From the NCBI GenBank assembly GCA_019232795.1, contig JAFANH010000006.1, positions 62,001 through 126,000 on the forward strand: DNA of 64,000 nucleotides, written 5' to 3'. Of this stretch, positions 1-64,000 are shown piece by piece; position 1 is the first letter of the stretch, and each line of letters starts with the position of its first letter. This DNA is from Burkholderiaceae bacterium. GTDB taxonomy: Bacteria; Pseudomonadota; Gammaproteobacteria; Burkholderiales; Burkholderiaceae_D. Below the pieces are notes generated by a model, which was not told the origin of the DNA, searched no databases, and was given only the letters and a program-made list of their open reading frames with translations. The translations under genes and the position numbers were made by a program.

Positions 1-1
1 G

Positions 2-2023
2 TCACAACTGGCGTTCAACTTGCGCGTTTTAAGCCAGGCAGAAGACAAGTCCGTCCCTTTGCTTGAGCGCTTGCGCTATCTTTGCATTGTCAGCAACAAC
101 CTCGACGAGTTTTTCGAAGTGCGCATCGCCAGCCTCCTGGCTCAGGGCCAGGTCGACGGCGAAAACGGCTCGAACCCGGCCATGCTCGCGGCACTCGAGC
201 ATACCAGTGTCGAATGCCATAGAATTGTCGAAAGGCAATATTCGATACTGAATCATGAAGTCCTGCCCCAGCTTTCCCGGGAAGGCATTCATCTTGTCAG
301 ACACACCGACCGCAATGCTGAGCAGCGAGCCTGGGTCAAGGAATATTTCCACCGCGAAGTCAAACCCTTGCTGACGCCGATCGGCCTCGATCCCGCCCAC
401 CCGTTTCCGCAAGTCGTCAACAAGAGCCTGAATTTCATCGTCGAGCTGTCGGGCAAGGACGCGTTCGGCCGCGGCACGGCGATCGCCATCGTCAAGGCGC
501 CGCGCGTCTTGCCGCGCGTAATCCAATTGCCGCCGGAGCTGTCCAAAGACGGTCTGAGCTTTTGCCTGCTGTCGTCGGTGATCCACTCTCACATTGAAGA
601 TTTGTTTACCGGACGCGAAGTGCTCGCCTATTCGCAGTTCCGGGTCACGCGCAACAGCGACCTGTGGGTCGATGAAGAGGAAGTCAAAAACTTGCGCCAG
701 GCACTGCAAAGCGAATTGCAGAGCCGCCAGTTCGGCATGGCCGTGCGCCTCGAGGTAGCGAAAAACTGCCCGCCGCACCTGGCCAGCTTCCTGCTGCAGC
801 AATTCCCGGTCGGCGAAGCCAGCCTGTATGCAGTGGACGGACCGGTCAATATGGTGCGCCTGTCGCAGTTGATCGACCATGTCGGCCACCCCGGCCTGCG
901 CTTCCCCTCCTTCACGCCGAATATGCCGCCCAAGCTCATGGGCGGCGACCTGTTCGCGCTGCTCAGGAAGCAGGACATCCTGCTGCACCACCCTTTCCAA
1001 TCCTTCCAGCCGGTAGTCGAATTTGTGCGCAGCGCCGCCTACGACCCGGACGTGGTGGCCATCAAGCAGACCATCTACCGCACCGGCATGAATTCGGACC
1101 TGATGGAATCACTGATCACGGCGGCGCAGCGCGGCAAGGAAGTCACGGTGATCGTCGAGCTGATGGCGCGCTTCGACGAGGAAGCCAACATCAACTGGGC
1201 CGACCGTCTCGAGCGCGTCGGCGCCCAGGTCGTCTATGGTGTGGTCGGCCTCAAGACGCACGCGAAGATGTCTTTCATCATCCGCCGCGAGCAGGGCGAG
1301 CTGCGCTACTACGCGCACCTGGGAACCGGCAATTACCACCCGACCACGACCAAGCATTACACCGATTTCGGCCTGCTGACGGCCAACCCGGCCCTGGCCA
1401 ACGAAGTCAACGAAGTATTCATCCATCTGACCAGTCTGACCAAGCCGCAAAAGCTGCACTACCTGTGGCTGGCTCCTTTCACGCTGCAAAAAGAATTCAT
1501 CCGTGCCATCCGCAATGAAGCGCGCATCGCGCGCGAAGGCCGGCCCGGCGTCATCATCGCGAAGATGAACGCGCTGCTCGACGAATCGGTGATCCGCGCC
1601 CTGTACGCGGCATCGGCCGACGGCGTCAAGATAGATTTGATCGTGCGCGGCGCCTGCGCGCTGCGTCCGGGCGTGCCGGGCCTGTCGGAAAACATTCGCG
1701 TGCGCTCCATCATCGGACGCTTCCTCGAACATAGCCGCATTTTCTATTTCCGCAACGACCTGGCGCACGACGTCTATCTCGGCAGTGCCGACTGGATGAA
1801 CCGCAACCTGTTCCGCCGCGTGGAAATCGCCTTCCCCATATTGGACAAGTCCTTGAAGAAGCGCGTGATCAGCGAGGGCTTGAACCCCTACCTGAAGGAC
1901 AACATCAATTCCTGGGAGCTCGACTCGGACGGCAACTACCAGCGCCGCAAACCGCGCGCTCGCCAGGCGAAATTCGGCGCGCAGCAATACCTGATGCAAT
2001 TGCTGGCGACGCCGGCGTCCTAG
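2..2023 (+). CDS. ppk: Polyphosphate kinase 1, 5' end outside window
   Basis: PPK1 reversibly transfers the terminal phosphate of ATP onto polyphosphate chains, usually at the inner membrane. The frame is open to the left edge (first codons read SQLAFNLRVLSQAEDK, a typical PPK N-terminal stretch), so the true start and roughly 15-20 residues are missing. The first in-frame start-like codon inside the window (TTG at 20) is not believable. Counting from that TTG, the two family-conserved histidines are visible: H414 in LKTHAKM, the phospho-acceptor region, and H571 in FLEHSRIF. The HLGTGNYHP motif is also intact. Total length fits the usual ~690 residues. sixA follows after 8 bp and is probably co-transcribed. 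The matching exopolyphosphatase ppx lies about 7.5 kb away on the other strand. Confidence 0.95.
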   Translation, partial: SQLAFNLRVLSQAEDKSVPLLERLRYLCIVSNNLDEFFEVRIASLLAQGQVDGENGSNPAMLAALEHTSVECHRIVERQYSILNHEVLPQLSREGIHLVRHTDRNAEQRAWVKEYFHREVKPLLTPIGLDPAHPFPQVVNKSLNFIVELSGKDAFGRGTAIAIVKAPRVLPRVIQLPPELSKDGLSFCLLSSVIHSHIEDLFTGREVLAYSQFRVTRNSDLWVDEEEVKNLRQALQSELQSRQFGMAVRLEVAKNCPPHLASFLLQQFPVGEASLYAVDGPVNMVRLSQLIDHVGHPGLRFPSFTPNMPPKLMGGDLFALLRKQDILLHHPFQSFQPVVEFVRSAAYDPDVVAIKQTIYRTGMNSDLMESLITAAQRGKEVTVIVELMARFDEEANINWADRLERVGAQVVYGVVGLKTHAKMSFIIRREQGELRYYAHLGTGNYHPTTTKHYTDFGLLTANPALANEVNEVFIHLTSLTKPQKLHYLWLAPFTLQKEFIRAIRNEARIAREGRPGVIIAKMNALLDESVIRALYAASADGVKIDLIVRGACALRPGVPGLSENIRVRSIIGRFLEHSRIFYFRNDLAHDVYLGSADWMNRNLFRRVEIAFPILDKSLKKRVISEGLNPYLKDNINSWELDSDGNYQRRKPRARQAKFGAQQYLMQLLATPAS

Positions 2024-2031
2024 GTGCCGAT

Positions 2032-2499
2032 ATGGACCTCATCTTGTGGCGGCATGCGGAGGCGGAAGTCGGCAAAGTCGGCGAGAACGACGAAGACCGC
2101 GTGCTGACCTCGAAGGGCCATCGGCAAGCCTGGAAGATGGGGGAATGGCTGGAGCGTACACTGCCCAACACCACGCGAATCCTGGTCAGCCCCACCCGCC
2201 GCACGGTACAGACCGCCGAAGCGCTGGGACGCAAATACAAAATTAACCCTGGACTGGCGCCGAGCGCAACGGCAGAGTCCATCCTGAGCATCGTCAATTG
2301 GCCTGAAGCGCGCGAGCCCGTGCTGGTGGTAGGCCATCAGCCCACGCTGGGGCGCATCGTCGCGTACATCCTGACCGGCAAGGAGCAGGACTGGGCGGTA
2401 CGCAAATCGACCGCCGTGTGGATCGCGCAAAAGGAACGCGGCGAAAGTGCGACGAATTATCTGAAGGCCGTGATGGCGCCTGACATGCTGGGCAAGTAA
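2032..2499 (+). CDS. sixA: Phosphohistidine phosphatase SixA-like
   Basis: This is a small single-domain histidine phosphatase (155 aa, close to the family's ~160). It begins with the RHG-type motif LILWRHAEAE, whose histidine would form the phospho-intermediate. The second catalytic histidine sits in VVGHQPTLG in the C-terminal half. SixA enzymes remove phosphate from histidine of phosphotransfer proteins; the substrate here cannot be read from sequence. It starts 8 bp after the ppk stop, so translation is probably coupled to polyphosphate kinase. No membrane segment or signal peptide is seen, so it should be cytoplasmic. Confidence 0.85.
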   Translation: MDLILWRHAEAEVGKVGENDEDRVLTSKGHRQAWKMGEWLERTLPNTTRILVSPTRRTVQTAEALGRKYKINPGLAPSATAESILSIVNWPEAREPVLVVGHQPTLGRIVAYILTGKEQDWAVRKSTAVWIAQKERGESATNYLKAVMAPDMLGK

Positions 2500-2604
2500 T
2501 CTCCCAGCCGGCATTACCCTGGCAAGATGGCCACCCGTCTTACATCAAGCATGTTTCTTATCAGAATCTATTAGATCGATAAACACAATCAATTTTCTAT
2601 ATTG

Positions 2605-2619
2605 ATAGATACCAGCTAT
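2605..2619 (+). promoter_or_regulatory. Candidate OxyR half-operator upstream of ahpC
   Basis: The 15-mer ATAGATACCAGCTAT fits the published OxyR half-site pattern ATAGntnnnanCTAT at every fixed position and lies 44 bp before the ahpC start. A second half-site in the proper 22-bp phase is not convincing on either side, and no strong -35/-10 pair follows. ahpC is a classic OxyR target, so the match is suggestive but not proof. Confidence 0.4.
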
Positions 2620-2663
2620 CATTCCTCCATCGATTTTTTGTTAACCCAATGAGGAGAAATGGT

Positions 2664-3230
2664 ATGCAAACCCTGATCAACACCGAAATCAAGCCTTTCA
2701 AGGCCACGGCTTATCACAATGGCAAGTTTGTCGACGTCAGCGATGCTACGCTGAAAGGCAAGTGGTCGGTAGTGTTCTTCTACCCGGCCGACTTCACTTT
2801 CGTCTGCCCCACCGAATTGGGCGACTTGGCCGACAAGTACGCTGAATTCCGCGACATGGGCGTGGAAATCTATGCCGTTTCCACCGACACGCACTTCACC
2901 CACAAGGCTTGGCACGACACGTCCGAGACCATCGCCAAAATCAAGTACCCTATGGTGGGCGACCCGACCGGCGCCATCACGCGCAACTTCGGCGTGATGA
3001 TAGAGGAAGCCGGCCTGGCAGAGCGCGGCACCTTCGTGATCGATCCGCAAGGCCGCATCCAGATCGTCGAAATCAATGCCGGCGGCATCGGCCGCGACGC
3101 TTCTGAACTGATGCGCAAGGTCAAGGCAGCACAATATGTCGCCAGCCACCCGGGCGAGGTGTGCCCGGCGAAGTGGAAAGAAGGCGAAGCCACGCTGGCC
3201 CCCTCGCTCGACTTGGTCGGCAAGATCTAA
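2664..3230 (+). CDS. ahpC: Alkyl hydroperoxide reductase subunit C (2-Cys peroxiredoxin)
   Basis: AhpC reduces H2O2, organic hydroperoxides and peroxynitrite and is re-reduced by AhpF, encoded just downstream. The chosen ATG gives [20 protein letters not shown], which aligns with the enterobacterial N-terminus and has the Shine-Dalgarno GAGGAG at 2651-2656. An in-frame ATG 15 bp upstream lies in front of that site and is rejected. At 188 aa it matches the family length. The peroxidatic cysteine is C48 ([10 protein letters not shown]) and the resolving cysteine is C167 (GEVCPAKW). A candidate OxyR half-site lies upstream. The gene is cytoplasmic and separated from ahpF by a palindromic element. 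Confidence 0.97.
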
Positions 3231-3244
3231 TCCACCACTCTCAT

Positions 3245-3348
3245 CCCCTCACCCGCTCGCGGGAGAGGGGTAGGGGAGAGGGTGCTTGCAAGACCTCTTG
3301 CCTTGACGGCCCCTCTCCCCCTCCCCTCTCCCATAAGTGGGCGAGGGG
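3245..3348. repeat. 104-bp imperfect inverted repeat between ahpC and ahpF
   Basis: Left arm 3245-3282 (starts CCCCTCACCCGC) and right arm 3310-3348 (ends GGGCGAGGGG) are imperfect reverse complements separated by 27 bp. The arms are G/C-biased runs of the CCCCTCTCCC / GGGAGAGGGG type. This is the look of a dispersed intergenic palindrome (REP/MITE class). It fills most of the 270-bp ahpC-ahpF gap and would fold into a long hairpin in mRNA. Confidence 0.7.
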
Positions 3349-3500
3349 CGATTGAATGGCGCGCACTCGCCTGCCTTAGTTAAAACGGGCATAAGCAGGA
3401 AGCGCCTCCGTAACCCAGATACCGTTCGACCGCCACAATAAATCTCCTCGCCCAGTGCGAAGAGACGGATTTCTTTTACCCAAAATTTGAAGGATTCGCC

Positions 3501-5078
3501 ATGCTCGACGCCAACCTCAAATCGCAACTACAGATCTACCTCGAAAAAATCGTGCAGCCGATCGAACTGGTCGCCTCGCTCGACGACAGCGCCAAGGCGC
3601 GCGAGATCGCCGAGCTGCTGCACGAGATAGCCAGCCTGTCCGATAAAGTCAGCGTGCGCGAGGATGGCAAGGCTTCACGCCGCCCTTCATTCGGTGTGGC
3701 GCGTGCAGGCGAAGCGGCACGCATTCACTTCGCCGGCATTCCGATGGGCCACGAATTCACGTCATTGATACTGGCCCTGCTGCAGACCGGCGGTCATCCG
3801 CCCAAGGCAGAAGCCGAGATCATCGCGCAGATCCAGGCGATTGAGGGTGAGCTGCGTTTCGAGATTTTCGTTTCGCTGTCTTGCCACAACTGCCCGGACG
3901 TGGTGCAGGCGCTCAACCTGATGGCCGTGCTGAATCCGAATATCGAAAGCACGATGATAGATGGTGCGCTGTTCCAGCAAGAGACCGAAGAGCGCAAGAT
4001 CATGGCCGTGCCCATGGTCTTCCTCAACGGCGAGTTGTTCGGCCAGGGCCGCATGACGCTCGAGGAGATCGTGGCCAAGGTCGATACCAATGCAGCCGAG
4101 CGCGCCGCCGCCCGGCTCGACGCCAGCGAACCCTATGACGTGCTGGTGGTGGGTGGCGGCCCGGCCGGTGCTGCAGCGGCGATCTATGCCGCGCGCAAGG
4201 GCATACGCACCGGCTTGCTGGCCGAACGTTTCGGTGGCCAGGTGCTCGATACGCTGGGCATCGAGAATTTCATTTCGGTTCCCTATACCGAAGGGCCTAA
4301 GCTGGCGGCCTCGCTGGAACGCCACGTGCGCGACTATGGCGTCGACCTGATCAACCTGCAGCGCGTGGTCGGCTTGCAGACCGCTGCAGGCAATGGTCTG
4401 CACTGCGTGTCGCTGGCCAGTGGCGTGACGCTCAAGGCACGCAGTGTGATTGCCGCCACCGGCGCACGCTGGCGCGAACTGAACGTGCCGGGCGAGAAGG
4501 AATACCGCGGACGCGGCGTCGCCTATTGTCCGCACTGCGACGGCCCGCTGTTCAAGGGCAAACGCGTGGCCGTGATCGGCGGTGGCAATTCCGGCGTCGA
4601 AGCCGCGATCGACCTGGCCGGCCTCGTCAGTCATGTGACGCTGATCGAATTCGACACCAAGCTGCGCGCCGATGCGGTGCTGCAAACCAAGCTGGCCAGC
4701 CTGGCCAACGTCACCGTGATCACCAACGCCGTCACGAACGAAGTGCTCGGTGACGGTTCCAGGGTCAACGGCCTCGTCTATACCGACCGCGCCAGCGCGC
4801 GGCGCGAAACACTGGAACTCGAAGGCGTGTTCGTGCAAATCGGCCTGCTGCCGAACACCGACTGGCTCAAAGGCGCGGTCGAACTCAGCCCGCGCGGCGA
4901 AATCGAGATCGATGCGCGCTGCCAGACCTCGGCGCCCGGCATCTTCGCAGCCGGCGACGCCACCACCACGCCATACAAGCAAATCGTTATTTCCATGGGC
5001 GAAGGCGCCAAGGCCAGCCTGTCGGCTTTCGACTATCTGATTCGCAGTTCGGTGCCGCTAGAAGCGAAAGCGGCATAA
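3501..5078 (+). CDS. ahpF: Alkyl hydroperoxide reductase subunit F
   Basis: This flavoprotein moves electrons from NADH through FAD and two disulfides to AhpC. At 525 aa it is the normal AhpF length (E. coli 521). The N-terminal thioredoxin-like domain carries C128-H-N-C131. The thioredoxin-reductase-like part has the FAD-binding [10 protein letters not shown] stretch near residue 220, the redox centre C343-P-H-C346, a second dinucleotide fold ([12 protein letters not shown]) and the C-terminal FAD motif [12 protein letters not shown]. An AAGGA-type ribosome site precedes the ATG. It follows ahpC after 270 bp containing a large palindrome, so the two may be expressed at different levels. upp converges 28 bp downstream. 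Confidence 0.97.
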
Positions 5079-5106
5079 CAGCGAGAGGCTGTTGAGAAGC
5101 AGCCGC

Positions 5107-5757
5107 TTATTTCGTTCCAAACAGGCGGTCGCCTGCGTCACCCAAACCGGGCACGATATAAGCGTGTTCGTTGAGGTGCGAATCGAGTGCCGCCACATAC
5201 AGCTTGACGTGCGGATGCGCCGCCTGGAATACCGCCACGCCTTCCGGCGCGGCCACCAGGGCCAGGAAGCGTATCTGCGACTCTTCCACGCCACGGTTGC
5301 GTAAGACGTTGACGGCGTGCACGGCTGAATTGCCCGTGGCCAGCATGGGATCGCAGACGATGAAGGTGCGGTCGGCCAGATCGGGCAGACGCACCAGGTA
5401 CTCGACCGGCTGCAGGGTTTCGGGGTCGCGGTAGACGCCCACATGACCGACGCGCGCAGATGGCACGAGGTCGAGCAGTCCGTCGCTCATGCCTATGCCG
5501 GCGCGCAACACCGGCACCACTACCAGCTTTTTGCCGGCAATCACCGGCGCATCCATGGGTGCCAGCGGCGTTGCTATCAGTCTGGTGGTGAGCGGCAGAT
5601 CGCGCGTGATTTCATAACCCATCAACAGCGTGATCTCGCGCAGCAAGGTGCGGAAATTGCGCGTCGAGGCGTCCTTCTCGCGCATGTGGCTGAGCTTATG
5701 CTGGATCAGCGGGTGATCGAGAATCGATAAATTTGGGAAACGCGGATCTTGTCTCAT
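5107..5757 (-). CDS. upp: Uracil phosphoribosyltransferase
   Basis: It converts uracil and PRPP to UMP (pyrimidine salvage). At 216 aa it is slightly longer than the ~208 aa of E. coli Upp. The type I phosphoribosyltransferase PRPP loop is [14 protein letters not shown]. The N-terminal [18 protein letters not shown] and the C-terminal [17 protein letters not shown] are characteristic of the family, the latter being the uracil-binding hood. It is convergent with ahpF. It appears monocistronic: the upstream neighbour on the same strand ends 79 bp before it and the product is unrelated. Confidence 0.96.
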
Positions 5758-5836
5758 GGTCGCGGCCGCCGGTCGAAGACCCGATCAGCATACCGCAATT
5801 CCTGCTGCGGAAGAAAACTGCCGCGCAGTTAAGCGA

Positions 5837-6889
5837 TCAAACCGCTGCTGTCCGCCCTAGCCGGCGCGCAGCGGGCTGCGCCGGATGCAGCAACTGCAGG
5901 AATTGCTGGGTGGCCGCTTCCCAGGAATAGCCGAGCGCATGCTCGCGCGTGTGGCTGCGGCTCAGCGTAAGTGCTTCCAGGCAGGCATGCTGCAAATCAT
6001 TATGTAGGCTGCCGGATCGGCCTTGCGCCACGACGTCGATCGGCCCTTCCACCGGGTAAGCCGCCACCGGCACGCCGCAGGCCATGGCTTCCACCAGCAC
6101 CAAGCCGAAGGTGTCGGTCAGGCTGGGAAACACGAACACGTCGGCACAGCGGTAATAGGCCGGCAGCAAGGCATTGGCCTTGGCGCCGAGAAAACGGGCG
6201 TTCGGATACTTCTTTTCCAGTTCCTCGCGTTGCGGGCCGTCGCCGATCAGCCACTTGGTGCCGGGCAGATCGAGCCGCAAAAACGCCTCGACGTTCTTTT
6301 CGACGGCGATCCGGCCGACGTACAGGAACAAGGGGCGCTTGACGCTCGGATGGTCTTCGGAATGATCGCGTTCGCTTTCGTCCGGAGCGAAATGCTCGGT
6401 ATTGACGCCGCGCCCCCACAAGCCCACGCGCTGGAACCCATGCTCCTCCAGCACCTGCTTGACGCGCGGCGTCGGCACCATGATGTTTTTGGACGGCCCG
6501 TGGAACCAGCGCAGCCAGCGATACGTCCAGGCCAGCGGAATGCGTGTGCGCGCCCGCACGTATTCGGGAAAGCGTGTGTGGTAAGCGGTACTGAAGCTGA
6601 GGCCGCCTTGCAGGCAATAGCGCCGGGCGGCCAGGCCCATCGGCCCTTCGGTGGCGATGTGTATGCAATCGGGCTCGAAGGCCCTCAGCATGGTCGCAAC
6701 CTTGCTGTACGGCTGGCAGGCCAGCCTGATATCGGGATAGGTCGGACAGGGAAACGTACGCAAACCTTCCGACGTCACCAGCAGCACTTCATGGCCCATG
6801 GCGCGCAGACAGGCGGTGGTCGCCTTCAGCGTATTCACCACGCCATTGATTTGCGGTTCCCACGCGTCCGTTACGATGACTATGCGCAT
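5837..6889 (-). CDS. GT4-family glycosyltransferase, MgtA-like
   Basis: This 350-aa retaining glycosyltransferase has the two-domain GT-B layout. The N-terminal acceptor domain starts MRIVIVTDAWEPQINGVV. The C-terminal donor domain contains FLYVGRIAVEKNVEAFL and the family motif TDTFGLVLVEAMACG with the conserved Glu. The closest familiar relatives are GDP-mannose-dependent alpha-mannosyltransferases acting on glycerolipids, but the sugar and acceptor cannot be fixed from sequence. It is the last gene of a set with the phosphoesterase (34 bp upstream) and the OlsB-like acyltransferase, which suggests the acceptor is a membrane lipid. No signal peptide is seen, so it should be cytoplasmic or peripheral at the inner membrane. 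Confidence 0.8.
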   Translation of the reverse strand: MRIVIVTDAWEPQINGVVNTLKATTACLRAMGHEVLLVTSEGLRTFPCPTYPDIRLACQPYSKVATMLRAFEPDCIHIATEGPMGLAARRYCLQGGLSFSTAYHTRFPEYVRARTRIPLAWTYRWLRWFHGPSKNIMVPTPRVKQVLEEHGFQRVGLWGRGVNTEHFAPDESERDHSEDHPSVKRPLFLYVGRIAVEKNVEAFLRLDLPGTKWLIGDGPQREELEKKYPNARFLGAKANALLPAYYRCADVFVFPSLTDTFGLVLVEAMACGVPVAAYPVEGPIDVVAQGRSGSLHNDLQHACLEALTLSRSHTREHALGYSWEAATQQFLQLLHPAQPAARRLGRTAAV

Positions 6890-6923
6890 CAGAGAGTCTC
6901 TATAAATCTACTGCGCCTCCCAA

Positions 6924-7898
6924 TCACGTGCCGGCGATGCTCACCGTACAGTCGTACGGTTGCGCTTCTCGGCCCGCGTTTGGAACGCTCGCTACGATTT
7001 CTAGAGGCTCTCTGTCGTTTAACTCCATGACTTCCGGTTCGACTTGCTTATGGTGCATGACGATGTCCTGCCAGGTCACCAGCCGCAGTTCGCCGCTGAA
7101 GTCTTCCACCAGCGCCGACAGGCTTTCCACCCAGTCGCCGTCGTTGCAATAGGTGACGCCGTCGATGTCACGGATTTCCGGCTTGTGGATGTGGCCGCAG
7201 ATCACGCCATCCAGGCCGCGGCGCTTGGCTTCGCCCGCCAGTGCATCCTCGAACTTGGTGATGTAGCTGACTGCGTTCTTGACCTTCAGCTTGAGGTATT
7301 GCGACAGCGACCAGTAAGGCAGGCCGGCACGCGCGCGCCAGGCGTTGTACCAGTTGTTGAACTTCAGGATCACGGTGTACAGGTTGTCGCCGAGGTAGGC
7401 CAGCCATTTTGCGCAGGCGATGACGCCGTCGAAGCGGTCGCCATGCAGCACCAGCATGCGCTTACCCTGTGCGGTCGTATGCACCAGCTCGTCGCGAATC
7501 TTGATGCCGCCGAAATCGAGGTCGATGAATTGGCGGATCGCTTCGTCGTGGTTGCCGGGAACGAAGATGACTTCGGTGCCCTTCTTGGCTTTTTTCAATA
7601 CCGTCTGCACGACATTGTTGTGAACCTGGTCCCAGTACCAGCGGCGCTGCAATTGCCAGCCGTCGACAATGTCGCCGACCAGGTACAGCGTTTCGGTTTG
7701 AGTCGCACGCAAAAATTCAAGCAGGCGCGCTGCCTGGCAACCGGTGGTGCCGAGATGAATATCGGACAGCCACATGGTGCGGAAGCGGGCCGGATCACGC
7801 TTGCTGAATTTTTCGGCGTGCTTATCGGCGTGCTTATCGCCGTACTTGCCAGCCTTGTCGAGAAAGGCCGCGTCGAGGAACTGGTCGCGCGGCTTCAT
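6924..7898 (-). CDS. LpxH-like calcineurin-type phosphoesterase
   Basis: This 324-aa metallophosphoesterase shows the binuclear-metal motifs in order: DIHLG, GDIVDGW, GNHD, HGDRFD and GHIHKPEI. That pattern belongs to the UDP-2,3-diacylglucosamine pyrophosphatase (LpxH) superfamily, but the protein is longer than true LpxH (~240 aa). It carries a Lys/His/Asp-rich N-terminal stretch (GKYGDKHADKHAEKF) and a C-terminal extension of about 60 residues. It is therefore more likely a paralogous lipid-phosphate or nucleotide-lipid hydrolase than the essential LpxH. Its ATG overlaps the stop of the OlsB-like gene by 4 bp (ATGA), so the two are translationally coupled. Confidence 0.75.
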   Translation of the reverse strand: MKPRDQFLDAAFLDKAGKYGDKHADKHAEKFSKRDPARFRTMWLSDIHLGTTGCQAARLLEFLRATQTETLYLVGDIVDGWQLQRRWYWDQVHNNVVQTVLKKAKKGTEVIFVPGNHDEAIRQFIDLDFGGIKIRDELVHTTAQGKRMLVLHGDRFDGVIACAKWLAYLGDNLYTVILKFNNWYNAWRARAGLPYWSLSQYLKLKVKNAVSYITKFEDALAGEAKRRGLDGVICGHIHKPEIRDIDGVTYCNDGDWVESLSALVEDFSGELRLVTWQDIVMHHKQVEPEVMELNDREPLEIVASVPNAGREAQPYDCTVSIAGT

Positions 7899-8665
7899 GC
7901 CGCCTCCGCGTCTTTCAGGTAGTGCTTGGCATAGCGGCTGTCGAGATTCGCCAGCGGCAGCATCATGAAAAAGTCGGCGCTATGGAAGTCGGGATCCCAG
8001 GCCGGTTCGCCGCAAATCCAGGCGCCGCTGCGCAGGTAGCCCTTGATCAGCGGCGGCACTTGCGCGATATGTCCGTGCTCGCGGTCTTCGATCGGGAACG
8101 GCAGGTGCGGCGTCACGCGGTATTCCGGCGGAGCCAGGTTGGCGCCGTTCAGAGCGTGGTAGAGAGCGGCTGCATTGTGGCCTCCATCGGCCAGGCTGAC
8201 GCTGGCGCAACCGATCAGGTATTGGCACTGTTCGCGCTTCATATAAGCGGCCAAACCGGCCCACAGCATCATGATGACGGCGCCGCTACGGTAATCGGGG
8301 TGGATGCAGGCGCGCCCTGCTTCGGCGATGCTGCCGCGCAAGTGATTGAGGCGGCTTAAGTCGAATTCCTGTTCCGAGTAGAAGCGGCCGCCCATCTGGC
8401 GCGCCGCGTTCGGACCGATCACGCGATACGTGCCGACCACCTTGAGCGTATTCGAGTCGCGCACGATCAGATGATCGCAATGATCGTCGTAATCGTCCCG
8501 GTCGATACCCTCGCTGTTCGTGAGCGCGGTCAAACCCATCGCTTCGACAAATACCTTGTAGCGCAAGCGCTGCACCTCACGCACTTCTTCAGGAGTGGTA
8601 GCAAGGCTGAGGGTCAGTTTGGCCGGTACGGATACTGCATCTGCGGGGGTGGTCAGGATACGCAT
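7895..8665 (-). CDS. OlsB-like N-acyltransferase (GNAT fold)
   Basis: This 256-aa protein belongs to the ornithine-acyl-ACP N-acyltransferase group (COG3176-like). Diagnostic stretches are LRYKVFVEAMGL near residue 34, GTYRVIGP, and the core EAGRACIHPDYRSGAVIMML followed by YLIGCASV. Family members transfer a 3-hydroxyacyl chain from ACP to the alpha-amino group of ornithine, giving lyso-ornithine lipid; whether ornithine is the acceptor here is inference. The start has an AAGGGA ribosome site. It is the first gene of the acyltransferase / phosphoesterase / glycosyltransferase set. No OlsA-type O-acyltransferase is seen beside it. Confidence 0.7.
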   Translation of the reverse strand: MRILTTPADAVSVPAKLTLSLATTPEEVREVQRLRYKVFVEAMGLTALTNSEGIDRDDYDDHCDHLIVRDSNTLKVVGTYRVIGPNAARQMGGRFYSEQEFDLSRLNHLRGSIAEAGRACIHPDYRSGAVIMMLWAGLAAYMKREQCQYLIGCASVSLADGGHNAAALYHALNGANLAPPEYRVTPHLPFPIEDREHGHIAQVPPLIKGYLRSGAWICGEPAWDPDFHSADFFMMLPLANLDSRYAKHYLKDAEAA

Positions 8666-8839
8666 GGTCGTCCCTTGAATGATGACGACGCAAGCGTAAC
8701 GATTTATTACTTCAGCAAAATGACAGCTTCATGTCCGTTTTATGACATGACAACAGCTTATATTGCAAGTAAAACAACAACTGCGGCCGACATGGCGGCG
8801 GGCCGCAGCGTCTGCTGCAAAAGTTGCTTATGGAAGGGC

Positions 8840-9271
8840 TTACTTGTCCTTCTTGGGACGGCCCGCCTTCAAAGGCGCCAGCGCGGCCAATTCGCGCTTG
8901 AGCGCAGCCAGGTCGGTTTTGCGGATCAGCGCCACGCCGATGCGCAGCAACTCGCTTTTCTTGACTTCGATGCCGGCCTTCAGACAGGCTTTCTTGACCA
9001 CGCCCAGCACTGCATATTCGTTTTCCGGCATGGAGAAGCTGTCGCGCACCAGCTTGATTTTCTTTGCCTTGGGCGCTACGGCCTTTGCGGCCGGCTTGGC
9101 GGATGGTTTGGCTGCAACTTTGGCGCTCGGCTTTGCTGCCGGTTTCACCGCCGGCTTGGCCTTGCTGACTTGTTTGGCAACCACGGCCTTGGCCACAGCG
9201 GGCTTCCTGGCGACCGTCTTTTTTGCGACAGGGGCTTTTACAGCCGTCTTCTTCACTGCGGTTGCAGCCAT
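8840..9271 (-). CDS. Histone H1-like DNA-binding protein
   Basis: The 143-aa basic protein has two parts. Residues 1-70 are a low-complexity Ala/Lys/Pro/Val tail with AxKPAAKP-type repeats, like eukaryotic H1 tails and Bordetella/Ralstonia H1-like proteins. Residues ~72-143 are a compact domain beginning KLVRDSFSMPENEYAVLGVV and ending in the AT-hook-like GRPKKDK. It probably binds DNA and compacts the nucleoid. A strong AAGGAG ribosome site precedes the ATG, and a perfect 10-bp-arm inverted repeat sits about 20 bp upstream of the start. It is monocistronic, with 174 bp of non-coding DNA downstream before the acyltransferase gene. Confidence 0.85.
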   Translation of the reverse strand: MAATAVKKTAVKAPVAKKTVARKPAVAKAVVAKQVSKAKPAVKPAAKPSAKVAAKPSAKPAAKAVAPKAKKIKLVRDSFSMPENEYAVLGVVKKACLKAGIEVKKSELLRIGVALIRKTDLAALKRELAALAPLKAGRPKKDK

Positions 9272-9290
9272 GATATCGACTCCTTCTCAA

Positions 9291-9317
9291 TAATGATATA
9301 AACAATATATATCATTA
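9291..9317 (-). promoter_or_regulatory. Perfect inverted repeat upstream of the H1-like gene
   Basis: TAATGATATA (9291-9300) and TATATCATTA (9308-9317) form perfect 10-bp arms around a 7-bp spacer, in AT-rich DNA just 20 bp before the H1-like ATG. It could be an operator, possibly autoregulatory because H1-like proteins prefer bent AT-rich DNA, or a 5' UTR hairpin. The lack of a T-run argues against a terminator. Confidence 0.4.
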
Positions 9318-9426
9318 ATTTCTTTCAGACAAGCGACATACTAACGCAAATGAATGCCCATCGACTCTAAAATTTGCAGGGTTTCCAAATGCGGGCAAAT
9401 GCATGTGCATACCCGCAATCTTCCCC

Positions 9427-9508
9427 CGTCATTCCCGCGAAAGCGGGAATCCATAGTGAGCATGGCCGCGCAACTGGCTTATGGGTTCCCGCCTACGCGG
9501 GAACGACG
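9427..9508. repeat. REP-like double palindrome, copy A
   Basis: Two short hairpins face each other: ATTCCCGC-GAAA-GCGGGAAT and GTTCCCGC-CTAC-GCGGGAAC, each with 8-bp arms and a 4-nt loop. They are bounded by CGTC and GACG, with an inner spacer whose ends also pair (CCATA/TATGG). It is one of four copies of this architecture in the window and lies at the 3' end of ppx. Confidence 0.8.
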
Positions 9509-9531
9509 GATGAATTATCTGCTTAGGTTCA

Positions 9532-10989
9532 TCAAGAGCCGTTCTTGACCACGAAATCCATTCCAATCTCATTCCAGCTCTCGCGCTCCTTGTCCATCCA
9601 GAACGACATGGTCGGATGGTGAGAGAACCAGCCGCGGCCGATTTCGAGCTCGATCTTGCTTTTCATTTTCACGCGCAACTCATCGACCGCCACATCGATA
9701 CGCGCATGCATGAAAATCACCGCCAGCCGCAAGGCCAGGACAGCCTTGGCAAGGTCCGGATTGGCCATCGCCTCGCCTAGCTTGCGCAGGTTGCCCTTGT
9801 GTCCGAGCACCAGCAAACTCATCAGGCGCTGCTCGCGCGTGGTAAATCCGGGCAAGTCGGCGTTCTCGATCATGTAGGCAGCGTGCTTGTGGTAGCCGCT
9901 CTGCGACACGGCCAGGCCGACTTCGTGCAGCAAGCCGCTCCAATACAGGTGGCGGGCAAAATCGTCGCTGCTGGGCTTGAGCTGGCCGTACAACAGCGCC
10001 GCCGTATCGGCCACGCGCTTGGCGCGCCCCTCGTCGAGATGGAAGCGCCGCAGGAATTCCTGCACCGACAATTCGCGCCGGTCGCGCTTGGTGGCGCGCA
10101 ATTGCAAATCCCACAGCACGCCGACGCGCAAGCCCGCTTCGATCGCCGTCATCCTCTCGATGCCGATCTCGCGCATCACGCCGATCAGGATCGCGAGGCC
10201 GCCAGCCATCACGGCGGCGCGGTCCGGCTTCATGCCGACCAGGTTGATGCGATGCGCCTCGCCGTACTCGATCAGGCGCTGCTTCAGGGCTTCCAGGCTG
10301 GCCATGCTCAGGCTGCCGTCACCCAACTTGTTTTTTTCGATGGCGTCGGCAATCGAGCGTATGGTGCCGGAAGAGCCGTAGGCACTGCTCCAGTATTGCG
10401 GATAATACGGCGGCGCGGCATCCTCGAAGTGGCTGCGCGCCGACAGAATGGCGGCGTCGAACGATGCGGAATTGATGCGGCCGCCCGGGAAAAAATTCAG
10501 GGTCTGGCGCACGTTGCCGATACTGAACGATTCGACTCTTTCGATTTCCTGCCCGTGGCCGAGTATCAACTCGGTGGAACCGCCGCCGATGTCGAGCACC
10601 AGCCGCCGTTCGGCGTGATTGGCCAGCGTGCTGGAAACACCCATGTAGATCAGGCGCCCCTCTTCCTCTCCGGAAATGATTTCGATAGGATGGCCGATGG
10701 CCTTCTCGGCCAGCGGCAGGAAGGTGGGCGCATTCTTGGCGATGCGCATGGTATTGGTGGCCACCACGCGCACCGCGTCGAGCGGATAGGTATCGAGTAT
10801 GGTTTTGAACCTGGCCAGGCATTCGAGCGCGGCACGCATGGCCGCCTCGGTCATGTTGCCGCGGCCGTCGAGGCCGGCAGCCAGGCGGATCGGGTCGCGC
10901 GCACTTTTCAATATCCGCATCGCTTCGCCGTCGTGGCGGCCGATGTGCATACGAAAACTATTGGAGCCCAAATCTACCGCTGCAAACAT
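9532..10989 (-). CDS. ppx: Exopolyphosphatase / pppGpp phosphohydrolase family (Ppx/GppA)
   Basis: This 485-aa member of the ASKHA superfamily releases phosphate from polyphosphate ends and/or converts pppGpp to ppGpp. The N-terminal phosphate loop is FAAVDLGSNSFRMHIG, and the second loop is LVLDIGGGSTELILG. The catalytic Glu region is visible in the VRVVATNTMRIAKN stretch. The C-terminal half (from about residue 310) is the HD-like helical domain (LLHEVGLAVSQSGYHKHAAY). It starts at an ATG preceded by AGAGGA. It pairs functionally with ppk at the left of the window. The sequence does not separate Ppx from GppA, but the length and the company of ppk favour Ppx. Confidence 0.9.
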   Translation of the reverse strand: MFAAVDLGSNSFRMHIGRHDGEAMRILKSARDPIRLAAGLDGRGNMTEAAMRAALECLARFKTILDTYPLDAVRVVATNTMRIAKNAPTFLPLAEKAIGHPIEIISGEEEGRLIYMGVSSTLANHAERRLVLDIGGGSTELILGHGQEIERVESFSIGNVRQTLNFFPGGRINSASFDAAILSARSHFEDAAPPYYPQYWSSAYGSSGTIRSIADAIEKNKLGDGSLSMASLEALKQRLIEYGEAHRINLVGMKPDRAAVMAGGLAILIGVMREIGIERMTAIEAGLRVGVLWDLQLRATKRDRRELSVQEFLRRFHLDEGRAKRVADTAALLYGQLKPSSDDFARHLYWSGLLHEVGLAVSQSGYHKHAAYMIENADLPGFTTREQRLMSLLVLGHKGNLRKLGEAMANPDLAKAVLALRLAVIFMHARIDVAVDELRVKMKSKIELEIGRGWFSHHPTMSFWMDKERESWNEIGMDFVVKNGS

Positions 10990-11212
10990 TCGATCCTCTT
11001 AACCCAATACTTGACCCAACGCATCCAACTCAAAACGAGTAGCGCGAACTTGAATAAATTTTCGCCATTATGCCTTGATAGCCAAGAGACTGGCGCTTTT
11101 TTGGAGGGCACTGCAAGGCCTGTGCTCTGCCTGTCCTTATTTATCAAATAAGACGGGACTACAGGTCGCGGGAAACGCGCCACGCAGGTGATGGTAGCGG
11201 TGGAATATGACG

Positions 11213-11259
11213 CCGGAGTGACAAAAGTCACTCCGGATAGAAAAATATCAAAATGATAT
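11213..11259 (-). terminator. Tandem hairpins downstream of the coiled-coil gene
   Basis: Reading along the minus strand after the stop at 11263, an AT stem ATATCA/TGATAT (11245-11259) is followed by TTTTT. Then comes a perfect 10-bp stem CCGGAGTGAC/GTCACTCCGG with a 4-nt loop (11213-11236). The first hairpin plus T-run resembles a weak intrinsic terminator. The second is strong but has no T-run and may protect the 3' end. Confidence 0.5.
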
Positions 11260-11262
11260 AGA

Positions 11263-14200
11263 TTATTTCATGGCCAGCGTGGCTGGCGGCGTCGCCGACG
11301 ACATTGCCGGCAATGCGGCCAATGTCAGAGACATCTGCAGCTTGGTGCCGCCGTCGACCGGCGCCAGGTTGACCAGGGCCGTCGGCGCGGTCGTGTGCAC
11401 CACCGCAGTACCGACGCCCTTGACGCCTGCAAAGCCGCCCATCCAGGCCTGCGTCGCCATGCCGCCGACCACCAGCGTCACGCAGGTCGCAGCGGCAGCC
11501 ATCATCTTGACGCCGCGCCGCGCCGGCGGCAGCGCCGGTGCTTCGGCCAGCACGGCCTCGGCGCGTTCGCGCCATTCTTCGCACAATTCGCCTTTGCGCG
11601 TCATGCGACCTATCAATTCACGGGCAGCCTGCTCGGCTTCGGCTTGTTGCTGTATGCTTTGAACACGCACCGTTTCGCTTTCACGGATAGCCTCCTGCTC
11701 GCTGTGCAAACGCTGCTCCACGGCCTCCAGGGCAGCACGCTCGGCAGCCGCACGTGCCTCTTCCGCCTGGCGCACGGCTTGCTCTGCATCCAGGCGCTGT
11801 TGCAGCGAAGCGACTTCCTCGCGCTGTGCAGCCGCGCGCAGCTCGGCTTCCTGGCAAGCCTGCGCTTCGATGCGTGCGCGCTCCTGCAAGAGTTCCAGTT
11901 CCTGGCGCTGCGCTTCCAGGCGCTCGCCTTCCATGCGTGCCAGCTCGGCCGCTTCGCGTGCGTGGGCTTCCGCTTTCTCGGCGGCTTCACGCAGGATAGC
12001 TGCCTGCGCGGCGGCCTGGTCATAAGCCAATTGTTCGGCCGCCAGTTTGGCTTCGCTGACCAGGCGCATTTCGCGCTCGGTGCGCTCGCGGTCGATCACG
12101 AGCTGGGCGGCATGCTGTTCAGCCAGGGCGCGCGCTTCGGCTTCGGTACAGGCGCCGCGCTCGGCTTCGATTTTCCTGGCGATGGCCAGTTGCGCCACTT
12201 GCTCGGCTTCCTGGCGCTGCTGTTCGAGCGCCGACTTTTTCTGGATTGCGTCCAGCGTTTGCTGTTCCATTTCGGCACGCTGACGCTCGGCTTCGGCCAA
12301 TTCAGCCGCTTGCGCCGCCTTCATTTCGGCCGCTTCGGTCGCGATGCGCTGGGCTTCGTACACAGCCTTGGCTTGCGCCGCGGCCGCTTCGATCGCGGCA
12401 TGCTCGGCTTCGCGCGCCAGGCGCGCTTCGCGTTCGGCTTCTGCCGTCGCCTTCAGCAATTCCATTTGCTTCTGGTCGGCCAGCATGCGCGCTTCGGCTT
12501 CCACGCGCGCGGCTTCCTCGGCTTCGGCACGCTTTTGCAGGATCGCGGTTTCGGCCTGCTCGGCTTCGATGCGCAAGCGCTCGACGCGGTTCAATTCAAC
12601 CACGGCGCGTGCCTTTTGCAGGGCAGTCTGCGCAGACTTGCGCTGCAGGCCCATCTTGACCTGTTCCTGCACCAGCTCTATCTTGGCTCCGGCGGCTTCT
12701 GCTTCCGTCGCTTTCAAGGCATTCTGCTCGGCTTCTTCCTTGGCGCGCAGCATTTCGGCGTGTTCGTGCTCGGCCTTTTCGCGCGCTTCGGCGGCGGCCA
12801 GCGCGGCTTGTTCGCTCTCCAGCTTTTCCTGCGTGGCGCGGACGACGCGGGCCACGGCCTGGCTGCGCTTGCGCTCCATCTCGAGCTTGTCCTGCATGAC
12901 TTCGAAGGCTTGCTGCTCGCTCTTGGCGCGCTGGCGCTGCAGGCGCGCCAATTCGACCGCTTCGCGCGCTTTCAGCAGGGCTACCTGGGCGGCCTTGGCC
13001 TTCAATTCATTCTGCGCAACGGCTTGCGCCAAAGCCAGCTTGGCGGCTGCGGCTTCGGTTTCCTCGGCAGCCAGGGCGGCCTGTTCGGCTTCCTTGCGCA
13101 GGCGCAGCATTTCCACCTGTTCCTGCTCGATCGTGACGCGCGCCTCGGCCATGGCCTTGGCTTCCTCTTCGGCGCGCTGCTTTTGCAGGGCCAGCGTCAG
13201 CGCCTGCTTTTCGGCGGCGGCGCGCTCGTGTTCGGCACGTGCCAGCTCCAGCGCCTGACGTGCCTTGGCCGAAGCCATTTCGGCGGCTTGCTTGTGCAAT
13301 TCGGCTTGTTGCGCGATCTTGGTCAGCGCTTCCTGCTCGGCAGCGTTGCGGTCCGCCGCGGCTTGGGCAGCGGTACGCTCGGCTTCGGCGCGCTGGAAGG
13401 CAAACTGCTGGGCGCGCTGCTCTTCTTCGATACGGGCCTGGGCAGCCAGTTCGATCTGTTGTTCCATTTCCACGCGCAGCTTGGCTTGTGCGATAGCGCG
13501 CGCTTCCGCAGCCATGCGGGCACGCGTCTGCATTTCGGCCTGATGTTCAGCTTCCACGCGGGCCACGGCCGTGCTTTGCAACTGGCGCTCGGTCTGGATA
13601 CGCGTCTCGGCGGCGGTGCGGATGCGCTCTTCTGCCTCGGCACGCGCACGCGCGGCGGCGGCAGCTACGCTTTCGGTTTGCTCGCGGCGCTCCGCGGTTT
13701 CCTTCATCTCGGCTTCGGCACGCATGCGCGCCTGCAAGGCCTCCAGTGCGCGGCGTTCGGACTCGGCACGCGCCTGTGCCATGGCCTCGGTTTCTTTTTC
13801 TTCGGCGGCACGGGCGCGCGCTTCTTCGCGCGCCTGTGCTTCGACCGGCGCGCGCGCCAGCGTCGCTTCCAGCGCCAGGCGTTCAGCCTGCTCACGCTGG
13901 CGCGTCAGCAGCGCCACTTCCTTGTTCGCTTCCGCCACACGTTGCGCCGCCTGGCGGGCATGGCGCTCCTCGCGTTCGCGCAGGCGTGCGGCTTCCGCCA
14001 TTTCCACTTCGGCGCGGGCACGCGCTTCGGCTTCTTCCTTGGCTGCTTGCGCGGCCACATCCTTTTCCACGGCCAGCATGCGCATCTGCTCGGTTTCCTT
14101 GGCCAGGGTCTCGGCCACGCCGCTAGCGGCTTCGGCCAATTCTGTTTCCAAGGCCAGCTTTTCGTCCGCACGGCTGCGCGCTTCACGTTCGGCGCGGGCA

Positions 14201-14673
14201 CGTGCGGCGGCGGCAGCGCCGGCTTCGTTCTCTGCCTGGGTGCGGGCGCGCATTTCGGCGATTTCGCGTTCGACGGCTGCCTTGCGCGCTTCGCTGGCGG
14301 CGCTGGCCCGACGTTCGGCTTCCAGGCGGTCGCGGCTGGCGTTCAGAGCTTCTTCGGCGGTCTTTGCTTGGCGGTGCGCTTCGGCGGCGGCTTCGGCGTC
14401 AGCGCGGGCGCGGTCTTCGGCCAGCGCCTTGGCGCGCGCTTCGGCGCGGGCGCGGTTTTCGGCGGCGACGGTGGCCTTGGCTTCGGCTTCAACGCGGGCA
14501 ATCGCCTGGCGAATCGCTTGCAGGTCGACACCGGCATTGCCGGACGTGTCACCCTGCGCATGGCCGCGCGTGTTGCCAGTATTGGCACCTCTGGGCAAGT
14601 CGCTCAACATGTCGTCATGCAAGGCTGTGTCTTGCACGAAGGGATCGCTATGCACCGCTTGATTCGTTTCCAT
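11263..14673 (-). CDS. Giant coiled-coil protein with C-terminal membrane anchor, unknown function
   Basis: I do not recognise a family. The 1136-aa product starts METNQAVHSDPF after a GGAG ribosome site. Residues ~50-1040 are an almost unbroken Ala/Glu/Arg/Gln heptad coiled coil, extremely rich in AEA/ARAEAE tripeptides. Within it a long repeat can be followed by hand: EMLRLRKEAEQ recurs as EMLRAKEEAEQ 119 residues later, as ELLKATAEAE 98 residues further, and again about 119 later. Both spacings are whole heptads (17x7 and 14x7). A hydrophobic segment at ~1055-1080 (VKMMAAAATCVTLVVGGMAT) is followed by a short tail, so the rod is probably cytoplasmic and anchored at its C-terminus. It sits upstream of ppx on the same strand, 273 bp apart. 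Scaffold or cytoskeletal roles are guesses only. Confidence 0.85.
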   Translation of the reverse strand: METNQAVHSDPFVQDTALHDDMLSDLPRGANTGNTRGHAQGDTSGNAGVDLQAIRQAIARVEAEAKATVAAENRARAEARAKALAEDRARADAEAAAEAHRQAKTAEEALNASRDRLEAERRASAASEARKAAVEREIAEMRARTQAENEAGAAAAARARAEREARSRADEKLALETELAEAASGVAETLAKETEQMRMLAVEKDVAAQAAKEEAEARARAEVEMAEAARLREREERHARQAAQRVAEANKEVALLTRQREQAERLALEATLARAPVEAQAREEARARAAEEKETEAMAQARAESERRALEALQARMRAEAEMKETAERREQTESVAAAAARARAEAEERIRTAAETRIQTERQLQSTAVARVEAEHQAEMQTRARMAAEARAIAQAKLRVEMEQQIELAAQARIEEEQRAQQFAFQRAEAERTAAQAAADRNAAEQEALTKIAQQAELHKQAAEMASAKARQALELARAEHERAAAEKQALTLALQKQRAEEEAKAMAEARVTIEQEQVEMLRLRKEAEQAALAAEETEAAAAKLALAQAVAQNELKAKAAQVALLKAREAVELARLQRQRAKSEQQAFEVMQDKLEMERKRSQAVARVVRATQEKLESEQAALAAAEAREKAEHEHAEMLRAKEEAEQNALKATEAEAAGAKIELVQEQVKMGLQRKSAQTALQKARAVVELNRVERLRIEAEQAETAILQKRAEAEEAARVEAEARMLADQKQMELLKATAEAEREARLAREAEHAAIEAAAAQAKAVYEAQRIATEAAEMKAAQAAELAEAERQRAEMEQQTLDAIQKKSALEQQRQEAEQVAQLAIARKIEAERGACTEAEARALAEQHAAQLVIDRERTEREMRLVSEAKLAAEQLAYDQAAAQAAILREAAEKAEAHAREAAELARMEGERLEAQRQELELLQERARIEAQACQEAELRAAAQREEVASLQQRLDAEQAVRQAEEARAAAERAALEAVEQRLHSEQEAIRESETVRVQSIQQQAEAEQAARELIGRMTRKGELCEEWRERAEAVLAEAPALPPARRGVKMMAAAATCVTLVVGGMATQAWMGGFAGVKGVGTAVVHTTAPTALVNLAPVDGGTKLQMSLTLAALPAMSSATPPATLAMK

Positions 14674-14934
14674 ATTGGACTCCGCTAGTCGTCATCTCCG
14701 GCCCATGCATGGAAGGCAAAAAGCCGGAATTTCTTGGTGTCCATTATCAATTGGCAACTTGGAAACCAGCCGGGGAAAAGAAAGGGGTTTTCTACGCATT
14801 TTGAAGTTTTGCCTTATGGAAACGGCTTTTTAACTCGGCTCGCCCCCTGTCAGAATTGCCATATGGCATGAGCACTGGGCGCGGGTAAGATGACCTCGAA
14901 ACCGGCCCGCAAACCAATAAAAAGGGAGCGCCTC

Positions 14935-15951
14935 ATGCCCAAACCACAATTGGCGCAGGAAGATATCCCGCCCGGGGAAGCGATATATATAGAAGACCTC
15001 GCGGCGCGCCTGAAAGCCAAGATCATCAAGGACAACCCCACCGGCATCATGCGGCGCGACGCCCACCCCAAGATGCACGGCGTGGTCAAGGCCGAATTCA
15101 TCGTCGAACCCAATCTGCCTGAGGAATTGCGCGTAGGCGTGTTCGCCGAACCCAAGACCTACCCAGCCTGGATACGTTTTTCCAACCAAAACGGCACCAT
15201 CCAGCCCGATATCAAGCCCGACATCCGCGGCATGGCGATCAAACTCATGGGCGTGTCCGGCGAAAAGCTGCTCGAAGACGAGCGTGACGCGCAGACCCAG
15301 GACTTCATCGTCATCAGCACCAACGTCTTCGTGACGCGCGACGTCAAACAGTTCGACGACCTGATCAAGGCCATGACCAGCAACTTCCTGGCCATCGCCT
15401 GGTTCTTCCTCACGCACTGGCGCGTGGGCTGGAATCTGTTCAAGTCGATGAAGAAGGATGCGAATCCGCTGCAGATACGCTATTGGAGTACCGTGCCTTA
15501 TCTATTCGGCGAGGGGCGTGCGGTCAAGTATTCGGCAATTCCGAAATCGCCGGCGACCGATACTATTCCCTCACAACCTGACGACGATTTTTTGCGGCAA
15601 GCCATGACCCGGCAATTGACGGGCGGCAGCGTAGCTTTCGATTTTGCCGTGCAATTCCAGGTCGATCCCGACACCATGCCAATCGAAGACCCTGGCCGCG
15701 CATGGAGTGAAGCGGCGTCGCCATTCCGTAAGGTGGCAACTATCGTAATTCCACAGCAGGAATTCGATAGCGAGTTGCAGCGGGAATTTGGCGAGAATTT
15801 GTCGTTTACGCCTTGGCATAGTTTGCCGGTACATCGACCTCTAGGCGGCATCAGCCGGGCACGCAAAGTGGTATATCGATTGATATCGGCATTTCGACAT
15901 CAATACAACGCTGTCGCAAGGGCAGAACCGCGCGGGTGGAATATCAACTAA
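14935..15951 (+). CDS. Catalase-like heme-domain protein (y4iL-type)
   Basis: The 338-aa product resembles the small catalase-like subgroup rather than monofunctional catalase (~480 aa or more). Visible matches to the catalase core are MHGVVKAEFIVEP (the HG position of the distal histidine), TYPAWIRFSNQNG (catalase VRFS) and DIRGMAIKLMGV (DPRGFAVK). The C-terminal RPLGGISRARKVVYRLIS replaces the usual proximal Tyr segment, so ordinary catalase activity is doubtful; hydroperoxide or lipid chemistry is possible. The ATG at 14935 is chosen because AAGGGAG lies 6 bp before it; an in-frame ATG at 14890 lacks a site. It is divergent from the coiled-coil gene and close to the DyP peroxidase operon. 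Confidence 0.75.
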   Translation: MPKPQLAQEDIPPGEAIYIEDLAARLKAKIIKDNPTGIMRRDAHPKMHGVVKAEFIVEPNLPEELRVGVFAEPKTYPAWIRFSNQNGTIQPDIKPDIRGMAIKLMGVSGEKLLEDERDAQTQDFIVISTNVFVTRDVKQFDDLIKAMTSNFLAIAWFFLTHWRVGWNLFKSMKKDANPLQIRYWSTVPYLFGEGRAVKYSAIPKSPATDTIPSQPDDDFLRQAMTRQLTGGSVAFDFAVQFQVDPDTMPIEDPGRAWSEAASPFRKVATIVIPQQEFDSELQREFGENLSFTPWHSLPVHRPLGGISRARKVVYRLISAFRHQYNAVARAEPRGWNIN

Positions 15952-15960
15952 GTTACTTGT

Positions 15961-16032
15961 CGTTCCCGCGCAGGCGGGAACCCAGGTAGACGTTTAAAAG
16001 CTACCTGAATTCCCGCCTGCGCGGGAATGACG
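15961..16032. repeat. REP-like double palindrome, copy B
   Basis: This is the cleanest copy. GTTCCCGC-GCAG-GCGGGAAC and ATTCCCGC-CTGC-GCGGGAAT flank an inner inverted repeat CAGGTAG/CTACCTG. The two hairpin loops (GCAG and CTGC) are also complementary, so the whole 72 bp is one nested palindrome. It lies between the convergent catalase-like and GIY-YIG-like genes. Confidence 0.85.
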
Positions 16033-16084
16033 CGGTAGTGCGTAACTCTTAATATCATCCAATTTGGCCATTCCATTCTGGTTG

Positions 16085-16666
16085 TCATTGTCTACCCACG
16101 ATAGGATGGTGCCGATTGCGCATTGCGCTTTCAATCTTGGGGGCAATAACGTCATAGCTTTGGATGCCTTTAAGGTTAATCGTCTGAAAACGCCATTGAC
16201 GCGAAATCATCGTCTTTCGAGCCTCCAACTTCATCGCAAACGTCCTTTTTTCCAACGGAAGTTTTACGTGTTCTTTCAGCCGGCGATCAACATGCAATGA
16301 TTTGCCAATATAAATCGGCATCCATTCATTCAATTTTCCCAATTCAAGATGCGCATCTATATGCCGCTTATGCGGATTGGGTGCAAATTTAAGCTCATAC
16401 TTTTTACCGCGCCATTGGCGCTGAAATGTATCTATCCACTGATCCAAGGTTGCGAAGCCGGAATTCCGAGTGTTGACTTCAATTAAGTAGATGCCAGGGT
16501 AAGACTGCTTGGCTACCAAATCTTCGTCTAACAAGTTTCCCACCCTCTTGAACTTCATAGAGGAGGCAAGGACGTCGAATTCCTTAAGCATGTCGCTCAA
16601 CCGGCAATCGATCGCCAATATTTTCTCCAGCTCAGTTATTTTCAATTTCTCCTCTACGAAATCCAA
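16085..16666 (-). CDS. GIY-YIG-like nuclease-domain protein
   Basis: The 193-aa protein has PGIYLIEV and, about 60 residues later, MPIYIGKSLHVDRRLKEHV, matching the GIY and YIG strands plus the conserved Arg of GIY-YIG nucleases. A Glu then follows in APKIESAMRNRHHP. The GIY-to-YIG spacing is much longer than the usual 10-20 residues, so this is an insertion-bearing or divergent member. By eye the gene is clearly AT-richer than its neighbours, which suggests acquisition. The start is uncertain: the frame opens with TTG at 16666 and no ATG with a good ribosome site is seen early. It sits alone between a REP-like element and the DyP operon. Function unknown; nuclease activity is an inference. 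Confidence 0.6.
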   Translation of the reverse strand: MDFVEEKLKITELEKILAIDCRLSDMLKEFDVLASSMKFKRVGNLLDEDLVAKQSYPGIYLIEVNTRNSGFATLDQWIDTFQRQWRGKKYELKFAPNPHKRHIDAHLELGKLNEWMPIYIGKSLHVDRRLKEHVKLPLEKRTFAMKLEARKTMISRQWRFQTINLKGIQSYDVIAPKIESAMRNRHHPIVGRQ

Positions 16667-16728
16667 TCGAATATATTTTTCTGTAGCTTGCCACTCCTGT
16701 TGCTGTCAGGCCGATTTGGTATGACGGG

Positions 16729-18279
16729 TCACGTCGGATCAACCAGTCCCCTAGCAATCAACCTCAACGCCGTCAAACTAGGAATAAAAAAATACTCCCC
16801 GCCCCGCGTCTCCACCAGGCGTGGAATATTACGCACAAAGTAAGGCACGTCCTCGCTCTCAGGATCAACCGGCAGCACCGCCTTGCTCGGAAACTCCTTG
16901 TCGTGATTGCCCAGCAAAATTTCCTTGTCATTGGCTGCGCGGAAGTCGTTGCCGTAGTTGATCCATTGCTGCTGCACGAATTCGAACTGGCGGTTGATAT
17001 CGGCGTTGAGCATCATGATGACGATGCCGTGGTTGCCGCGGTCGGAACTGCGGTCGGTCGAGTCGCCGTAGGGCAGACCGCGGCGGGCGATGCGGCGGCG
17101 GTTGGCGAGTGCGCCGGGGGTATCGAAGGCACCGGGATTGCCGACGAACTGGCCGGGCAGCGCGCCGGCCTTGAGTTGCAGCGAGGCGCGCGGGTTGATG
17201 CGGCGCATGTGGGCGGCGAAGGGACAGCGTGAGCCGCTCATGTCCTGGTCGTAGGTGAAACCGTTCAGCATGCGGTCCTGTTCCTGCGGCGTGGCGGTAG
17301 CGAAGCGCTGGTCCCATTCTGCCTTGGCGGCCGCATCCGGCGCAGAGACCAAGGGCGCGCCGTTGTCGCGCCAGCGGCCGACGAATTTGGCGGCCAACAG
17401 TTCCTTGCCGCCGGGGTAGGTCTGCGCCTCGCGCTCCAGCAGTGTGTCGAAGGCATGCACGTTTTCGTGCAGCTTGCGGTACACCATGAAGGTGCCGTTG
17501 CGCGCCAGCAGTTGCGGCTGCGGCGCCGGCGGGTATTCGTGCGCTTCGTCGACGTGGCCGAGCAGGAATTCGCCGGTTGCCAGCGGCGCCCAGCTGCCAT
17601 CTGCCATTTGTTTGCCGCGTCCCTGCGCACTCCAGGGTTCTCCCGGCTGACCTTCGAACACCGGGTCGCTGATGCCGTCGGTGTAACCGAAGTGTTCCTT
17701 GGGGGTCGGCACGCCGTTTTCGAACAAGGCGTGCACGTCCTGGTAAAGCAGGTTTTGCTGGCCGTTGGGGCCGCGGTGCCCGGTCAGCAAAAAGACGCCG
17801 CTTTCCGGTTTGCCGGCCAGGGCGAGCAGCCATTGGGTGCGCACTTCCACGTCTTGCGGCGTCTTGCCGTTAATCGAAACCTGGATGTGCACGTCCTTGT
17901 CTCGGGTGACCCGGTTGGCTTGCCAGATCGGATCCCAGTTGTCCGGGTGACTGGGGCCGTTGTCGCCGAGAATGGCGCGACGCGCTTTCATACCCATGAC
18001 GAATTCGTCGGGGAAGCCGTTGAGCGAGGCACGCGGCAAGCCCAGTTCCTTGAGGCCCTGGTAGCTGAAGGCGATGTTGATGACCGTCGGCGGCGTCGCT
18101 GCTCCCTGCTCCCAAATAACGGCGTTGGTCACCTCGGCCGCCACGGCGGCGACGAAGGCGCGCCCTTTTTCACCGTCGCGGATGTTGAAGAACACATAGC
18201 GCGCGAACAAGTAGCCTCCGTGCGCGCTGGCACGTATGACGTCGGCCTGGATGTCGGTCAGATCGAGCGGTTGCGTCAC
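16729..18279 (-). CDS. DyP-type peroxidase
   Basis: The 516-aa heme peroxidase of the dye-decolorizing family carries the signature GxxDG as G198-Y-T-D-G202 (HFGYTDGISDP), whose Asp acts in H2O2 cleavage. A likely proximal heme ligand is H357 in CPFAAHMRRINPR, and a downstream Arg-containing GIVIMMLNADINRQFEFVQ completes the core. No signal peptide is seen. The frame extends about 120 codons upstream, but that part overlaps the neighbouring gene; the GTG at 18279 overlaps the upstream stop as GTGA and gives VTQPLDLTDIQ, a typical DyP beginning. It is the last gene of an operon with two paralogous unknown proteins. The physiological substrate is unknown. Confidence 0.88.
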   Translation of the reverse strand: MTQPLDLTDIQADVIRASAHGGYLFARYVFFNIRDGEKGRAFVAAVAAEVTNAVIWEQGAATPPTVINIAFSYQGLKELGLPRASLNGFPDEFVMGMKARRAILGDNGPSHPDNWDPIWQANRVTRDKDVHIQVSINGKTPQDVEVRTQWLLALAGKPESGVFLLTGHRGPNGQQNLLYQDVHALFENGVPTPKEHFGYTDGISDPVFEGQPGEPWSAQGRGKQMADGSWAPLATGEFLLGHVDEAHEYPPAPQPQLLARNGTFMVYRKLHENVHAFDTLLEREAQTYPGGKELLAAKFVGRWRDNGAPLVSAPDAAAKAEWDQRFATATPQEQDRMLNGFTYDQDMSGSRCPFAAHMRRINPRASLQLKAGALPGQFVGNPGAFDTPGALANRRRIARRGLPYGDSTDRSSDRGNHGIVIMMLNADINRQFEFVQQQWINYGNDFRAANDKEILLGNHDKEFPSKAVLPVDPESEDVPYFVRNIPRLVETRGGEYFFIPSLTALRLIARGLVDPT

Positions 18280-18995
18280 AGCGCGGCCTCCTGTTGCACG
18301 TTGCGTTGCTTGTCCATGATGTATTGGCCCGGTTCCCAAGTGGGGCCTTGCAGATTGGTCGGCTGCACGCGGGCGATGAAGGCGCGATAAGCTTTCTTCA
18401 GTTCTGCTGACGGGATGCCTTGGTGTTCGACGGCGAAGCGCGCGAATTCCTGCTTGAGGTAAAGGCCTTTCAGTTGCTCTTCCAGCGGTTCGTCGTTGGA
18501 ACCGACGAAGAATAGCGTCACCGGCAGTTGGCATTTCTTGATATAGGCGGAAAAGGTGTTGGCGTCGTTCACCTGATCGAAGCCATAGCAGTGCTGCCAG
18601 ACGTCCTTGATTTCCGCTGTAATGGCATTCCACATGCCGAGCAGGTATGTGTCGAGGTCACCATGAAAATTCGAGGAAAACACCAGGTATTTCGATTGCA
18701 GCCTGTCTTGCGCAGGCAATACGCCGACCCTGAGCGTGTTCGGCACCACGGGCAGAAAGTCGGTGACGGTATCGAGCGCGCCCGCGCTCGGCAGGGATTC
18801 GGTATAGACGTCGTCGAGCACAAAGAAGCGGCACAGATAGGTTTGCGGCACTTTCGCCATCGGGCTGTTTTGCAACCGGTTCCATTGTTCGAGCCGGTCG
18901 CGCACCAGATCGGCACGCGAGACAGTGCCAACCTTGTCGTTCCTGATCGGTGACAGCACGGACAGTGCATAGGCGTTTCCGCTGACGTTGGGCAT
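18276..18995 (-). CDS. Unknown protein, paralog of its upstream neighbour, DyP-linked (copy 2)
   Basis: I know no established function. The ATG at 18995 has AGGAGCG upstream and gives a 239-aa protein, MPNVSGNAYALSVLSPIRND. It is a divergent paralog of the product of 19024-19704. The N-termini share the pattern GxAYAxxVxxPIR, and the cores share YLVFSSNFHGDLDTYLLG versus YMLFHSNFNGSWDQYVDS, followed in both by a W/Y-rich stretch and a conserved YI segment. Its stop overlaps the DyP start (GTGA), so translation of the two is coupled. No signal or membrane segment is obvious. A role in peroxidase substrate delivery or assembly is inference from context. Confidence 0.75.
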   Translation of the reverse strand: MPNVSGNAYALSVLSPIRNDKVGTVSRADLVRDRLEQWNRLQNSPMAKVPQTYLCRFFVLDDVYTESLPSAGALDTVTDFLPVVPNTLRVGVLPAQDRLQSKYLVFSSNFHGDLDTYLLGMWNAITAEIKDVWQHCYGFDQVNDANTFSAYIKKCQLPVTLFFVGSNDEPLEEQLKGLYLKQEFARFAVEHQGIPSAELKKAYRAFIARVQPTNLQGPTWEPGQYIMDKQRNVQQEAAL

Positions 18996-19023
18996 AGGAC
19001 GCTCCTGATTCGAATAATTTTTG

Positions 19024-19704
19024 CTACTCGACTGCCGCGACTTGCTCCTGTTCGGCCATCTTTCTTTTCTCGCGCAGCAAGCGCTTTTCGACCTGCGTCG
19101 CGGCCATGCTGACGATGGGCGTGGGCCGCATTTCGCCAAGATCATGCTGGAGAGCACGCAGCAAGCCGTTGTATTGCTTGAGAAAGACCGTGTCGTCCGC
19201 TTCCATGCCCCAGAGCGCATCGAATTCGATCAATTTCTGCTTGAGGCTTTTGGCCGATTTGACGTCGTTCGACGTCGCCAGCGGATAGGCGCTGTAGTAA
19301 TGCGTGGTTTCGATCTGGTTATAGCGGATGTAATGATGAAAGGGCGTCAACGCCACCGAATGCGGGTAGCGGATATTCCATTTCCAGAACATGTCGAGGC
19401 CGCTGGGAATGGCGAAGGTGAAAGAGTCGACGTACTGGTCCCAGCTGCCGTTGAAATTGCTGTGGAACAGCATGTAGCTGTATTGGAGATTTTCTTTCGG
19501 CTGCTTGGGGTCGAGACGCGGGAACTGGTTGCGGCCGATGATGACCCAGCGCGCATAGTGGATCAGCGAGAGTGTGATCAGGCCCTCAAGCGTGGAAGGC
19601 ATTTTTTGCGCCGCCCAGAAAATCAGCTTGTTGAGCCACACCGTGTACCAGCGGATCGGCGTGATCACGTTCATTGCATAAGCTTTGCCCGCGATATTCG
19701 ACAT
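19024..19704 (-). CDS. Unknown protein, first gene of the DyP-linked operon (copy 1)
   Basis: The 226-aa product starts MSNIAGKAYAMNVITPIRWY after a strong GGGAGGGG ribosome site. Family-like features are HYARWVIIGRNQFPRL, YMLFHSNFNGSWDQYVDS, and a His/Tyr-rich ETTHYYSAYPLATSNDV stretch that could bind a ligand or metal. The C-terminus (~195-226) is charged and helical. It is a paralog of the next gene, 28 bp downstream, and heads the three-gene operon ending in the DyP peroxidase. The function is unrecognised; the first ~60 residues include hydrophobic segments that may contact membrane lipid. Confidence 0.75.
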   Translation of the reverse strand: MSNIAGKAYAMNVITPIRWYTVWLNKLIFWAAQKMPSTLEGLITLSLIHYARWVIIGRNQFPRLDPKQPKENLQYSYMLFHSNFNGSWDQYVDSFTFAIPSGLDMFWKWNIRYPHSVALTPFHHYIRYNQIETTHYYSAYPLATSNDVKSAKSLKQKLIEFDALWGMEADDTVFLKQYNGLLRALQHDLGEMRPTPIVSMAATQVEKRLLREKRKMAEQEQVAAVE

Positions 19705-19881
19705 ACCGCCCCTCCCCTTGGCTGCAGAAATTCTTAGCCTCCGGCCGGTCAGAGGCAGGTATGCCGAATCTGGCCTGGCGACTGTAGGGGAGATGATGCA
19801 ACAAGCAGCGATAAAAATAACCTGTCAAATCTTACAGGTGGACGCTGCCGTTCGTGCAGGTACAACCGGTTTAGTGTCATC

Positions 19882-19968
19882 CGTCACCCCCACGAAGGTG
19901 GGGGTCCAGGTTGTAGTTACGTTAGAAAAGCAAAAGCTACCTGGGCCCCCGTCTTCGCGGGGGCGACG
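19882..19968. repeat. REP-like double palindrome, copy C (variant stem)
   Basis: It has the same architecture as copies A, B and D but different stem sequences: ACCCCCAC-GAAG-GTGGGGGT and GCCCCCGT-CTTC-GCGGGGGC, with loops GAAG/CTTC complementary. The inner CCAGGT/ACCTGG and outer CGTC/GACG ends are kept. Base changes occur on both sides of each stem, so pairing is preserved. It lies between the DyP operon and the 3' end of the lipoprotein gene. Confidence 0.8.
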
Positions 19969-19992
19969 GTGTCACAGGATATGACAGTTAAT

Positions 19993-21150
19993 CTAGCGCG
20001 GCGCCGAGCCGCCGGTCATGCCGGCCAGCTTGGCGGCGTACAAGTCATGCTGCTGGCTGTTCGGGCTGTTTTCCATGGCGATGCTCAACTGCCTGCGCGT
20101 CTCGCTCAGGTTGCCGAGATAGTAGTTGGCCAGCGCCAGCCAGAAATGGAATTGGTGATTGTAGGAAGCGCGATTGACTTCCTTGGTAAATTCGTTTCTG
20201 GCGGCCTGGAAGTCGCCGTCGTGCATGGCGGTCAATCCACGGTTGAAGAAATAAAACGGCGGATAGGGTTGCAGTTCCCTCAAATGCCGGTTCAGCACTT
20301 GCGCTTCCTCGCCGCGGCCCAGTGTCTTCAGCACCTGGACCTGGTTCGACAATGCCAGAACATTGTCGGGCTCGTGGTTCAAAACGCGCTGAAGCACCAG
20401 TTCCGCCTGCGCCGGATTTTGATGACGCATGTAGACGACGCCCAGCGTATTGTAGGCTCCCATATAAGTAGGCGCCTCCTGTATGGCGGCACGCACCCAC
20501 CAATAGGCATTGTTCAAATCGCCGTGGGTCAAGGCTTCCGCCGCACGGTTATTCAGGTACATGGCGACGATGACGTCTTCGCCTATGTCTTCCATCCATT
20601 CGTTATGGAGATTCTCTCCCGCCACAAAGTCGATGATGCGCGCCGCTTCACTCTCGGGCGCTGCGGCATGTGCATGCCCGCCTGCACCGACTGTCAGATT
20701 GACATGACCGATTAGGAAATCGATATTCTGGTTGCGGTCCCAGATTTCACCGTTGAGGACGCTGTGGAACTGAACCGGCAAATGCATCTGCTTGGCATAT
20801 GCTGCCGTCATGATGGTCAGGGACAGGCAATTGCCGGCTTGCGCGTGAAAAGTATCGGCAGCGTCGAGCGTTTTGGTCGCGTCGTAGGAAAACTTCAGGT
20901 GGCTGTCGTGGTAGAGCCCGTTGATCAGCGCGAAAATCTTGCCATCCGGGTAGATCTTGTGGGCGATCTCGTCGTCGAGATAATGCCGCATCTCGTCGCT
21001 GACCGTGAATATCCGGCCGGGATCGATCTGTTCCGTGGGCGCGGAAAACAGCGCATCGTCGAACAGGCTTTGCGGCTGCGACTCCTTGAGCGGCGCAGTC
21101 GAACATGCGGCCAGCAACACGCTCAGAAGCAAGCCTGCCAGGACTTTCAT
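19993..21150 (-). CDS. Lipoprotein with transglutaminase-like and TPR domains
   Basis: The ATG at 21150, with GGAGGG before it, gives MKVLAGLLLSVLLAACSTAP, a clear lipobox with Cys16, so the 385-aa protein should be lipid-anchored in the envelope. An upstream extension of the frame is rejected. Residues ~100-170 resemble a transglutaminase-like (papain-fold) core: QAGNCLSLTIMTAAYAKQ supplies the Cys and FLIGHVNLTVGAG a His. Residues ~230-360 are tetratricopeptide repeats (NTLGVVYMRHQNPAQAELVL, FNRGLTAMHDGDFQAARNEF). It is divergent from the phosphopantetheinyl transferase gene. It probably processes or scaffolds envelope proteins; the catalytic Asp is not certain. Confidence 0.75.
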   Translation of the reverse strand: MKVLAGLLLSVLLAACSTAPLKESQPQSLFDDALFSAPTEQIDPGRIFTVSDEMRHYLDDEIAHKIYPDGKIFALINGLYHDSHLKFSYDATKTLDAADTFHAQAGNCLSLTIMTAAYAKQMHLPVQFHSVLNGEIWDRNQNIDFLIGHVNLTVGAGGHAHAAAPESEAARIIDFVAGENLHNEWMEDIGEDVIVAMYLNNRAAEALTHGDLNNAYWWVRAAIQEAPTYMGAYNTLGVVYMRHQNPAQAELVLQRVLNHEPDNVLALSNQVQVLKTLGRGEEAQVLNRHLRELQPYPPFYFFNRGLTAMHDGDFQAARNEFTKEVNRASYNHQFHFWLALANYYLGNLSETRRQLSIAMENSPNSQQHDLYAAKLAGMTGGSAPR

Positions 21151-21496
21151 CACACCCTCCTGCAGTCGGCGCCGCATAATCGACAATTCATCATACACCC
21201 GTTGCGCGCCGCACGCACCCGCCCATTCCGCCCCATTGCCCCAGGTTTGCCTGTCTTTTCCGGCCAATCGGCTCATCCCTGGCAAGCATAAAAGCCTGCG
21301 TCAAGCAATACACGTAAATACAACAAACTGGTATGGTCGCAGGCATTACCATAGGGAGTTGAACCCTATTCGTGAATCAGGGACCGTGATCGCGTTCTGA
21401 ATCGATGATGCTCATATCCCATTTCGCCACATCGACACGCCCGGTAGAATCCATCGAATGGTGCGGCGCAGTATCGCGCGGCTATCGGGGGGGCAT
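21151..21496. other. Divergent intergenic region, no gene recognised
   Basis: This 346-bp region separates the lipoprotein and phosphopantetheinyl transferase genes and must hold both promoters. I see no convincing small gene, tRNA, terminator or repeat. A local base shift (AT-richer around 21300-21350) would suit a promoter, but no clear -35/-10 pair stands out. Confidence 0.4.
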
Positions 21497-22228
21497 ATGA
21501 GTTGCGCCAGTTCTCTACAGCACCACGAAGTCCACGTCTGGCAAGTCAATCTGGACGATGCCGTATGGGATAGATTTGCCGGTGTGCTGTGCACGAACGA
21601 AAAGCAAAAGGCGCAGCGCTATCGTACGCAATCCCTGCAAAATCGCTATGCGCGCTGCCGCAGTGCTTTGCGCATGATCCTGGGGCAATATGCGAATCAG
21701 GCGGCTGCCGAGCTGCACTTCGATTATGGCGAATTCGGCAAGCCTACCCTGCCCAACCACCGCCTGCATTTCAATGTTTCGCATTGCGGCAGCCAAGGTT
21801 TGATCGCGGTTTCCCTGCACGAGGTCGGCATCGACCTGGAATTGATTGCCAAGACCAACGTCGATCTGCCGGGTTTGATCGATCTGGTTTGCCATCCCGA
21901 GGAAAAGCGGATGCTGGCCGGCCTGATCGACACGCAAAGATCCGAAATGTTTTACCGCCTATGGACGCAAAAGGAAGCGTATTGCAAGATGCGCGGCATC
22001 GGCCTGCAACAGACGCTTTCGGCCTTGCACCTCGAAAACAGCGCGAATCCCGATGTGCTTCAGATTCGCGGCGAATCGAACCAGCCCGCTTCACGCGGCT
22101 TTATCTACAATCTTGATCTGCTGGAAGACCATGCCATCAGCGCCTGCCTGGCGACCGATGATGCACGCATCGCCACATTTCACGCCGGCGACGACAGCAG
22201 CATCGGCGCACGCCCCTGGCACCGATAG
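21497..22228 (+). CDS. Sfp-type 4'-phosphopantetheinyl transferase
   Basis: It transfers 4'-phosphopantetheine from CoA to a serine of carrier proteins. At 243 aa it has the pseudo-dimeric Sfp length. The Mg-binding motif is G111-I-D-L-E115 and the second motif is W156-TQ-K159-E160-AYC-K164. The N-terminal NRYARCRSALRMILGQY and LHFNVSHCGSQGLIAVS are also typical. The ATG at 21497 (MSCASSLQHHE) is preferred; an in-frame ATG 39 bp upstream is possible and neither has a strong ribosome site. No PKS/NRPS gene is in the window, so the carrier protein (fatty-acid ACP or a distant megasynthase) is unknown. Confidence 0.88.
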   Translation: MSCASSLQHHEVHVWQVNLDDAVWDRFAGVLCTNEKQKAQRYRTQSLQNRYARCRSALRMILGQYANQAAAELHFDYGEFGKPTLPNHRLHFNVSHCGSQGLIAVSLHEVGIDLELIAKTNVDLPGLIDLVCHPEEKRMLAGLIDTQRSEMFYRLWTQKEAYCKMRGIGLQQTLSALHLENSANPDVLQIRGESNQPASRGFIYNLDLLEDHAISACLATDDARIATFHAGDDSSIGARPWHR

Positions 22229-22292
22229 GCATGGACGGCCTGGTCGATGGCGGGCGGAATGCAAGATCCGCCCGGCTGCTTCATTCCTGCCC

Positions 22293-23822
22293 TTACTCCG
22301 CTTTCACCGGCAGACGCTGCAAGGACTCCGGCATTTCGGCCAGGTACCAGGTCAGCATGGCCAATAGCGCGACCTGGCGCTTGAGATTGTCTGGATCGAC
22401 CTTGTCGAGCGTATCGGCCGCAGTGTGGTGATAGTTGAAATAACTGCGATTGTCGACCAGGGGTTCGAAGCAGGGTACGCCGCCGTCTTCGAGCGGACTC
22501 AAATCACCGGTGCCGAGATGCTCGCGACGGTCGATCACGGGCGCGCCAAGCGGGCGCAACGCACTCTTGAGCGGCTCCAGCAACTTGTTGTCGGCCAAGG
22601 CCACGCTCGAGACCAGGCCCAAGGGGCGGCCCGAACCGCTATCGGTCTCGATCGCGGCAAACTGCTGCTGCAGCTTGCCGCGATTGGCGTCGAAATAGGC
22701 TTTGGCGCCGCGTCCGCCGTTTTCCTCATTCATCCACGCCACCACGCGCACCGTGCGGCGCGGCTGCAAGCCGAGCCGCTTGAAGACTTCGGCCACGCCC
22801 ATGGCCGCGGCAACGCCGCCGCCATCGTCGATGGCGCCCTGCGCCAGGTCCCAGGAATCGAGATGGCCGGACACCACCACCACTTCCTCGGGCTTTTCGC
22901 GGCCAGGCAGGTCGGCCAGGACGTTATGGCTGTCGGCGTCGGGCAGGGTTTGCGGCGTCAGGGTCAGATGTGCCTTGACCTCTCCCTTGGCCGCCAGGCG
23001 GTTGATCAGCATCGCATCTTCGGCACTGACGGCCGCGGCCGGAATGCGTTTGCCGTCCGCGTCCCAGCCGGTCATACCGGTGTGGGCAATGCGGTAATCG
23101 GCGCCGCCGACCGAACGCACCAACGCCGCCACGGCGCCGTATTTTGCGGCCATGGCGGGGCCGACGAAACGGTAATAGCCAGCCTCGCCATAGGCATTGC
23201 CGGCGCGGCCGTTGTCGGCCAGTTGCTGATCGAAGGCGACGTCGTACAACACGATCTTGCCCTTGGCTTCCGCGGCACGCTGGTTCAGCTCATCCATTCC
23301 ATGCACCACCAGGACCGGCGCGGTCAGGCCCGCTTCCGGCGTCGCGCTGGAACCGCCCAGCGCCGTCAACACCAGGCGCTGCGACAGGCCCGCGGGCCGG
23401 CCCGGGTATTCGACCAGTTCACCGGTTTCGGCGCCGCGCACCCAGTGCGGCACCTTCACCGGTTGCAGATCGACCTGCATGCCGATGGCGCGCAAGTCTT
23501 CCGCCGCCAAGGCGACGGCCGCCGCCGCGCCGGGTGAGCCCGACAGGCGCGGGCCGATGCGGTCGGTCAATTCTTCCAGCCGTTGATAGGCAAAATCGCT
23601 GCTCATGGCGGCGTCGCGGATACGCGCCAGCGTGGCCATGTCGACGGCCTCCTTTGCCGCCTGCTTAGGCGCCATCGCATCGGACATCGCGTTCGCGAGC
23701 GACGTAGACGGCAGGCTTGCCGCCAATGCAGTGGCGAGGGTGGCAGACAATATCCTGATGTGCATGGCTGGCTTGGTTGGCTTATTTGGTTTACTCAATT
23801 TCACTTCCCCGTTACCGTTCAT
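22293..23822 (-). CDS. Exported M28-family metallopeptidase
   Basis: The 509-aa protein resembles carboxypeptidase Q / glutamate carboxypeptidase-like M28 enzymes. Metal-binding signatures are SGHLDSWDLAQGAIDDGGG (His and Asp ligands), AWMNEENGGRGAKAY (catalytic Glu and Glu ligand) and the late His in NYHHTAADTLDKVD. A PA-type insert lies at ~150-270. A signal peptide is evident from MHIRILSATLATALAASLP (23765) ending near SLANA; the frame opens earlier at 23822 and neither start has a clear ribosome site, so the N-terminus is uncertain. It follows the M13 peptidase by 33 bp and probably forms an operon with it and the sensor diguanylate cyclase. Confidence 0.85.
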   Translation of the reverse strand: MNGNGEVKLSKPNKPTKPAMHIRILSATLATALAASLPSTSLANAMSDAMAPKQAAKEAVDMATLARIRDAAMSSDFAYQRLEELTDRIGPRLSGSPGAAAAVALAAEDLRAIGMQVDLQPVKVPHWVRGAETGELVEYPGRPAGLSQRLVLTALGGSSATPEAGLTAPVLVVHGMDELNQRAAEAKGKIVLYDVAFDQQLADNGRAGNAYGEAGYYRFVGPAMAAKYGAVAALVRSVGGADYRIAHTGMTGWDADGKRIPAAAVSAEDAMLINRLAAKGEVKAHLTLTPQTLPDADSHNVLADLPGREKPEEVVVVSGHLDSWDLAQGAIDDGGGVAAAMGVAEVFKRLGLQPRRTVRVVAWMNEENGGRGAKAYFDANRGKLQQQFAAIETDSGSGRPLGLVSSVALADNKLLEPLKSALRPLGAPVIDRREHLGTGDLSPLEDGGVPCFEPLVDNRSYFNYHHTAADTLDKVDPDNLKRQVALLAMLTWYLAEMPESLQRLPVKAE

Positions 23823-23855
23823 TCGTGTTGATTATTCATAGATAGAAAGCCACGC

Positions 23856-25955
23856 TTACCAGATCCGCACGCGCGCCAGCGGCGCCAGATACAGGCCCTG
23901 CCCAGGCTTGACGTCGAAAGCCGCATACCAGGCATCGAGATTGCGCACCGTGGAAACGCGATACATGGCCGGCGCATGGCCGTCGGTCACCACTTGCACG
24001 CGCAGGGCCTTTTCGCGCACCTTTTCACGCCAGCTTGCGCCATAGGAAATGAAGAACGCCTTGTCGTCGGCGCTCGACGGATCCTTGAGCGAGGCATGGT
24101 AGGCATCCAGGGCAGCCGTCAAGCCTGCCAGGTCGGCAATGTTTTCGCTCAGGGTCTGTTGGCCGTTGATGGCCAGATCGGGGAAAGGATGGTAAGTCGA
24201 GAACTGCGCCGCCAAGGCCGCGGAAGATTTCTTGAAATGCGCCAGGTCGCCCTTGGTCCACCAATTGCGCAGACGTCCCTGGGAATCGAATTGCGCTCCC
24301 TGATCATCGAAGCTATGGCTGATCTCGTGGCCTATCGTTGCGCCGATCGCTCCGTAATTGCTGGCATCCGATGCCATGGGATCGAAACTGGGCGGTTGCA
24401 GGATGGCGGCCGGGAAGTTCAGGGCATTCTGCAGGGGCATATTCACCGCATTGACGATATGCGGCACCATCGCCCACTCGGTCTTGTCGACCGGCTTGCC
24501 GAACTTGGCAAGCTCCTTGCGGTAGTGGAATTCCTCGGCGCGCATGGCGTTGCCGAGTGCGTCGTCGGACGCGACTTCAAGACCGGAATAGTCTGGCCAA
24601 TGGTCGGGGTAGCCGACACCGACATACAAGGTCTTCAGCTTCTTCTTCGCCTCGGCCTTGGTTTGCGGCGCCATCCAGTCCAGGTGGTCGATACGCTTGT
24701 CGAATGCTGCGATCAGGTTGCTCACCATCGTCTGCACCTGGGCCTTGTCGTGGGCCGAGAAATAACGGTCCACATACAGATGCCCGACCGCAAAGCCAAG
24801 CGCGTCATTGGTGGCAAACACCGCGCGCTTCCAGCGTGCGCGCTGCTGCGGCGTACCCGAGAGGGTCGTGCCGTAGAAGCCGAAGCGTTCGTCGGCAAAT
24901 GCTTTCGACAGGACGCCGGAGAAATGATTGACGGCGTGATAGCTGAGGTAATCCTTCCACACCTGCAGCGGCGTCGCCGCGACCAACGCCGCCTCGCCCT
25001 TCACCGCACCGGGATGCCATACATCCAATTGCTGCTGGCCGGCCAAGCCGGCTGCTTCAAAGAACGTGTTCCAGTCCATGCCCGGCGCCTTTTTGGCGAA
25101 GTCTTGCCGGGTCCAGAGATTGTCGGCCTTGAGCACATCTTCGGAATCTTCACGCTTGGCGTGCGCGCGCGCGATGCGGCGCTCGAGTTCGAATACTTGC
25201 GCAGCACGCTTGTCGGCATCGTCGAATCCGGCCAGTTTCAACACAGCCGCGATGTGCTCGACATACTTGGCGCGAATGCCTTCCATCTTGGCATCCTTGG
25301 CCACGTAATACTCGCGGTCCGGCAAGCCCAAGCCGCCTTGCAGCAGGTAAGCCTGGTAATGCTCGGGGTCGTGCAAGCCTTGTGCCACCCACAGGCCGAA
25401 CAGGTTTTCGGTGAAAAAATTGGTGGAATTGAGCGGATCGACATCGGCGCGCAGCGTACTTCCCAGCATGCGCGCCAGTGCGGCTTTGTCGTTGACGGCC
25501 GCAATCCGCTGCAACAGAGGCTGCAGAGGCGCCAGACCTTTGCTTTCGATGCCGGCCTCATCCATGAAGGCCGTGTAGAAGGCGCCGACGCGGCGCTCGT
25601 CGAGCGAAACGCCGGTGGTGCGCTTGGCGGCGTCCTCGATCAATTGCGCCACCCGCTTATCGGTATCTTCGGCCATCTGGCCGTCGATGCCCCAGCGATT
25701 CTGGTCTGCCGGGATGTCGGTGGTGTCGATCCACAAACCATTGACATAGCCGTTGAAATCGTCGCCCGGCGCAATGCTGGCTTTCATGCCGGAAGCGGCG
25801 AATACCTGCGTGGGGTCCAAAGTATCGGTGGCGGCACCGCTGGCAAAAGAGGCCGTGCACAGCGTTGTGAACAGCGCAGTGAACAGCGCCGTGACGAGAG
25901 CAGTAACGGCGGGCCGGCGGCGCAACGTGCCGCCATGACGGGATTGAAGTTGCAT
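23856..25955 (-). CDS. Exported M13 (neprilysin/PepO-type) endopeptidase
   Basis: This 699-aa zinc oligopeptidase has H543-E-I-S-H547 in GATIGHEISHSFDDQGAQFD, with the third zinc ligand Glu in SENIADLAGL. The family C-terminus is clear (LAPLARVRIW, family consensus ending C/V-x-IW). The substrate-binding stretch NFPAAILQPPSFDP precedes HExxH as usual. The ATG at 25955 is chosen because GAGG lies 6 bp upstream; it yields MQLQSRHGG followed by an Arg-rich n-region and hydrophobic core (residues ~16-40), a signal peptide ending near ASFASG. An ATG 30 bp upstream is in frame but lacks a site. It lies between the diguanylate cyclase and the M28 peptidase. Confidence 0.92.
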   Translation of the reverse strand: MQLQSRHGGTLRRRPAVTALVTALFTALFTTLCTASFASGAATDTLDPTQVFAASGMKASIAPGDDFNGYVNGLWIDTTDIPADQNRWGIDGQMAEDTDKRVAQLIEDAAKRTTGVSLDERRVGAFYTAFMDEAGIESKGLAPLQPLLQRIAAVNDKAALARMLGSTLRADVDPLNSTNFFTENLFGLWVAQGLHDPEHYQAYLLQGGLGLPDREYYVAKDAKMEGIRAKYVEHIAAVLKLAGFDDADKRAAQVFELERRIARAHAKREDSEDVLKADNLWTRQDFAKKAPGMDWNTFFEAAGLAGQQQLDVWHPGAVKGEAALVAATPLQVWKDYLSYHAVNHFSGVLSKAFADERFGFYGTTLSGTPQQRARWKRAVFATNDALGFAVGHLYVDRYFSAHDKAQVQTMVSNLIAAFDKRIDHLDWMAPQTKAEAKKKLKTLYVGVGYPDHWPDYSGLEVASDDALGNAMRAEEFHYRKELAKFGKPVDKTEWAMVPHIVNAVNMPLQNALNFPAAILQPPSFDPMASDASNYGAIGATIGHEISHSFDDQGAQFDSQGRLRNWWTKGDLAHFKKSSAALAAQFSTYHPFPDLAINGQQTLSENIADLAGLTAALDAYHASLKDPSSADDKAFFISYGASWREKVREKALRVQVVTDGHAPAMYRVSTVRNLDAWYAAFDVKPGQGLYLAPLARVRIW

Positions 25956-26047
25956 GTTTTTCCTCGCGAATGAATTCTTCGGCATAAATCTTCAGCATGC
26001 GGCGTTGCCGCATGAACGCGTCCATGACGGGATCGCGAAATGATACG

Positions 26048-29000
26048 CTACTTCTGCTCCACGGTGAGCCGGCTGCAGAACCAGGTATTGCGGCCGTGGT
26101 TCTTGGCTTCATACAAGGCGAGATCGGCCGCCTTGTACAGTTCGGCCTGCGTGCTGCCATGCACGCCGAAAATCGCCACGCCGATACTGGCGGACATGGG
26201 AAGCTCCTGCTGGGAAAACGCGATCGGCTCCGCAAACATTTTGATGATACGTTGGCACACGGCTTCGATGGTGCTTTCCGGATCGAGGTGATCGAGCAGC
26301 ACGGCAAATTCGTCGCCGCCGAGCCGGCCCACGAAATCCACGGCACGCGTCGCCAGCTTGAGTCTTTCGGCAGTAACCACCAGCACGGCATCGCCGGCAT
26401 CGTGCCCGTAGGTGTCGTTGACCAGCTTGAATTTGTCCAGATCGACCAGCAGCAGTGCAAAACGGGTACCGTTGCGCTCAGCCAGGGCACGGAAATTTTC
26501 GAAGCGCTCGGCAAACAGCCGGCGGTTCGGCAAACCGGTCAGGGCATCGAGAAAAGCAATCTCCTCCAGCTGCAGCTTACTCTGCCTCAACTCCTCCGTG
26601 CGCTTGGCGACGATGGCTTCAAGCTCCAGCTGCGATCTGCGCAAATAAGCAGTGCGCATGTGGATCAGCTGCATCACCAGGGCGATGGCGGCGGCGGCAA
26701 GCAACAGCCGGAACAGCCAGGTCTGATACCAGGCCGGCAGCACCTTGAACGGAATCGCCAACTCCCGCTGCGTCCATACGCCATCGCGATTGCTGCCTCG
26801 AATGAGCAGGCGATAATCTCCAGGCGCCATATTGGTATAGACGGCTACACGCTTGGACGCATCGGTCGACACCCAATCGGAGTCATAACCTTCCAGCTTG
26901 TAGGCATAGCGATTGCGGTGCGGTGCCGAATAGTCGAGCGACGCAAATTCGATCTGGAATGCGCGGTCTTCCGGATTCACGACTAGGGGCGCAAGCGCGC
27001 CAGGCATGCCATTTTGGCCGTTCAAGTCCATCGTCGGCACCTGGCGTCCGCCGACACGTATTTCGCTGACTACCGTCGGCGCCGTAAACAAGCGCTGATG
27101 CACCAGTTGCGGATGGACCACGCTCAAACCGCCCAAACCGCCAAACAGCACGTCGCCTTCCGCAGTCAAAGCGGAAGCATGATTCCAATAATTGCGGAAC
27201 TGCGCGCCGTCGGCGCGGAAGAAAGAGCGGACATGGAAGTTCGCGGGGTCGACCATGGCAATCCCGTTGTCGGTACTGGCCCACATGCGGCCCTGTGTGT
27301 CGCGCTGCAAGGCGTCGATATTCGCGTTCGGCAAGCCTTCCGCGGTACCCAGATGATTGATATCGAACTTGCCGCCACCGCTATCCCTGACCACGAAGAT
27401 GCCGCCGCCGCTGGTGCCCACCCATAACCTGCCCTGCAGATCGAGCATCATGTCGGCAACGAATTCGCTGGTCAGGGATCCCACCGGCGCAAAGGTGCCG
27501 GCACGCGGATCGAAGACATTCAACCCATGCATGGTGCCAACCCACATGCGGCCGTCGCCGCGCTGCACCAGCGCCGTCACGCGATTATCGGAAACGCCAT
27601 TCGCATCGGCCGTGGTATAGGTATGCCACGCGGATTTCTTGCGGTCGTAACGCAACATGCCGGACTGCGTGCCCACCCACAGGATGTCGCCGTCGATCAA
27701 CAGCGTCTGCACATAAGGGTGGCCGCCATTGACCGGTGTCGGCGCCACGCTCAAATGACGGGCATCGGCATCGCTGTGATACAAGCCGACCGTGGTGCCG
27801 ATCCACATGCTGCCGTCGGGTTCTTCGGCGAAAGCGGGGACCGAGCGCTTCGGCAACGCCGACCGGTTCGCCGGATCGGGACGCAAGGCAGCGACGCGAT
27901 GGCCGTGGGGATCAAAGACGTCCACACCCCCGCTGTGATAGCCGATCCACAAGCGGCCGCGCCTGTCGGTCAGCAAGCCGATGGCGTTGGCTTCCGCCAG
28001 GCGGTCCGGGCGGGCCGGGTCGGCCATGACGGTTTGAATCGCGGTCGCGGTGGGGTCGGTGCGGCTCACGCCCTGTTCCGTCGCCACCCATAGTTCGCCG
28101 GAACGGTCCAGCAAGATAGCCAGGCATTGGTCATCGGCCAGGCTGGTGGTATCGCTTTGGTTGTGATGGATCTGGCGCAAGCTGCCGGAAGCCGGATCAA
28201 ACGTGAACAGGCCTGCGCCATAGGTCGCAAGCCACATTTTGCGATCGGCGCCGACGATGATGCCATGAACCGATTGCGTGCGCAGGTCGGCATTCTCGGG
28301 AGACTTGCTTTCGATCAGCCTGGCGCCCTTGTCCGCTTCGACGGAGCCTATGCCGTGCAGGCCCGTACCGAACCACAGCTTGCCGGTGTCGTCGGTTGCA
28401 AGCGAATACACGGGGTCGGTAACGACATGCTGATTTTCCGGATCGATAATAGGGAAGGACTCGAATTCATTCGAACCGGGCTTCATTCTCACCAGCCCGC
28501 TATTGGTGCCTATCCACAAGCTGCGGTCGGCAGCCAAAGTCAGCGCCTGCACATTGCTGTCTGGCAGACTGCGGCTTTGCCCCTCCACGTGCCGATAGCT
28601 GACGACGTTCCCGCTGGCCGGATCGAGATGATCAAGGCCGCCTTCCGTGCCGACCCAGATACCGCCCGCGCCATCTCCGGTGATCGCCAGCACATTGGCC
28701 GCACTCAAGCCATGCGGTCCGCCGACCGGATAGCGAATGAAGCGCTCGGTAGTGCGGTCGAGTCTTGCCACGCCGCCGGTGGCCGTGCCTATCCACAGGT
28801 TGTTGGCGCGGTCGACGTACAGCGCCTGAACATAGTCGGCCGGCAATGAGGTCGCGTCCTTGGGATCGTAGCGGAACAGGCGGAAGCTATAGCCGTCGTA
28901 GCGAGTCACGCCGCTTTGCGTTCCTATCCAAATGAAGCCGTCGGCGTCCTGCGCCAAGGCAGTCAACGCATTGTCCGGCAATCCGGAATCGGCGGTGATG

Positions 29001-29137
29001 TGGGTAAACAATGGGCTGGTCATCGCCGCCCAACGCTCATTGGCGGAACTGGTGGGGTCGGCCAGCGCCGTGGCGCCGAATACCAGCAGCAAGGCACAAC
29101 ACTGACACAGGGTGCGTGCGATATATCTTGAAATCAT
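26048..29137 (-). CDS. Beta-propeller sensor diguanylate cyclase
   Basis: The 1029-aa inner-membrane receptor has, in order: a signal peptide (ending GATALA), two seven-bladed-propeller arrays built of reg-prop repeats (many WIGT/WVGT motifs, residues ~40-690), a Y_Y_Y-type domain (~715-790), one transmembrane helix (~806-827), a linker coiled coil, and a GGDEF domain. The active site is G940-GDEF with an intact inhibitory I-site R931-x-x-D934 spaced five residues before it. It should make c-di-GMP from two GTP and be feedback-inhibited. The periplasmic propeller resembles glycan-sensing hybrid sensors, but the ligand is unknown. M13 and M28 peptidase genes follow on the same strand. Confidence 0.92.
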   Translation of the reverse strand: MISRYIARTLCQCCALLLVFGATALADPTSSANERWAAMTSPLFTHITADSGLPDNALTALAQDADGFIWIGTQSGVTRYDGYSFRLFRYDPKDATSLPADYVQALYVDRANNLWIGTATGGVARLDRTTERFIRYPVGGPHGLSAANVLAITGDGAGGIWVGTEGGLDHLDPASGNVVSYRHVEGQSRSLPDSNVQALTLAADRSLWIGTNSGLVRMKPGSNEFESFPIIDPENQHVVTDPVYSLATDDTGKLWFGTGLHGIGSVEADKGARLIESKSPENADLRTQSVHGIIVGADRKMWLATYGAGLFTFDPASGSLRQIHHNQSDTTSLADDQCLAILLDRSGELWVATEQGVSRTDPTATAIQTVMADPARPDRLAEANAIGLLTDRRGRLWIGYHSGGVDVFDPHGHRVAALRPDPANRSALPKRSVPAFAEEPDGSMWIGTTVGLYHSDADARHLSVAPTPVNGGHPYVQTLLIDGDILWVGTQSGMLRYDRKKSAWHTYTTADANGVSDNRVTALVQRGDGRMWVGTMHGLNVFDPRAGTFAPVGSLTSEFVADMMLDLQGRLWVGTSGGGIFVVRDSGGGKFDINHLGTAEGLPNANIDALQRDTQGRMWASTDNGIAMVDPANFHVRSFFRADGAQFRNYWNHASALTAEGDVLFGGLGGLSVVHPQLVHQRLFTAPTVVSEIRVGGRQVPTMDLNGQNGMPGALAPLVVNPEDRAFQIEFASLDYSAPHRNRYAYKLEGYDSDWVSTDASKRVAVYTNMAPGDYRLLIRGSNRDGVWTQRELAIPFKVLPAWYQTWLFRLLLAAAAIALVMQLIHMRTAYLRRSQLELEAIVAKRTEELRQSKLQLEEIAFLDALTGLPNRRLFAERFENFRALAERNGTRFALLLVDLDKFKLVNDTYGHDAGDAVLVVTAERLKLATRAVDFVGRLGGDEFAVLLDHLDPESTIEAVCQRIIKMFAEPIAFSQQELPMSASIGVAIFGVHGSTQAELYKAADLALYEAKNHGRNTWFCSRLTVEQK

Positions 29138-29310
29138 TCAGCGTCGTTCGGATCGGCCCGAGGCGGTGCGATATCAAAATGAGGATGGTCCAATCTACCA
29201 CCCCTTCTTAGAATGTCAACATTTTAATCGAGGAAATCGTTTGCCTGCGCTAAAATTGCCTTGATCGTGCGATCGTTTCGCGCATCAAAAACCCAACATC
29301 AAGTAGGGCA

Positions 29311-30849
29311 TTGTTCAAAGTGACATGTGATGCATCATCGGATGGCAGGCTGTCCGATGACCCCAGTCTATTGCGTCCGGCAAGCGCGCCCGCAATCGTA
29401 CAACCGGCATCCGGAGAGTCCGGGATGCGGGCCTTGAACCGCCTGCTGGAACAAGGGCAACTGGACGAAGCCGAGACCATCGCCATCCGTCTCACGCAAG
29501 AGCGCCCGCAACACGGCCCCGCGTGGAAATTTCTGGGAGTGATCTTGAAATTGCAGGGCAGGCACGGCGAAGCTTTGCGTGCCATGCATCGTGCCTTTCA
29601 ATTATTGCCTGACGATGACCAGGTGCAAAGCAATTTGGGCGCCGCGCTGGCCGAGGCCGGAGAATTGCCGGCGGCGGAACAGCTTCACCGGCGCGCGCTT
29701 GACATCAATCCCCGCAATACCCAGACGCACACCAATCTCGGCAACGTCCTGAGTCTGCAGGGCCGCATGGAAGAGGCCGAAACCTGTCTGCGGCGTGCGC
29801 TGGAACTGCAGCCGGACTTTGCCCAGGGCCATCACAATCTCGGCAGCCTGCTCCATGATCTGGGCCGGATCGCGGAGGCTCGCTCCTGCTACCGGCGTGC
29901 GATCGAGCTTGACCGCAATCTGGCGCAGACGCACTGGAACGACAGTATGTGCCAATTGCAGGCCGGCGACTTCGACCAAGGCTGGCAGCAGTACGAGTGG
30001 CGCCTGCAAACTGCACACATACGCGTGCGGCGCTTCGAACAGGCGCAATGGAGTGGACAAGACCTGCAGGACAAGACAGTACTGCTGCACGCCGAACAGG
30101 GCCTGGGCGACACCCTGCAATTCTGCCGCTATGCGCCACTGGTTGCGGCGCGCGGCGCGCGCGTGCTGCTGCAGGCGCCATCCGCGCTCAAACGGCTGTT
30201 GACCGGCTTGCCAGGTGTCGCGCAACTAATGGCCGAAGGCGAAGTCTTGCCCGCCTTCGACTACCATTGTCCCATGCTCAGCCTGCCACTGGCTTTCGGC
30301 ACCTGCTTGTCCAGCATCCCCGCACGGGTACCCTACCTGACAGTCACGTCCAATGCGGCCGATGCGTGGCGCAAAAATTTGGAGGCAATGGATATTCCCC
30401 GCATCGGCATTGCCTGGGCCGGCAATCCGCAGCACCGTCATGATCGCTGGCGTTCGATCGCGTTGGAACATTTCCTCGACCTGGCTGATGGAAATCAGAC
30501 TTTCCATTGCCTGCAAAAAGACATCTCCGTGACAGACTTGTCCCTGCTGGAGACGCGAGCCGATGTTTACCGCCACGCGCTGAACGATTTCAGCGACACC
30601 GCGGCGTTGATCATGGCATTGGACTTGGTGATCACCGTCGATACCGCGGTGGCCCACCTGGCGGGTGCCCTGGGTAAGCCCGTTTGGCTGCTGTTGCCGT
30701 TTCAGGCGGACTGGCGCTGGCTGACGCAGCGCGAAGACAGCCCTTGGTATCCCACAATGAGACTGTTCCGGCAGACGGTACGCGAAGATTGGGGCAGCGT
30801 TTTCGCGGCGGTGAGACAGGCGCTTGCGCGTCGTTTCGGAAAAACCTAA
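29311..30849 (+). CDS. TPR protein fused to a GT9/heptosyltransferase-like domain
   Basis: The 512-aa protein has tetratricopeptide repeats at ~38-230 (for example TNLGNVLSLQGRMEEAETCL and HNLGSLLHDLGRIAEARSCY). A C-terminal domain (~260-510) has a glycosyltransferase-family-9 look: LLHAEQGLGDTLQFCRYAPL, IGIAWAGNPQHRHDRWRSI and LVITVDTAVAHLAGALGKPV. This TPR-GT9 architecture is widespread in proteobacteria, often near flagellar or glycosylation genes, with unproven activity. The start is uncertain: the frame begins with TTG at 29311, GTG at 29320 is an alternative, and the first in-frame ATG is 29425. Its end overlaps the convergent HDOD gene by 4 bp. Confidence 0.8.
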   Translation: MFKVTCDASSDGRLSDDPSLLRPASAPAIVQPASGESGMRALNRLLEQGQLDEAETIAIRLTQERPQHGPAWKFLGVILKLQGRHGEALRAMHRAFQLLPDDDQVQSNLGAALAEAGELPAAEQLHRRALDINPRNTQTHTNLGNVLSLQGRMEEAETCLRRALELQPDFAQGHHNLGSLLHDLGRIAEARSCYRRAIELDRNLAQTHWNDSMCQLQAGDFDQGWQQYEWRLQTAHIRVRRFEQAQWSGQDLQDKTVLLHAEQGLGDTLQFCRYAPLVAARGARVLLQAPSALKRLLTGLPGVAQLMAEGEVLPAFDYHCPMLSLPLAFGTCLSSIPARVPYLTVTSNAADAWRKNLEAMDIPRIGIAWAGNPQHRHDRWRSIALEHFLDLADGNQTFHCLQKDISVTDLSLLETRADVYRHALNDFSDTAALIMALDLVITVDTAVAHLAGALGKPVWLLLPFQADWRWLTQREDSPWYPTMRLFRQTVREDWGSVFAAVRQALARRFGKT

Positions 30850-31706
30850 GAAAGCGCCTGGAAAACCAGGTCCATCTCTTCCTTGCGGTCAACCATCAAT
30901 TCCTTGCCGGTTTGCTGATTCAAGCCCAGCAACACCAAGGCGTAAGGCGGCGTTTCCCAATCGATCTGCGGCTCGCGGTCGGGATAGAAATCGGCATCGA
31001 GAATATCGGCTGCCAGCACCACGTCGGTCAAGTCGGCCGCACCCGGATGGACACGGTCGAATTCGCGATGGTCGAGTACAGCGGCACGAATTTCATCGGA
31101 CACTTCCCAATTCTCGAGCACCACGGCGCCGATGTTCAAATGCCAGCGGTCGACCACGTCCCACAACGCGTCCATGTCGGCAACAGCGGCGGGAAAGGAT
31201 TGCGCCCGGCTCAGAATATAGAATTTCCCGATGTCGTGCAGCAGGCCGGCAATCATGGCCGTGTCGGGCGGCACTCGCGTCAGCCTGCGCGCCATCACGT
31301 AGGACAGGGCCGCCACGCGGATGCTGCGATTCCACAAACCGTCGACCAGATTCGGTCCGGCGGCATTGTTTTGCGTCTGCGCCAGTTGTTTCATGCACAC
31401 GGCAAGCGCAACGTTACGCACGAGGTCGAAACCGAGGCGCAGGGTGGCCTGCCGCAAGTCGAAAGTGGGTGGATTGCCGCGGCTGAAGGCCGCGGAGTTA
31501 GCCAGCCTCAGGATTTGTGCGGATAAAACCGGCTCGGCGCCTATGATGCGCGCAATTTTTTCACTCGACGTATTCGCATCGTTGAGCGCATGACGAATCT
31601 TCATCGTCACGTTCGATGAAGTCGGAAAAAGCAATTCCTTCGACGAAAGCTCGGCGGTCAAGCTTTCGAGAAACTCGAATTCCTTTCCCTTGTCTAACTC
31701 TGTCAT
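30846..31706 (-). CDS. HDOD-domain signalling protein
   Basis: This 286-aa protein consists mainly of an HDOD domain (PF08668 type), the HD-GYP-related output module found in bacterial signalling. Recognisable stretches are SEKIARIIGAEPVLSAQIL, LRLANSAAF, LRLGFDLVRNVALAV and AGLLHDIGKFYILSR, the last retaining the His-Asp pair. A catalytic phosphodiesterase site is not complete, as is usual for HDOD. Members are implicated in c-di-GMP-linked or stress regulation, and a diguanylate cyclase lies nearby on the same strand beyond the TPR-glycosyltransferase. No receiver domain is attached. Confidence 0.85.
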   Translation of the reverse strand: MTELDKGKEFEFLESLTAELSSKELLFPTSSNVTMKIRHALNDANTSSEKIARIIGAEPVLSAQILRLANSAAFSRGNPPTFDLRQATLRLGFDLVRNVALAVCMKQLAQTQNNAAGPNLVDGLWNRSIRVAALSYVMARRLTRVPPDTAMIAGLLHDIGKFYILSRAQSFPAAVADMDALWDVVDRWHLNIGAVVLENWEVSDEIRAAVLDHREFDRVHPGAADLTDVVLAADILDADFYPDREPQIDWETPPYALVLLGLNQQTGKELMVDRKEEMDLVFQALS

Positions 31707-31799
31707 AAGCGTTCAATCGTATGTGTTGCAGGCGCCAGCCGAAAGGCAAGGCGCCGATAGTCGGAAATTATAACCTTCTGGCAAGTATTGGGGCCTTAT

Positions 31800-31820
31800 T
31801 AAGGTCCATATAAGGTCCAT
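31800..31820 (+). promoter_or_regulatory. 11-bp-spaced direct repeat upstream of the TPR/Gly-rich gene
   Basis: TAAGGTCCAT occurs twice, at 31800-31809 and 31811-31820. The copies are about one helical turn apart, in the 270-bp gap between the divergent HDOD gene and the gene starting at 31977. Same-face tandem sites of this kind often bind a regulator; no known operator consensus is recognised. Confidence 0.3.
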
Positions 31821-31976
31821 AAACGTGCCATAAACAGCCCTCAGGACAACGCCAAACAGGTTTCACTTTAAAATACGGAAGCAAGACGAACGGGATTTGT
31901 GGGCCGTCTTGAAAAGCCGTAAAGTCGGCCCAAACTGTGATCGTACGCCTTTTGAGGCGCATTTAGGAGCAATAGC

Positions 31977-32855
31977 ATGCTGAAGAAATCTCTGATTTTC
32001 CCGTCCTTGCTGGCCTTGGCGCTCAGCGCCGCGGCGCCGGCCATGGCTGCCGGTGACGCCAGCATCCACGAGGTGTACCAGGCCGCCGAAGCCGGAAGAA
32101 TGGACGAAGCCCAGGCTATGATGGAAAAGGTGCTGAAAGATCATCCGAATAGCGCCAAGGCGCATTATGTCGAGGCTGATCTATTGGGGAAACAAGGGCA
32201 CTTCGGCGAGGCCAAGGAAGAGTTGAACACCGCCGAACGGCTCGACCCCAGCCTGAAGTTCGCCACGCCGCAAGCCATTCATGAACTGGAAGCGCGCATC
32301 GCTCCGCATCCAGTGTTGCTGCAGCCGCAGGCTCAGCCACAAGCTTACCAGTCCTATCAGCGTCCGGTGATGCGCACCAGCAGCAATGACGGCGGCTGGG
32401 GCATGACCTTGTTGATCGTGTTCGGCCTGATCGCTCTGTTCTTCATTATCGGCCGTGCACTCAGCCGCCGCAACACGGTGGTTTATCCCGGCTATGGCCC
32501 CGGTATGCAGCCTATGCAGCCTGGCGCCCAAGCCTATGGCCCCGGATATGCTCCCGGCTACGGTCCGGGCTATGGTCCGGGCTATGGCGCCGGCGGCGGC
32601 CTGGGTTCCGGCATTGTCGGCGGCCTGGCGACCGGCGCCGCCCTCGGCGCCGGCATGGTTGCCGGCGAAGAGCTCATGCATCACTTCACCGACGGCGACC
32701 GCCGCAACGTGGTGTACGAAAATCCGCCGGGCAATGCCGGTTACACGCCAGCCGACTATACGCCGGACGATATGGGCGGCAACGATTTCGGCGTCAACGA
32801 CAGCTCGTCGTGGGATGACGGCGGTGGCGGGGGCGGCGGCAGCGACGACTGGTAA
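31977..32855 (+). CDS. Exported TPR protein with transmembrane helix and Gly-rich tail
   Basis: The 292-aa product begins with a signal peptide (MLKKSLIFPSLLALALSAAA, cut near AMAAG) after an AGGAG site. Residues ~27-95 form about two TPR units (VYQAAEAGRMDEAQAMMEKV, LLGKQGHFGEAKEELNTAER). One transmembrane helix follows at ~142-162 (WGMTLLIVFGLIALFFIIG). Then come a Gly/Tyr/Pro repeat region (PGYGPGYG), a Gly/Ala segment and an acidic Gly-rich end. The N-terminal half would be periplasmic. The composition suggests a low-complexity scaffold; I do not recognise a named family. A strong intrinsic terminator follows 27 bp after the stop. Confidence 0.8.
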   Translation: MLKKSLIFPSLLALALSAAAPAMAAGDASIHEVYQAAEAGRMDEAQAMMEKVLKDHPNSAKAHYVEADLLGKQGHFGEAKEELNTAERLDPSLKFATPQAIHELEARIAPHPVLLQPQAQPQAYQSYQRPVMRTSSNDGGWGMTLLIVFGLIALFFIIGRALSRRNTVVYPGYGPGMQPMQPGAQAYGPGYAPGYGPGYGPGYGAGGGLGSGIVGGLATGAALGAGMVAGEELMHHFTDGDRRNVVYENPPGNAGYTPADYTPDDMGGNDFGVNDSSSWDDGGGGGGGSDDW

Positions 32856-32881
32856 GCGCCGCGCATTTGTCCCGCAAAGAA

Positions 32882-32910
32882 AAACGGCCTGCAATGCAGG
32901 CCGTTTTTTT
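32882..32910. terminator. Bidirectional intrinsic terminator
   Basis: A long near-perfect stem (AAAACGGCCTGC pairing with GCAGGCCGTTTT) is flanked by an A-run on the left and a T-run on the right. It sits between the convergent stops of the TPR/Gly-rich gene (32855) and tldD (32924) and would terminate both transcripts. Confidence 0.9.
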
Positions 32911-32923
32911 ATGATCTGCGAGC

Positions 32924-34384
32924 TTACGCAGTCCCGCCTACCGTCACCCCTTCGATCCGCATGGTCGGCTGCCCCACGCCAACCGGCACGCTCTGCCCTT
33001 CCTTGCCGCATACTCCTATACCCGGATCGAGCCGCATGTCATTGCCTATCATGGACACGCGGTGCAAGACTTCGGGTCCGTTGCCGATCAGAGTCGCCCC
33101 CTTGACCGGGTAGGTGGCCTTGCCGTTTTCTATCATGTAAGCCTCGCTGGCCGAAAACACGAACTTGCCGCTGGTAATATCCACCTGCCCGCCGCCGAAG
33201 TTCACCGCATACAAGCCGTTCTTGACCGAGGCGAGGATTTCCGCCGGGTCCTTGTCGCCGCCCAGCATATAGGTATTGGTCATGCGCGGCATGGGCAAAT
33301 GGGCAAACGACTCGCGGCGCGCGTTGCCGGTCACCGGCATCTTCATCAGGCGCGCATTCATGGTGTCCTGGATATAGCCCTTCAGGATGCCGTCTTCGAT
33401 CAGCGTCGTGCACTGGGTGGCATTGCCTTCATCGTCGATGTTGAGCGAACCGCGCCGGTCGGACAAGGTACCGTCATCGACCACAGTCACGCCCTTGGCG
33501 GCCACTGCTTGGCCGATGCGTCCCGAGAACGTGCTCGAACCCTTGCGGTTGAAATCGCCTTCCAGGCCATGCCCGACCGCTTCATGCAGCAGGATACCGG
33601 GCCAGCCCGGACCAAGCACCACCGTCATCGGGCCGGCCGGTGCAGGACGTGCATCGAGATTGACCAGCGCCGATTCGACCGCTTCGTTAGCGAAGCGCTC
33701 GAGCACGGCGTCGGTGAAATAGGCGTAATCGTAGCGGCCGCCGCCGCCGCTCGAGCCGACTTCGCGCCGGCCGTTCTGTTCTGCAATCACGGTGACCGAT
33801 ACTCGCACCAGCGGCCGGATGTCGGCCGCAATGACGCCGTCGCTGCGCACCACCAGCACCACATCGTACTCGCCGGCCAGGCCCGCCATCACCTGCACCA
33901 CGCGCGGGTCCTTGGCGCGCGCGATGCGTTCCACGCGCTCCAGCAGCTTGACCTTGGCCGTGGCATCGAGCGATCCAAGCGGGTCGCGCGGCAGGTACAG
34001 GGAACGTCCGCCGGCAGCTTCGATATGCGCGGGCAATTTGATCTTGCCGGCGCCCTGACGCGCGATGGTGCGCGTGGCTGCAGCCGCCTCGAGCAAGGCA
34101 CGCTCGGAAATTTCGTCGGAATACGAGAACGCCGTCTTGTCGCCGGAAACGGCACGCACGCCGACGCCTTGATCGATGGAAAAGCTGCCCGTCTTGACGA
34201 TGCCCTCTTCCAGGCTCCAGCCTTCGCTCTTGGTAAACTGGAAGTAGAGGTCGGCATAGTCAACCTTGTGCGTAAACATCGATCCCAGGGCCCGCAGCAA
34301 TTTGCCTTCGTCGAGCCCGAAGGGCGTCAGCAATACCGAACGGGCGATATCCAGCGATTGGAAATTCGGCTCAAATGGTTTCAT
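32924..34384 (-). CDS. tldD: Metalloprotease TldD
   Basis: TldD forms a heterodimeric zinc protease with TldE/PmbA that cleaves small unfolded peptides (CcdA, microcin B17 precursor in E. coli). The ATG at 34384 gives MKPFEPNFQSLDIARSVLL and 486 aa, close to E. coli TldD (481). A 19-codon upstream extension of the frame is rejected. The zinc motif HExxxH is present as HEAVGHGLEGDF, and the conserved end GVCGKEGQSVPVGVGQPT is intact. The partner pmbA is not in the window. It is last in the yhdP - nitrilase - tldD run, an order familiar from Burkholderiales. Confidence 0.95.
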   Translation of the reverse strand: MKPFEPNFQSLDIARSVLLTPFGLDEGKLLRALGSMFTHKVDYADLYFQFTKSEGWSLEEGIVKTGSFSIDQGVGVRAVSGDKTAFSYSDEISERALLEAAAATRTIARQGAGKIKLPAHIEAAGGRSLYLPRDPLGSLDATAKVKLLERVERIARAKDPRVVQVMAGLAGEYDVVLVVRSDGVIAADIRPLVRVSVTVIAEQNGRREVGSSGGGGRYDYAYFTDAVLERFANEAVESALVNLDARPAPAGPMTVVLGPGWPGILLHEAVGHGLEGDFNRKGSSTFSGRIGQAVAAKGVTVVDDGTLSDRRGSLNIDDEGNATQCTTLIEDGILKGYIQDTMNARLMKMPVTGNARRESFAHLPMPRMTNTYMLGGDKDPAEILASVKNGLYAVNFGGGQVDITSGKFVFSASEAYMIENGKATYPVKGATLIGNGPEVLHRVSMIGNDMRLDPGIGVCGKEGQSVPVGVGQPTMRIEGVTVGGTA

Positions 34385-34480
34385 GACAATGTCCCGGCGA
34401 TTGATTTTGTATGAGATTGTAGAGCATGTTCGGCCAGGCAAGCGTCTGCCGTGCCGCTTTGCCCATCCGCGTCGACGGAT

Positions 34481-35290
34481 TTACAGTTTGCGATGCCGCA
34501 ACGCAGGCAAGCTCTCGCGCACCCTGTGCAAATGGCTGGTCTCGACGGAACCGCTCACCACCCCTTCGCCGTCGGCCAGTACCGCCAGCACTTCGCCCCA
34601 GGGATCGATCAGCATGCTATGCCCCCAGGTACGGCGGCCGTTCGGATGCTGGCCGCCCTGGGCCGCCGCCAGCACATAACACTGGTTTTCGACTGCGCGC
34701 GCACGCAACAGCAACTCCCAATGCGCCTTGCCCGTGGTATAGGTGAACGCCGCCGGCACCATCATCAGCGCGCATGTCCCCATGGCGCGGTACAGTTCGG
34801 GAAAACGCAGGTCATAGCATACCGACAGGCCTACCTTGCCGAATGGCGCCTCGAAGGTCCGCACTTGGTCGCCCGGCACGATGGTGCGCGCTTCGTCGTA
34901 GGATTCGCTGCCCTTGGCGAAACTGAACAGGTGCATTTTGTCGTAGCGTGCCAAGCGCTTGCCGCTGGGGTCGTAGACCAGGGTGGTGTTCAAGACCTTG
35001 CCGGCGGCGGACGCTGCCAGCGGCAAGGTGCCGCCGACCAGCCAGATGCCATGCTCGCACGCGAACTCAGCCATCGCGGACTGAATGGGTCCGGCATCGA
35101 GCTGCTCGGCCAGGCCGACTTTGTCGCTTTCATGCATGCCCATCACCGGCCAATACTCCGGCAGCAGCACGATTTGCGCGCCGCCCTCGGCAGCTTGAGC
35201 CACAAGGCGACGCGCCGTGGCAATGTTTTCCTCCGGAACCGGCGTGGAAACCATTTGTACGGCGGCGACTGTGGTGATGGATTCGGGCAT
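34481..35290 (-). CDS. Nitrilase-superfamily amidohydrolase (Nit1/YbeM-like)
   Basis: The 269-aa carbon-nitrogen hydrolase shows the catalytic triad of the superfamily: Glu in IVLLPEYW, Lys in ARYDKMHLFSF, and the nucleophile Cys in VGLSVCYDLRFPELYRAM. The closest functional group is the Nit/omega-amidase-like branch, where bacterial members hydrolyse deaminated glutathione (metabolite repair); the specific substrate is inference. It lies 43 bp downstream of yhdP and 96 bp upstream of tldD, all on the same strand. Confidence 0.88.
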   Translation of the reverse strand: MPESITTVAAVQMVSTPVPEENIATARRLVAQAAEGGAQIVLLPEYWPVMGMHESDKVGLAEQLDAGPIQSAMAEFACEHGIWLVGGTLPLAASAAGKVLNTTLVYDPSGKRLARYDKMHLFSFAKGSESYDEARTIVPGDQVRTFEAPFGKVGLSVCYDLRFPELYRAMGTCALMMVPAAFTYTTGKAHWELLLRARAVENQCYVLAAAQGGQHPNGRRTWGHSMLIDPWGEVLAVLADGEGVVSGSVETSHLHRVRESLPALRHRKL

Positions 35291-35333
35291 GGTAAGTGGT
35301 CGTCAAATGGAAGTCGGCAGGCGCTGGCCGATA

Positions 35334-38300
35334 TTACGATTGCGGCGCCGTCGCGGAATTCGGTGCAGCGGTGGATCCAGGCGCCGGCGCAGCCTGAGGA
35401 CTATTATCCTCCTTGTGTCCAAGCTTGGTGACTTTCGGATTGCTCCAGGAGCCGGTTACCTGCAGTTCCTGGGTCAGCGCCTTGTTCAAGGGGTTGCGCA
35501 GCAACAGCTGCGCCAGGAAGGAACCGAGGCCGATTACGGGATTCACCGCCAACCCATACACGACGGTAGCGGCACCCGCATCGAGCTTGGGGACGACCAC
35601 CACATGCAGGTCTTGCGTCTCCTTGTCGATGTCGGCGCTTCCTCTCATCAGCACAGCGGCGTCGACGCCCTGCATTTTCAAATTGTCGGTCGTGATGACG
35701 CCCTTGGCAATATTGGCGTTCATCGTGACGGTATCGAAGGCGAAGCCTTCCGAGAAAACGTCGCGGAAGTCCAAGGTCAAACGACGCGGCAACGACTGCA
35801 GGCTCAACACGCCGAGCAACTTCATCACCCCGGGGTCGCGCTGCAGAAATTGTCCGGACGCCATGTCCAGGTGCATCTGGCCCGACAGGCTCGGCGAATC
35901 GATGGCGTAGGGTGCGCCCTTCCATTTGACGTCGCCATCCATTTTTCCCTTGCCGCCACGCAGGATGTCGGCAAAGCCCAGACGGCCGAGCAAGCGGCCG
36001 GCATCGGCGACGTCCAAGGTATAAGTCAGGCTAGTCTGGCTGTCGCCCTCCTTGGTCACCCATTTCCCGCTCGCCTTCAACTCGGCGTCGGGATTGCTCA
36101 CCAGGAGTTTGTTGATGCGCCATTCGTTGCTGCCGGCCGCATGCACATTGTTGGCAACCAGTTCCAGATGTCCAAGGCGCTTGCCCAGCAATTCGAAATT
36201 GTCAGCCACGATGTCAAGCGCAGGGATATCGCTCGACGTGCTCTTTCCTTGCAACAGCTCGGTCACTTCCGTTGCCGCGGCTTGCGGAACGACCAGCGAA
36301 GACAGACGCGCCGTCGCCTTGGCCTTGCCTTGGCCGGCATTGGCGCTATAGGTGATGTAGCCCGAGGTCTGCGCCGAATCGACGTTGGCCTGCCATACAT
36401 CTTTTTGCAAGGTCGCACCGAGCACCACGTTGTCGAGCTTGCGCCCGAACACATACAGTTCGGTGGCATGCGCAGCCAGGAGATCGGGTGAAACAAAGTC
36501 GGCGACGCCCGATTCGCTTGCTCCCTCCTTCTTGTCCGCTTGCGGCAAGGAGGCGATCAGGTCGAGCCAGGCATCGACATTGAGGGACTTGAGGTTCACG
36601 TTCAGCAGCAATCCGCTGGCAGGCTGGGCGGGCGGCATATTGACGCCGATGGCGCCGCGCGCCAGGCGCCAACCGGCATTGCGCTCTGCGTTCATCTTCT
36701 CGCGCTCGTAACGCGCGGCAATGCCGGCGCCGAGGCTCAGTTTGACTTCTTCTCTCGAGATAGCCGGATCATTAGACGCCAGGCCGTTCATTTCCAGTCT
36801 GGCCGGCATGACCTCGTTGGCCTCCTTGTGCAGAGGCAGCGGCAGATCGAGCGCCAAGCCCTGCAGGTTCGACTCCACCAGCACATCCGCGTGCTTCTTC
36901 CGCAGATTGACCGCGACGCTGTAGCGGGTTGCGCCGGCTATGCGTTGCGCCAGGCGCTGGCCGGCACTCCCGGCGAATTTGCGCACGCCGTCGGCGGTCA
37001 ACATGCCGTCCGCCCTCACTGCCACCGTATTCACCGATCCGCCGCCGCCCACCGCCACCGGTCCGCCCAGGAAATTGGCGTGAATCCCGCCCAGGCTCAA
37101 GCCTCTTTCGGAAAACTCCAGATTGCCGTTCAAGGAAGACAGAGGCGGAAATCCGTTGAACAGGACGAGTTCGTCGCCGGCGAAGCTCAATTTGCCTTGC
37201 ACCTTGGTGTCGATCACATGCGACAGCGGCAATTGCAGCTTCAGCACCAGTTTGGCATTTCCGCCGGCCTTGGATTCACTGGTGAACCCGCCTATCATCT
37301 CCTCCACAGGGCTGTCCTGGGTGTAGGCGACGAACTCTTGCAAAAGCCCGTTAGCCGTGCCGTCTATATCGAGCGTACTCTTGGGCGAATTCAAATCCTC
37401 GTCGACCGCTTTGACGTTGCTCAATGCGACGCCATGGGTCTTGGCCTTGTCGGCATGGATTTCCATGCGCGTGCGGTCGAAGGCAATCGTGCCCTGAATA
37501 TCTTCCAGCAAGGGCCATAGCGGCGCCGCGCCAACCTTTACGTCCGGCACGTAATTCATGCTGCCATTGACAATCTTTCCGTTGACGGTGAATTCTCCCT
37601 TCGGTTTGCCGCCGGCGACATCGGGATTGAAAGGAAAGTCATTCAAGTCGCCCTTCAGCGTCACGGTCGCGTCCGCTATGCTGCCGCCGACCAGCGCGCC
37701 GGTCAGCCATTTGCGCAAATCCTCGGGGGTTTGCTGCGGCAGGAAGCGGCCGACCTTGGTCACATCGAGGCCGTCGACGTGTATCACGAAGTCGACCACT
37801 CCCCGAGAACTTCCGGCCGGTTGATTGAGCGGCATGACATGTGTGCCCGCCAGCGAAGCGCTCAGCCCCTCTTGCGCAAAGTGCAGGTTGTTGATGTGCA
37901 GCGCCACCTTGTCCTTGTCGGGGAAGACCCAATTGGCTTGCATGCTCAATTTATCGAAGGGCATGAGTGCGTCGGCGAAAACACCAGGCAGGGCAAGCTG
38001 CAGATTTTCCGAATCCAGATCGATGCTGCCGCCCTTGTCGCTCATCGCGACCCGCCCGCTCAGATTCTCGAAACCGGGGATGAAGGGAACTGCGGCCTGC
38101 GCCGGCAGCTTTCCGGCGCGCGGGCGCGCCGGCTGGGCCTCTTGTCCCTTCAGCGCCAGGCCGGCAAACTGCCCCTTGATATCGTAGGACGAGACAGCCG
38201 GGTAGTCACCTTGCCACTGCGACGAAAAATCCCGTAATTGCCCGCGCGGCGCCATGTCGTTCAACAATTTGCCCACGCCCGGACTCAAAGGCAGACGTTC

Positions 38301-39521
38301 GGCAAAGCTCGCCATGGTCTGCAAATCGAGCAAGGTCGCATTGATGCTGGTCTTGGCAGGCGTGCCATCTCTTGCCGGCTGGTAGCTCTCGGTAACCGTC
38401 GTCGGCGGCAACACCATGCCGTCGCGTGTGCGCATCGAGAAATTGGTCAGGCCGATGGCATGCCCCTTGCTGCCGAAGGTTGGCCCTGTCTCTTCCGCTT
38501 GGACTGCTATCTCTTCGCGCACCGAAATCCTGCCCATGGCCTGCTCCAGGTCCAGCAACGGCAAGTCCTTGCGCAAGCGGATTGCCGTGTCGGCGAGAGA
38601 AAGATCGGCCGTCAGATCGGCGGCTTTGGCATGATCGAAATCCAGCCAGGCGCGCATCGCTCCATGTCCGCGCTGCACTTCCACCGGATAATCGATATAC
38701 GCGCCCCAGGCGGCAAACTCTGCGTTGCGCAAATCGAGGTACAGGATTCCCTTCCAACGCGTGGCGTCGGCAATCTTAGGCGCAAAAGCCGGATGGTCGA
38801 ACTCGGCGCGCAAATCGATGGGGGTCGCCAGTGCGGCAGGCGGCGTTGCCTTGAAGTTAAGCAGATGATGCCGCCATTGATTGCGCAAAATCAGATTGAC
38901 ATCGTCGAGCGCCAGCTCCGGAGCACCGCGCTTGACGTCGTTCCAGCGCAGTTTGCCGGCATGGATCACGATCTCGTGCTGGGACAGCACCCAGTCGGCC
39001 ACCTTGGTGTCGCCGGTTTCCTGGGTCGGCACCGGAATGCCGGCCACGAAAAGGCTGCCGTCCGCTTCGCGCCGCACGTCCAGGTCGGGCCTGTCGATCT
39101 CGAGCTTTTGCAGACGCAAAGTGCCGTAAAACGGCGACATCCAGGAAAGCGTGGCCGACACTTGCGGCAGGATCAGTGCCTGGCGTCCCGCCTTGTCACG
39201 GATGACGAGGTCGCCCAGCGTGACGCTCGGCCGCAACCCTGCCCACGACGCATGCAAAGTACCGATCGTCACCGGTTGGCCGATCACATGCGTCACCAGG
39301 TGTTCGATATCGGTCTTGTAGTAGTAGATGTTCGGTAAGACCGCATAGCGCAGGGCCAGCAAGAGCAGGCAAGCCAGGAAATAAAGCGCCACGGCAATCC
39401 GGACCGTTGCACCCAATACGTGATGACTCACGATATTGAGGGCGGTATAGGCGTCCTGCAGCTTGTGCCAGCACAAGATCAGGCGCGTGGTCGGCGGGTC
39501 GCTGAGGTGGTCAGTGGGCAT
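35334..39521 (-). CDS. yhdP: Giant AsmA-like envelope protein YhdP
   Basis: The 1395-aa protein of the YhdP/TIGR02099 family has one N-terminal transmembrane helix (~39-62, IAVALYFLACLLLLALRYAV). A long periplasmic region follows, built from repeating beta segments of the AsmA/VPS13-like groove type. The N-terminal AsmA signature is TIGTLHASWAGLRPSVTLGD, and the C-terminal domain contains GLAVNPVIGLGSFLAQLLL, typical of the family end. In E. coli YhdP works with TamB and YdbH in phospholipid transport to the outer membrane. A Pro/Ala/Thr-rich tail closes the protein. It is divergent from glnE and heads the yhdP-nitrilase-tldD set. Confidence 0.93.
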   Translation of the reverse strand: MPTDHLSDPPTTRLILCWHKLQDAYTALNIVSHHVLGATVRIAVALYFLACLLLLALRYAVLPNIYYYKTDIEHLVTHVIGQPVTIGTLHASWAGLRPSVTLGDLVIRDKAGRQALILPQVSATLSWMSPFYGTLRLQKLEIDRPDLDVRREADGSLFVAGIPVPTQETGDTKVADWVLSQHEIVIHAGKLRWNDVKRGAPELALDDVNLILRNQWRHHLLNFKATPPAALATPIDLRAEFDHPAFAPKIADATRWKGILYLDLRNAEFAAWGAYIDYPVEVQRGHGAMRAWLDFDHAKAADLTADLSLADTAIRLRKDLPLLDLEQAMGRISVREEIAVQAEETGPTFGSKGHAIGLTNFSMRTRDGMVLPPTTVTESYQPARDGTPAKTSINATLLDLQTMASFAERLPLSPGVGKLLNDMAPRGQLRDFSSQWQGDYPAVSSYDIKGQFAGLALKGQEAQPARPRAGKLPAQAAVPFIPGFENLSGRVAMSDKGGSIDLDSENLQLALPGVFADALMPFDKLSMQANWVFPDKDKVALHINNLHFAQEGLSASLAGTHVMPLNQPAGSSRGVVDFVIHVDGLDVTKVGRFLPQQTPEDLRKWLTGALVGGSIADATVTLKGDLNDFPFNPDVAGGKPKGEFTVNGKIVNGSMNYVPDVKVGAAPLWPLLEDIQGTIAFDRTRMEIHADKAKTHGVALSNVKAVDEDLNSPKSTLDIDGTANGLLQEFVAYTQDSPVEEMIGGFTSESKAGGNAKLVLKLQLPLSHVIDTKVQGKLSFAGDELVLFNGFPPLSSLNGNLEFSERGLSLGGIHANFLGGPVAVGGGGSVNTVAVRADGMLTADGVRKFAGSAGQRLAQRIAGATRYSVAVNLRKKHADVLVESNLQGLALDLPLPLHKEANEVMPARLEMNGLASNDPAISREEVKLSLGAGIAARYEREKMNAERNAGWRLARGAIGVNMPPAQPASGLLLNVNLKSLNVDAWLDLIASLPQADKKEGASESGVADFVSPDLLAAHATELYVFGRKLDNVVLGATLQKDVWQANVDSAQTSGYITYSANAGQGKAKATARLSSLVVPQAAATEVTELLQGKSTSSDIPALDIVADNFELLGKRLGHLELVANNVHAAGSNEWRINKLLVSNPDAELKASGKWVTKEGDSQTSLTYTLDVADAGRLLGRLGFADILRGGKGKMDGDVKWKGAPYAIDSPSLSGQMHLDMASGQFLQRDPGVMKLLGVLSLQSLPRRLTLDFRDVFSEGFAFDTVTMNANIAKGVITTDNLKMQGVDAAVLMRGSADIDKETQDLHVVVVPKLDAGAATVVYGLAVNPVIGLGSFLAQLLLRNPLNKALTQELQVTGSWSNPKVTKLGHKEDNSPQAAPAPGSTAAPNSATAPQS

Positions 39522-39619
39522 CGGAAAGTGGAAGAGTCAGCGTAGAATGGCACGAACAAAACGCCACAGGCCGCCACTGGCATGCATGGCCGGTACGCCA
39601 ATAACCGAGATAAATCTTC

Positions 39620-42358
39620 GTGCCCAATTCTACCCTGTCCCCGCTGATCGCTTCGCGTTTTTTTAAACGATGGGTCGAGGCCGACCCGGTACGCGCCGGG
39701 ACGGTCGCCACCCTGTCCAAATTATCATTGAGTCCCGCGATTTTCGCTCAAATTTTACAAAAAGACACAGAAAACGCCGTCGAAAACGGGAACCAATTAG
39801 CGGCAGCCATGCGGCGCCTGCGCAACTTGGTGGTGACCACCCTGATCACCCGCGATCTGGAAGGATCCGCCGACCTGGCTGAAGTGGTGGAAACCATGAC
39901 TGCCCTGGCCGATTTCGCCATACGCACCCATCTGAACGCACTGCAGCGCGAACTGGTGACGCTATACGGAACGCCGGTCGGTGCCGAGTCGGGCGCGCCG
40001 CAGGAATTGATCGTGCTGGGCATGGGCAAGCTTGGCGGGCGCGAACTCAACGTCTCTTCCGACATAGACTTGATTTTCGTCTATGCCGAAGACGGCGAAA
40101 CCAGGGTTGACGCACCAGAGCAGCGCCAGCTGTCGAACCACGAATTTTTTACCCGCCTCGGCAAGAAATTGATTGCTGCACTGTCGGAGCTGACCGAAGA
40201 CGGCTTCACTTTCCGCGTTGACATGGCGCTGCGCCCGAACGGCGCCTCGGGGCCGCTGGTGGCCAGTTTCGGCATGCTGGAAGAATACTTTTTGGTGCAG
40301 GGACGCGAGTGGGAGCGCTATGCCTGGATCAAGGCGCGCGCCGTTACCGGGACCGCAGGCGACCTGGCCAACCTGGAAAGCCTGGTCGCTCCGTTCGTCT
40401 ATCGGCGCTATCTCGATTTCGGCGCCATCGATGCCATCCGCAACATGCATGCGCAAATCCGTGCCGAGGTCACACGGCAGGAGGCGCGCCACCCCGAGCG
40501 CAGCAACAACGTCAAGCTTGGCCGCGGCGGCATCCGCGAAATCGAATTCCTGACCCAGGTATTCCAGTTGATACGCGGCGGGCGCGACCCGAAACTGCGT
40601 GAGCGCTCTACCCGCACCACCTTGCGCATCCTGGCCGACAAGCAGTTGCTGAGCCCGAACATCGTCGGCAAGCTCTTGCAGGCCTACACCTTCCTGCGCG
40701 ACGTCGAGCACCGGCTCCAATATATCGAAGACGCGCAAACCCACGCGATTCCAGCCAATGCCGCCGACCGTCTGACGGTTGCGAAGATGATGGGATTTGC
40801 CGACGCCGAGGAACTGTTGACCGAACTCGACGTGCAGCGCCTGTTCGTCGCCGAACAATTCGACGCCATGTTCCGCGACAAGCGAAACGCTACGGCAGCG
40901 CCATCGACCGCCGCGAACGCTGCGTCCGACCATGCGCCGTTATCGGACCAGAGCAGCCGCGACGCCATCGCCGCACGGTTGAGTTCGCTGGGCTTCGATG
41001 ACGCCGAAGGATCGGCGTATCGCCTGCACAGCACGCTTCAATCGCCACGCCTGCAAGCGATGCAGGAAGCCAGCCGCAACCGCTTGCTGGCACTGCTCAA
41101 CGCCGCATTGCCCATCATCGCCGGCAAACCGGATGGCCGTTCTGCCACACTGGGTCGCCTGCTCGATTTTTTTGAAACGATTGCCCGCCGCGCCGCCTAT
41201 CTGGCGCTGTTGACCGAGTATCCGCACACGCTCGAACGCGTGATCCGCATGATGCATGCCAGCGATTGGGCTGCCAAATACCTGACGCGCCATCCCTTGC
41301 TGCTGGACGAACTGCTCGACGACGCCAACCTCAACGCCGATCCCGATTGGCAGGCGTTCGCGCAAGACTGCCAGCGTCAGCTCGACGCCGCCGCCGGCGA
41401 TACGGAAAGGCAGATGGACGTACTGCGCGAATTGCACCATGCGCAGCAATTGCGTCTCCTGGCACAGGATCTCGAAGGCAGACTCAGCGTGGAGCGCCTG
41501 GCCGACCATTTGTCGCTATTGGCTGATATTCTGGTCGACGCGACGCTGAAGGCGGTATGGAAGACCATCCCCAACCGGCATTGTGAAATACCGAAGTTTA
41601 CGGTGATCGCCTACGGCAAGCTCGGCGGCAAGGAGCTCGGTTATGCCTCGGATCTTGACGTCATCTTTTTGTATGACGACGACGAGCAGGAAGCGCCGGC
41701 CCTGTACGCGAAACTGGCGCAGCGCTTCATCACCTGGATGACCAGCCACACACCGGCCGGCATCCTGTTCGATGTCGACCTTGCGCTGCGCCCGGACGGC
41801 GCCAGCGGACTCATGGTGTCGTCGCTTGCCTCTTTCGAAAAATATGAAACCACCTCGGCCTGGCTATGGGAGCATCAAGCGCTTACGCGCGCCCGCTTCT
41901 GCGCCGGCGACGCCGCCATCGGCGCCCGCTTCGAAACTATTCGCGAGAACGTTCTGCGCCAGCGGCGCGACGGCGCAGCGCTCAAGCAGGAAGTAGTCGC
42001 CATGCGGCAAAAGATGCGAGACGCCTATCCCAGCCGTTCGCCGCTGTTCGACTTGAAGCATGACGCCGGCGGCATGATCGATATCGAATTTATCGTGCAA
42101 TACCTGATCTTGCAGCATGCGGCCGACCATCCGCAATTGACGGCCGACATCGGCAATATCGCACTATTGAAACTGTGCGGCGAGCTGGGGCTGATCGACT
42201 CCGCTCTGGCCGCTGGCGCAGCCGACGCCTACCGCAAGTTCCGCAAGCTGCAGCACGTGGCGCGGCTGCAGGGTGTGGAGCGGGCGCGGGCCGAACTCAG
42301 CGCTGTCGAGAGCGAGGCCGAAACTGTGCGACAACTATGGGCAACCGTACTCGGCTAA
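39620..42358 (+). CDS. glnE: Bifunctional glutamine synthetase adenylyltransferase/adenylyl-removing enzyme
   Basis: GlnE adenylylates and deadenylylates glutamine synthetase in response to PII and glutamine. The 912-aa protein (E. coli 946) contains both nucleotidyltransferase modules. The N-terminal adenylyl-removase site is GKLGGRELNVSSDIDLIF (~136-153). The C-terminal adenylyltransferase site is GKLGGKELGYASDLDVIF (~662-680). Each is followed by a helical GlnD-type domain. GTG at 39620 is the first usable start because a stop lies in frame 9 bp upstream. It is divergent from yhdP (98 bp). Its stop codon abuts a 159-bp palindromic element. Confidence 0.96.
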   Translation: MPNSTLSPLIASRFFKRWVEADPVRAGTVATLSKLSLSPAIFAQILQKDTENAVENGNQLAAAMRRLRNLVVTTLITRDLEGSADLAEVVETMTALADFAIRTHLNALQRELVTLYGTPVGAESGAPQELIVLGMGKLGGRELNVSSDIDLIFVYAEDGETRVDAPEQRQLSNHEFFTRLGKKLIAALSELTEDGFTFRVDMALRPNGASGPLVASFGMLEEYFLVQGREWERYAWIKARAVTGTAGDLANLESLVAPFVYRRYLDFGAIDAIRNMHAQIRAEVTRQEARHPERSNNVKLGRGGIREIEFLTQVFQLIRGGRDPKLRERSTRTTLRILADKQLLSPNIVGKLLQAYTFLRDVEHRLQYIEDAQTHAIPANAADRLTVAKMMGFADAEELLTELDVQRLFVAEQFDAMFRDKRNATAAPSTAANAASDHAPLSDQSSRDAIAARLSSLGFDDAEGSAYRLHSTLQSPRLQAMQEASRNRLLALLNAALPIIAGKPDGRSATLGRLLDFFETIARRAAYLALLTEYPHTLERVIRMMHASDWAAKYLTRHPLLLDELLDDANLNADPDWQAFAQDCQRQLDAAAGDTERQMDVLRELHHAQQLRLLAQDLEGRLSVERLADHLSLLADILVDATLKAVWKTIPNRHCEIPKFTVIAYGKLGGKELGYASDLDVIFLYDDDEQEAPALYAKLAQRFITWMTSHTPAGILFDVDLALRPDGASGLMVSSLASFEKYETTSAWLWEHQALTRARFCAGDAAIGARFETIRENVLRQRRDGAALKQEVVAMRQKMRDAYPSRSPLFDLKHDAGGMIDIEFIVQYLILQHAADHPQLTADIGNIALLKLCGELGLIDSALAAGAADAYRKFRKLQHVARLQGVERARAELSAVESEAETVRQLWATVLG

Positions 42359-42517
42359 GGTAACGCTGAATAAGTCTCGCGATGACATGCGCCTCAATTT
42401 GGGATGGGATGCAAGGCGCAAACCACAGCCATAGCACTGGCTATGGCGAGGATTTGCAACGCCGCAGACCGCCCAAATTGGGGATGCGTGGCGCGCGGGG
42501 ACTTGTTCAGCGTTGCC
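42359..42517. repeat. 159-bp palindromic element exactly filling the glnE 3' gap
   Basis: The ends are inverted repeats: GGTAACGCTGAATAAGTC on the left and GACTTGTTCAGCGTTGCC on the right (16 of 18 positions pair). A second inner pair is CAATTTGGG/CCCAAATTG. The centre is a perfect hairpin GCCATAG-CACTGG-CTATGGC (42428-42447). The element starts right after the glnE stop and ends right before the convergent stop codon. It has the size and shape of a MITE or large REP-type cassette; no target duplication is evident. Confidence 0.7.
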
Positions 42518-43909
42518 TTAACTTCCGCCGGATTCCACTAGCACTTTTGCCAAACGCTGCGCGTGCCCGCGCAGCTCCGGCACTGCAATCGCTTCCCAAT
42601 GGCGGGCCTTCAACATGGGACCGACGTAGAACAGATCAGCCGCCGCCTTGCCATCGCTATCGACGACACGGTACTCGTCGTCGATATCGATCCCGAGCCT
42701 GAGCGCATCCTGCCTGATGTAGCCCTCGTCGCGCAGTTGCGCCACCAACGGCGCATCGATGCGCGTAATGTCGTAGTTCGGTCCTGTGCAATTGACGACG
42801 CTCCCGACCTTCAGCGCGCGCACGCAGCCGCTGCCGCGTTCGCGCAGGCGTATAGTCACGTTGCCGTCGGCTTCGTCGTAGCCTTGAATATAGCCGGCCA
42901 CGGCTTCCGCTTGACCGGACTTCAACATCTGGCTCAAGCGCAGGTGCGCAACGGGCGCCAGGCGATGCCGATGGATGTCCCAGAAGGCGAGCACAGTGTT
43001 CAGGAAGCGGCGCTGCTCACGCGGTGGGAAACGGCGCCAGATTTCAGCCGTATGCGGACGCAGGCTGTTGAAGACATCGCGCCAGTCGCCGCCTTGCGCT
43101 ACGCGTTGCTGCGCGGTGCGCCGCAGCGCGCGCAAGTATTGCCGTACGGTCGGCTCAAGGTTCTGGAAAAAGACCGGGAAGCCGCCGATCGCCGGCGACT
43201 GCGGGTGCATGCGGTGTGCCTGCGGCAGCAGGCCGCGCCGTGAAATCAGATAGATCTTGCGCGCATCGCGCTGGCTGGTGAGGCGGAACAGCACGTCTAT
43301 CGCCGTATGTCCGGTGCCGATGAGGGCTACCGGTGCATCGCCTGCGATGCGGTCGAGCGCGGCGAAATTCCAGGGATTGGCGACATAGGCGCCGCTGCGG
43401 TAAAACGGCGATGGCGGAGTCGGGTCGAGCGGCGCGAAATGGCCGAAAGCGAGCACGGCGCGGTCGGCAAGCAGCGACTGTCCATCCGCAAGTTCCAGCC
43501 TGAGGGTCTGGTCCTGCTGCCGGCGCACGCTCAACACCTCACCCTGCACGCGCTCGAACTGCGCCGACTCGCCAGCGGCTTCCTCCAGCGTGTGTTCCAG
43601 GTAATCGCCGTAGATGCGGCGCGACACGAAACTGCCGGCATTGAAAGCCGGATCGATATTCTGGCAGTAGCGGACGAAGTGTCCGGCATCGTCGGCCAGC
43701 GCGCTCATATTGCCGGCCGGGACGTTGAGGACGAAATTGTCGTCCCAGGTGCGGTAGGCCAGGCCGCGGCCGTGTCGCGTATTGCGTTCGATCAGAACAA
43801 CGCGCAGGTTCGGGCCCGAAGCCGCGCGCAGGAGATTGACGGCGCATAACGTGCCGCTGAATCCCGCGCCGACGATGGCGATCGTGCAAACCTGATTAGT
43901 TTTGGTCAT
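42518..43909 (-). CDS. FAD/NAD(P)-binding flavoprotein
   Basis: The 463-aa protein has an N-terminal Rossmann FAD site (IAIVGAGFSGTLCAVNLL), the GRGLAYRTWDDNFVLNVPAG stretch typical of the FAD-NAD(P)-binding group (PF13454 type), and a second dinucleotide site ALIGTGHTAIDVLFRL near residue 195. Members are predicted oxidoreductases or hydroxylase-like proteins. Their substrate is usually unassigned and I cannot assign it here. No signal peptide is seen. It lies downstream of gap but behind a strong terminator, so it should have its own promoter. Confidence 0.8.
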   Translation of the reverse strand: MTKTNQVCTIAIVGAGFSGTLCAVNLLRAASGPNLRVVLIERNTRHGRGLAYRTWDDNFVLNVPAGNMSALADDAGHFVRYCQNIDPAFNAGSFVSRRIYGDYLEHTLEEAAGESAQFERVQGEVLSVRRQQDQTLRLELADGQSLLADRAVLAFGHFAPLDPTPPSPFYRSGAYVANPWNFAALDRIAGDAPVALIGTGHTAIDVLFRLTSQRDARKIYLISRRGLLPQAHRMHPQSPAIGGFPVFFQNLEPTVRQYLRALRRTAQQRVAQGGDWRDVFNSLRPHTAEIWRRFPPREQRRFLNTVLAFWDIHRHRLAPVAHLRLSQMLKSGQAEAVAGYIQGYDEADGNVTIRLRERGSGCVRALKVGSVVNCTGPNYDITRIDAPLVAQLRDEGYIRQDALRLGIDIDDEYRVVDSDGKAAADLFYVGPMLKARHWEAIAVPELRGHAQRLAKVLVESGGS

Positions 43910-43924
43910 CCGGGATATTGTAAG

Positions 43925-43953
43925 AAAAACGCCCCAACCAGTGGGGCGTTTTT
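43925..43953 (-). terminator. Intrinsic terminator after gap
   Basis: AAAAACGCCCC (43925-43935) pairs perfectly with GGGGCGTTTTT (43943-43953) around a 7-nt loop. In minus-strand sense the T-run follows the stem, 17 bp past the gap stop, separating gap from the flavoprotein gene. Confidence 0.9.
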
Positions 43954-43969
43954 AGTGCGGCAAGGCGAC

Positions 43970-44980
43970 TTATTTCGCTGCCATCAAGGCCATGGTGGTA
44001 TCGAGCATGCGGTTCGAGAAACCCCATTCGTTGTCGTACCACGACGAAACCTTGACCAGGCGACCGGAAACCTTGGTCAGCGTGGCGTCGAAGGTGCTGG
44101 AAGCCGGATTGTGGTTGAAGTCCACAGAAACCAGCGGATCGACGTTGTAAGCCAGGATGCCCTTCAACGAACCCTCTGCGGCTTCCTTCATGATGGCGTT
44201 GACTTCGTCGGCCGTGGTGTCGCGTGCGGCGACAAAAGACAGGTCGACGATGGACACGTTGATGGTCGGAACGCGGATGGCATAGCCGTCCAGCTTGCCG
44301 TTCAATTCCGGCAGCACCAATCCGACTGCGGCGGCGGCGCCGGTCTTGGTCGGAATCATACTCATGGTGGCCGAACGCGCGCGGCGCAGGTCTTCGTGCA
44401 TGACGTCGGTCAGCACCTGGTCGTTGGTATAGGCGTGGACAGTTGTCATCAGGCCGTTCAGTACGCCGATCTTGTCGTTGAGCGGCTTGACCAGCGGGGC
44501 CAGGCAGTTGGTGGTGCACGATGCGTTGGAGATGACGGTGTCGGTCGCCTTCAGCACGTTGTGGTTGACGCCATAGACGATAGTGGCGTCGACGTCCTTG
44601 CCGCCCGGTGCCGAGATGATGACTTTCTTGGCGCCGCCCTTGAGGTGGGCCGAAGCTTTTTCCTTGGTGGTGAAGAAGCCGGTGCATTCGAGTACGACGT
44701 CCACACCCAGCTCGCCCCACGGAATTTCAGCCGGATTGCGCTGTGCGAACACCTTGATCTTGTCGCCATTGACGATCATGTAGTCGCCGTCGACCGTCAC
44801 CGTGCCGGGGAACTTGCCATGTGCGGTATCGAAACGCGTCAGATGGGCGTTGGACTTGGCATCGCCGAGATCGTTGATTGCGACGATCTGAATATCGTTC
44901 TTCTTGCCGCTTTCATAGTGGGCACGAAGGACATTGCGGCCGATACGGCCATAGCCATTAATTGCAACGCGGACAGTCAT
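43970..44980 (-). CDS. gap: Glyceraldehyde-3-phosphate dehydrogenase
   Basis: It oxidises glyceraldehyde 3-phosphate with NAD+ and phosphate to 1,3-bisphosphoglycerate. The ATG at 44980 ([20 protein letters not shown]) has GGAG 6 bp upstream; a 4-codon upstream extension is rejected. At 336 aa it is standard. The catalytic cysteine is C155 in [11 protein letters not shown], with the partner His in VHAYTNDQ and the Rossmann start INGYGRIGR. Asp in INDLGD after the second strand suggests NAD specificity. It lies 99 bp downstream of tkt, the usual Burkholderiales order; pgk does not follow here. Confidence 0.97.
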
Positions 44981-45079
44981 GGTTTTCTCCACAAAAAATA
45001 AATCTGCACATCATCCAGGAACCTTGAAACATATCACAATTTCAAGTTTTCCCGGAGGGACGACTCAACCTATTCAACC

Positions 45080-47077
45080 TCAAGCAGCCAACACGCGTTT
45101 GACTGCGGCTTCGACGTTCTCGGGCGTAAAGCCAAAGTGCTTGAACAGCACGCCGGCCGGAGCCGATTCACCGAAGGTGTCGATACCGACCACGGCGCCT
45201 TCCAGGCCCACGTACTTGTACCAGAAGGCGGTCACGCCGGCTTCCACCGCCACGCGCGGCAAGCCCTTCGGCAGCACGCTGGCCTTGTAGGCAGCGTCCT
45301 GGCGATCGAACACATCGGTCGACGGCATCGATACCACGCGCACGGCCACGCCCTGCGCTTCCAGGCTGGCGGCGGCCTTGACGACCAGTTCGACTTCCGA
45401 GCCGGTAGCGATCAGCACTGCCTTGGCGTTGGGTGCATCCTTGAGCACATAACCGCCGCGGCGGATGTCGGCCACCTGAGCGACGCTACGCTCCATGTAG
45501 GGCAGGTTTTGGCGCGAGAAGATCAGCGTGGTCGGGCCGTCGCGACGCTTGACGGCGGCTTCCCAGGCGATGGCCGATTCGACCGTGTCGCACGGACGCC
45601 AGTTGTCCAGGTTCGGGATCAGGCGCAGGCTGGACACGTGTTCGATCGACTGGTGTGTCGGGCCGTCTTCGCCGAGGCCGATGGAGTCGTGCGTGAACAC
45701 GAAAATCGAGCGCAGTTTCATCAGCGCGGCCATGCGCAAGGCATTGCGGCTGTAATCGGAGAAGGTCAGGAAGGTGGCGCCGAACGGGATGTAGCCGCCG
45801 TGCAGGGCGACACCGTTCATGATGGCGCTCATGCCGAATTCGCGCACGCCATAGTTGATGTGGTTGCCCGGTTGGCCGGCGCGCACGGCCACGCATTCCT
45901 TCCAGTTGGTCAGGTTGGAGCCGGTCAGGTCGGCCGAACCGCCCAGGAATTCCGGCAGAACCGGGGCCAGCGCCTGGATCGAGTTTTGGCTGGCCTTGCG
46001 CGTGGCGATGGTTTCTTTCTTGTCGAGACAGGCGGCGACGTAGGCGTCCACCGTGGCATTGAAATTGCCGGGCAGCTCGCCCTTCATGCGGCGCTGCAGT
46101 TCGGCGGCCAGTTCCGGGTGGGCCGCACGGTAGGCCGCGAAGCGCTGGTTCCAGTCATCTTCGGTCGCCTTGCCTGCGGCCTTGGCGTCCCAGTCCGCAT
46201 ACACGTCGGCCGGGATGACGAAGGGCGCGTCGGTCCAACCGAGCGCTTCGCGCGTGGCTGCCACTTCCTTTTCGCCGAGTGCGGCGCCATGCACCTTGTC
46301 GCCGCCGGCCAGATTCGGCGAACCCTTGCCGATCACGGTCTTGCAGCAGATCAGGGTCGGGCGCTTGGACTGTTTGGCTTGCTGGATGGCGGCGTCAACT
46401 GCATCGACGTTATGACCGTCGACGCTGCGGATGACGTTCCAGCCGTAGGCTTCAAAACGCTTGGGCGTATCGTCGCGGAACCAGCCGTCCACGTGGCCGT
46501 CGATGGAGATGCCATTGTCGTCGTACAGTACGATCAGCTTGGCCAGTTCCAGCGTGCCGGCCAGCGAGCAGGCTTCGTGCGAAATGCCTTCCATCAGGCA
46601 GCCGTCGCCGACAAAGGCATAGGTGTAATGGCCGACGATGTCGTGACCGGGGCGATTGAATTCCGCCGCCAGCAGACTTTCTGCCAGCGCCATGCCAACC
46701 GCATTGCTCACACCCTGGCCGAGCGGGCCGGTGGTGGTTTCCACGCCCGGCGTGACGTGCACTTCGGGGTGGCCTGCTGTCTTCGAGTGCAATTGGCGGA
46801 AATTCCTGATTTCGTCCATCGACAGGTCGTAACCGGTCAGGTGCAGCAGCGCATAGTGCAGCATCGAGCCATGGCCGTTCGACAACAGGAAACGGTCGCG
46901 ATCAATCCACTGCGGATTGGCGGGATTGTGACGATAGTGGCGCGTCCACAATGCCAGCGCAATTTCCGCCATGCCCATCGGCATGCCCGGGTGGCCGGAA
47001 TTGGCTTTTTGCACGGCATCCATCGCCAACGCGCGGATCGCATTGGCCATCTTGTTCGTCGAAATAGTTGCAGTCAT
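45080..47077 (-). CDS. tkt: Transketolase
   Basis: This thiamine-diphosphate enzyme of the pentose phosphate and Calvin pathways transfers two-carbon ketol units. The 665-aa form from ATG 47077 ([20 protein letters not shown]) matches E. coli TktA (663); a 30-codon upstream extension has no support. Landmarks are [16 protein letters not shown], the ThDP/Mg motif [14 protein letters not shown] through [22 protein letters not shown] with the catalytic Glu, and the substrate loop [17 protein letters not shown]. No clear Shine-Dalgarno is seen. It probably forms a transcript with gap downstream. Confidence 0.97.
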
Positions 47078-47529
47078 GGTCGTGAAGATAGGAAGGAAAA
47101 TCGGGGAATCGGTCAAGGCCGAAAAGCCGCATATTTTACCAGAGTGAGGCGGTGCTTCCACGGGCACTTTTGCCCGACAAATTCAGTTTTGACAACACTT
47201 TTGCATTGTTTAGATTCTCACCCTGCATCAAAAGACACGGAGGCCGTCCTCTTGTCTACCTGGGAGAACACGCTGGAACAAGGAAGCGTCTCTCGTGAGA
47301 GGGCTCAATACGTCACTATGCCTGGTTGGCCAGTATGCACTCCGCAAGATAGTCAGAGGATCGCTCGCGCTTTTCCTTGCTCCATCCTGCTCCCCCAGGT
47401 AGCCAAGAGGACAGATACGCCAGCGCTTTGAACCAACTCATCCTGTGGGCGACTTAGCCCGGTGTGGCGGGATTTTGTCAAACACGGCAAAATTATTCTT
47501 TCGCTCTCGCATTCAATAAGAACAAATCC
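47078..47529. other. 452-bp divergent intergenic region between tkt and rsmE
   Basis: No gene, tRNA or known RNA is recognised. Its main content is the 167-bp imperfect inverted repeat at 47246-47412, listed separately. The remaining ~170 bp next to tkt (47078-47245) and ~115 bp before rsmE must carry both promoters. The stretch TTTGACAACACTTTTGC around 47190 is AT-rich and promoter-like toward rsmE. Confidence 0.4.
47246..47412. repeat. 167-bp imperfect inverted repeat upstream of rsmE
   Basis: The left arm begins GTCCTCTTGTCTACCTGGGA (47246-47265). The right arm ends as the complement of GTCCTCTTGGCTACCTGGGG (47393-47412). Similarity continues inward with mismatches (TGGAACAAGGAAGCG versus TGGAGCAAGGAAAAGCG), giving arms of roughly 45 bp. 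It could be a remnant mobile cassette or a structured RNA; it is unrelated in sequence to the REP-like copies. Confidence 0.55.
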
Positions 47530-48255
47530 ATGCCTCGCTTCCACTGCGCCCAAGCGCTCGCCATCGGCGCCACCATAGACTTGCCCGATCACGTCGCCCG
47601 CCATGTCCAGGTACTGCGCCTGGCTGTCGGTGACTACGTCACCCTGTTCAACGGTGAAGGGGGTGAGTACACGGCGACGCTGAGCACCATAGAAAAAAGA
47701 CGGGCCACGGCGGAAATCAAGACTTTTTCCGCACGCGAAGCCGAATTGCCCTATGCCGTGACCCTGGCGCAGGCATTGCCGGAAGCGTCGAAAATGGATG
47801 AAATCATTCAGAAAGCGGTGGAGCTGGGCGCCACCGCCATTCAGCCGCTGGCTGCGCAACGCTGTGTCGTACGCCTTTCAGCCGAGCGAGCAAGCAAGAA
47901 GATTTCCCATTGGCAAGGAATCATCGTTTCGGCAGCCGAGCAAAGCGGCCGCAACCGCTTGCCCAGCCTGGCCGATCCTGCCGAATTCAACAGTTGGGCT
48001 GCTCAGCGTGACTTGCACCGCCGCATTCTGCTGTCGCCGCGGGCCGAACAATCGCTCTCGGACTGGGCACGCCACCATCCGCCGCAAGCCATTACGCTTG
48101 CGATCGGTCCCGAGGGCGGTTTCACCGAAAAAGAGGAAACGCTGGCGCAGGAGCATGGCGCGCTCATACTCTCGATAGGTGTGCGTGTTCTCCGCACCGA
48201 AACTGCCGGCATGGCGGCACTGGCCGCGATCAATGCGATATGGGGTGAAATGTAA
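47530..48255 (+). CDS. rsmE: 16S rRNA m3U1498 methyltransferase RsmE
   Basis: The 241-aa SPOUT-class methyltransferase uses SAM to methylate U1498 of 16S rRNA. The ATG at 47530 gives MPRFHCAQALAIGATIDLPD, with the PUA-like N-terminal domain and the usual length (E. coli 243). The C-terminal trefoil-knot SAM site is evident as LAIGPEGGFTEKEE and LSIGVRVLRTETAGMAAL. An upstream extension of 22 codons is rejected for lack of family similarity. The MtfA-like gene follows in the same orientation. Confidence 0.94.
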   Translation: MPRFHCAQALAIGATIDLPDHVARHVQVLRLAVGDYVTLFNGEGGEYTATLSTIEKRRATAEIKTFSAREAELPYAVTLAQALPEASKMDEIIQKAVELGATAIQPLAAQRCVVRLSAERASKKISHWQGIIVSAAEQSGRNRLPSLADPAEFNSWAAQRDLHRRILLSPRAEQSLSDWARHHPPQAITLAIGPEGGFTEKEETLAQEHGALILSIGVRVLRTETAGMAALAAINAIWGEM

Positions 48256-48345
48256 ATTTCTTAACGTGCAGGCTTTCAATTTGGAAAAGTGACTCCCATT
48301 TTGGATGTGTCACTATTCAGTAAAACGTTGAAAGCACGAAGCCTC

Positions 48346-49245
48346 ATGCACAACTTGTCCAAGTTAAATTGGCTGCGCGGCCTGCGCACGCTGTTTCGCC
48401 GCAACAAACCGAATATTCCCGCCGAGCTTTGGCAATCCTGCGTCAATCGGCTGCCATTCCTGCGCAATCTGCCTGTCGCCGACCTGGCGCGCCTGAAAAA
48501 CCTGTCTGAACAATTACTTGCCACAAAGACCATTACAGGAGCGGCAGGCCTCGAAATCACCGACGAAATCGCCGTCATGATCGTGGCGCAGGCCGCGTTA
48601 CTGGTGCTGAATCTCACGCTCGACCTCTATGAAGACATGCCCGGCATCGTGGTCTACCCGTCGGCCTTCCTGGTCAAGCAAAAGCAGATGGACGGCGCCG
48701 GTGTGATGCATGAATGGGGCGAAGCCTTGGCCGGACAGGCCATCGATGCCGGCGGCGCGGTGGTGCTGTCGTGGGAAGACGTAATGGGCAGCACCGACTT
48801 CTGGTCACGCCGCAACGTCGTCATCCATGAATTTGCACACAAGATTGACATGCAGCGCGGCCGCGCGAACGGTTGCCCGCGTTTCCTGGCCGGTTACCAT
48901 GAAGGCTTGCAAGTGGAAACCTGGCAGCGGGTTTTTGCGGCGGCATACAACGACTTCCGCCGCCGCGTCCTGTCCCTTGAACGCCCTCTGCCAGACCACC
49001 CCGCACTGGCCGAGGAAACGCTGCGCCAGTTGCACGAAGCCGGTCGCCGCCCGCTGCCCATGGATACCTATGCGGCCAAAAACCCCGCGGAATTCTTTGC
49101 CGTGGCGTCGGAAGTGTTTTTCGTCGCTCCCTCCGGCTTGGCGATCGACTATCCAGACGTCTATCGCCTGCTGGCGCGCTACTACCGCCAGGAGCCGATC
49201 GCTGCGCCCACGGAAACACCGAATTCGATGCGAATGCATCTATAA
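48346..49245 (+). CDS. mtfA: MtfA-like zinc peptidase (DUF980 family)
   Basis: The ~299-aa protein has the gluzincin motif H161-E-F-A-H165 in RNVVIHEFAHKID, and later YAAKNPAEFFAVASEVFF supplies the third zinc ligand Glu. In E. coli MtfA is an aminopeptidase that binds the repressor Mlc and so affects glucose PTS genes; whether that role holds here is unknown. The start is taken at ATG 48346; a GTG 57 bp upstream is in frame and neither has a strong ribosome site. It ends 37 bp before ribF. Confidence 0.88.
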   Translation: MHNLSKLNWLRGLRTLFRRNKPNIPAELWQSCVNRLPFLRNLPVADLARLKNLSEQLLATKTITGAAGLEITDEIAVMIVAQAALLVLNLTLDLYEDMPGIVVYPSAFLVKQKQMDGAGVMHEWGEALAGQAIDAGGAVVLSWEDVMGSTDFWSRRNVVIHEFAHKIDMQRGRANGCPRFLAGYHEGLQVETWQRVFAAAYNDFRRRVLSLERPLPDHPALAEETLRQLHEAGRRPLPMDTYAAKNPAEFFAVASEVFFVAPSGLAIDYPDVYRLLARYYRQEPIAAPTETPNSMRMHL

Positions 49246-49282
49246 TGCAAAGTTTTCCGGTTGTTTTGTCAACTTTTGCCGA

Positions 49283-50260
49283 ATGAAGGTTTTTCGCGGA
49301 CTTCCCAATGCCGAATCGCGCGCGCCATGCGCGCTGACTATCGGCAATTTCGACGGCGTGCATCGCGGCCACAAGGCGCTGCTGGGACGCGTGCGCGAGG
49401 CCGCCACACGGCTGGAATTGGATGCGGCCGTGATGACCTTCGAACCGCATCCGCGCGAATTCTTCGCGCAGGTGGCAGGCGACCTGTCGAAAGCGCCGAC
49501 CCGCATCGCCAACTTGCGCGACAAGCTGCAATCGCTGTCCGATTACGGCGTCGACCGCGTCATCGTCGAGCACTTCAACGCCCATTTCAGCTCGCAGTCG
49601 CCGCAAGAATTCGTCGAACGCGTGCTGGTGCAGGGCTTGCACGTCAAATGGCTGATGGTCGGCGAAGACTTCCGCTACGGCGCCAAGCGCGCCGGCGACA
49701 TCAACACACTGATCGCCGCCGGCAAGCAATACGGTTTCCAGGTTGAAGCGCTGCCGACCGTGACCAATGAAGGCGTGCGCATTTCCTCGTCGGCGGTGCG
49801 CGAAGCCTTGCGCTTGGGCGACTTCGTGCACGCGCGGCAATTGCTGGGCCATCCTTATACGATCTCCGGCCACGTCGTGCACGGCCAGAAACTCGGCCGC
49901 ACGCTCGGCTTCCCGACCTTGAACCTGCGCGTGGCGCACCGCCGCCCGGCTCTGTCCGGCATCTTCGTGGTGCGCGTGCATGGCATAGAATCGCACCCCC
50001 TCTCCGCCGTCGCCAGTTTGGGTGTGCGGCCGACGGTGGAAGATCAGGGTCGCGTACTCTTGGAAACACACTTGCTCGACTACGATCGCCAATGCTATGG
50101 CAAGCTGATCAAGGTAGAGTTCCTGAAGAAGCTGCGCGACGAAGAAAAGTTTTCCGGCCTGGCCGAGCTGACCGACGCCATCGCCGGCGACACGGCGCAG
50201 GCGCGCCGCTATTTCGAAGAGAGCGACAGCTCGGCGGTTTCCGCCACCGACCGAATTTGA
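49283..50260 (+). CDS. ribF: Bifunctional riboflavin kinase / FAD synthetase
   Basis: RibF makes FMN from riboflavin and FAD from FMN. The 325-aa product starts at ATG 49283 (MKVFRGLPNAESRAPCALTI). The N-terminal nucleotidyltransferase domain has TIGNFDGVHRGHKALL, a GNFDGxHxGH site. The C-terminal kinase domain shows GHVVHGQKLGRTLGFPTLNL and a late ETHLLDYDRQCYGK stretch with the catalytic Glu. The reading frame extends back over mtfA, but that part is not coding for RibF. It is the first gene of the conserved ribF-ileS-lspA-coaBC order. Confidence 0.95.
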   Translation: MKVFRGLPNAESRAPCALTIGNFDGVHRGHKALLGRVREAATRLELDAAVMTFEPHPREFFAQVAGDLSKAPTRIANLRDKLQSLSDYGVDRVIVEHFNAHFSSQSPQEFVERVLVQGLHVKWLMVGEDFRYGAKRAGDINTLIAAGKQYGFQVEALPTVTNEGVRISSSAVREALRLGDFVHARQLLGHPYTISGHVVHGQKLGRTLGFPTLNLRVAHRRPALSGIFVVRVHGIESHPLSAVASLGVRPTVEDQGRVLLETHLLDYDRQCYGKLIKVEFLKKLRDEEKFSGLAELTDAIAGDTAQARRYFEESDSSAVSATDRI

Positions 50261-50318
50261 CGACCGGATGCAACACTCCATCCGTTCGATCAACCGTATT
50301 CACAAATAAAGAGCAACC

Positions 50319-53288
50319 ATGTCCGACAAGTCCGATAAGCCAGCAGATAAGCCTGCAAAGCAAGCCAGCAAACACCAGGTCAACATGACGGAAACGCCGT
50401 TCCCGATGCGCGGCGACCTCGCCAAACGCGAACCGCAATGGATCAAGGATTGGCAGCAGAAAAAGCTGTACCAGCGCATCCGCGCAGCCTCGAAAGGACG
50501 CAAGAAATACGTCCTGCACGATGGCCCGCCTTACGCCAACGGCGACATCCATATCGGCCATGCGGTCAATAAGATCCTCAAGGACATCGTGGTCAAGACG
50601 CGCCAATTGGACGGTTACGACGCGCACTATGTACCGGGTTGGGATTGCCATGGCATGCCGATCGAAATCCAGATGGAAAAGCTGTACGGCAAGAACCTGC
50701 CGACCGCGGAAGTCTTGAGCAAATCGCGCGCCTATGCCGGCGAACAGATCGAACGGCAGATGAAAGACTTCATCCGCCTCGGCGTGCTCGGCGAATGGGA
50801 CAATCCGTACAAGACCATGGCCTTCGGCAACGAAGCCGACGAAATCCGCGCGCTCGGCAAGCTGCTGGAAAAGGGCTACGTGTATCGCGGCCTGAAGCCG
50901 GTCAACTGGTGCTTCAACTGCGAATCGGCATTGGCCGAAGCCGAAGTCGAATACCAGGATAAGCGCGACCCGGCCATCGACGTCGGCTTCCCGTTTGCCG
51001 AACCGGACAAGCTGGCACACGCCTTCGGCCTGCCGCACCTGCCGGTCGAAAAAGGCTATTGCGTCATCTGGACCACTACGCCCTGGACCATTCCCGCCAA
51101 CCAGGCGCTCAACGTCCACCCCGAGTTCGACTATGCGCTGGTGCGCACGGAACTCAATGGTGAACCGCTGCTGCTGTTGCTGGCGGCCGACCTGGTCGAA
51201 TCTTGCCTGCAGCGCTACGGCTTGAACGGCCAAACCGTCGCCACCTGCAAGGGCGCCGCGCTGGCCATGATCAATTTCAAGCATCCGCTGACCTCCGCCG
51301 ATCCCGGCTACGACCGCTATTCGCCTATCCACCTGGGCGAATACGTCACGCTCGATACGGGTACCGGCATCGTCCACTCGTCGCCGGCTTACGGCATCGA
51401 CGACTTCCTTTCCTGCAAGGCGCACGGCATGCGTGACGAAGAAGTGCTCAAGCCAGTCATGGGCGACGGCAAGTACGCGTCCTGGCTGCCGCTGTTCGCT
51501 GGCATGACGATCTGGGAAGCATCCAAGCCCATCTGCGCCAAGCTCGACGAAGTCGGCTCGCTGTTCAAGCTGGTGATGTTCGACCACAGCTATATGCACT
51601 GCTGGCGCCACAAGACGCCCATCATCTACCGCGCCACATCGCAATGGTTCGCCGGCATGGACGTGGTACCGAAAGACAATGTCTCGACACTGCGCCAGAC
51701 TGCCTTGCGCGCCATCGAGGAAACCGCCTTCTTCCCGAGTTGGGGCAAGGCGCGCCTGCACGGCATGATCGCCAACCGTCCGGATTGGACGCTGTCGCGC
51801 CAGCGCCAATGGGGCGTGCCGATGGCCTTCTTCCTGCACAAGGAAACCGGTGAACTGCACCCGCGCACACCGGAATTGCTGGAAGCGGTCGCCAAGCGTG
51901 TCGAACAGCACGGAATCGAAGCCTGGCATGCGCTCGACACCAAGGAATTTCTCAGCGCGTTCGGCGACGAAGCCGAACTCTACGTCAAGAACAAGGACAC
52001 GCTCGACGTCTGGTTCGATTCCGGCACCACGCACCAGACCGTGTTGCGCGGCTCGCATAGCGAACAGTCGCATTTCCAGGCCGACCTCTACCTCGAAGGT
52101 TCGGACCAGCACCGCGGCTGGTTCCACTCCTCGCTGCTGACTTCGTCCATGTTGAACGGCTGCGCGCCCTACAAGGCCTTGCTCACGCACGGCTTCGTGG
52201 TCGACGGCGACGGCAAAAAGATGTCGAAGTCGATCGGCAACACGGTGGCGCCGCAAGAGATTGTCGATACACTGGGCGCCGATATCCTGCGCTTGTGGGT
52301 GGCGTCGACCGACTATTCGGGCGAGCTGTCGATCTCCGATGAAATTCTCAAGCGCGTGACGGAAAGCTATCGCCGCATCCGCAACACGCTGCGCTTTCTG
52401 CTGGCGAATACGTCCGACTTCGATCCCAAGGCCGACGCGATTGCGCTGACCGAGTTGTCGGAAATCGACCGCTACGCGATCGCGCGCATGCATCAGTTAC
52501 AAACCGAGATCCTCGATCACTACAAGGTGTTCGAGTTCCACCCGGTGGTAGCCAAGCTGCAGATGTATTGTTCGGAGGATCTGGGTGGCTTCTATCTCGA
52601 TATTCTCAAGGACCGCCTGTACACCTGCGGCACCAAGTCGAGCGCACGCCGCTCGGCACAGACAGCCATCTGGCATATCACGCAGGCACTGCTGCGCGTG
52701 ATGGCGCCTATCCTGTCGTTCACTGCCGAGGAGGCGTGGTCCTTCTTTGCCAGCAAGGAAGAATACGCGGCTGGCGGCGAAACGATCTTTACGCAGACTT
52801 ATTATGCGCTGCCGGCCGTGGAACAAGCCGAGGCGCTGCTCGATAAGTGGAGCTTGGTGCGTGCGGTGCGCGCGGACGTGCTCAAGCAGCTCGAAGAAGT
52901 GCGTGTAGCCGGCAGTATCGGTTCTTCGCTGCAGGCCGAGGTCGACATCTATGCCGGCGGACGTTTGCACGACGTGCTGAACAGCCTGGGCGACGATTTG
53001 AAGTTTGCGCTGATCGTCTCGCGCTGCACGCTGCACGATTTGGCCGATGCACATGTCAAGCAGCGTTTCGATACGGCTCAGCTTGCGGTCAAGCTCGACG
53101 CTTTCAAACTCGACGGTCAGGAATTGCCAGGCGGCTTCGGCCTCGCGGTGACGCCGTCTGCACACGAAAAATGCGAGCGCTGCTGGCACTATCGCGCCGA
53201 CGTCGGCCACGATGCTGCGCACCCGGGCATTTGCGGACGTTGCGTCAGCAACCAGTTTGGCGAAGGTGAGGCACGGCAGTTTGCGTAA
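50319..53288 (+). CDS. ileS: Isoleucyl-tRNA synthetase
   Basis: The 989-aa class I synthetase has H78-I-G-H81 ([14 protein letters not shown]) and K634-MSKS638 ([12 protein letters not shown]). The large CP1 editing insert contains [20 protein letters not shown]. The C-terminal zinc finger [12 protein letters not shown]...[10 protein letters not shown] marks the bacterial, mupirocin-sensitive-type lineage. A Lys/Asp/Ala-rich N-terminal extension of about 20 residues precedes the core. It lies between ribF (58 bp) and lspA, with REP-like copy D in the gap that follows. Confidence 0.98.
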
Positions 53289-53300
53289 TCAGCACCATCC

Positions 53301-53405
53301 CGTCGTTCCCGCGCAGGCGGGAACCCAGGTAGAAGTTATGAATCGTAGTAATTAACAGCAACCTGGATTCCCGCGGGGCGGCCACCCGCCTACGCGGGAA
53401 TGACG
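53301..53405. repeat. REP-like double palindrome, copy D, with 15-nt insertion
   Basis: The left hairpin GTTCCCGC-GCAG-GCGGGAAC is identical to copy B. The right hairpin is interrupted: between ATTCCCGC and CTACGCGGGAAT there are 15 extra bases (GGGGCGGCCACCCGC), themselves able to fold. Inner CCAGGTAG/ACCTGG and outer CGTC/GACG ends are retained. It lies between ileS and lspA, inside the operon. Confidence 0.8.
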
Positions 53406-53487
53406 GAGATAAATCTTGCGCTGTTCACGCCAAATGATTACTTAGGGCGCTACTCCTTCTGAAAATCTAACGACAAAACATTTCCGA

Positions 53488-54006
53488 ATGCAAGCAAAAA
53501 ATCCCCCCAAGAGCCGCCCCATGAACCAAGCCGGCAGCCCCAGCCTGACACCCTGGCTAGGCATCGCCACCATCGTCATCCTGCTCGACCAGTTATCGAA
53601 GGTCACCATTAGCAAACTGTTTGCCGAGGGCGAAAGCTATCGCCTCACGTCGTTCTTTGACCTCACCCTGTGGTACAACCCCGGCGCAGCCTTCAGCCTG
53701 CTGGCCACGCAACCGGGCTGGCAGCGTTACCTGTTCACCGGACTGGGTTTGGCTGCTGCCGCTTTCATCGTCTACCTGTTACGCCGCCATGCCGGCCAGC
53801 GCCTGTTCTGCAGCGCGCTTTCGCTGATCCTCGGTGGTGCGCTCGGCAACGTGATCGACCGTCTGCTCTATGGCAAAGTGACCGATTTTCTGCTGTTCCA
53901 TTGGGGGAATTGGAGTTTTCCGGCCTTCAATCTGGCCGACAGCGCCATTACGCTGGGCGCGGCGCTGTTCGTGCTGGACGAACTGCTGCGCGTCAATAAA
54001 AAATAG
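53488..54006 (+). CDS. lspA: Lipoprotein signal peptidase (SPase II)
   Basis: This integral inner-membrane aspartic peptidase removes signal peptides from prolipoproteins. It has up to 172 aa and four transmembrane helices. The catalytic aspartates are in [15 protein letters not shown] and [12 protein letters not shown]. The family stretch [11 protein letters not shown] is intact. The frame starts at ATG 53488, but the ATG at 53521 ([14 protein letters not shown], 161 aa) fits the family length at least as well; neither has a good ribosome site. The substrates include the lipoproteins encoded at 19993-21150 and 55771-56934. Confidence 0.94.
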
Positions 54007-54053
54007 CCGAACTGCTACACTGCAGCTATCCGTATAGAGAGATCGGAGTCGCG

Positions 54054-55247
54054 ATGGAACTTGCCGGCAAAAGTATCGTCCTGGGACTGACCGGAGGCAT
54101 TGCCTGTTACAAGGCTGCCGAGTTGGCGCGCGGGTTGGTCAAGCAAGGCGCCTCGGTACAGGTTGTCATGACCCAGGCCGCCATGCATTTCATCACACCC
54201 GTGACCATGCAGGCGCTGACCGGCAAGCCCGTGCATTTCGACCAGTGGGATGCGCGCATCCCCAACAACATGCCGCACATCGACTTGACGCGCGACGCCG
54301 ACGCCATTGTGGTCGCGCCCTGCTCGGCCGACTTTATTTCCAAACTCGTACATGGCGGCTGTGACGATCTGTTGTCCACCCTGTGCCTGGCCCGTCCATC
54401 CACGCTGCCGCTGCTGGTGGCGCCGGCCATGAACGTCGAGATGTGGGAGAATCCCGCCACTGTGCGCAACGTGCGGCAGCTGGAGCAGGACGGCATCGCT
54501 GTTCTCGGTCCCGACGTTGGCGACCAGGCTTGCGGCGAAACCGGCATGGGGCGCATGCTGGAACCGGAAGATCTCGTCGAGGAAATTTGCGCGGCCTTCC
54601 AACCCAAGCTGTTGCGCGGCAAGCGTGTGCTGGTGACGGCCGGGCCGACTTTCGAACCCATCGATCCAGTACGCGGCATCACCAACCTCTCGTCCGGCAA
54701 GATGGGCTATGCAATTGCACGCGCCGCGCGCGCAGCCGGCGCCGAAGTCATGCTGGTGTCAGGCCCGACGGCGCTGACCACGCCGGCCGGCGTGCAACGC
54801 ATCAATGTCCAGACTGCCGAACAGATGTATGACGTCGTCATGTCGCATATCGATACTCAGGACGTCTTCGTTGCGGTGGCGGCCGTGGCCGATTGGCGTG
54901 TGGCCAATCTGAGCGAACAAAAGATCAAGAAGACTGCCGACGACGCTTTCCCCAAACTGGAATTTGCACTGAACCCCGACATCCTGGCTGAGGTCGCCGC
55001 CCTGCCGAACAAGCCTTATTGCGTCGGCTTTGCCGCCGAATCGGAAAACCTGTTGCAAAACGGTGCTGCCAAGCGTCAGAAGAAGGGTGTGCCGCTCCTG
55101 GTCGGCAATATCGGCCACCATACCTTCGGCAAGGACCAGAATGAACTGGTGCTGTTCGACGAAAAAGGCCATACGCAACTGCCGCTGGCCGACAAGCAGC
55201 AACTGGCGCACCAACTGGTCGCGGAAATCGCCAAGCGTCTCGCTTAG
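54054..55247 (+). CDS. coaBC: Bifunctional phosphopantothenoylcysteine decarboxylase/synthetase
   Basis: It carries out two coenzyme A steps: CTP-dependent joining of phosphopantothenate with cysteine (CoaB, C-terminal) and FMN-dependent decarboxylation (CoaC, N-terminal). Of the 397 aa, the CoaC part shows LGLTGGIACYKAAEL, the catalytic His in NNMPHIDLTRDADA, PAMNVEMWENPA and the Cys lid ACGETGMGRMLEP. The CoaB part shows VTAGPTFEPIDPVRGITNLS and AAVADWRV with IKKT. It lies 47 bp downstream of lspA; an intrinsic terminator follows before dut. Confidence 0.96.
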   Translation: MELAGKSIVLGLTGGIACYKAAELARGLVKQGASVQVVMTQAAMHFITPVTMQALTGKPVHFDQWDARIPNNMPHIDLTRDADAIVVAPCSADFISKLVHGGCDDLLSTLCLARPSTLPLLVAPAMNVEMWENPATVRNVRQLEQDGIAVLGPDVGDQACGETGMGRMLEPEDLVEEICAAFQPKLLRGKRVLVTAGPTFEPIDPVRGITNLSSGKMGYAIARAARAAGAEVMLVSGPTALTTPAGVQRINVQTAEQMYDVVMSHIDTQDVFVAVAAVADWRVANLSEQKIKKTADDAFPKLEFALNPDILAEVAALPNKPYCVGFAAESENLLQNGAAKRQKKGVPLLVGNIGHHTFGKDQNELVLFDEKGHTQLPLADKQQLAHQLVAEIAKRLA

Positions 55248-55270
55248 CAAGCTGATTCCTTTTTTTTCAC

Positions 55271-55293
55271 AATGCCGGTTCGCCGGCATTTTT
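55271..55293 (+). terminator. Intrinsic terminator between coaBC and dut
   Basis: AATGCCGG-TTCG-CCGGCATT is a perfect 8-bp stem with a stable UUCG tetraloop, followed by TTT (a TTTTT run overlaps the stem end). It sits 23 bp after the coaBC stop and 14 bp before the dut start. It may attenuate rather than fully stop transcription into dut. Confidence 0.75.
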
Positions 55294-55306
55294 CTTACCC
55301 GGCAAC

Positions 55307-55756
55307 ATGAAACAAATCGACGTCAAAATTCTCGATCCTCGCATGCACGACCAGCTGCCGGCCTATGCTACGGGCGGCAGTGCCGGCCTGGACCTGCGCG
55401 CCTGCCTGGATGCACCGCTGACCCTCGCGCCCGGTGAAACGCAGTTGATCCCGACCGGCCTGGCGATCCATATCGGCGATCCGGCTTATGCCGCCATGAT
55501 CCTGCCGCGCAGCGGTTTGGGCCACAAGCACGGCATCGTGCTTGGCAATCTGGTCGGCCTGATCGATTCGGATTACCAGGGCCAATTGATGATTTCTACC
55601 TGGAACCGCGGTCAGACGGAATTCACCCTGAACCCGATGGAACGTTTGGCGCAATTGGTGATCGTACCGGTGTTGCAAGTCGCTTTTAACGTGGTGGCAG
55701 AGTTTGACGCCAGTGAACGCGGGGTCGGCGGCTTCGGCAGCACTGGCAAACATTGA
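55307..55756 (+). CDS. dut: dUTP diphosphatase
   Basis: This trimeric dUTPase hydrolyses dUTP to dUMP and PPi, keeping uracil out of DNA and feeding thymidylate synthesis. It has 149 aa with all five motifs readable: [41 protein letters not shown] and the C-terminal P-loop-like [12 protein letters not shown]. It starts shortly after an intrinsic terminator. The next gene's frame opens at its stop codon, with the preferred ATG 15 bp later. Confidence 0.97.
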
Positions 55757-55770
55757 TCGCTATTGGACAC

Positions 55771-56934
55771 ATGCGGCCTTCTCTTCCGTTTTCGGCAACT
55801 CGGCGGCATGCAAAGTCACTTGCCGTTGTACTGTGCATGGTTGCGTTGGGTGCCTGCCAGACGCCGGCCCCACCGCCCAGCCAACCTGCCGTCAGCGGCA
55901 CACCGCTCCGCTTGACGCCCACGCTGCCACCCCCTCCTTCTGCGGCCGAACTGGCACAGCGCGCTGCCCTGCGCGAACTGGTCGCCTACCAGGACAGGCT
56001 GTATCGCGTGGCGGCGCCGCTCCTGCTCGATAACGCTCCGCTCTGCAAGCGACACGCACGCAACCTGCTGGGCTTCACGGCCAAAAACAAATATTCGTAT
56101 TCGAGCGAATTCGTCGAAAGCGCGCAAAAGGTGCTCGGTCTGGGCGATCAACTGCAAATCGTCGGCATCATGGCGGGCAGCGGCGCAGCGGCGGCCGGCA
56201 TTCGCTCAGGCGACAAGCTGTTGGCCGTGGAAGGCTGGACCCTGCCGCAAGGCCAGGATGCGGAACACGAGGCCGGTTTGACGCTGCTGTCGGCGCTGGT
56301 CAAAAAAACCGCCATCAACCTCAAGATTAGCCGCGCTCGCAGCGATTTGACCGTCAACGTGCCGCTGACGCAAGCCTGTGCCTTCGTGGTCGAACTCGGC
56401 AACACCGACGACGTCGCTGCCTATGCCGACGGCCATCGCATCATGCTGACGCGCGGCATGCTCGACTTCACGCCGTCGGATGACGAATTGGGCATCCTGC
56501 TTGCAACCGAAATGGCGCATAACGTCCTTGGTGATGTAGCCCGACAGCACATGAGCGCCGCCGTTGCCGCTGCGATCGACAATTTCACACGCATCCATCC
56601 CGAAGCGGACAAATCGCGCGACGACATCAAACCCATTCCCCTGGAAGCGAATATCGCCGCCGATCGGCTGGGTTTGTACATGGCCGTCCGCGCCGGTTAC
56701 AATCCGGGCCGCGCCGGACCGTTTTGGTCCCGACTGGCCGAACGTTATCCCGCAAGCCAAGCGGGGTCCTATACTGCTTATCACCCGCTCGGCCCATCGC
56801 GCCTTTCTGCAATCGACAAGACGCTTGCGGAAATCAAGGGCAAGCAACGCGACGGCAAGCCCTTGACGCCGACCGGCGTTGTGCCGACGGGGGCGCCGCA
56901 GCCGGGGGCGCCGAGCTCGGTTATGCCGCGATAA
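55771..56934 (+). CDS. Lipoprotein with PDZ and degenerate M48 peptidase domain
   Basis: The 387-aa product from ATG 55771 has an Arg-containing n-region, hydrophobic core and lipobox (VALGACQTP), so it should be lipid-anchored. A PDZ-like segment is readable at ~130-200 (VGIMAGSGAAAAGIRSGDKL). The C-terminal part is M48-like, but the zinc site is broken. The expected HExxH reads T246-E-M-A-H250 (LLATEMAHNVLGD), and the expected Glu of EADxxG is Ala296 (IAADRLGLYMAVRAGYN). It therefore looks like a pseudopeptidase, perhaps a chaperone or binding protein. A TTG at 55753 overlapping the dut stop is an alternative start. Confidence 0.8.
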   Translation: MRPSLPFSATRRHAKSLAVVLCMVALGACQTPAPPPSQPAVSGTPLRLTPTLPPPPSAAELAQRAALRELVAYQDRLYRVAAPLLLDNAPLCKRHARNLLGFTAKNKYSYSSEFVESAQKVLGLGDQLQIVGIMAGSGAAAAGIRSGDKLLAVEGWTLPQGQDAEHEAGLTLLSALVKKTAINLKISRARSDLTVNVPLTQACAFVVELGNTDDVAAYADGHRIMLTRGMLDFTPSDDELGILLATEMAHNVLGDVARQHMSAAVAAAIDNFTRIHPEADKSRDDIKPIPLEANIAADRLGLYMAVRAGYNPGRAGPFWSRLAERYPASQAGSYTAYHPLGPSRLSAIDKTLAEIKGKQRDGKPLTPTGVVPTGAPQPGAPSSVMPR

Positions 56935-57005
56935 CAGAAACGACTGTTCGAACGATAGTCGCAACAGGCTGCATTCCTAAAAAAACATGAAAATGGGAGA
57001 AGGCG

Positions 57006-58121
57006 ATGCTCAACGAAATCGAAGCTGGCGGCGATCTGGCCACGGCAACGCTGGCTGCCGCGGCCATCGAGGGTAACAGCGGTCGAGGCGCCATGGATGC
57101 GCATCAGGAAAAGGCCTGCCTCAACTGCGGCGCCGCCCTGGTCGGAAACTATTGCCATGTCTGCGGCCAGTCCGGCCACCTGCATCGCTCGCTGCTGCAT
57201 CTGGTCGAAGAGCTGTTGCACGGTCTGTTCCATTTCGAAGCCAAGGGTTGGCGCACCCTGCCGCAACTCGTGGCCTTTCCCGGCCGCTTGACGCGCAGCT
57301 ATATCGACGGCAAGCGCACGCGCTATGTTTCGCCGCTGGCCTTGTTCCTGTTCATGGTGTTCTTGATGTTCTTCGTGGCTTCCTTCAGCGAAACGCCAAG
57401 GTTGAGCGCCGATGCGGCAGAGCGCCAACAAATCCATGCCGAAATGCTGCGCGATATCGAGGAATCCAAGCAGCAGGTGGCCGCAGCGGAACAGGCGCTT
57501 GCAGCGGCCATGCAAAACGGCAAAAACCTCGATGAAGCCAAGACCGAACTGGCCAGTGCGCGCAACGGTCAGCGCGTGCTGGAATTGGCCTTGCTCGGCA
57601 CCGACAAGCTGGTATCGACCGCCGACGACGCCAAGACCGATACGAAATCCGACGACCTCATGCGGAGCTTGTCGAAACTGCCGGTCGCGACAGGCAATTC
57701 CGTTTTCGACAAGGCTTTGCGCCACGCCCTGGAAAATCCGGAGCTGACGCTGTACAAGCTGAAGAATTCAGCCTACAAGCTGTCGTTCATGCTGATCCCG
57801 ATTTCCCTGCCCTTCCTGTGGCTGATGTTCCTCGGCAAGAAAGGCATCGGCATGTACGACCACGCCGTGTTTTCCTTGTACTCGCTGTCGTTCATGTCGC
57901 TGTTGTTCATCGCGGTGCTGCTATGTGCCTACGCCGGCCTGTCTGCGCCGATCGCACCGTTGATCTTGTGCGTGCCGCCGCTGCACATGTTCCTGCAATT
58001 GCGCGGAACCTATGGATTGAGCGTGCCTTCTGCGCTGTGGCGCACCGCCACGCTGCTTGTGGTCGCTGGCACGGTATTCCTGTTATTCCTGCTGCTCATT
58101 GTGGCCGTGACCATGCACTGA
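57006..58121 (+). CDS. DUF3667-like zinc-ribbon membrane protein
   Basis: The 371-aa protein has an N-terminal zinc ribbon (CLNCGAALVGNYCHVCGQ, two CxxC pairs, ~38-55), then the family stretch FPGRLTRSYIDGKRTRYVSP. A first transmembrane helix (LALFLFMVFLMFFVASF) is followed by a periplasmic or cytoplasmic coiled coil (~130-230) and three or more C-terminal helices. The family has no established function. GGGAG precedes the ATG. It follows the M48-like lipoprotein by 71 bp on the same strand and converges with dgkA. Confidence 0.8.
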   Translation: MLNEIEAGGDLATATLAAAAIEGNSGRGAMDAHQEKACLNCGAALVGNYCHVCGQSGHLHRSLLHLVEELLHGLFHFEAKGWRTLPQLVAFPGRLTRSYIDGKRTRYVSPLALFLFMVFLMFFVASFSETPRLSADAAERQQIHAEMLRDIEESKQQVAAAEQALAAAMQNGKNLDEAKTELASARNGQRVLELALLGTDKLVSTADDAKTDTKSDDLMRSLSKLPVATGNSVFDKALRHALENPELTLYKLKNSAYKLSFMLIPISLPFLWLMFLGKKGIGMYDHAVFSLYSLSFMSLLFIAVLLCAYAGLSAPIAPLILCVPPLHMFLQLRGTYGLSVPSALWRTATLLVVAGTVFLLFLLLIVAVTMH

Positions 58122-58146
58122 ACACGGATGCAAGAAGAAAAAGAAA

Positions 58147-58569
58147 CTACCTTTGGAACAAAGGAATCAAGACAACTGCCCAGGTCGCGGTCGCCAAGGC
58201 CAACGACAGGAACACCGCGGCGCTGCCGAGATCCTTGGCGTTCTTGGATAAAGGATTGCGCTCGAGCGACACACGATCGACCACGGCTTCGACGGCCGAA
58301 TTGATCAGCTCGACGATCAGCACCAGCACGAAGACGCCGATCAGCATCAGTTTTTCCGTTGCCGTTACCGGCAGCATCAAGGCGATGATGGTTGCCAGCA
58401 CCAGCAGCACCAGTTCCTGACGGAACGCGTGCTCCAGGCGCCATGCCGTCTTGAAGCCTTCCATCGAATACAGGAAAGCCGAGAAGATACGCTGCAGCCC
58501 GCTCTTGCTCTTGAATTCGCTGACCGGTGCGTGATGCACGCCCTTCATGTCATTGTTCATACCGTCCAT
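58147..58569 (-). CDS. dgkA: Diacylglycerol kinase
   Basis: This small integral-membrane kinase phosphorylates diacylglycerol, recycling it to phosphatidate. It has 140 aa (E. coli 122), with a hydrophilic N-terminal extension of about 20 residues and three helices. The active-site region is VELINSAVEAVVDRVSLERN followed by SKNAKDLGSAAVFLSL, with Glu87 the likely counterpart of the E. coli catalytic-site Glu. It starts only 3 bp after the lutB stop, so it is probably co-transcribed with the lactate-utilisation genes, an unexpected partner. Confidence 0.93.
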   Translation of the reverse strand: MDGMNNDMKGVHHAPVSEFKSKSGLQRIFSAFLYSMEGFKTAWRLEHAFRQELVLLVLATIIALMLPVTATEKLMLIGVFVLVLIVELINSAVEAVVDRVSLERNPLSKNAKDLGSAAVFLSLALATATWAVVLIPLFQR

Positions 58570-58572
58570 TGC

Positions 58573-60003
58573 CTATTTGCCTTCCTGTTGATGTCGGCGA
58601 CGATGTTGCCTATACAGTTCGCGAAAGGTTTTGCCGGATGGAGCGGACATCTCGCGTGTATCGGTCCAGCCGCCGCCGAATGGTAATCTGGAAATCGTTT
58701 TTTTGCTGCCGCCCATCCATCTCAGGACGCGGGCGCCCAAGCCGCTAGCCAAGGCATACAAGGCAGGCCGCGTGGCAAAGTAGGCCCAAAGCGAGAAGCC
58801 GAAATACTCGGCTTCGGGGCGCATCTTCCCTTCAAACTGTTTTTCCCGCAATTTGCGCAACAGATCGGGCAGCGGAATCTTGACTGGGCAAACCACGTGG
58901 CATTCGCCGCACAGCGTCGATGCCTGCGGCAAGTCGAGCGCGTCCCGTACACCGGCATAGGACGGTGTCAACACGCTGCCCATCGGTCCCGGATACACCC
59001 AACCGTAGGCATGGCCGCCTATCTTTTGATAGACCGGGCAATGGTTCATGCAGGCGCCGCACTTGATACAGCGCAGCATGTCCTGGAATTCCCCGCCGAT
59101 CAGGCTGCTGCGGCCGCCGTCGACCAGCACGAAATACATATGTTCCGGTCCATCCTGCTCGTCAGGCGCACGCGGCCCGGTCAGCAGCGAGAAATAATTC
59201 GAAATCGATTGCCCGGTAGCCGAACGCGGCAACAGCCGCATGACGGTGGCGAGGTCTTCCAGTGTCGGCAAGACTTTCTCAATGCCTGTCACCACCACGT
59301 GCACCTTGGGCGGTACGATAGTGCACATGCCTTCGTTGCCCTCGTTGGTGACAATGGCAACCGAGCCGGTTTCGGCCACAATGAAATTACCGCCGGTGAT
59401 GCCCATATCTGCCGCCAGAAATTGCGGGCGCAGGACTTCGCGCGCTTCGTGGGCAAGCTGCTCGATGTCGCTCAGGCGCGGCTTGCCGTGCACGCGTGCA
59501 AACAATTCCGAAATTTCTTCCTTGTCCTTGTGCACGACCGGGGCAATGATGTGTGAAGGCGGCTCGTTGTCGTTGATCTGCAGGATGTATTCGCCGAGAT
59601 CGGTTTCCACCACGTGCACGCCGGCCGCTTCCAGCGCGGCATTGAGCGCCATTTCTTCCGACACCATCGACTTCGACTTGATGGCCTTGCGCACTTCATG
59701 CCGCTGCGCGATCTGCACCACCAGTTGCGCGGCATCCTGGGCGCTTTGCGCGTACAGCACCGTCGCGCCGCGCCTGTTTGCTTCCTGCTCGAAGGTTTCC
59801 AGCCAAACGTCGAGATTCTCGATGGCGCGCATGCGCCGCTCCTTGGCGGCTTCGCGCGTGGCCTCGAAATCGTCGAGTTCGGTAATTGCTGCGGCACGCC
59901 CGGTGACGAATTTCGTCGCCAGCTTCTTCAGGTTCTGCTGCAGGCGCCGATCGGCCAGTTTCTCCCCGGCGCGTGCCTTGAAATGCATGGCCTGGACTTG
60001 CAT
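58573..60003 (-). CDS. lutB: Lactate utilization iron-sulfur protein LutB
   Basis: LutABC is an iron-sulfur L-lactate oxidation complex. The 476-aa LutB starts at ATG 60003, overlapping the lutA stop as ATGA; a long upstream frame extension is rejected. It has an N-terminal LUD domain (~60-300, with TGGNFIVAETGSVAIVTNEG). Two 4Fe-4S motifs follow at ~310-400, CIKCGACMNHCPVYQKIGG and CGECHVVCPVKIP, and then a C-terminal DUF3390-type tail. E. coli YkgF is the same length. No lutC follows; dgkA does. Confidence 0.93.
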   Translation of the reverse strand: MQVQAMHFKARAGEKLADRRLQQNLKKLATKFVTGRAAAITELDDFEATREAAKERRMRAIENLDVWLETFEQEANRRGATVLYAQSAQDAAQLVVQIAQRHEVRKAIKSKSMVSEEMALNAALEAAGVHVVETDLGEYILQINDNEPPSHIIAPVVHKDKEEISELFARVHGKPRLSDIEQLAHEAREVLRPQFLAADMGITGGNFIVAETGSVAIVTNEGNEGMCTIVPPKVHVVVTGIEKVLPTLEDLATVMRLLPRSATGQSISNYFSLLTGPRAPDEQDGPEHMYFVLVDGGRSSLIGGEFQDMLRCIKCGACMNHCPVYQKIGGHAYGWVYPGPMGSVLTPSYAGVRDALDLPQASTLCGECHVVCPVKIPLPDLLRKLREKQFEGKMRPEAEYFGFSLWAYFATRPALYALASGLGARVLRWMGGSKKTISRLPFGGGWTDTREMSAPSGKTFRELYRQHRRRHQQEGK

Positions 60004-60752
60004 CAGCCTTCTCCAGCCAATACCTGCGCCACGTGCAGCACGCGGGTCTTGTCGTCGCCGGTGCGCCGCAGGCGTCCCTCGATATGCAGCATGCACCCGA
60101 GATCGCCCAGCACCACCGCCTGCGCTCCCGAAGCATGAATATTCGTGCATTTTTCGTCGGCAATAGCCGCCGAGATTTCGCCATATTTGACCGCAAACGT
60201 GCCGCCGAAGCCGCAACAATTGCGGCAGTCTTTCATCTCGGTCAACCGCACACCGGGCATTTGCCGCAGGAGCGCGCGCGGCTGTTGCTGCACACCGAGC
60301 TCGCGCAGGCCGGAACAGGAATCGTGATAGGTGACCGTGCCTTGGAAGCCGCCCGCACCTGCGTTCGGCGACTGCCGGAATTTGACTACCGTATGCAGAA
60401 AATCGGTGAGTTCGTAGACGCGCTGCGCCAGGCTTTCCATGCGCGCGCGCCATTGCGGATCGTCGCTCAATAGATCCAGGTAGTGGGCGCGCACCATGCC
60501 GCCGCACGACCCCGAAGGAATCACCACGTAATCGAAAGACTCGAACTCACGCACGAATTTTTCCGCGAGTTCGCGCGCGACGTGCCGGTCGCCTGAATTG
60601 TAGGCAGGCTGGCCACAACAAGTCTGGCTTTCGGGCACTACGACCTCGCACCTGGACGCTTCCAGCAGCTTGAGCGCGGCAAAGCCAATCTCCGGGCGCA
60701 TCAAATCGACCAGACAGGTATAGAACAAGCCCACTCGAAAGCCATTTTGCAT
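60003..60752 (-). CDS. lutA: Lactate utilization protein LutA
   Basis: The 249-aa LutA/YkgE subunit has paired CCG domains, the heterodisulfide-reductase-type cysteine motifs ESQTCCGQPAYNSG and CRNCCGFGGTFAVKYG, with SGSCGGMVR and DSCSGLRELG between them. The ATG at 60752 (MQNGFRVGLFYTCLVDLMRP) has AGGAAA upstream; an earlier in-frame start would add unlikely Arg/Gly residues. It is divergent (192 bp) from an IclR-type regulator that is the obvious candidate to control it. Confidence 0.93.
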   Translation of the reverse strand: MQNGFRVGLFYTCLVDLMRPEIGFAALKLLEASRCEVVVPESQTCCGQPAYNSGDRHVARELAEKFVREFESFDYVVIPSGSCGGMVRAHYLDLLSDDPQWRARMESLAQRVYELTDFLHTVVKFRQSPNAGAGGFQGTVTYHDSCSGLRELGVQQQPRALLRQMPGVRLTEMKDCRNCCGFGGTFAVKYGEISAAIADEKCTNIHASGAQAVVLGDLGCMLHIEGRLRRTGDDKTRVLHVAQVLAGEG

Positions 60753-60944
60753 CGTTTTTCCTGTTTTTCCACGGCCTCGCCTTCCGGAGAGGCGCACGGA
60801 CCGCAATTGGTCAGGGGCAAACGCTCATTATCGTCGAGTTAACTCTCTAAAACATGACATCTTGACGACAAAATGCTTTAAAGAAGCTTTTTGAATTTTT
60901 CACATTATGGTATAACTCGAATATTGCATCGCACCAACCACATT

Positions 60945-61724
60945 ATGAAAAAAGAGAACGTTGCAGAGGCTGACAAGACTTCGATCCAGGTGATCGAACG
61001 CATGACTTCCTTGCTGGACGCATTGGCCCGCTATCCGGATCCCGTGAGCCTCAAGGAACTGGCCAACGCCACCGCTCTGCATCCTTCCACGGCACATCGC
61101 ATCCTGAACGACATGGTGTTGAAGCGTCTGGTCGATCGTGCCGAGCCCGGCACCTACCGTCTCGGCATGCGTCTGCTTGAATTGGGCAATATCGTCAAAA
61201 GCCGCCTGAACGTGCGCGAGGCCGCGCTCGAATTCATGCGTACGCTACACCGCAAGACGCATCAAACCATCAACCTGTCGGTGCGTCAAAGCGACGAGAT
61301 CGTCTATATCGACCGCGCTTTCTCCGAGCGCTCGGGCATGCAGGTGGTGCGCGCCATCGGCGGACGCGCGCCGCTGCACCTGACCTCGACCGGCAAGCTG
61401 TTCCTGTCGGTGGATGACCCCAAGGCCGTACGCTCCTATGCCACCCGTACCGGCCTTTCCGGCCACAACAAGAATTCCATCACCGACCTGAGCAAGCTCG
61501 AACGCGAACTGAGCCTGGTGCGCGCGCGCGGCTACGCGCGCGACAATGAAGAGCTGGAACTGGGCGTGCGCTGCATGGCCGCCGGCATACGCGACGATTC
61601 CGGAAAGCTGATCGCCGGCTTGTCGATTTCCGCGCCGGCCGACCGCTTGCAGGAAGAATGGCTGGAAGATTTGATCAGCACGGCGAACCAGATTTCCGAG
61701 GTGCTGGGCTACGTGCCGCAATAA
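60945..61724 (+). CDS. IclR-family transcriptional regulator
   Basis: The 259-aa regulator has an N-terminal winged helix-turn-helix (~10-70, VSLKELANATALHPSTAHRI). The IclR effector domain follows (~85-255, SGMQVVRAIGGRAPLHLTST, YARDNEELELGVRCMAAGIR, ISAPADRL). The ATG at 60945 is chosen because the next residues MKKENVAEADK suit the family; an extension to 60891 is less likely. The divergent position next to lutAB suggests that it controls lactate or pyruvate use, but the effector is inferred. An intrinsic terminator follows. Confidence 0.9.
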   Translation: MKKENVAEADKTSIQVIERMTSLLDALARYPDPVSLKELANATALHPSTAHRILNDMVLKRLVDRAEPGTYRLGMRLLELGNIVKSRLNVREAALEFMRTLHRKTHQTINLSVRQSDEIVYIDRAFSERSGMQVVRAIGGRAPLHLTSTGKLFLSVDDPKAVRSYATRTGLSGHNKNSITDLSKLERELSLVRARGYARDNEELELGVRCMAAGIRDDSGKLIAGLSISAPADRLQEEWLEDLISTANQISEVLGYVPQ

Positions 61725-61769
61725 GCCCAAGTGCCAGCCTGACTGCCACTGATTGCCCAGCGACAAATA

Positions 61770-61797
61770 AAAAAGGCGAACCGCGGTTCGCCTTTTT
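61770..61797. terminator. Bidirectional intrinsic terminator
   Basis: AAAAAGGCGAACC (61770-61782) and GGTTCGCCTTTTT (61785-61797) are perfect arms around a 2-nt centre, with A- and T-runs on both sides. It separates the convergent IclR gene and the PBP7-type gene. Confidence 0.92.
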
Positions 61798-61814
61798 CTT
61801 GTCCTATCTTGCCG

Positions 61815-62846
61815 TCAGCTTTGACGCACCACGCCAAAATGATTGGCGGCGGTCGGCTTGTCGGTTTCCAGCCATTTGCGGATGCGGCCGGCATCGGCCA
61901 TGCCCGAGTACTTGCCCTTGGCGTCGAGGAAGACCATGACCACGGCGCGCCCTTCTATCATCGCGCGCATCAACAGGCAATGGCCGGCTTCGATGATGTA
62001 GCCGGTTTTTTGCAGCATGATGTCCCAGGTCGGATTCGAGACCAAGTGATTGGTATTCGCATATTGCAGCGGACGGCCGCCGGCTTCCACCATGTATTTC
62101 GTGTCGGTCGAGTATTGGCACAACAGCGGCTCTTTCGAAGCCGCCGCCACCAGCCTGGCCAGATCGCGCGCGCTGGCTACGTTCTGGCTCGACAGACCCG
62201 TCGGTTCGACGTAATGGGTGTCGTTCATGCCTAGCTCATGCGCCTTGGCGTTCATTGCAGCCACGGCGGCTTGCAGGCCGCCGGGATAATTGCGGCCAAG
62301 AGCATGGGCAGCACGATTTTCCGAACTCATCAGCGCGATGTGCAGCATGTTGCCGCGCGTCATGCGCACACCGGGGCGCAGCCGCGAAGAACTGTTCTTT
62401 TCGTGATCGACGTCTTCTTCTGTGATTTCGAGAATCTCGTTCATGTCCTGCTTGGCTTCCACCACCACCAGCGCAGTCATCATCTTGGTGATGGACGCGA
62501 TCGGCAACGCCACCTCGGAGTTCTTGTCGAACAAGACCTGCGAGCTCGACTGGTCCAGAACCAGGGCCACATTGGATTGCAACGACAGGGCGTCACGGGT
62601 GTGATTCAGGCCTTCCATGTCGCCGACGCTGGAAGGCGCATAGGCAGCACGCACGACGGCGGCACGCTGGCGCGGCGCATACGCAACCTTGTGGGCCGGA
62701 GCTGCGTGATGGCGCACTACCACCCGATGGCGATGAACCGTGGCCTTGGGCGCGTCGGCCGACGAACCATCCTCAGCATAGGCATGCGCCATGCCGACCA
62801 GCACCACGAAGAAGGAACAACATAAGCTCAGTACAGACTTGACCAT
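61815..62846 (-). CDS. pbpG: Periplasmic D-Ala-D-Ala endopeptidase, PBP7-type
   Basis: The 343-aa low-molecular-mass penicillin-binding protein (S11 family) has a signal peptide cut near AHAYA/ED. A His/Arg/Ala-rich linker follows (~35-70). The catalytic domain has S118-I-T-K121 (SxxK), S-S-E-N in LMSSENRAAHALG (SxN) and KTG in MLQKTGYI. The absence of a clear C-terminal amphipathic membrane helix fits soluble PBP7 rather than PBP5/6. It cleaves the D-Ala-mDAP crosslinks of peptidoglycan. Confidence 0.92.
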   Translation of the reverse strand: MVKSVLSLCCSFFVVLVGMAHAYAEDGSSADAPKATVHRHRVVVRHHAAPAHKVAYAPRQRAAVVRAAYAPSSVGDMEGLNHTRDALSLQSNVALVLDQSSSQVLFDKNSEVALPIASITKMMTALVVVEAKQDMNEILEITEEDVDHEKNSSSRLRPGVRMTRGNMLHIALMSSENRAAHALGRNYPGGLQAAVAAMNAKAHELGMNDTHYVEPTGLSSQNVASARDLARLVAAASKEPLLCQYSTDTKYMVEAGGRPLQYANTNHLVSNPTWDIMLQKTGYIIEAGHCLLMRAMIEGRAVVMVFLDAKGKYSGMADAGRIRKWLETDKPTAANHFGVVRQS

Positions 62847-62886
62847 CTGCGACCCCCAAAACCTTGCAGGCGATTAATTATTCCGG

Positions 62887-62914
62887 AGTGTAACAAAAAA
62901 TCGAAAAATCGCAA
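62887..62914 (-). promoter_or_regulatory. Candidate sigma70 promoter for pbpG
   Basis: On the minus strand TTGCGA and TACACT are separated by 16 bp, in AT-rich DNA about 40 bp before the pbpG ATG. The match to consensus is moderate. The surrounding 195-bp gap (62847-63041) holds no other recognisable feature. Confidence 0.35.
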
Positions 62915-63041
62915 GAGAATTAAGCAGTTAGCGAAATCAATTAAACAATTCTCTAATCGACAATTGACCGGACGACAGCGAATTTCCGTACACTCAACAA
63001 GCTTTTCGCCAAGCAAAAGGCATTTTGCCAAGCTCTAGCTA

Positions 63042-63749
63042 TCAGACACCAGTTTCATCGACAAATTTTGCGATTCCTGTAACCGGCTCACGTTCAGTCA
63101 CCAGCGTGTTCTCGACCTTGTCCGGATCCGCATAACCCAGTGCCATGCCGCATACCACCTGCTCGTTGGTCGGGATGTGCAACACCTCCGAAATAATCTT
63201 GTGGAAAGGCGTGAATGCGGCTTGCGGGCAGGTGTCGAGTCCGCGCCCGCGCGCCGCGACCATGACATTTTGCAAAAACATGCCGTAGTCCAGCCAGGAA
63301 CCCTTTGCCATGATGCGGTCGATCGTGAAAATAAAGCCGACCGGGGCGTCGAAGAAGCGGTAATTGCGCCCATGCTGGGCATGCATGCCGGCCTTGTCCT
63401 CGCGCTTCAAGCCAAGCAAGCCGTACAAATCCCATCCAACCTTGCGGCGCCGTTCGATGTAAGGCGAAATCCATTCACGCGGATAGTAGTCGTACTCCTC
63501 GGTATGGGCACGAAACTGCTCGGGATCGGCATACGCCTCGAGAATGGCATGCGACAGCTTTTCCTTGGCCGCGCCGGTCAGCACATACACCTTCCACGGC
63601 TGGGTATTGGTGCCCGAAGGCGCGCGTGAAGCAACCTGCAGGATCGCTTCAATGTCTTCGCGCGCCACCGGCTGCGGCAGGAAGGCGCGTATCGAGCGCC
63701 GCGACGAGATCGCAGCATCGACAATTTTCTGTTCGGGGGTTTCTATCAT
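63042..63749 (-). CDS. Nitroreductase-family flavoprotein
   Basis: The 235-aa FMN-dependent NAD(P)H oxidoreductase has the FMN-binding N-terminus AAISSRRSIRAFLPQPV and the stretch ASRAPSGTNTQPWKVYVL. The C-terminal FMN-loop region is LQNVMVAARGRGLDTCPQ and VVCGMALGYADP. The substrate (nitroaromatic, quinone or other) cannot be read from sequence. The ATG at 63749 is used; a TTG 6 bp upstream is also in frame and would overlap the previous stop. It lies 2 bp after the thioesterase stop, so the two are surely translationally linked. Confidence 0.9.
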   Translation of the reverse strand: MIETPEQKIVDAAISSRRSIRAFLPQPVAREDIEAILQVASRAPSGTNTQPWKVYVLTGAAKEKLSHAILEAYADPEQFRAHTEEYDYYPREWISPYIERRRKVGWDLYGLLGLKREDKAGMHAQHGRNYRFFDAPVGFIFTIDRIMAKGSWLDYGMFLQNVMVAARGRGLDTCPQAAFTPFHKIISEVLHIPTNEQVVCGMALGYADPDKVENTLVTEREPVTGIAKFVDETGV

Positions 63750-63751
63750 GA

Positions 63752-64000
63752 TCAACGCGGAACAAGGGTCTGAATAGTCTCAAGGACGGCACGCATGTCC
63801 GCCGGGATGGCAGCAGGCTTGCGTGTGATGCGGTCGACATAGACGTGGACAAAATGGCCTTGAGCCGAGGCGGTGTCTTCATCCTGCCGGAAAATGCCGA
63901 CTTCGTAGCGCACACTGGAATTGCCCAATTTCGCCACACTCACACCGGCAACGATTTGTTCGGGAAAAGAAATCGGGGAAAAGTAATTGCACTGCGTCTC
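63752..64000 (-). CDS. Acyl-CoA thioesterase (4HBT/YbgC-like), 5' end outside window
   Basis: The frame is open to the right edge and codes for the last ~82 residues, reading ETQCNYFSPISFPEQIVAGV, then SVAKLGNSSVRYEVGIFRQD and QGHFVHVYVDRITRKPAAIP. These match the second half of single hot-dog-fold thioesterases of the 4-hydroxybenzoyl-CoA type. The catalytic N-terminal Asp region lies outside the window. GTG codons inside are not taken as the start because the similarity continues upstream. It is followed 2 bp later by the nitroreductase gene. Confidence 0.8.
   Translation of the reverse strand, partial: ETQCNYFSPISFPEQIVAGVSVAKLGNSSVRYEVGIFRQDEDTASAQGHFVHVYVDRITRKPAAIPADMRAVLETIQTLVPR

What the first reader, a model, noticed from the sequence alone, without database searches (positions are those of the whole stretch)
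14935..19704. Peroxide-handling island: two tandem paralogs of unknown function coupled to a DyP peroxidase, next to a catalase-like gene
Genes 19704-19024 and 18995-18276 encode divergent paralogs (shared GxAYAxxVxxPIR start and FxSNFxGxxDxY core). The second overlaps the DyP gene by GTGA, so synthesis is tightly linked. A catalase-like protein lacking the usual proximal heme segment lies 2.5 kb away on the opposite strand. Two paralogs kept beside a peroxidase suggest a heteromeric partner, substrate carrier or lipid-interacting subunit. I know no described function for them.
Basis: partly seen in the sequence, partly recalled or inferred. Interest (0 to 1): 0.62.

Follow-up and report, generated by a model that had tools for sequence, protein, structure and literature searches.

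The report
DyP peroxidase with two partner proteins
Two unnamed sister proteins travel with one kind of bacterial heme peroxidase wherever we looked, and this trio keeps swapping a catalase-like protein for a cytochrome P450 (sometimes fused into one chain), which suggests an undescribed two-step enzyme complex that may make oxidised lipids.

Summary
A (19024-19704) and B (18276-18995) are true paralogs (profile-profile E 3.7e-18). B overlaps the DyP start by GTGA. The catalase-like protein (Cat) does keep its proximal heme segment.

A is beside, or fused with, a DyP in 117 of 117 testable loci in Pseudomonadota and Acidobacteriota. A second heme enzyme is nearby in 79 of 121 loci: Cat in 41, a P450 in 38, never both. 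The DyP tree needs at least 11 Cat/P450 switches. Both occur fused to DyP. 34 of 37 aligned locus P450s lack the acid of the acid-alcohol pair. Cat relatives away from A/DyP sit beside RoxA-like genes (the family of Pseudomonas oleate 10S-dioxygenase) at 19 of 40 sites.

Best reading: DyP-A-B passes a (probably lipid) hydroperoxide to an interchangeable second heme enzyme, like fungal dioxygenase-P450 and coral catalase-lipoxygenase fusions. Complex and swap are well supported; lipid substrate and direction (synthesis or detoxification) are inferred. Against: three P450-locus genomes also carry a remote Cat, three P450s keep the acid, two Cat relatives pair with LodA oxidases.

The parts
19024..19704 (-). 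gene A, 226 aa; partner protein with motif HYARW ... FHSNFNGSWDQYVDSF; possible amphipathic segment at about residues 19-48
   Evidence: no Pfam, NCBIfam or PDB sequence match
18276..18995 (-). gene B, 239 aa; paralog of A; model resembles a dimeric alpha+beta barrel over residues 6-165
   Evidence: no Pfam, NCBIfam or PDB sequence match
18276..18279 (-). GTGA overlap of B stop and DyP start
16729..18279 (-). DyP-type peroxidase, 516 aa, GTG start; GxxDG (D201), proximal His H357 in RCPFAAH, and the Arg cluster RRRIARRG are present
14890..15951 (+). catalase-like protein (Cat), 353 aa; R56, H59, R96, R325, Y329, R336 kept; distal Thr->A58 and Asn->S143
   Evidence: cAOS residues from PMC5617202 passages

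Best explanation
A, B and DyP are subunits of one heme enzyme complex (well supported by linkage and fusions, not shown physically). It works in series with a second heme enzyme that is either the catalase-like protein or a P450, most of these P450s lacking the acid used to activate O2 (well supported as a swap). Inferred mechanism: A and B, B being barrel-like and some variants having hydrophobic or transmembrane segments, hold the DyP at the membrane and present a lipid, probably an unsaturated fatty acyl chain. The DyP forms (or activates) the lipid hydroperoxide. The neighbouring Cat or P450 then rearranges that hydroperoxide, without an electron-transfer partner, to an epoxide, allene oxide, diol or aldehyde. 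Shown here: paralogy, strict linkage, fusions, repeated Cat/P450 exchange, heme-site residues. Inferred: physical complex, lipid substrate, order of steps, synthesis rather than detoxification.
For: (1) A is beside or fused with DyP in 23 of 23 A-bearing genomes of an even 398-genome sample of the window's phylum, window included, and in 11 of 11 of a 297-genome Acidobacteriota sample. (2) Fusions: P450-B-A-DyP single chains (L121, L122, L181-L184), A-DyP (L124), two A/B-type domains in one chain (L173, L176, L178, L189, L267, L268, L270, L271), DyP-Cat (L176, 900 aa), DyP-P450 (L267, 957 aa). (3) Cat in 41 (40 by the Cat profile, L126 by Pfam only), P450 in 38, both in 0 of 121 loci; at least 11 switches on a 107-row DyP tree. 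(4) Of 19 genomes with neither nearby, 5 hold a Cat elsewhere (one of them about 6 kb from the DyP) and 6 a Pro-type P450, none both. (5) At the I-helix acid position 33 of 37 aligned locus P450s have Pro and 1 Ala; the heme Cys motif is kept. (6) Cat keeps 5 of the 7 heme-site residues listed for coral cAOS. (7) Of 40 Cat sites of the sample that lack A/DyP beside them, 19 sit next to a RoxA-like diheme gene; PA2077, of that family, is the oleate 10S-dioxygenase (PMC4496055 passages). (8) Recurrent neighbours in P450 loci: a GST-like cluster in 15, a C92-peptidase cluster in 6 (one member of each scanned), patatin and FadL in 2.
Against: No enzyme of this kind has been assayed. DyPs are known as H2O2 peroxidases and my searches listed no report of lipid oxygenation by one. 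Three P450s at or near the loci keep Asp at the acid position (L106, L265, L266), and L265 and L266 lie directly behind the DyP. Three Nitrosomonas-clade genomes with the P450 locus also carry a strong Cat elsewhere. 7 of 19 searched genomes with neither partner nearby have neither anywhere (drafts). Two Cat relatives are beside or fused to a LodA-like oxidase, whose known relatives make H2O2 (activity recalled), so the Cat family is not lipid-only. 21 of 40 Cat sites have no RoxA-like gene within two genes. Patatin and FadL occur in only 2 related loci. The model of A is poor (pLDDT 68, pTM 0.42). In the window the Cat gene is on the opposite strand.
Confidence: 0.5

Rival explanations
1. Lipid-peroxide detoxification: DyP-A-B is a membrane-docked lipid hydroperoxide reductase and Cat or P450 disposes of the same hydroperoxides, so the system repairs rather than makes oxidised lipids.
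For: DyP catalytic residues of a peroxidase are intact; Cat and P450 have heme sites compatible with hydroperoxides; the same gene map would result.
Against: The Cat/P450 swap and the occasional phospholipase, GST and FadL genes fit a dedicated product better; hydroperoxide isomerases give reactive products (general knowledge).
Confidence: 0.2
2. H2O2 island: DyP and the catalase-like protein simply remove H2O2; A and B are structural subunits.
For: PF00199 match, distal His and proximal Tyr kept, two Cat relatives next to LodA-like oxidases.
Against: Recurrent replacement of Cat by a P450 is hard to explain by H2O2 removal; the distal Thr and Asn positions of cAOS are changed; 19 Cat relatives pair with RoxA-like genes.
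Confidence: 0.1
3. Same two-step complex, but the substrate is a terpenoid such as a carotenoid, hopanoid precursor or polyisoprenoid.
For: RoxA itself cleaves rubber (PMC4496055 passage); beta-carotene is among DyP substrates (PMC10820274 passage); hosts include hopanoid makers (general knowledge).
Against: Patatin and FadL neighbours in two loci point to acyl chains, and the cAOS and DOX-CYP analogies use fatty acids; no terpenoid gene was among the few recurrent neighbours that I scanned.
Confidence: 0.15

Closest known systems
Fungal DOX-CYP fusions (linoleate diol synthase / PpoA family)
   Same: A heme oxygenase and a self-sufficient P450 fused in one chain, the second isomerising the hydroperoxide of the first (PMC13049297 passages, abstract passages included)
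   Different: The oxygenase there belongs to the peroxidase-cyclooxygenase superfamily; here it is a DyP with A/B subunits (no An_peroxidase match in the window DyP)
Coral AOS-LOX and HPL-LOX fusions (catalase-related cAOS/cHPL)
   Same: A catalase-like heme domain coupled to a lipid oxygenase; R64, H67, R102, Y353, R360 equivalents kept (PMC5617202 passages)
   Different: Partner is DyP, not lipoxygenase; distal Thr66 and Asn137 replaced by Ala and Ser
Pseudomonas oleate diol synthase pair PA2077/PA2078 (RoxA-like diheme proteins)
   Same: Bacterial two-step heme system making and converting a fatty-acid hydroperoxide (PMC4496055 passages); Cat relatives neighbour RoxA-like genes
   Different: Diheme c-type, not DyP; A/B proteins were not sought there
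DyP-type peroxidases, class V/C (for example DrDyP, 8re3)
   Same: Asp of GxxDG, proximal His and Arg cluster (PMC10820274 passages)
   Different: A/B neighbours and a second heme enzyme; NCBIfam cut-off not reached (78.9 against 100.5 bits)
PDB 3e4w (recalled: catalase-related protein of a Mycobacterium)
   Same: Only PDB sequence match of the Cat protein at E up to 1 (E 5.8e-11)
   Different: Aligned only over residues 87-312; named 'putative uncharacterized protein' in the listing

Membership tests
DyP-type peroxidase | GxxDG distal motif, proximal His, distal Arg | tested here: met
   D201, H357, R394-R400 cluster invariant in 13 rows; alignments to 8re3 and 7anv; which Arg is the distal one was not settled
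DyP-type peroxidase | Family profile cut-offs | tested here: inconclusive
   Pfam DyP_N 37.5 against 27.5 bits met; Dyp_perox_C 15.1 against 20 and TIGR01413 78.9 against 100.5 not reached
DyP-type peroxidase | H2O2-dependent dye oxidation | not testable with these tools
   needs protein
Catalase superfamily (PF00199) | Profile score above cut-off | tested here: met
   26.4 against 25 bits, E 4.8e-6
Catalase-related allene oxide synthase / hydroperoxide lyase | Heme residues R64, H67, R102, Y353, R360 | tested here: met
   R56, H59, R96, Y329, R336 invariant in 11 rows; residue list from PMC5617202; equivalences assigned by motif and spacing, no coral sequence was aligned
Catalase-related allene oxide synthase / hydroperoxide lyase | Distal Thr66 and Asn137 | tested here: not met
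   A58 invariant, S143 nearly invariant, equivalence by eye
Catalase-related allene oxide synthase / hydroperoxide lyase | Conversion of fatty-acid hydroperoxide | not testable with these tools
   needs protein
Fungal DOX-CYP fusion | Oxygenase of the peroxidase-cyclooxygenase superfamily | tested here: not met
   No PF03098 match in the window DyP at E up to 1
O2-activating P450 monooxygenase (the partner P450s of related loci) | Acidic residue of the I-helix acid-alcohol pair | tested here: not met
   Pro in 33, Ala in 1, Asp in 3 of 37 aligned locus P450s; fragments in L064 and L081 not aligned; the window itself has Cat, not P450
CYP74 clan (the partner P450s) | Sequence kinship to CYP74 | tested here: inconclusive
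   The best PDB matches of two P450s shown are ordinary bacterial P450s (lists capped at 60); no CYP74 reference was aligned
Dimeric alpha+beta barrel superfamily (B protein) | Fold | tested here: inconclusive
   B model pLDDT 80; VIA Z 7.7, rmsd 3.2, 96 aligned to 3gz7; Foldseek had no E below 0.001

The most novel reading that the evidence does not exclude
A DyP-type peroxidase, assisted by a new family of barrel-like subunits (A/B), has become a membrane-associated lipid oxygenase that hands its hydroperoxide to a fused or docked hydroperoxide isomerase. That would be an independent bacterial invention of the oxylipin cascade, in which a catalase-like enzyme and a P450 are interchangeable second-step modules.
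Probability: 0.35. Interest if true: 0.9.

Novelty: new variant of a known kind. Interest (0 to 1): 0.72.

Why it matters
The physiological role and biological substrates of DyPs remain unclear (stated in the introduction of PMC10820274, passage). This locus names constant partners, a second enzyme and a candidate product class for one DyP branch, so the question becomes directly testable. If lipids are the substrate, it adds a route to bacterial oxylipins and shows repeated non-homologous replacement of a catalase-like by a P450 module, a pairing known separately from corals and from plants and fungi.

Tried and rejected
Encapsulin cargo: I saw no such gene among the few neighbours that I scanned with Pfam, but made no targeted search. 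A or B as a copy of the DyP N-terminal domain: hhalign of A1 and A2 against the DyP alignment gave probability 0.3. A solved relative of A or B by sequence: none at E up to 10. Fold of A: the model is poor and its Foldseek list meaningless. The top Foldseek rows for B (tubulin) are chance: probability 0.2-0.3, rmsd near 18. The GIY-YIG-like ORF 16085-16666 as a system part: no relative in the 16 first-fetched loci. Strict genome-wide Cat/P450 exclusivity: rejected, 3 of 30 P450-locus genomes also have a Cat. Cat as a purely lipid-linked family: rejected because of the LodA neighbours. CYP152-type Arg-Pro (recalled) in the P450s: the change is acid to Pro, with Thr kept in most. L106's P450 (opposite strand, lower score, canonical Asp) was left out of the Cat/P450 counts but kept in the acid-position count; P450 fragments in L064 and L081 were counted as P450 but not aligned. 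L126's catalase was counted as Cat although only Pfam, not my Cat profile, matches it; without it the count is 40.

Literature (listings and starts of abstracts). No listed paper is about this locus by title or abstract start, and long hit lists were shown only in part; 'dye-decolorizing' together with 'oxylipin' occurs in 0 papers of the held library. Passages only were read of PMC4496055, PMC13049297, PMC5617202 and PMC10820274.
Full report
WHAT IS THERE. On the minus strand, A (19704-19024, 226 aa), B (18995-18276, 239 aa) and a DyP-type peroxidase (18279-16729, 516 aa) follow each other; B stop and DyP start overlap as GTGA. A and B match nothing in Pfam or NCBIfam at E up to 1 and no PDB sequence at E up to 10 (B alone; A's profile). 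They are homologous to each other (BLASTP E 4e-9; hhalign probability 99.0, E 3.7e-18 over 196 columns). The draft genome (87% complete) shows one copy of each. On the plus strand, 0.8 kb beyond the DyP, lies a catalase-like gene (Cat, 14890-15951). A GIY-YIG-like ORF between them has no relative in the first 16 loci.

LINKAGE. (i) P0002 in 60 genomes of relatives and 398 of the phylum: 10 and 9 hits, own genome counted in both and G049 in both. The 16 other genomes were fetched; all 16 and the window carry A-B-DyP in the same order and strand. (ii) Profile A1 in genome contigs: 366 relatives, of which the best 80 were returned (L041-L120). DyP follows A-B wherever the contig continues; L054, L074, L079 and L097 end too early. 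(iii) Profile A1 in the even 398-genome sample: 23 genomes, window included. DyP is next to or fused with A in 23 of 23 (and G228 from its short locus L141): 7 with Cat, 13 with P450, 3 with neither. A sample of Acidobacteriota gave A in 11 of 297 genomes and DyP beside it in 11 of 11 (L111; G757 as L255, the same place as plasmid locus L123; L263-L271): 4 Cat, 3 P450, 4 neither. Pooled: window, L025-L120 without five that repeat a genome (L046, L057, L087, L090, L093), 6 plasmid loci, L172-L184, L189 (found through its Cat) and L263-L271, in all 121 loci. 4 are untestable; DyP is on the same strand within 1.1 kb of A, normally with B between, in 117 of 117. The pooled set is not random: 80 of its loci were the nearest relatives. 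Whether this DyP branch also occurs without A was not tested.

INTERCHANGEABLE SECOND HEME ENZYME. In the 121 loci Cat occurs in 41 (40 by profile, L126 by Pfam only), a P450 in 38, both in 0, neither in 42, several of these cut by contig ends. L106, whose P450 is on the opposite strand and canonical, is counted as neither. On a quick DyP tree of 107 rows (38 Cat, 34 P450, 35 neither) at least 11 switches between Cat and P450 are needed (simple model, long branches make some placements unsure). Genome-wide: of 19 searched genomes with neither nearby (L058 was not held), Cat is found in 5, one of them about 6 kb from the DyP, and a P450 in 7 (six with the Pro motif, one canonical); none has both, 7 have neither. 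Of 30 Cat-locus genomes 2 have a P450 match, one canonical (G486) and one weak at 76 bits whose motif was not read (G468). Of 30 P450-locus genomes 3 have a strong Cat elsewhere while each holds a single A-B pair. So exclusivity is strict at the locus, not in the genome.

FUSIONS. Single chains P450-B-A-DyP of about 1410-1620 aa (L121 Sulfitobacter, L122 Pararhizobium, L181-L184), A-DyP (L124 Sinorhizobium), two A/B-type domains in one chain (L173, L176, L178, L189, L267, L268, L270, L271), DyP-Cat (L176, 900 aa) and DyP-P450 (L267, 957 aa). In the single chains and in L125 the B part is seen by eye or by weak scores only; in L179 and L180 the part before A scored nothing. Hydrophobic peaks typical of membrane spans occur before A in P0006, P0007 and P0008 and in 3 of 91 free B proteins; 14 of 94 free A proteins reach 1.6, the eight listed at residue 27; the window's A reaches 1.24 only. 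Membrane association is therefore suggested by sequence for some variants and only guessed for the window.

CATALYTIC SITES. DyP: GxxDG Asp (D201), proximal H357 and the Arg cluster are invariant in 13 rows. Cat: R56, H59, R96, R325, Y329 and R336 are invariant in 11 rows, with A58 and S143 in place of the cAOS Thr and Asn; the coral cAOS residue list is from PMC5617202, the equivalences are mine. P450s: 37 aligned locus P450s have Pro (33), Ala (1) or Asp (3: L106, L265, L266) at the position of the acid; a P450 away from a locus (L235) has Glu. The heme Cys is kept in the rows printed. No reductase domain was found in the two fused chains scanned; ferredoxin genes were not sought.

WHAT THE PARTNERS SAY. 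All strong Cat sites of the 398-genome sample without A beside them were read, 40 sites: a RoxA-like diheme gene is the direct neighbour in 19 (L185-L188, L190-L204) and absent within two genes in 21 (L205-L225) (six confirmed by Pfam PF21419). In that family PA2077 is the oleate 10S-dioxygenase that makes a fatty-acid hydroperoxide (PMC4496055 passages). One Cat in L176 is beside an An_peroxidase gene. Against a lipid-only view, L209 and L210 have Cat beside or fused to LodA-like proteins, and L207 and L216 have a molybdopterin enzyme nearby. P450 loci add a GST-like gene cluster (15 loci), a C92 peptidase cluster (6), and patatin plus FadL (2 related loci).

READING. Constant pairing plus fusions argue for a complex. 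Two unrelated heme enzymes that replace each other probably do the same job; the one precedent that I know for such a pair is fatty-acid hydroperoxide isomerisation (CYP74-type and fungal P450s against coral catalase-related enzymes; PMC5617202 and PMC13049297 passages). The first step then falls to DyP-A-B, as lipoxygenase, cyclooxygenase-like DOX or RoxA-like proteins do elsewhere. That step is inference: no DyP is known to me to oxygenate lipids, and a peroxidase that consumes hydroperoxides would give the same gene map. I put about 0.9 on complex and swap, 0.5 on the lipid hydroperoxide cascade as stated.

STRUCTURE. B: pLDDT 80, pTM 0.69; VIA Z 7.7, rmsd 3.2, 96 aligned residues with 3gz7, and many dimeric ferredoxin-like entries at Z 6-7, a level that the tool warns may be only a common arrangement. 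A: too uncertain to place.

Noticed in passing
L185-L188, L190-L204 (Cat sites): Relatives of the catalase-like gene stand directly beside a RoxA-like diheme gene in 19 of 40 sites without A/DyP beside them; this Cat-RoxA pairing looks like a second two-gene system worth its own study.
   Followed up: partly
L209:566-2956 and L210:2852-5809: Cat-like domain beside or fused to a LodA-type (lysine oxidase family) protein.
   Followed up: no
L176:4269-7295: Animal-type heme peroxidase (PF03098) next to a second Cat gene, beside the A/DyP-Cat locus of the same genome.
   Followed up: no
L265:4060-5475 and L266:2640-3917: P450 directly behind A-DyP that keeps the canonical Asp-Thr pair, unlike the other locus P450s.
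   Followed up: partly
window 16085-16666: 193-aa ORF with weak GIY-YIG similarity between DyP and Cat, without relatives in the 16 first loci.
   Followed up: partly
window 11263-14673: 1136-aa Ala/Glu/Arg-rich coiled-coil-like ORF with a C-terminal hydrophobic stretch beside the Cat gene (by eye; strand opposite to Cat).
   Followed up: no
window 21458-22228: ORF that by eye resembles a 4'-phosphopantetheinyl transferase (recalled motif, not searched).
   Followed up: no
window 19993-21285: TPR protein with a lipoprotein-like start (by eye) just upstream of A, same strand (Pfam TPR matches).
   Followed up: no
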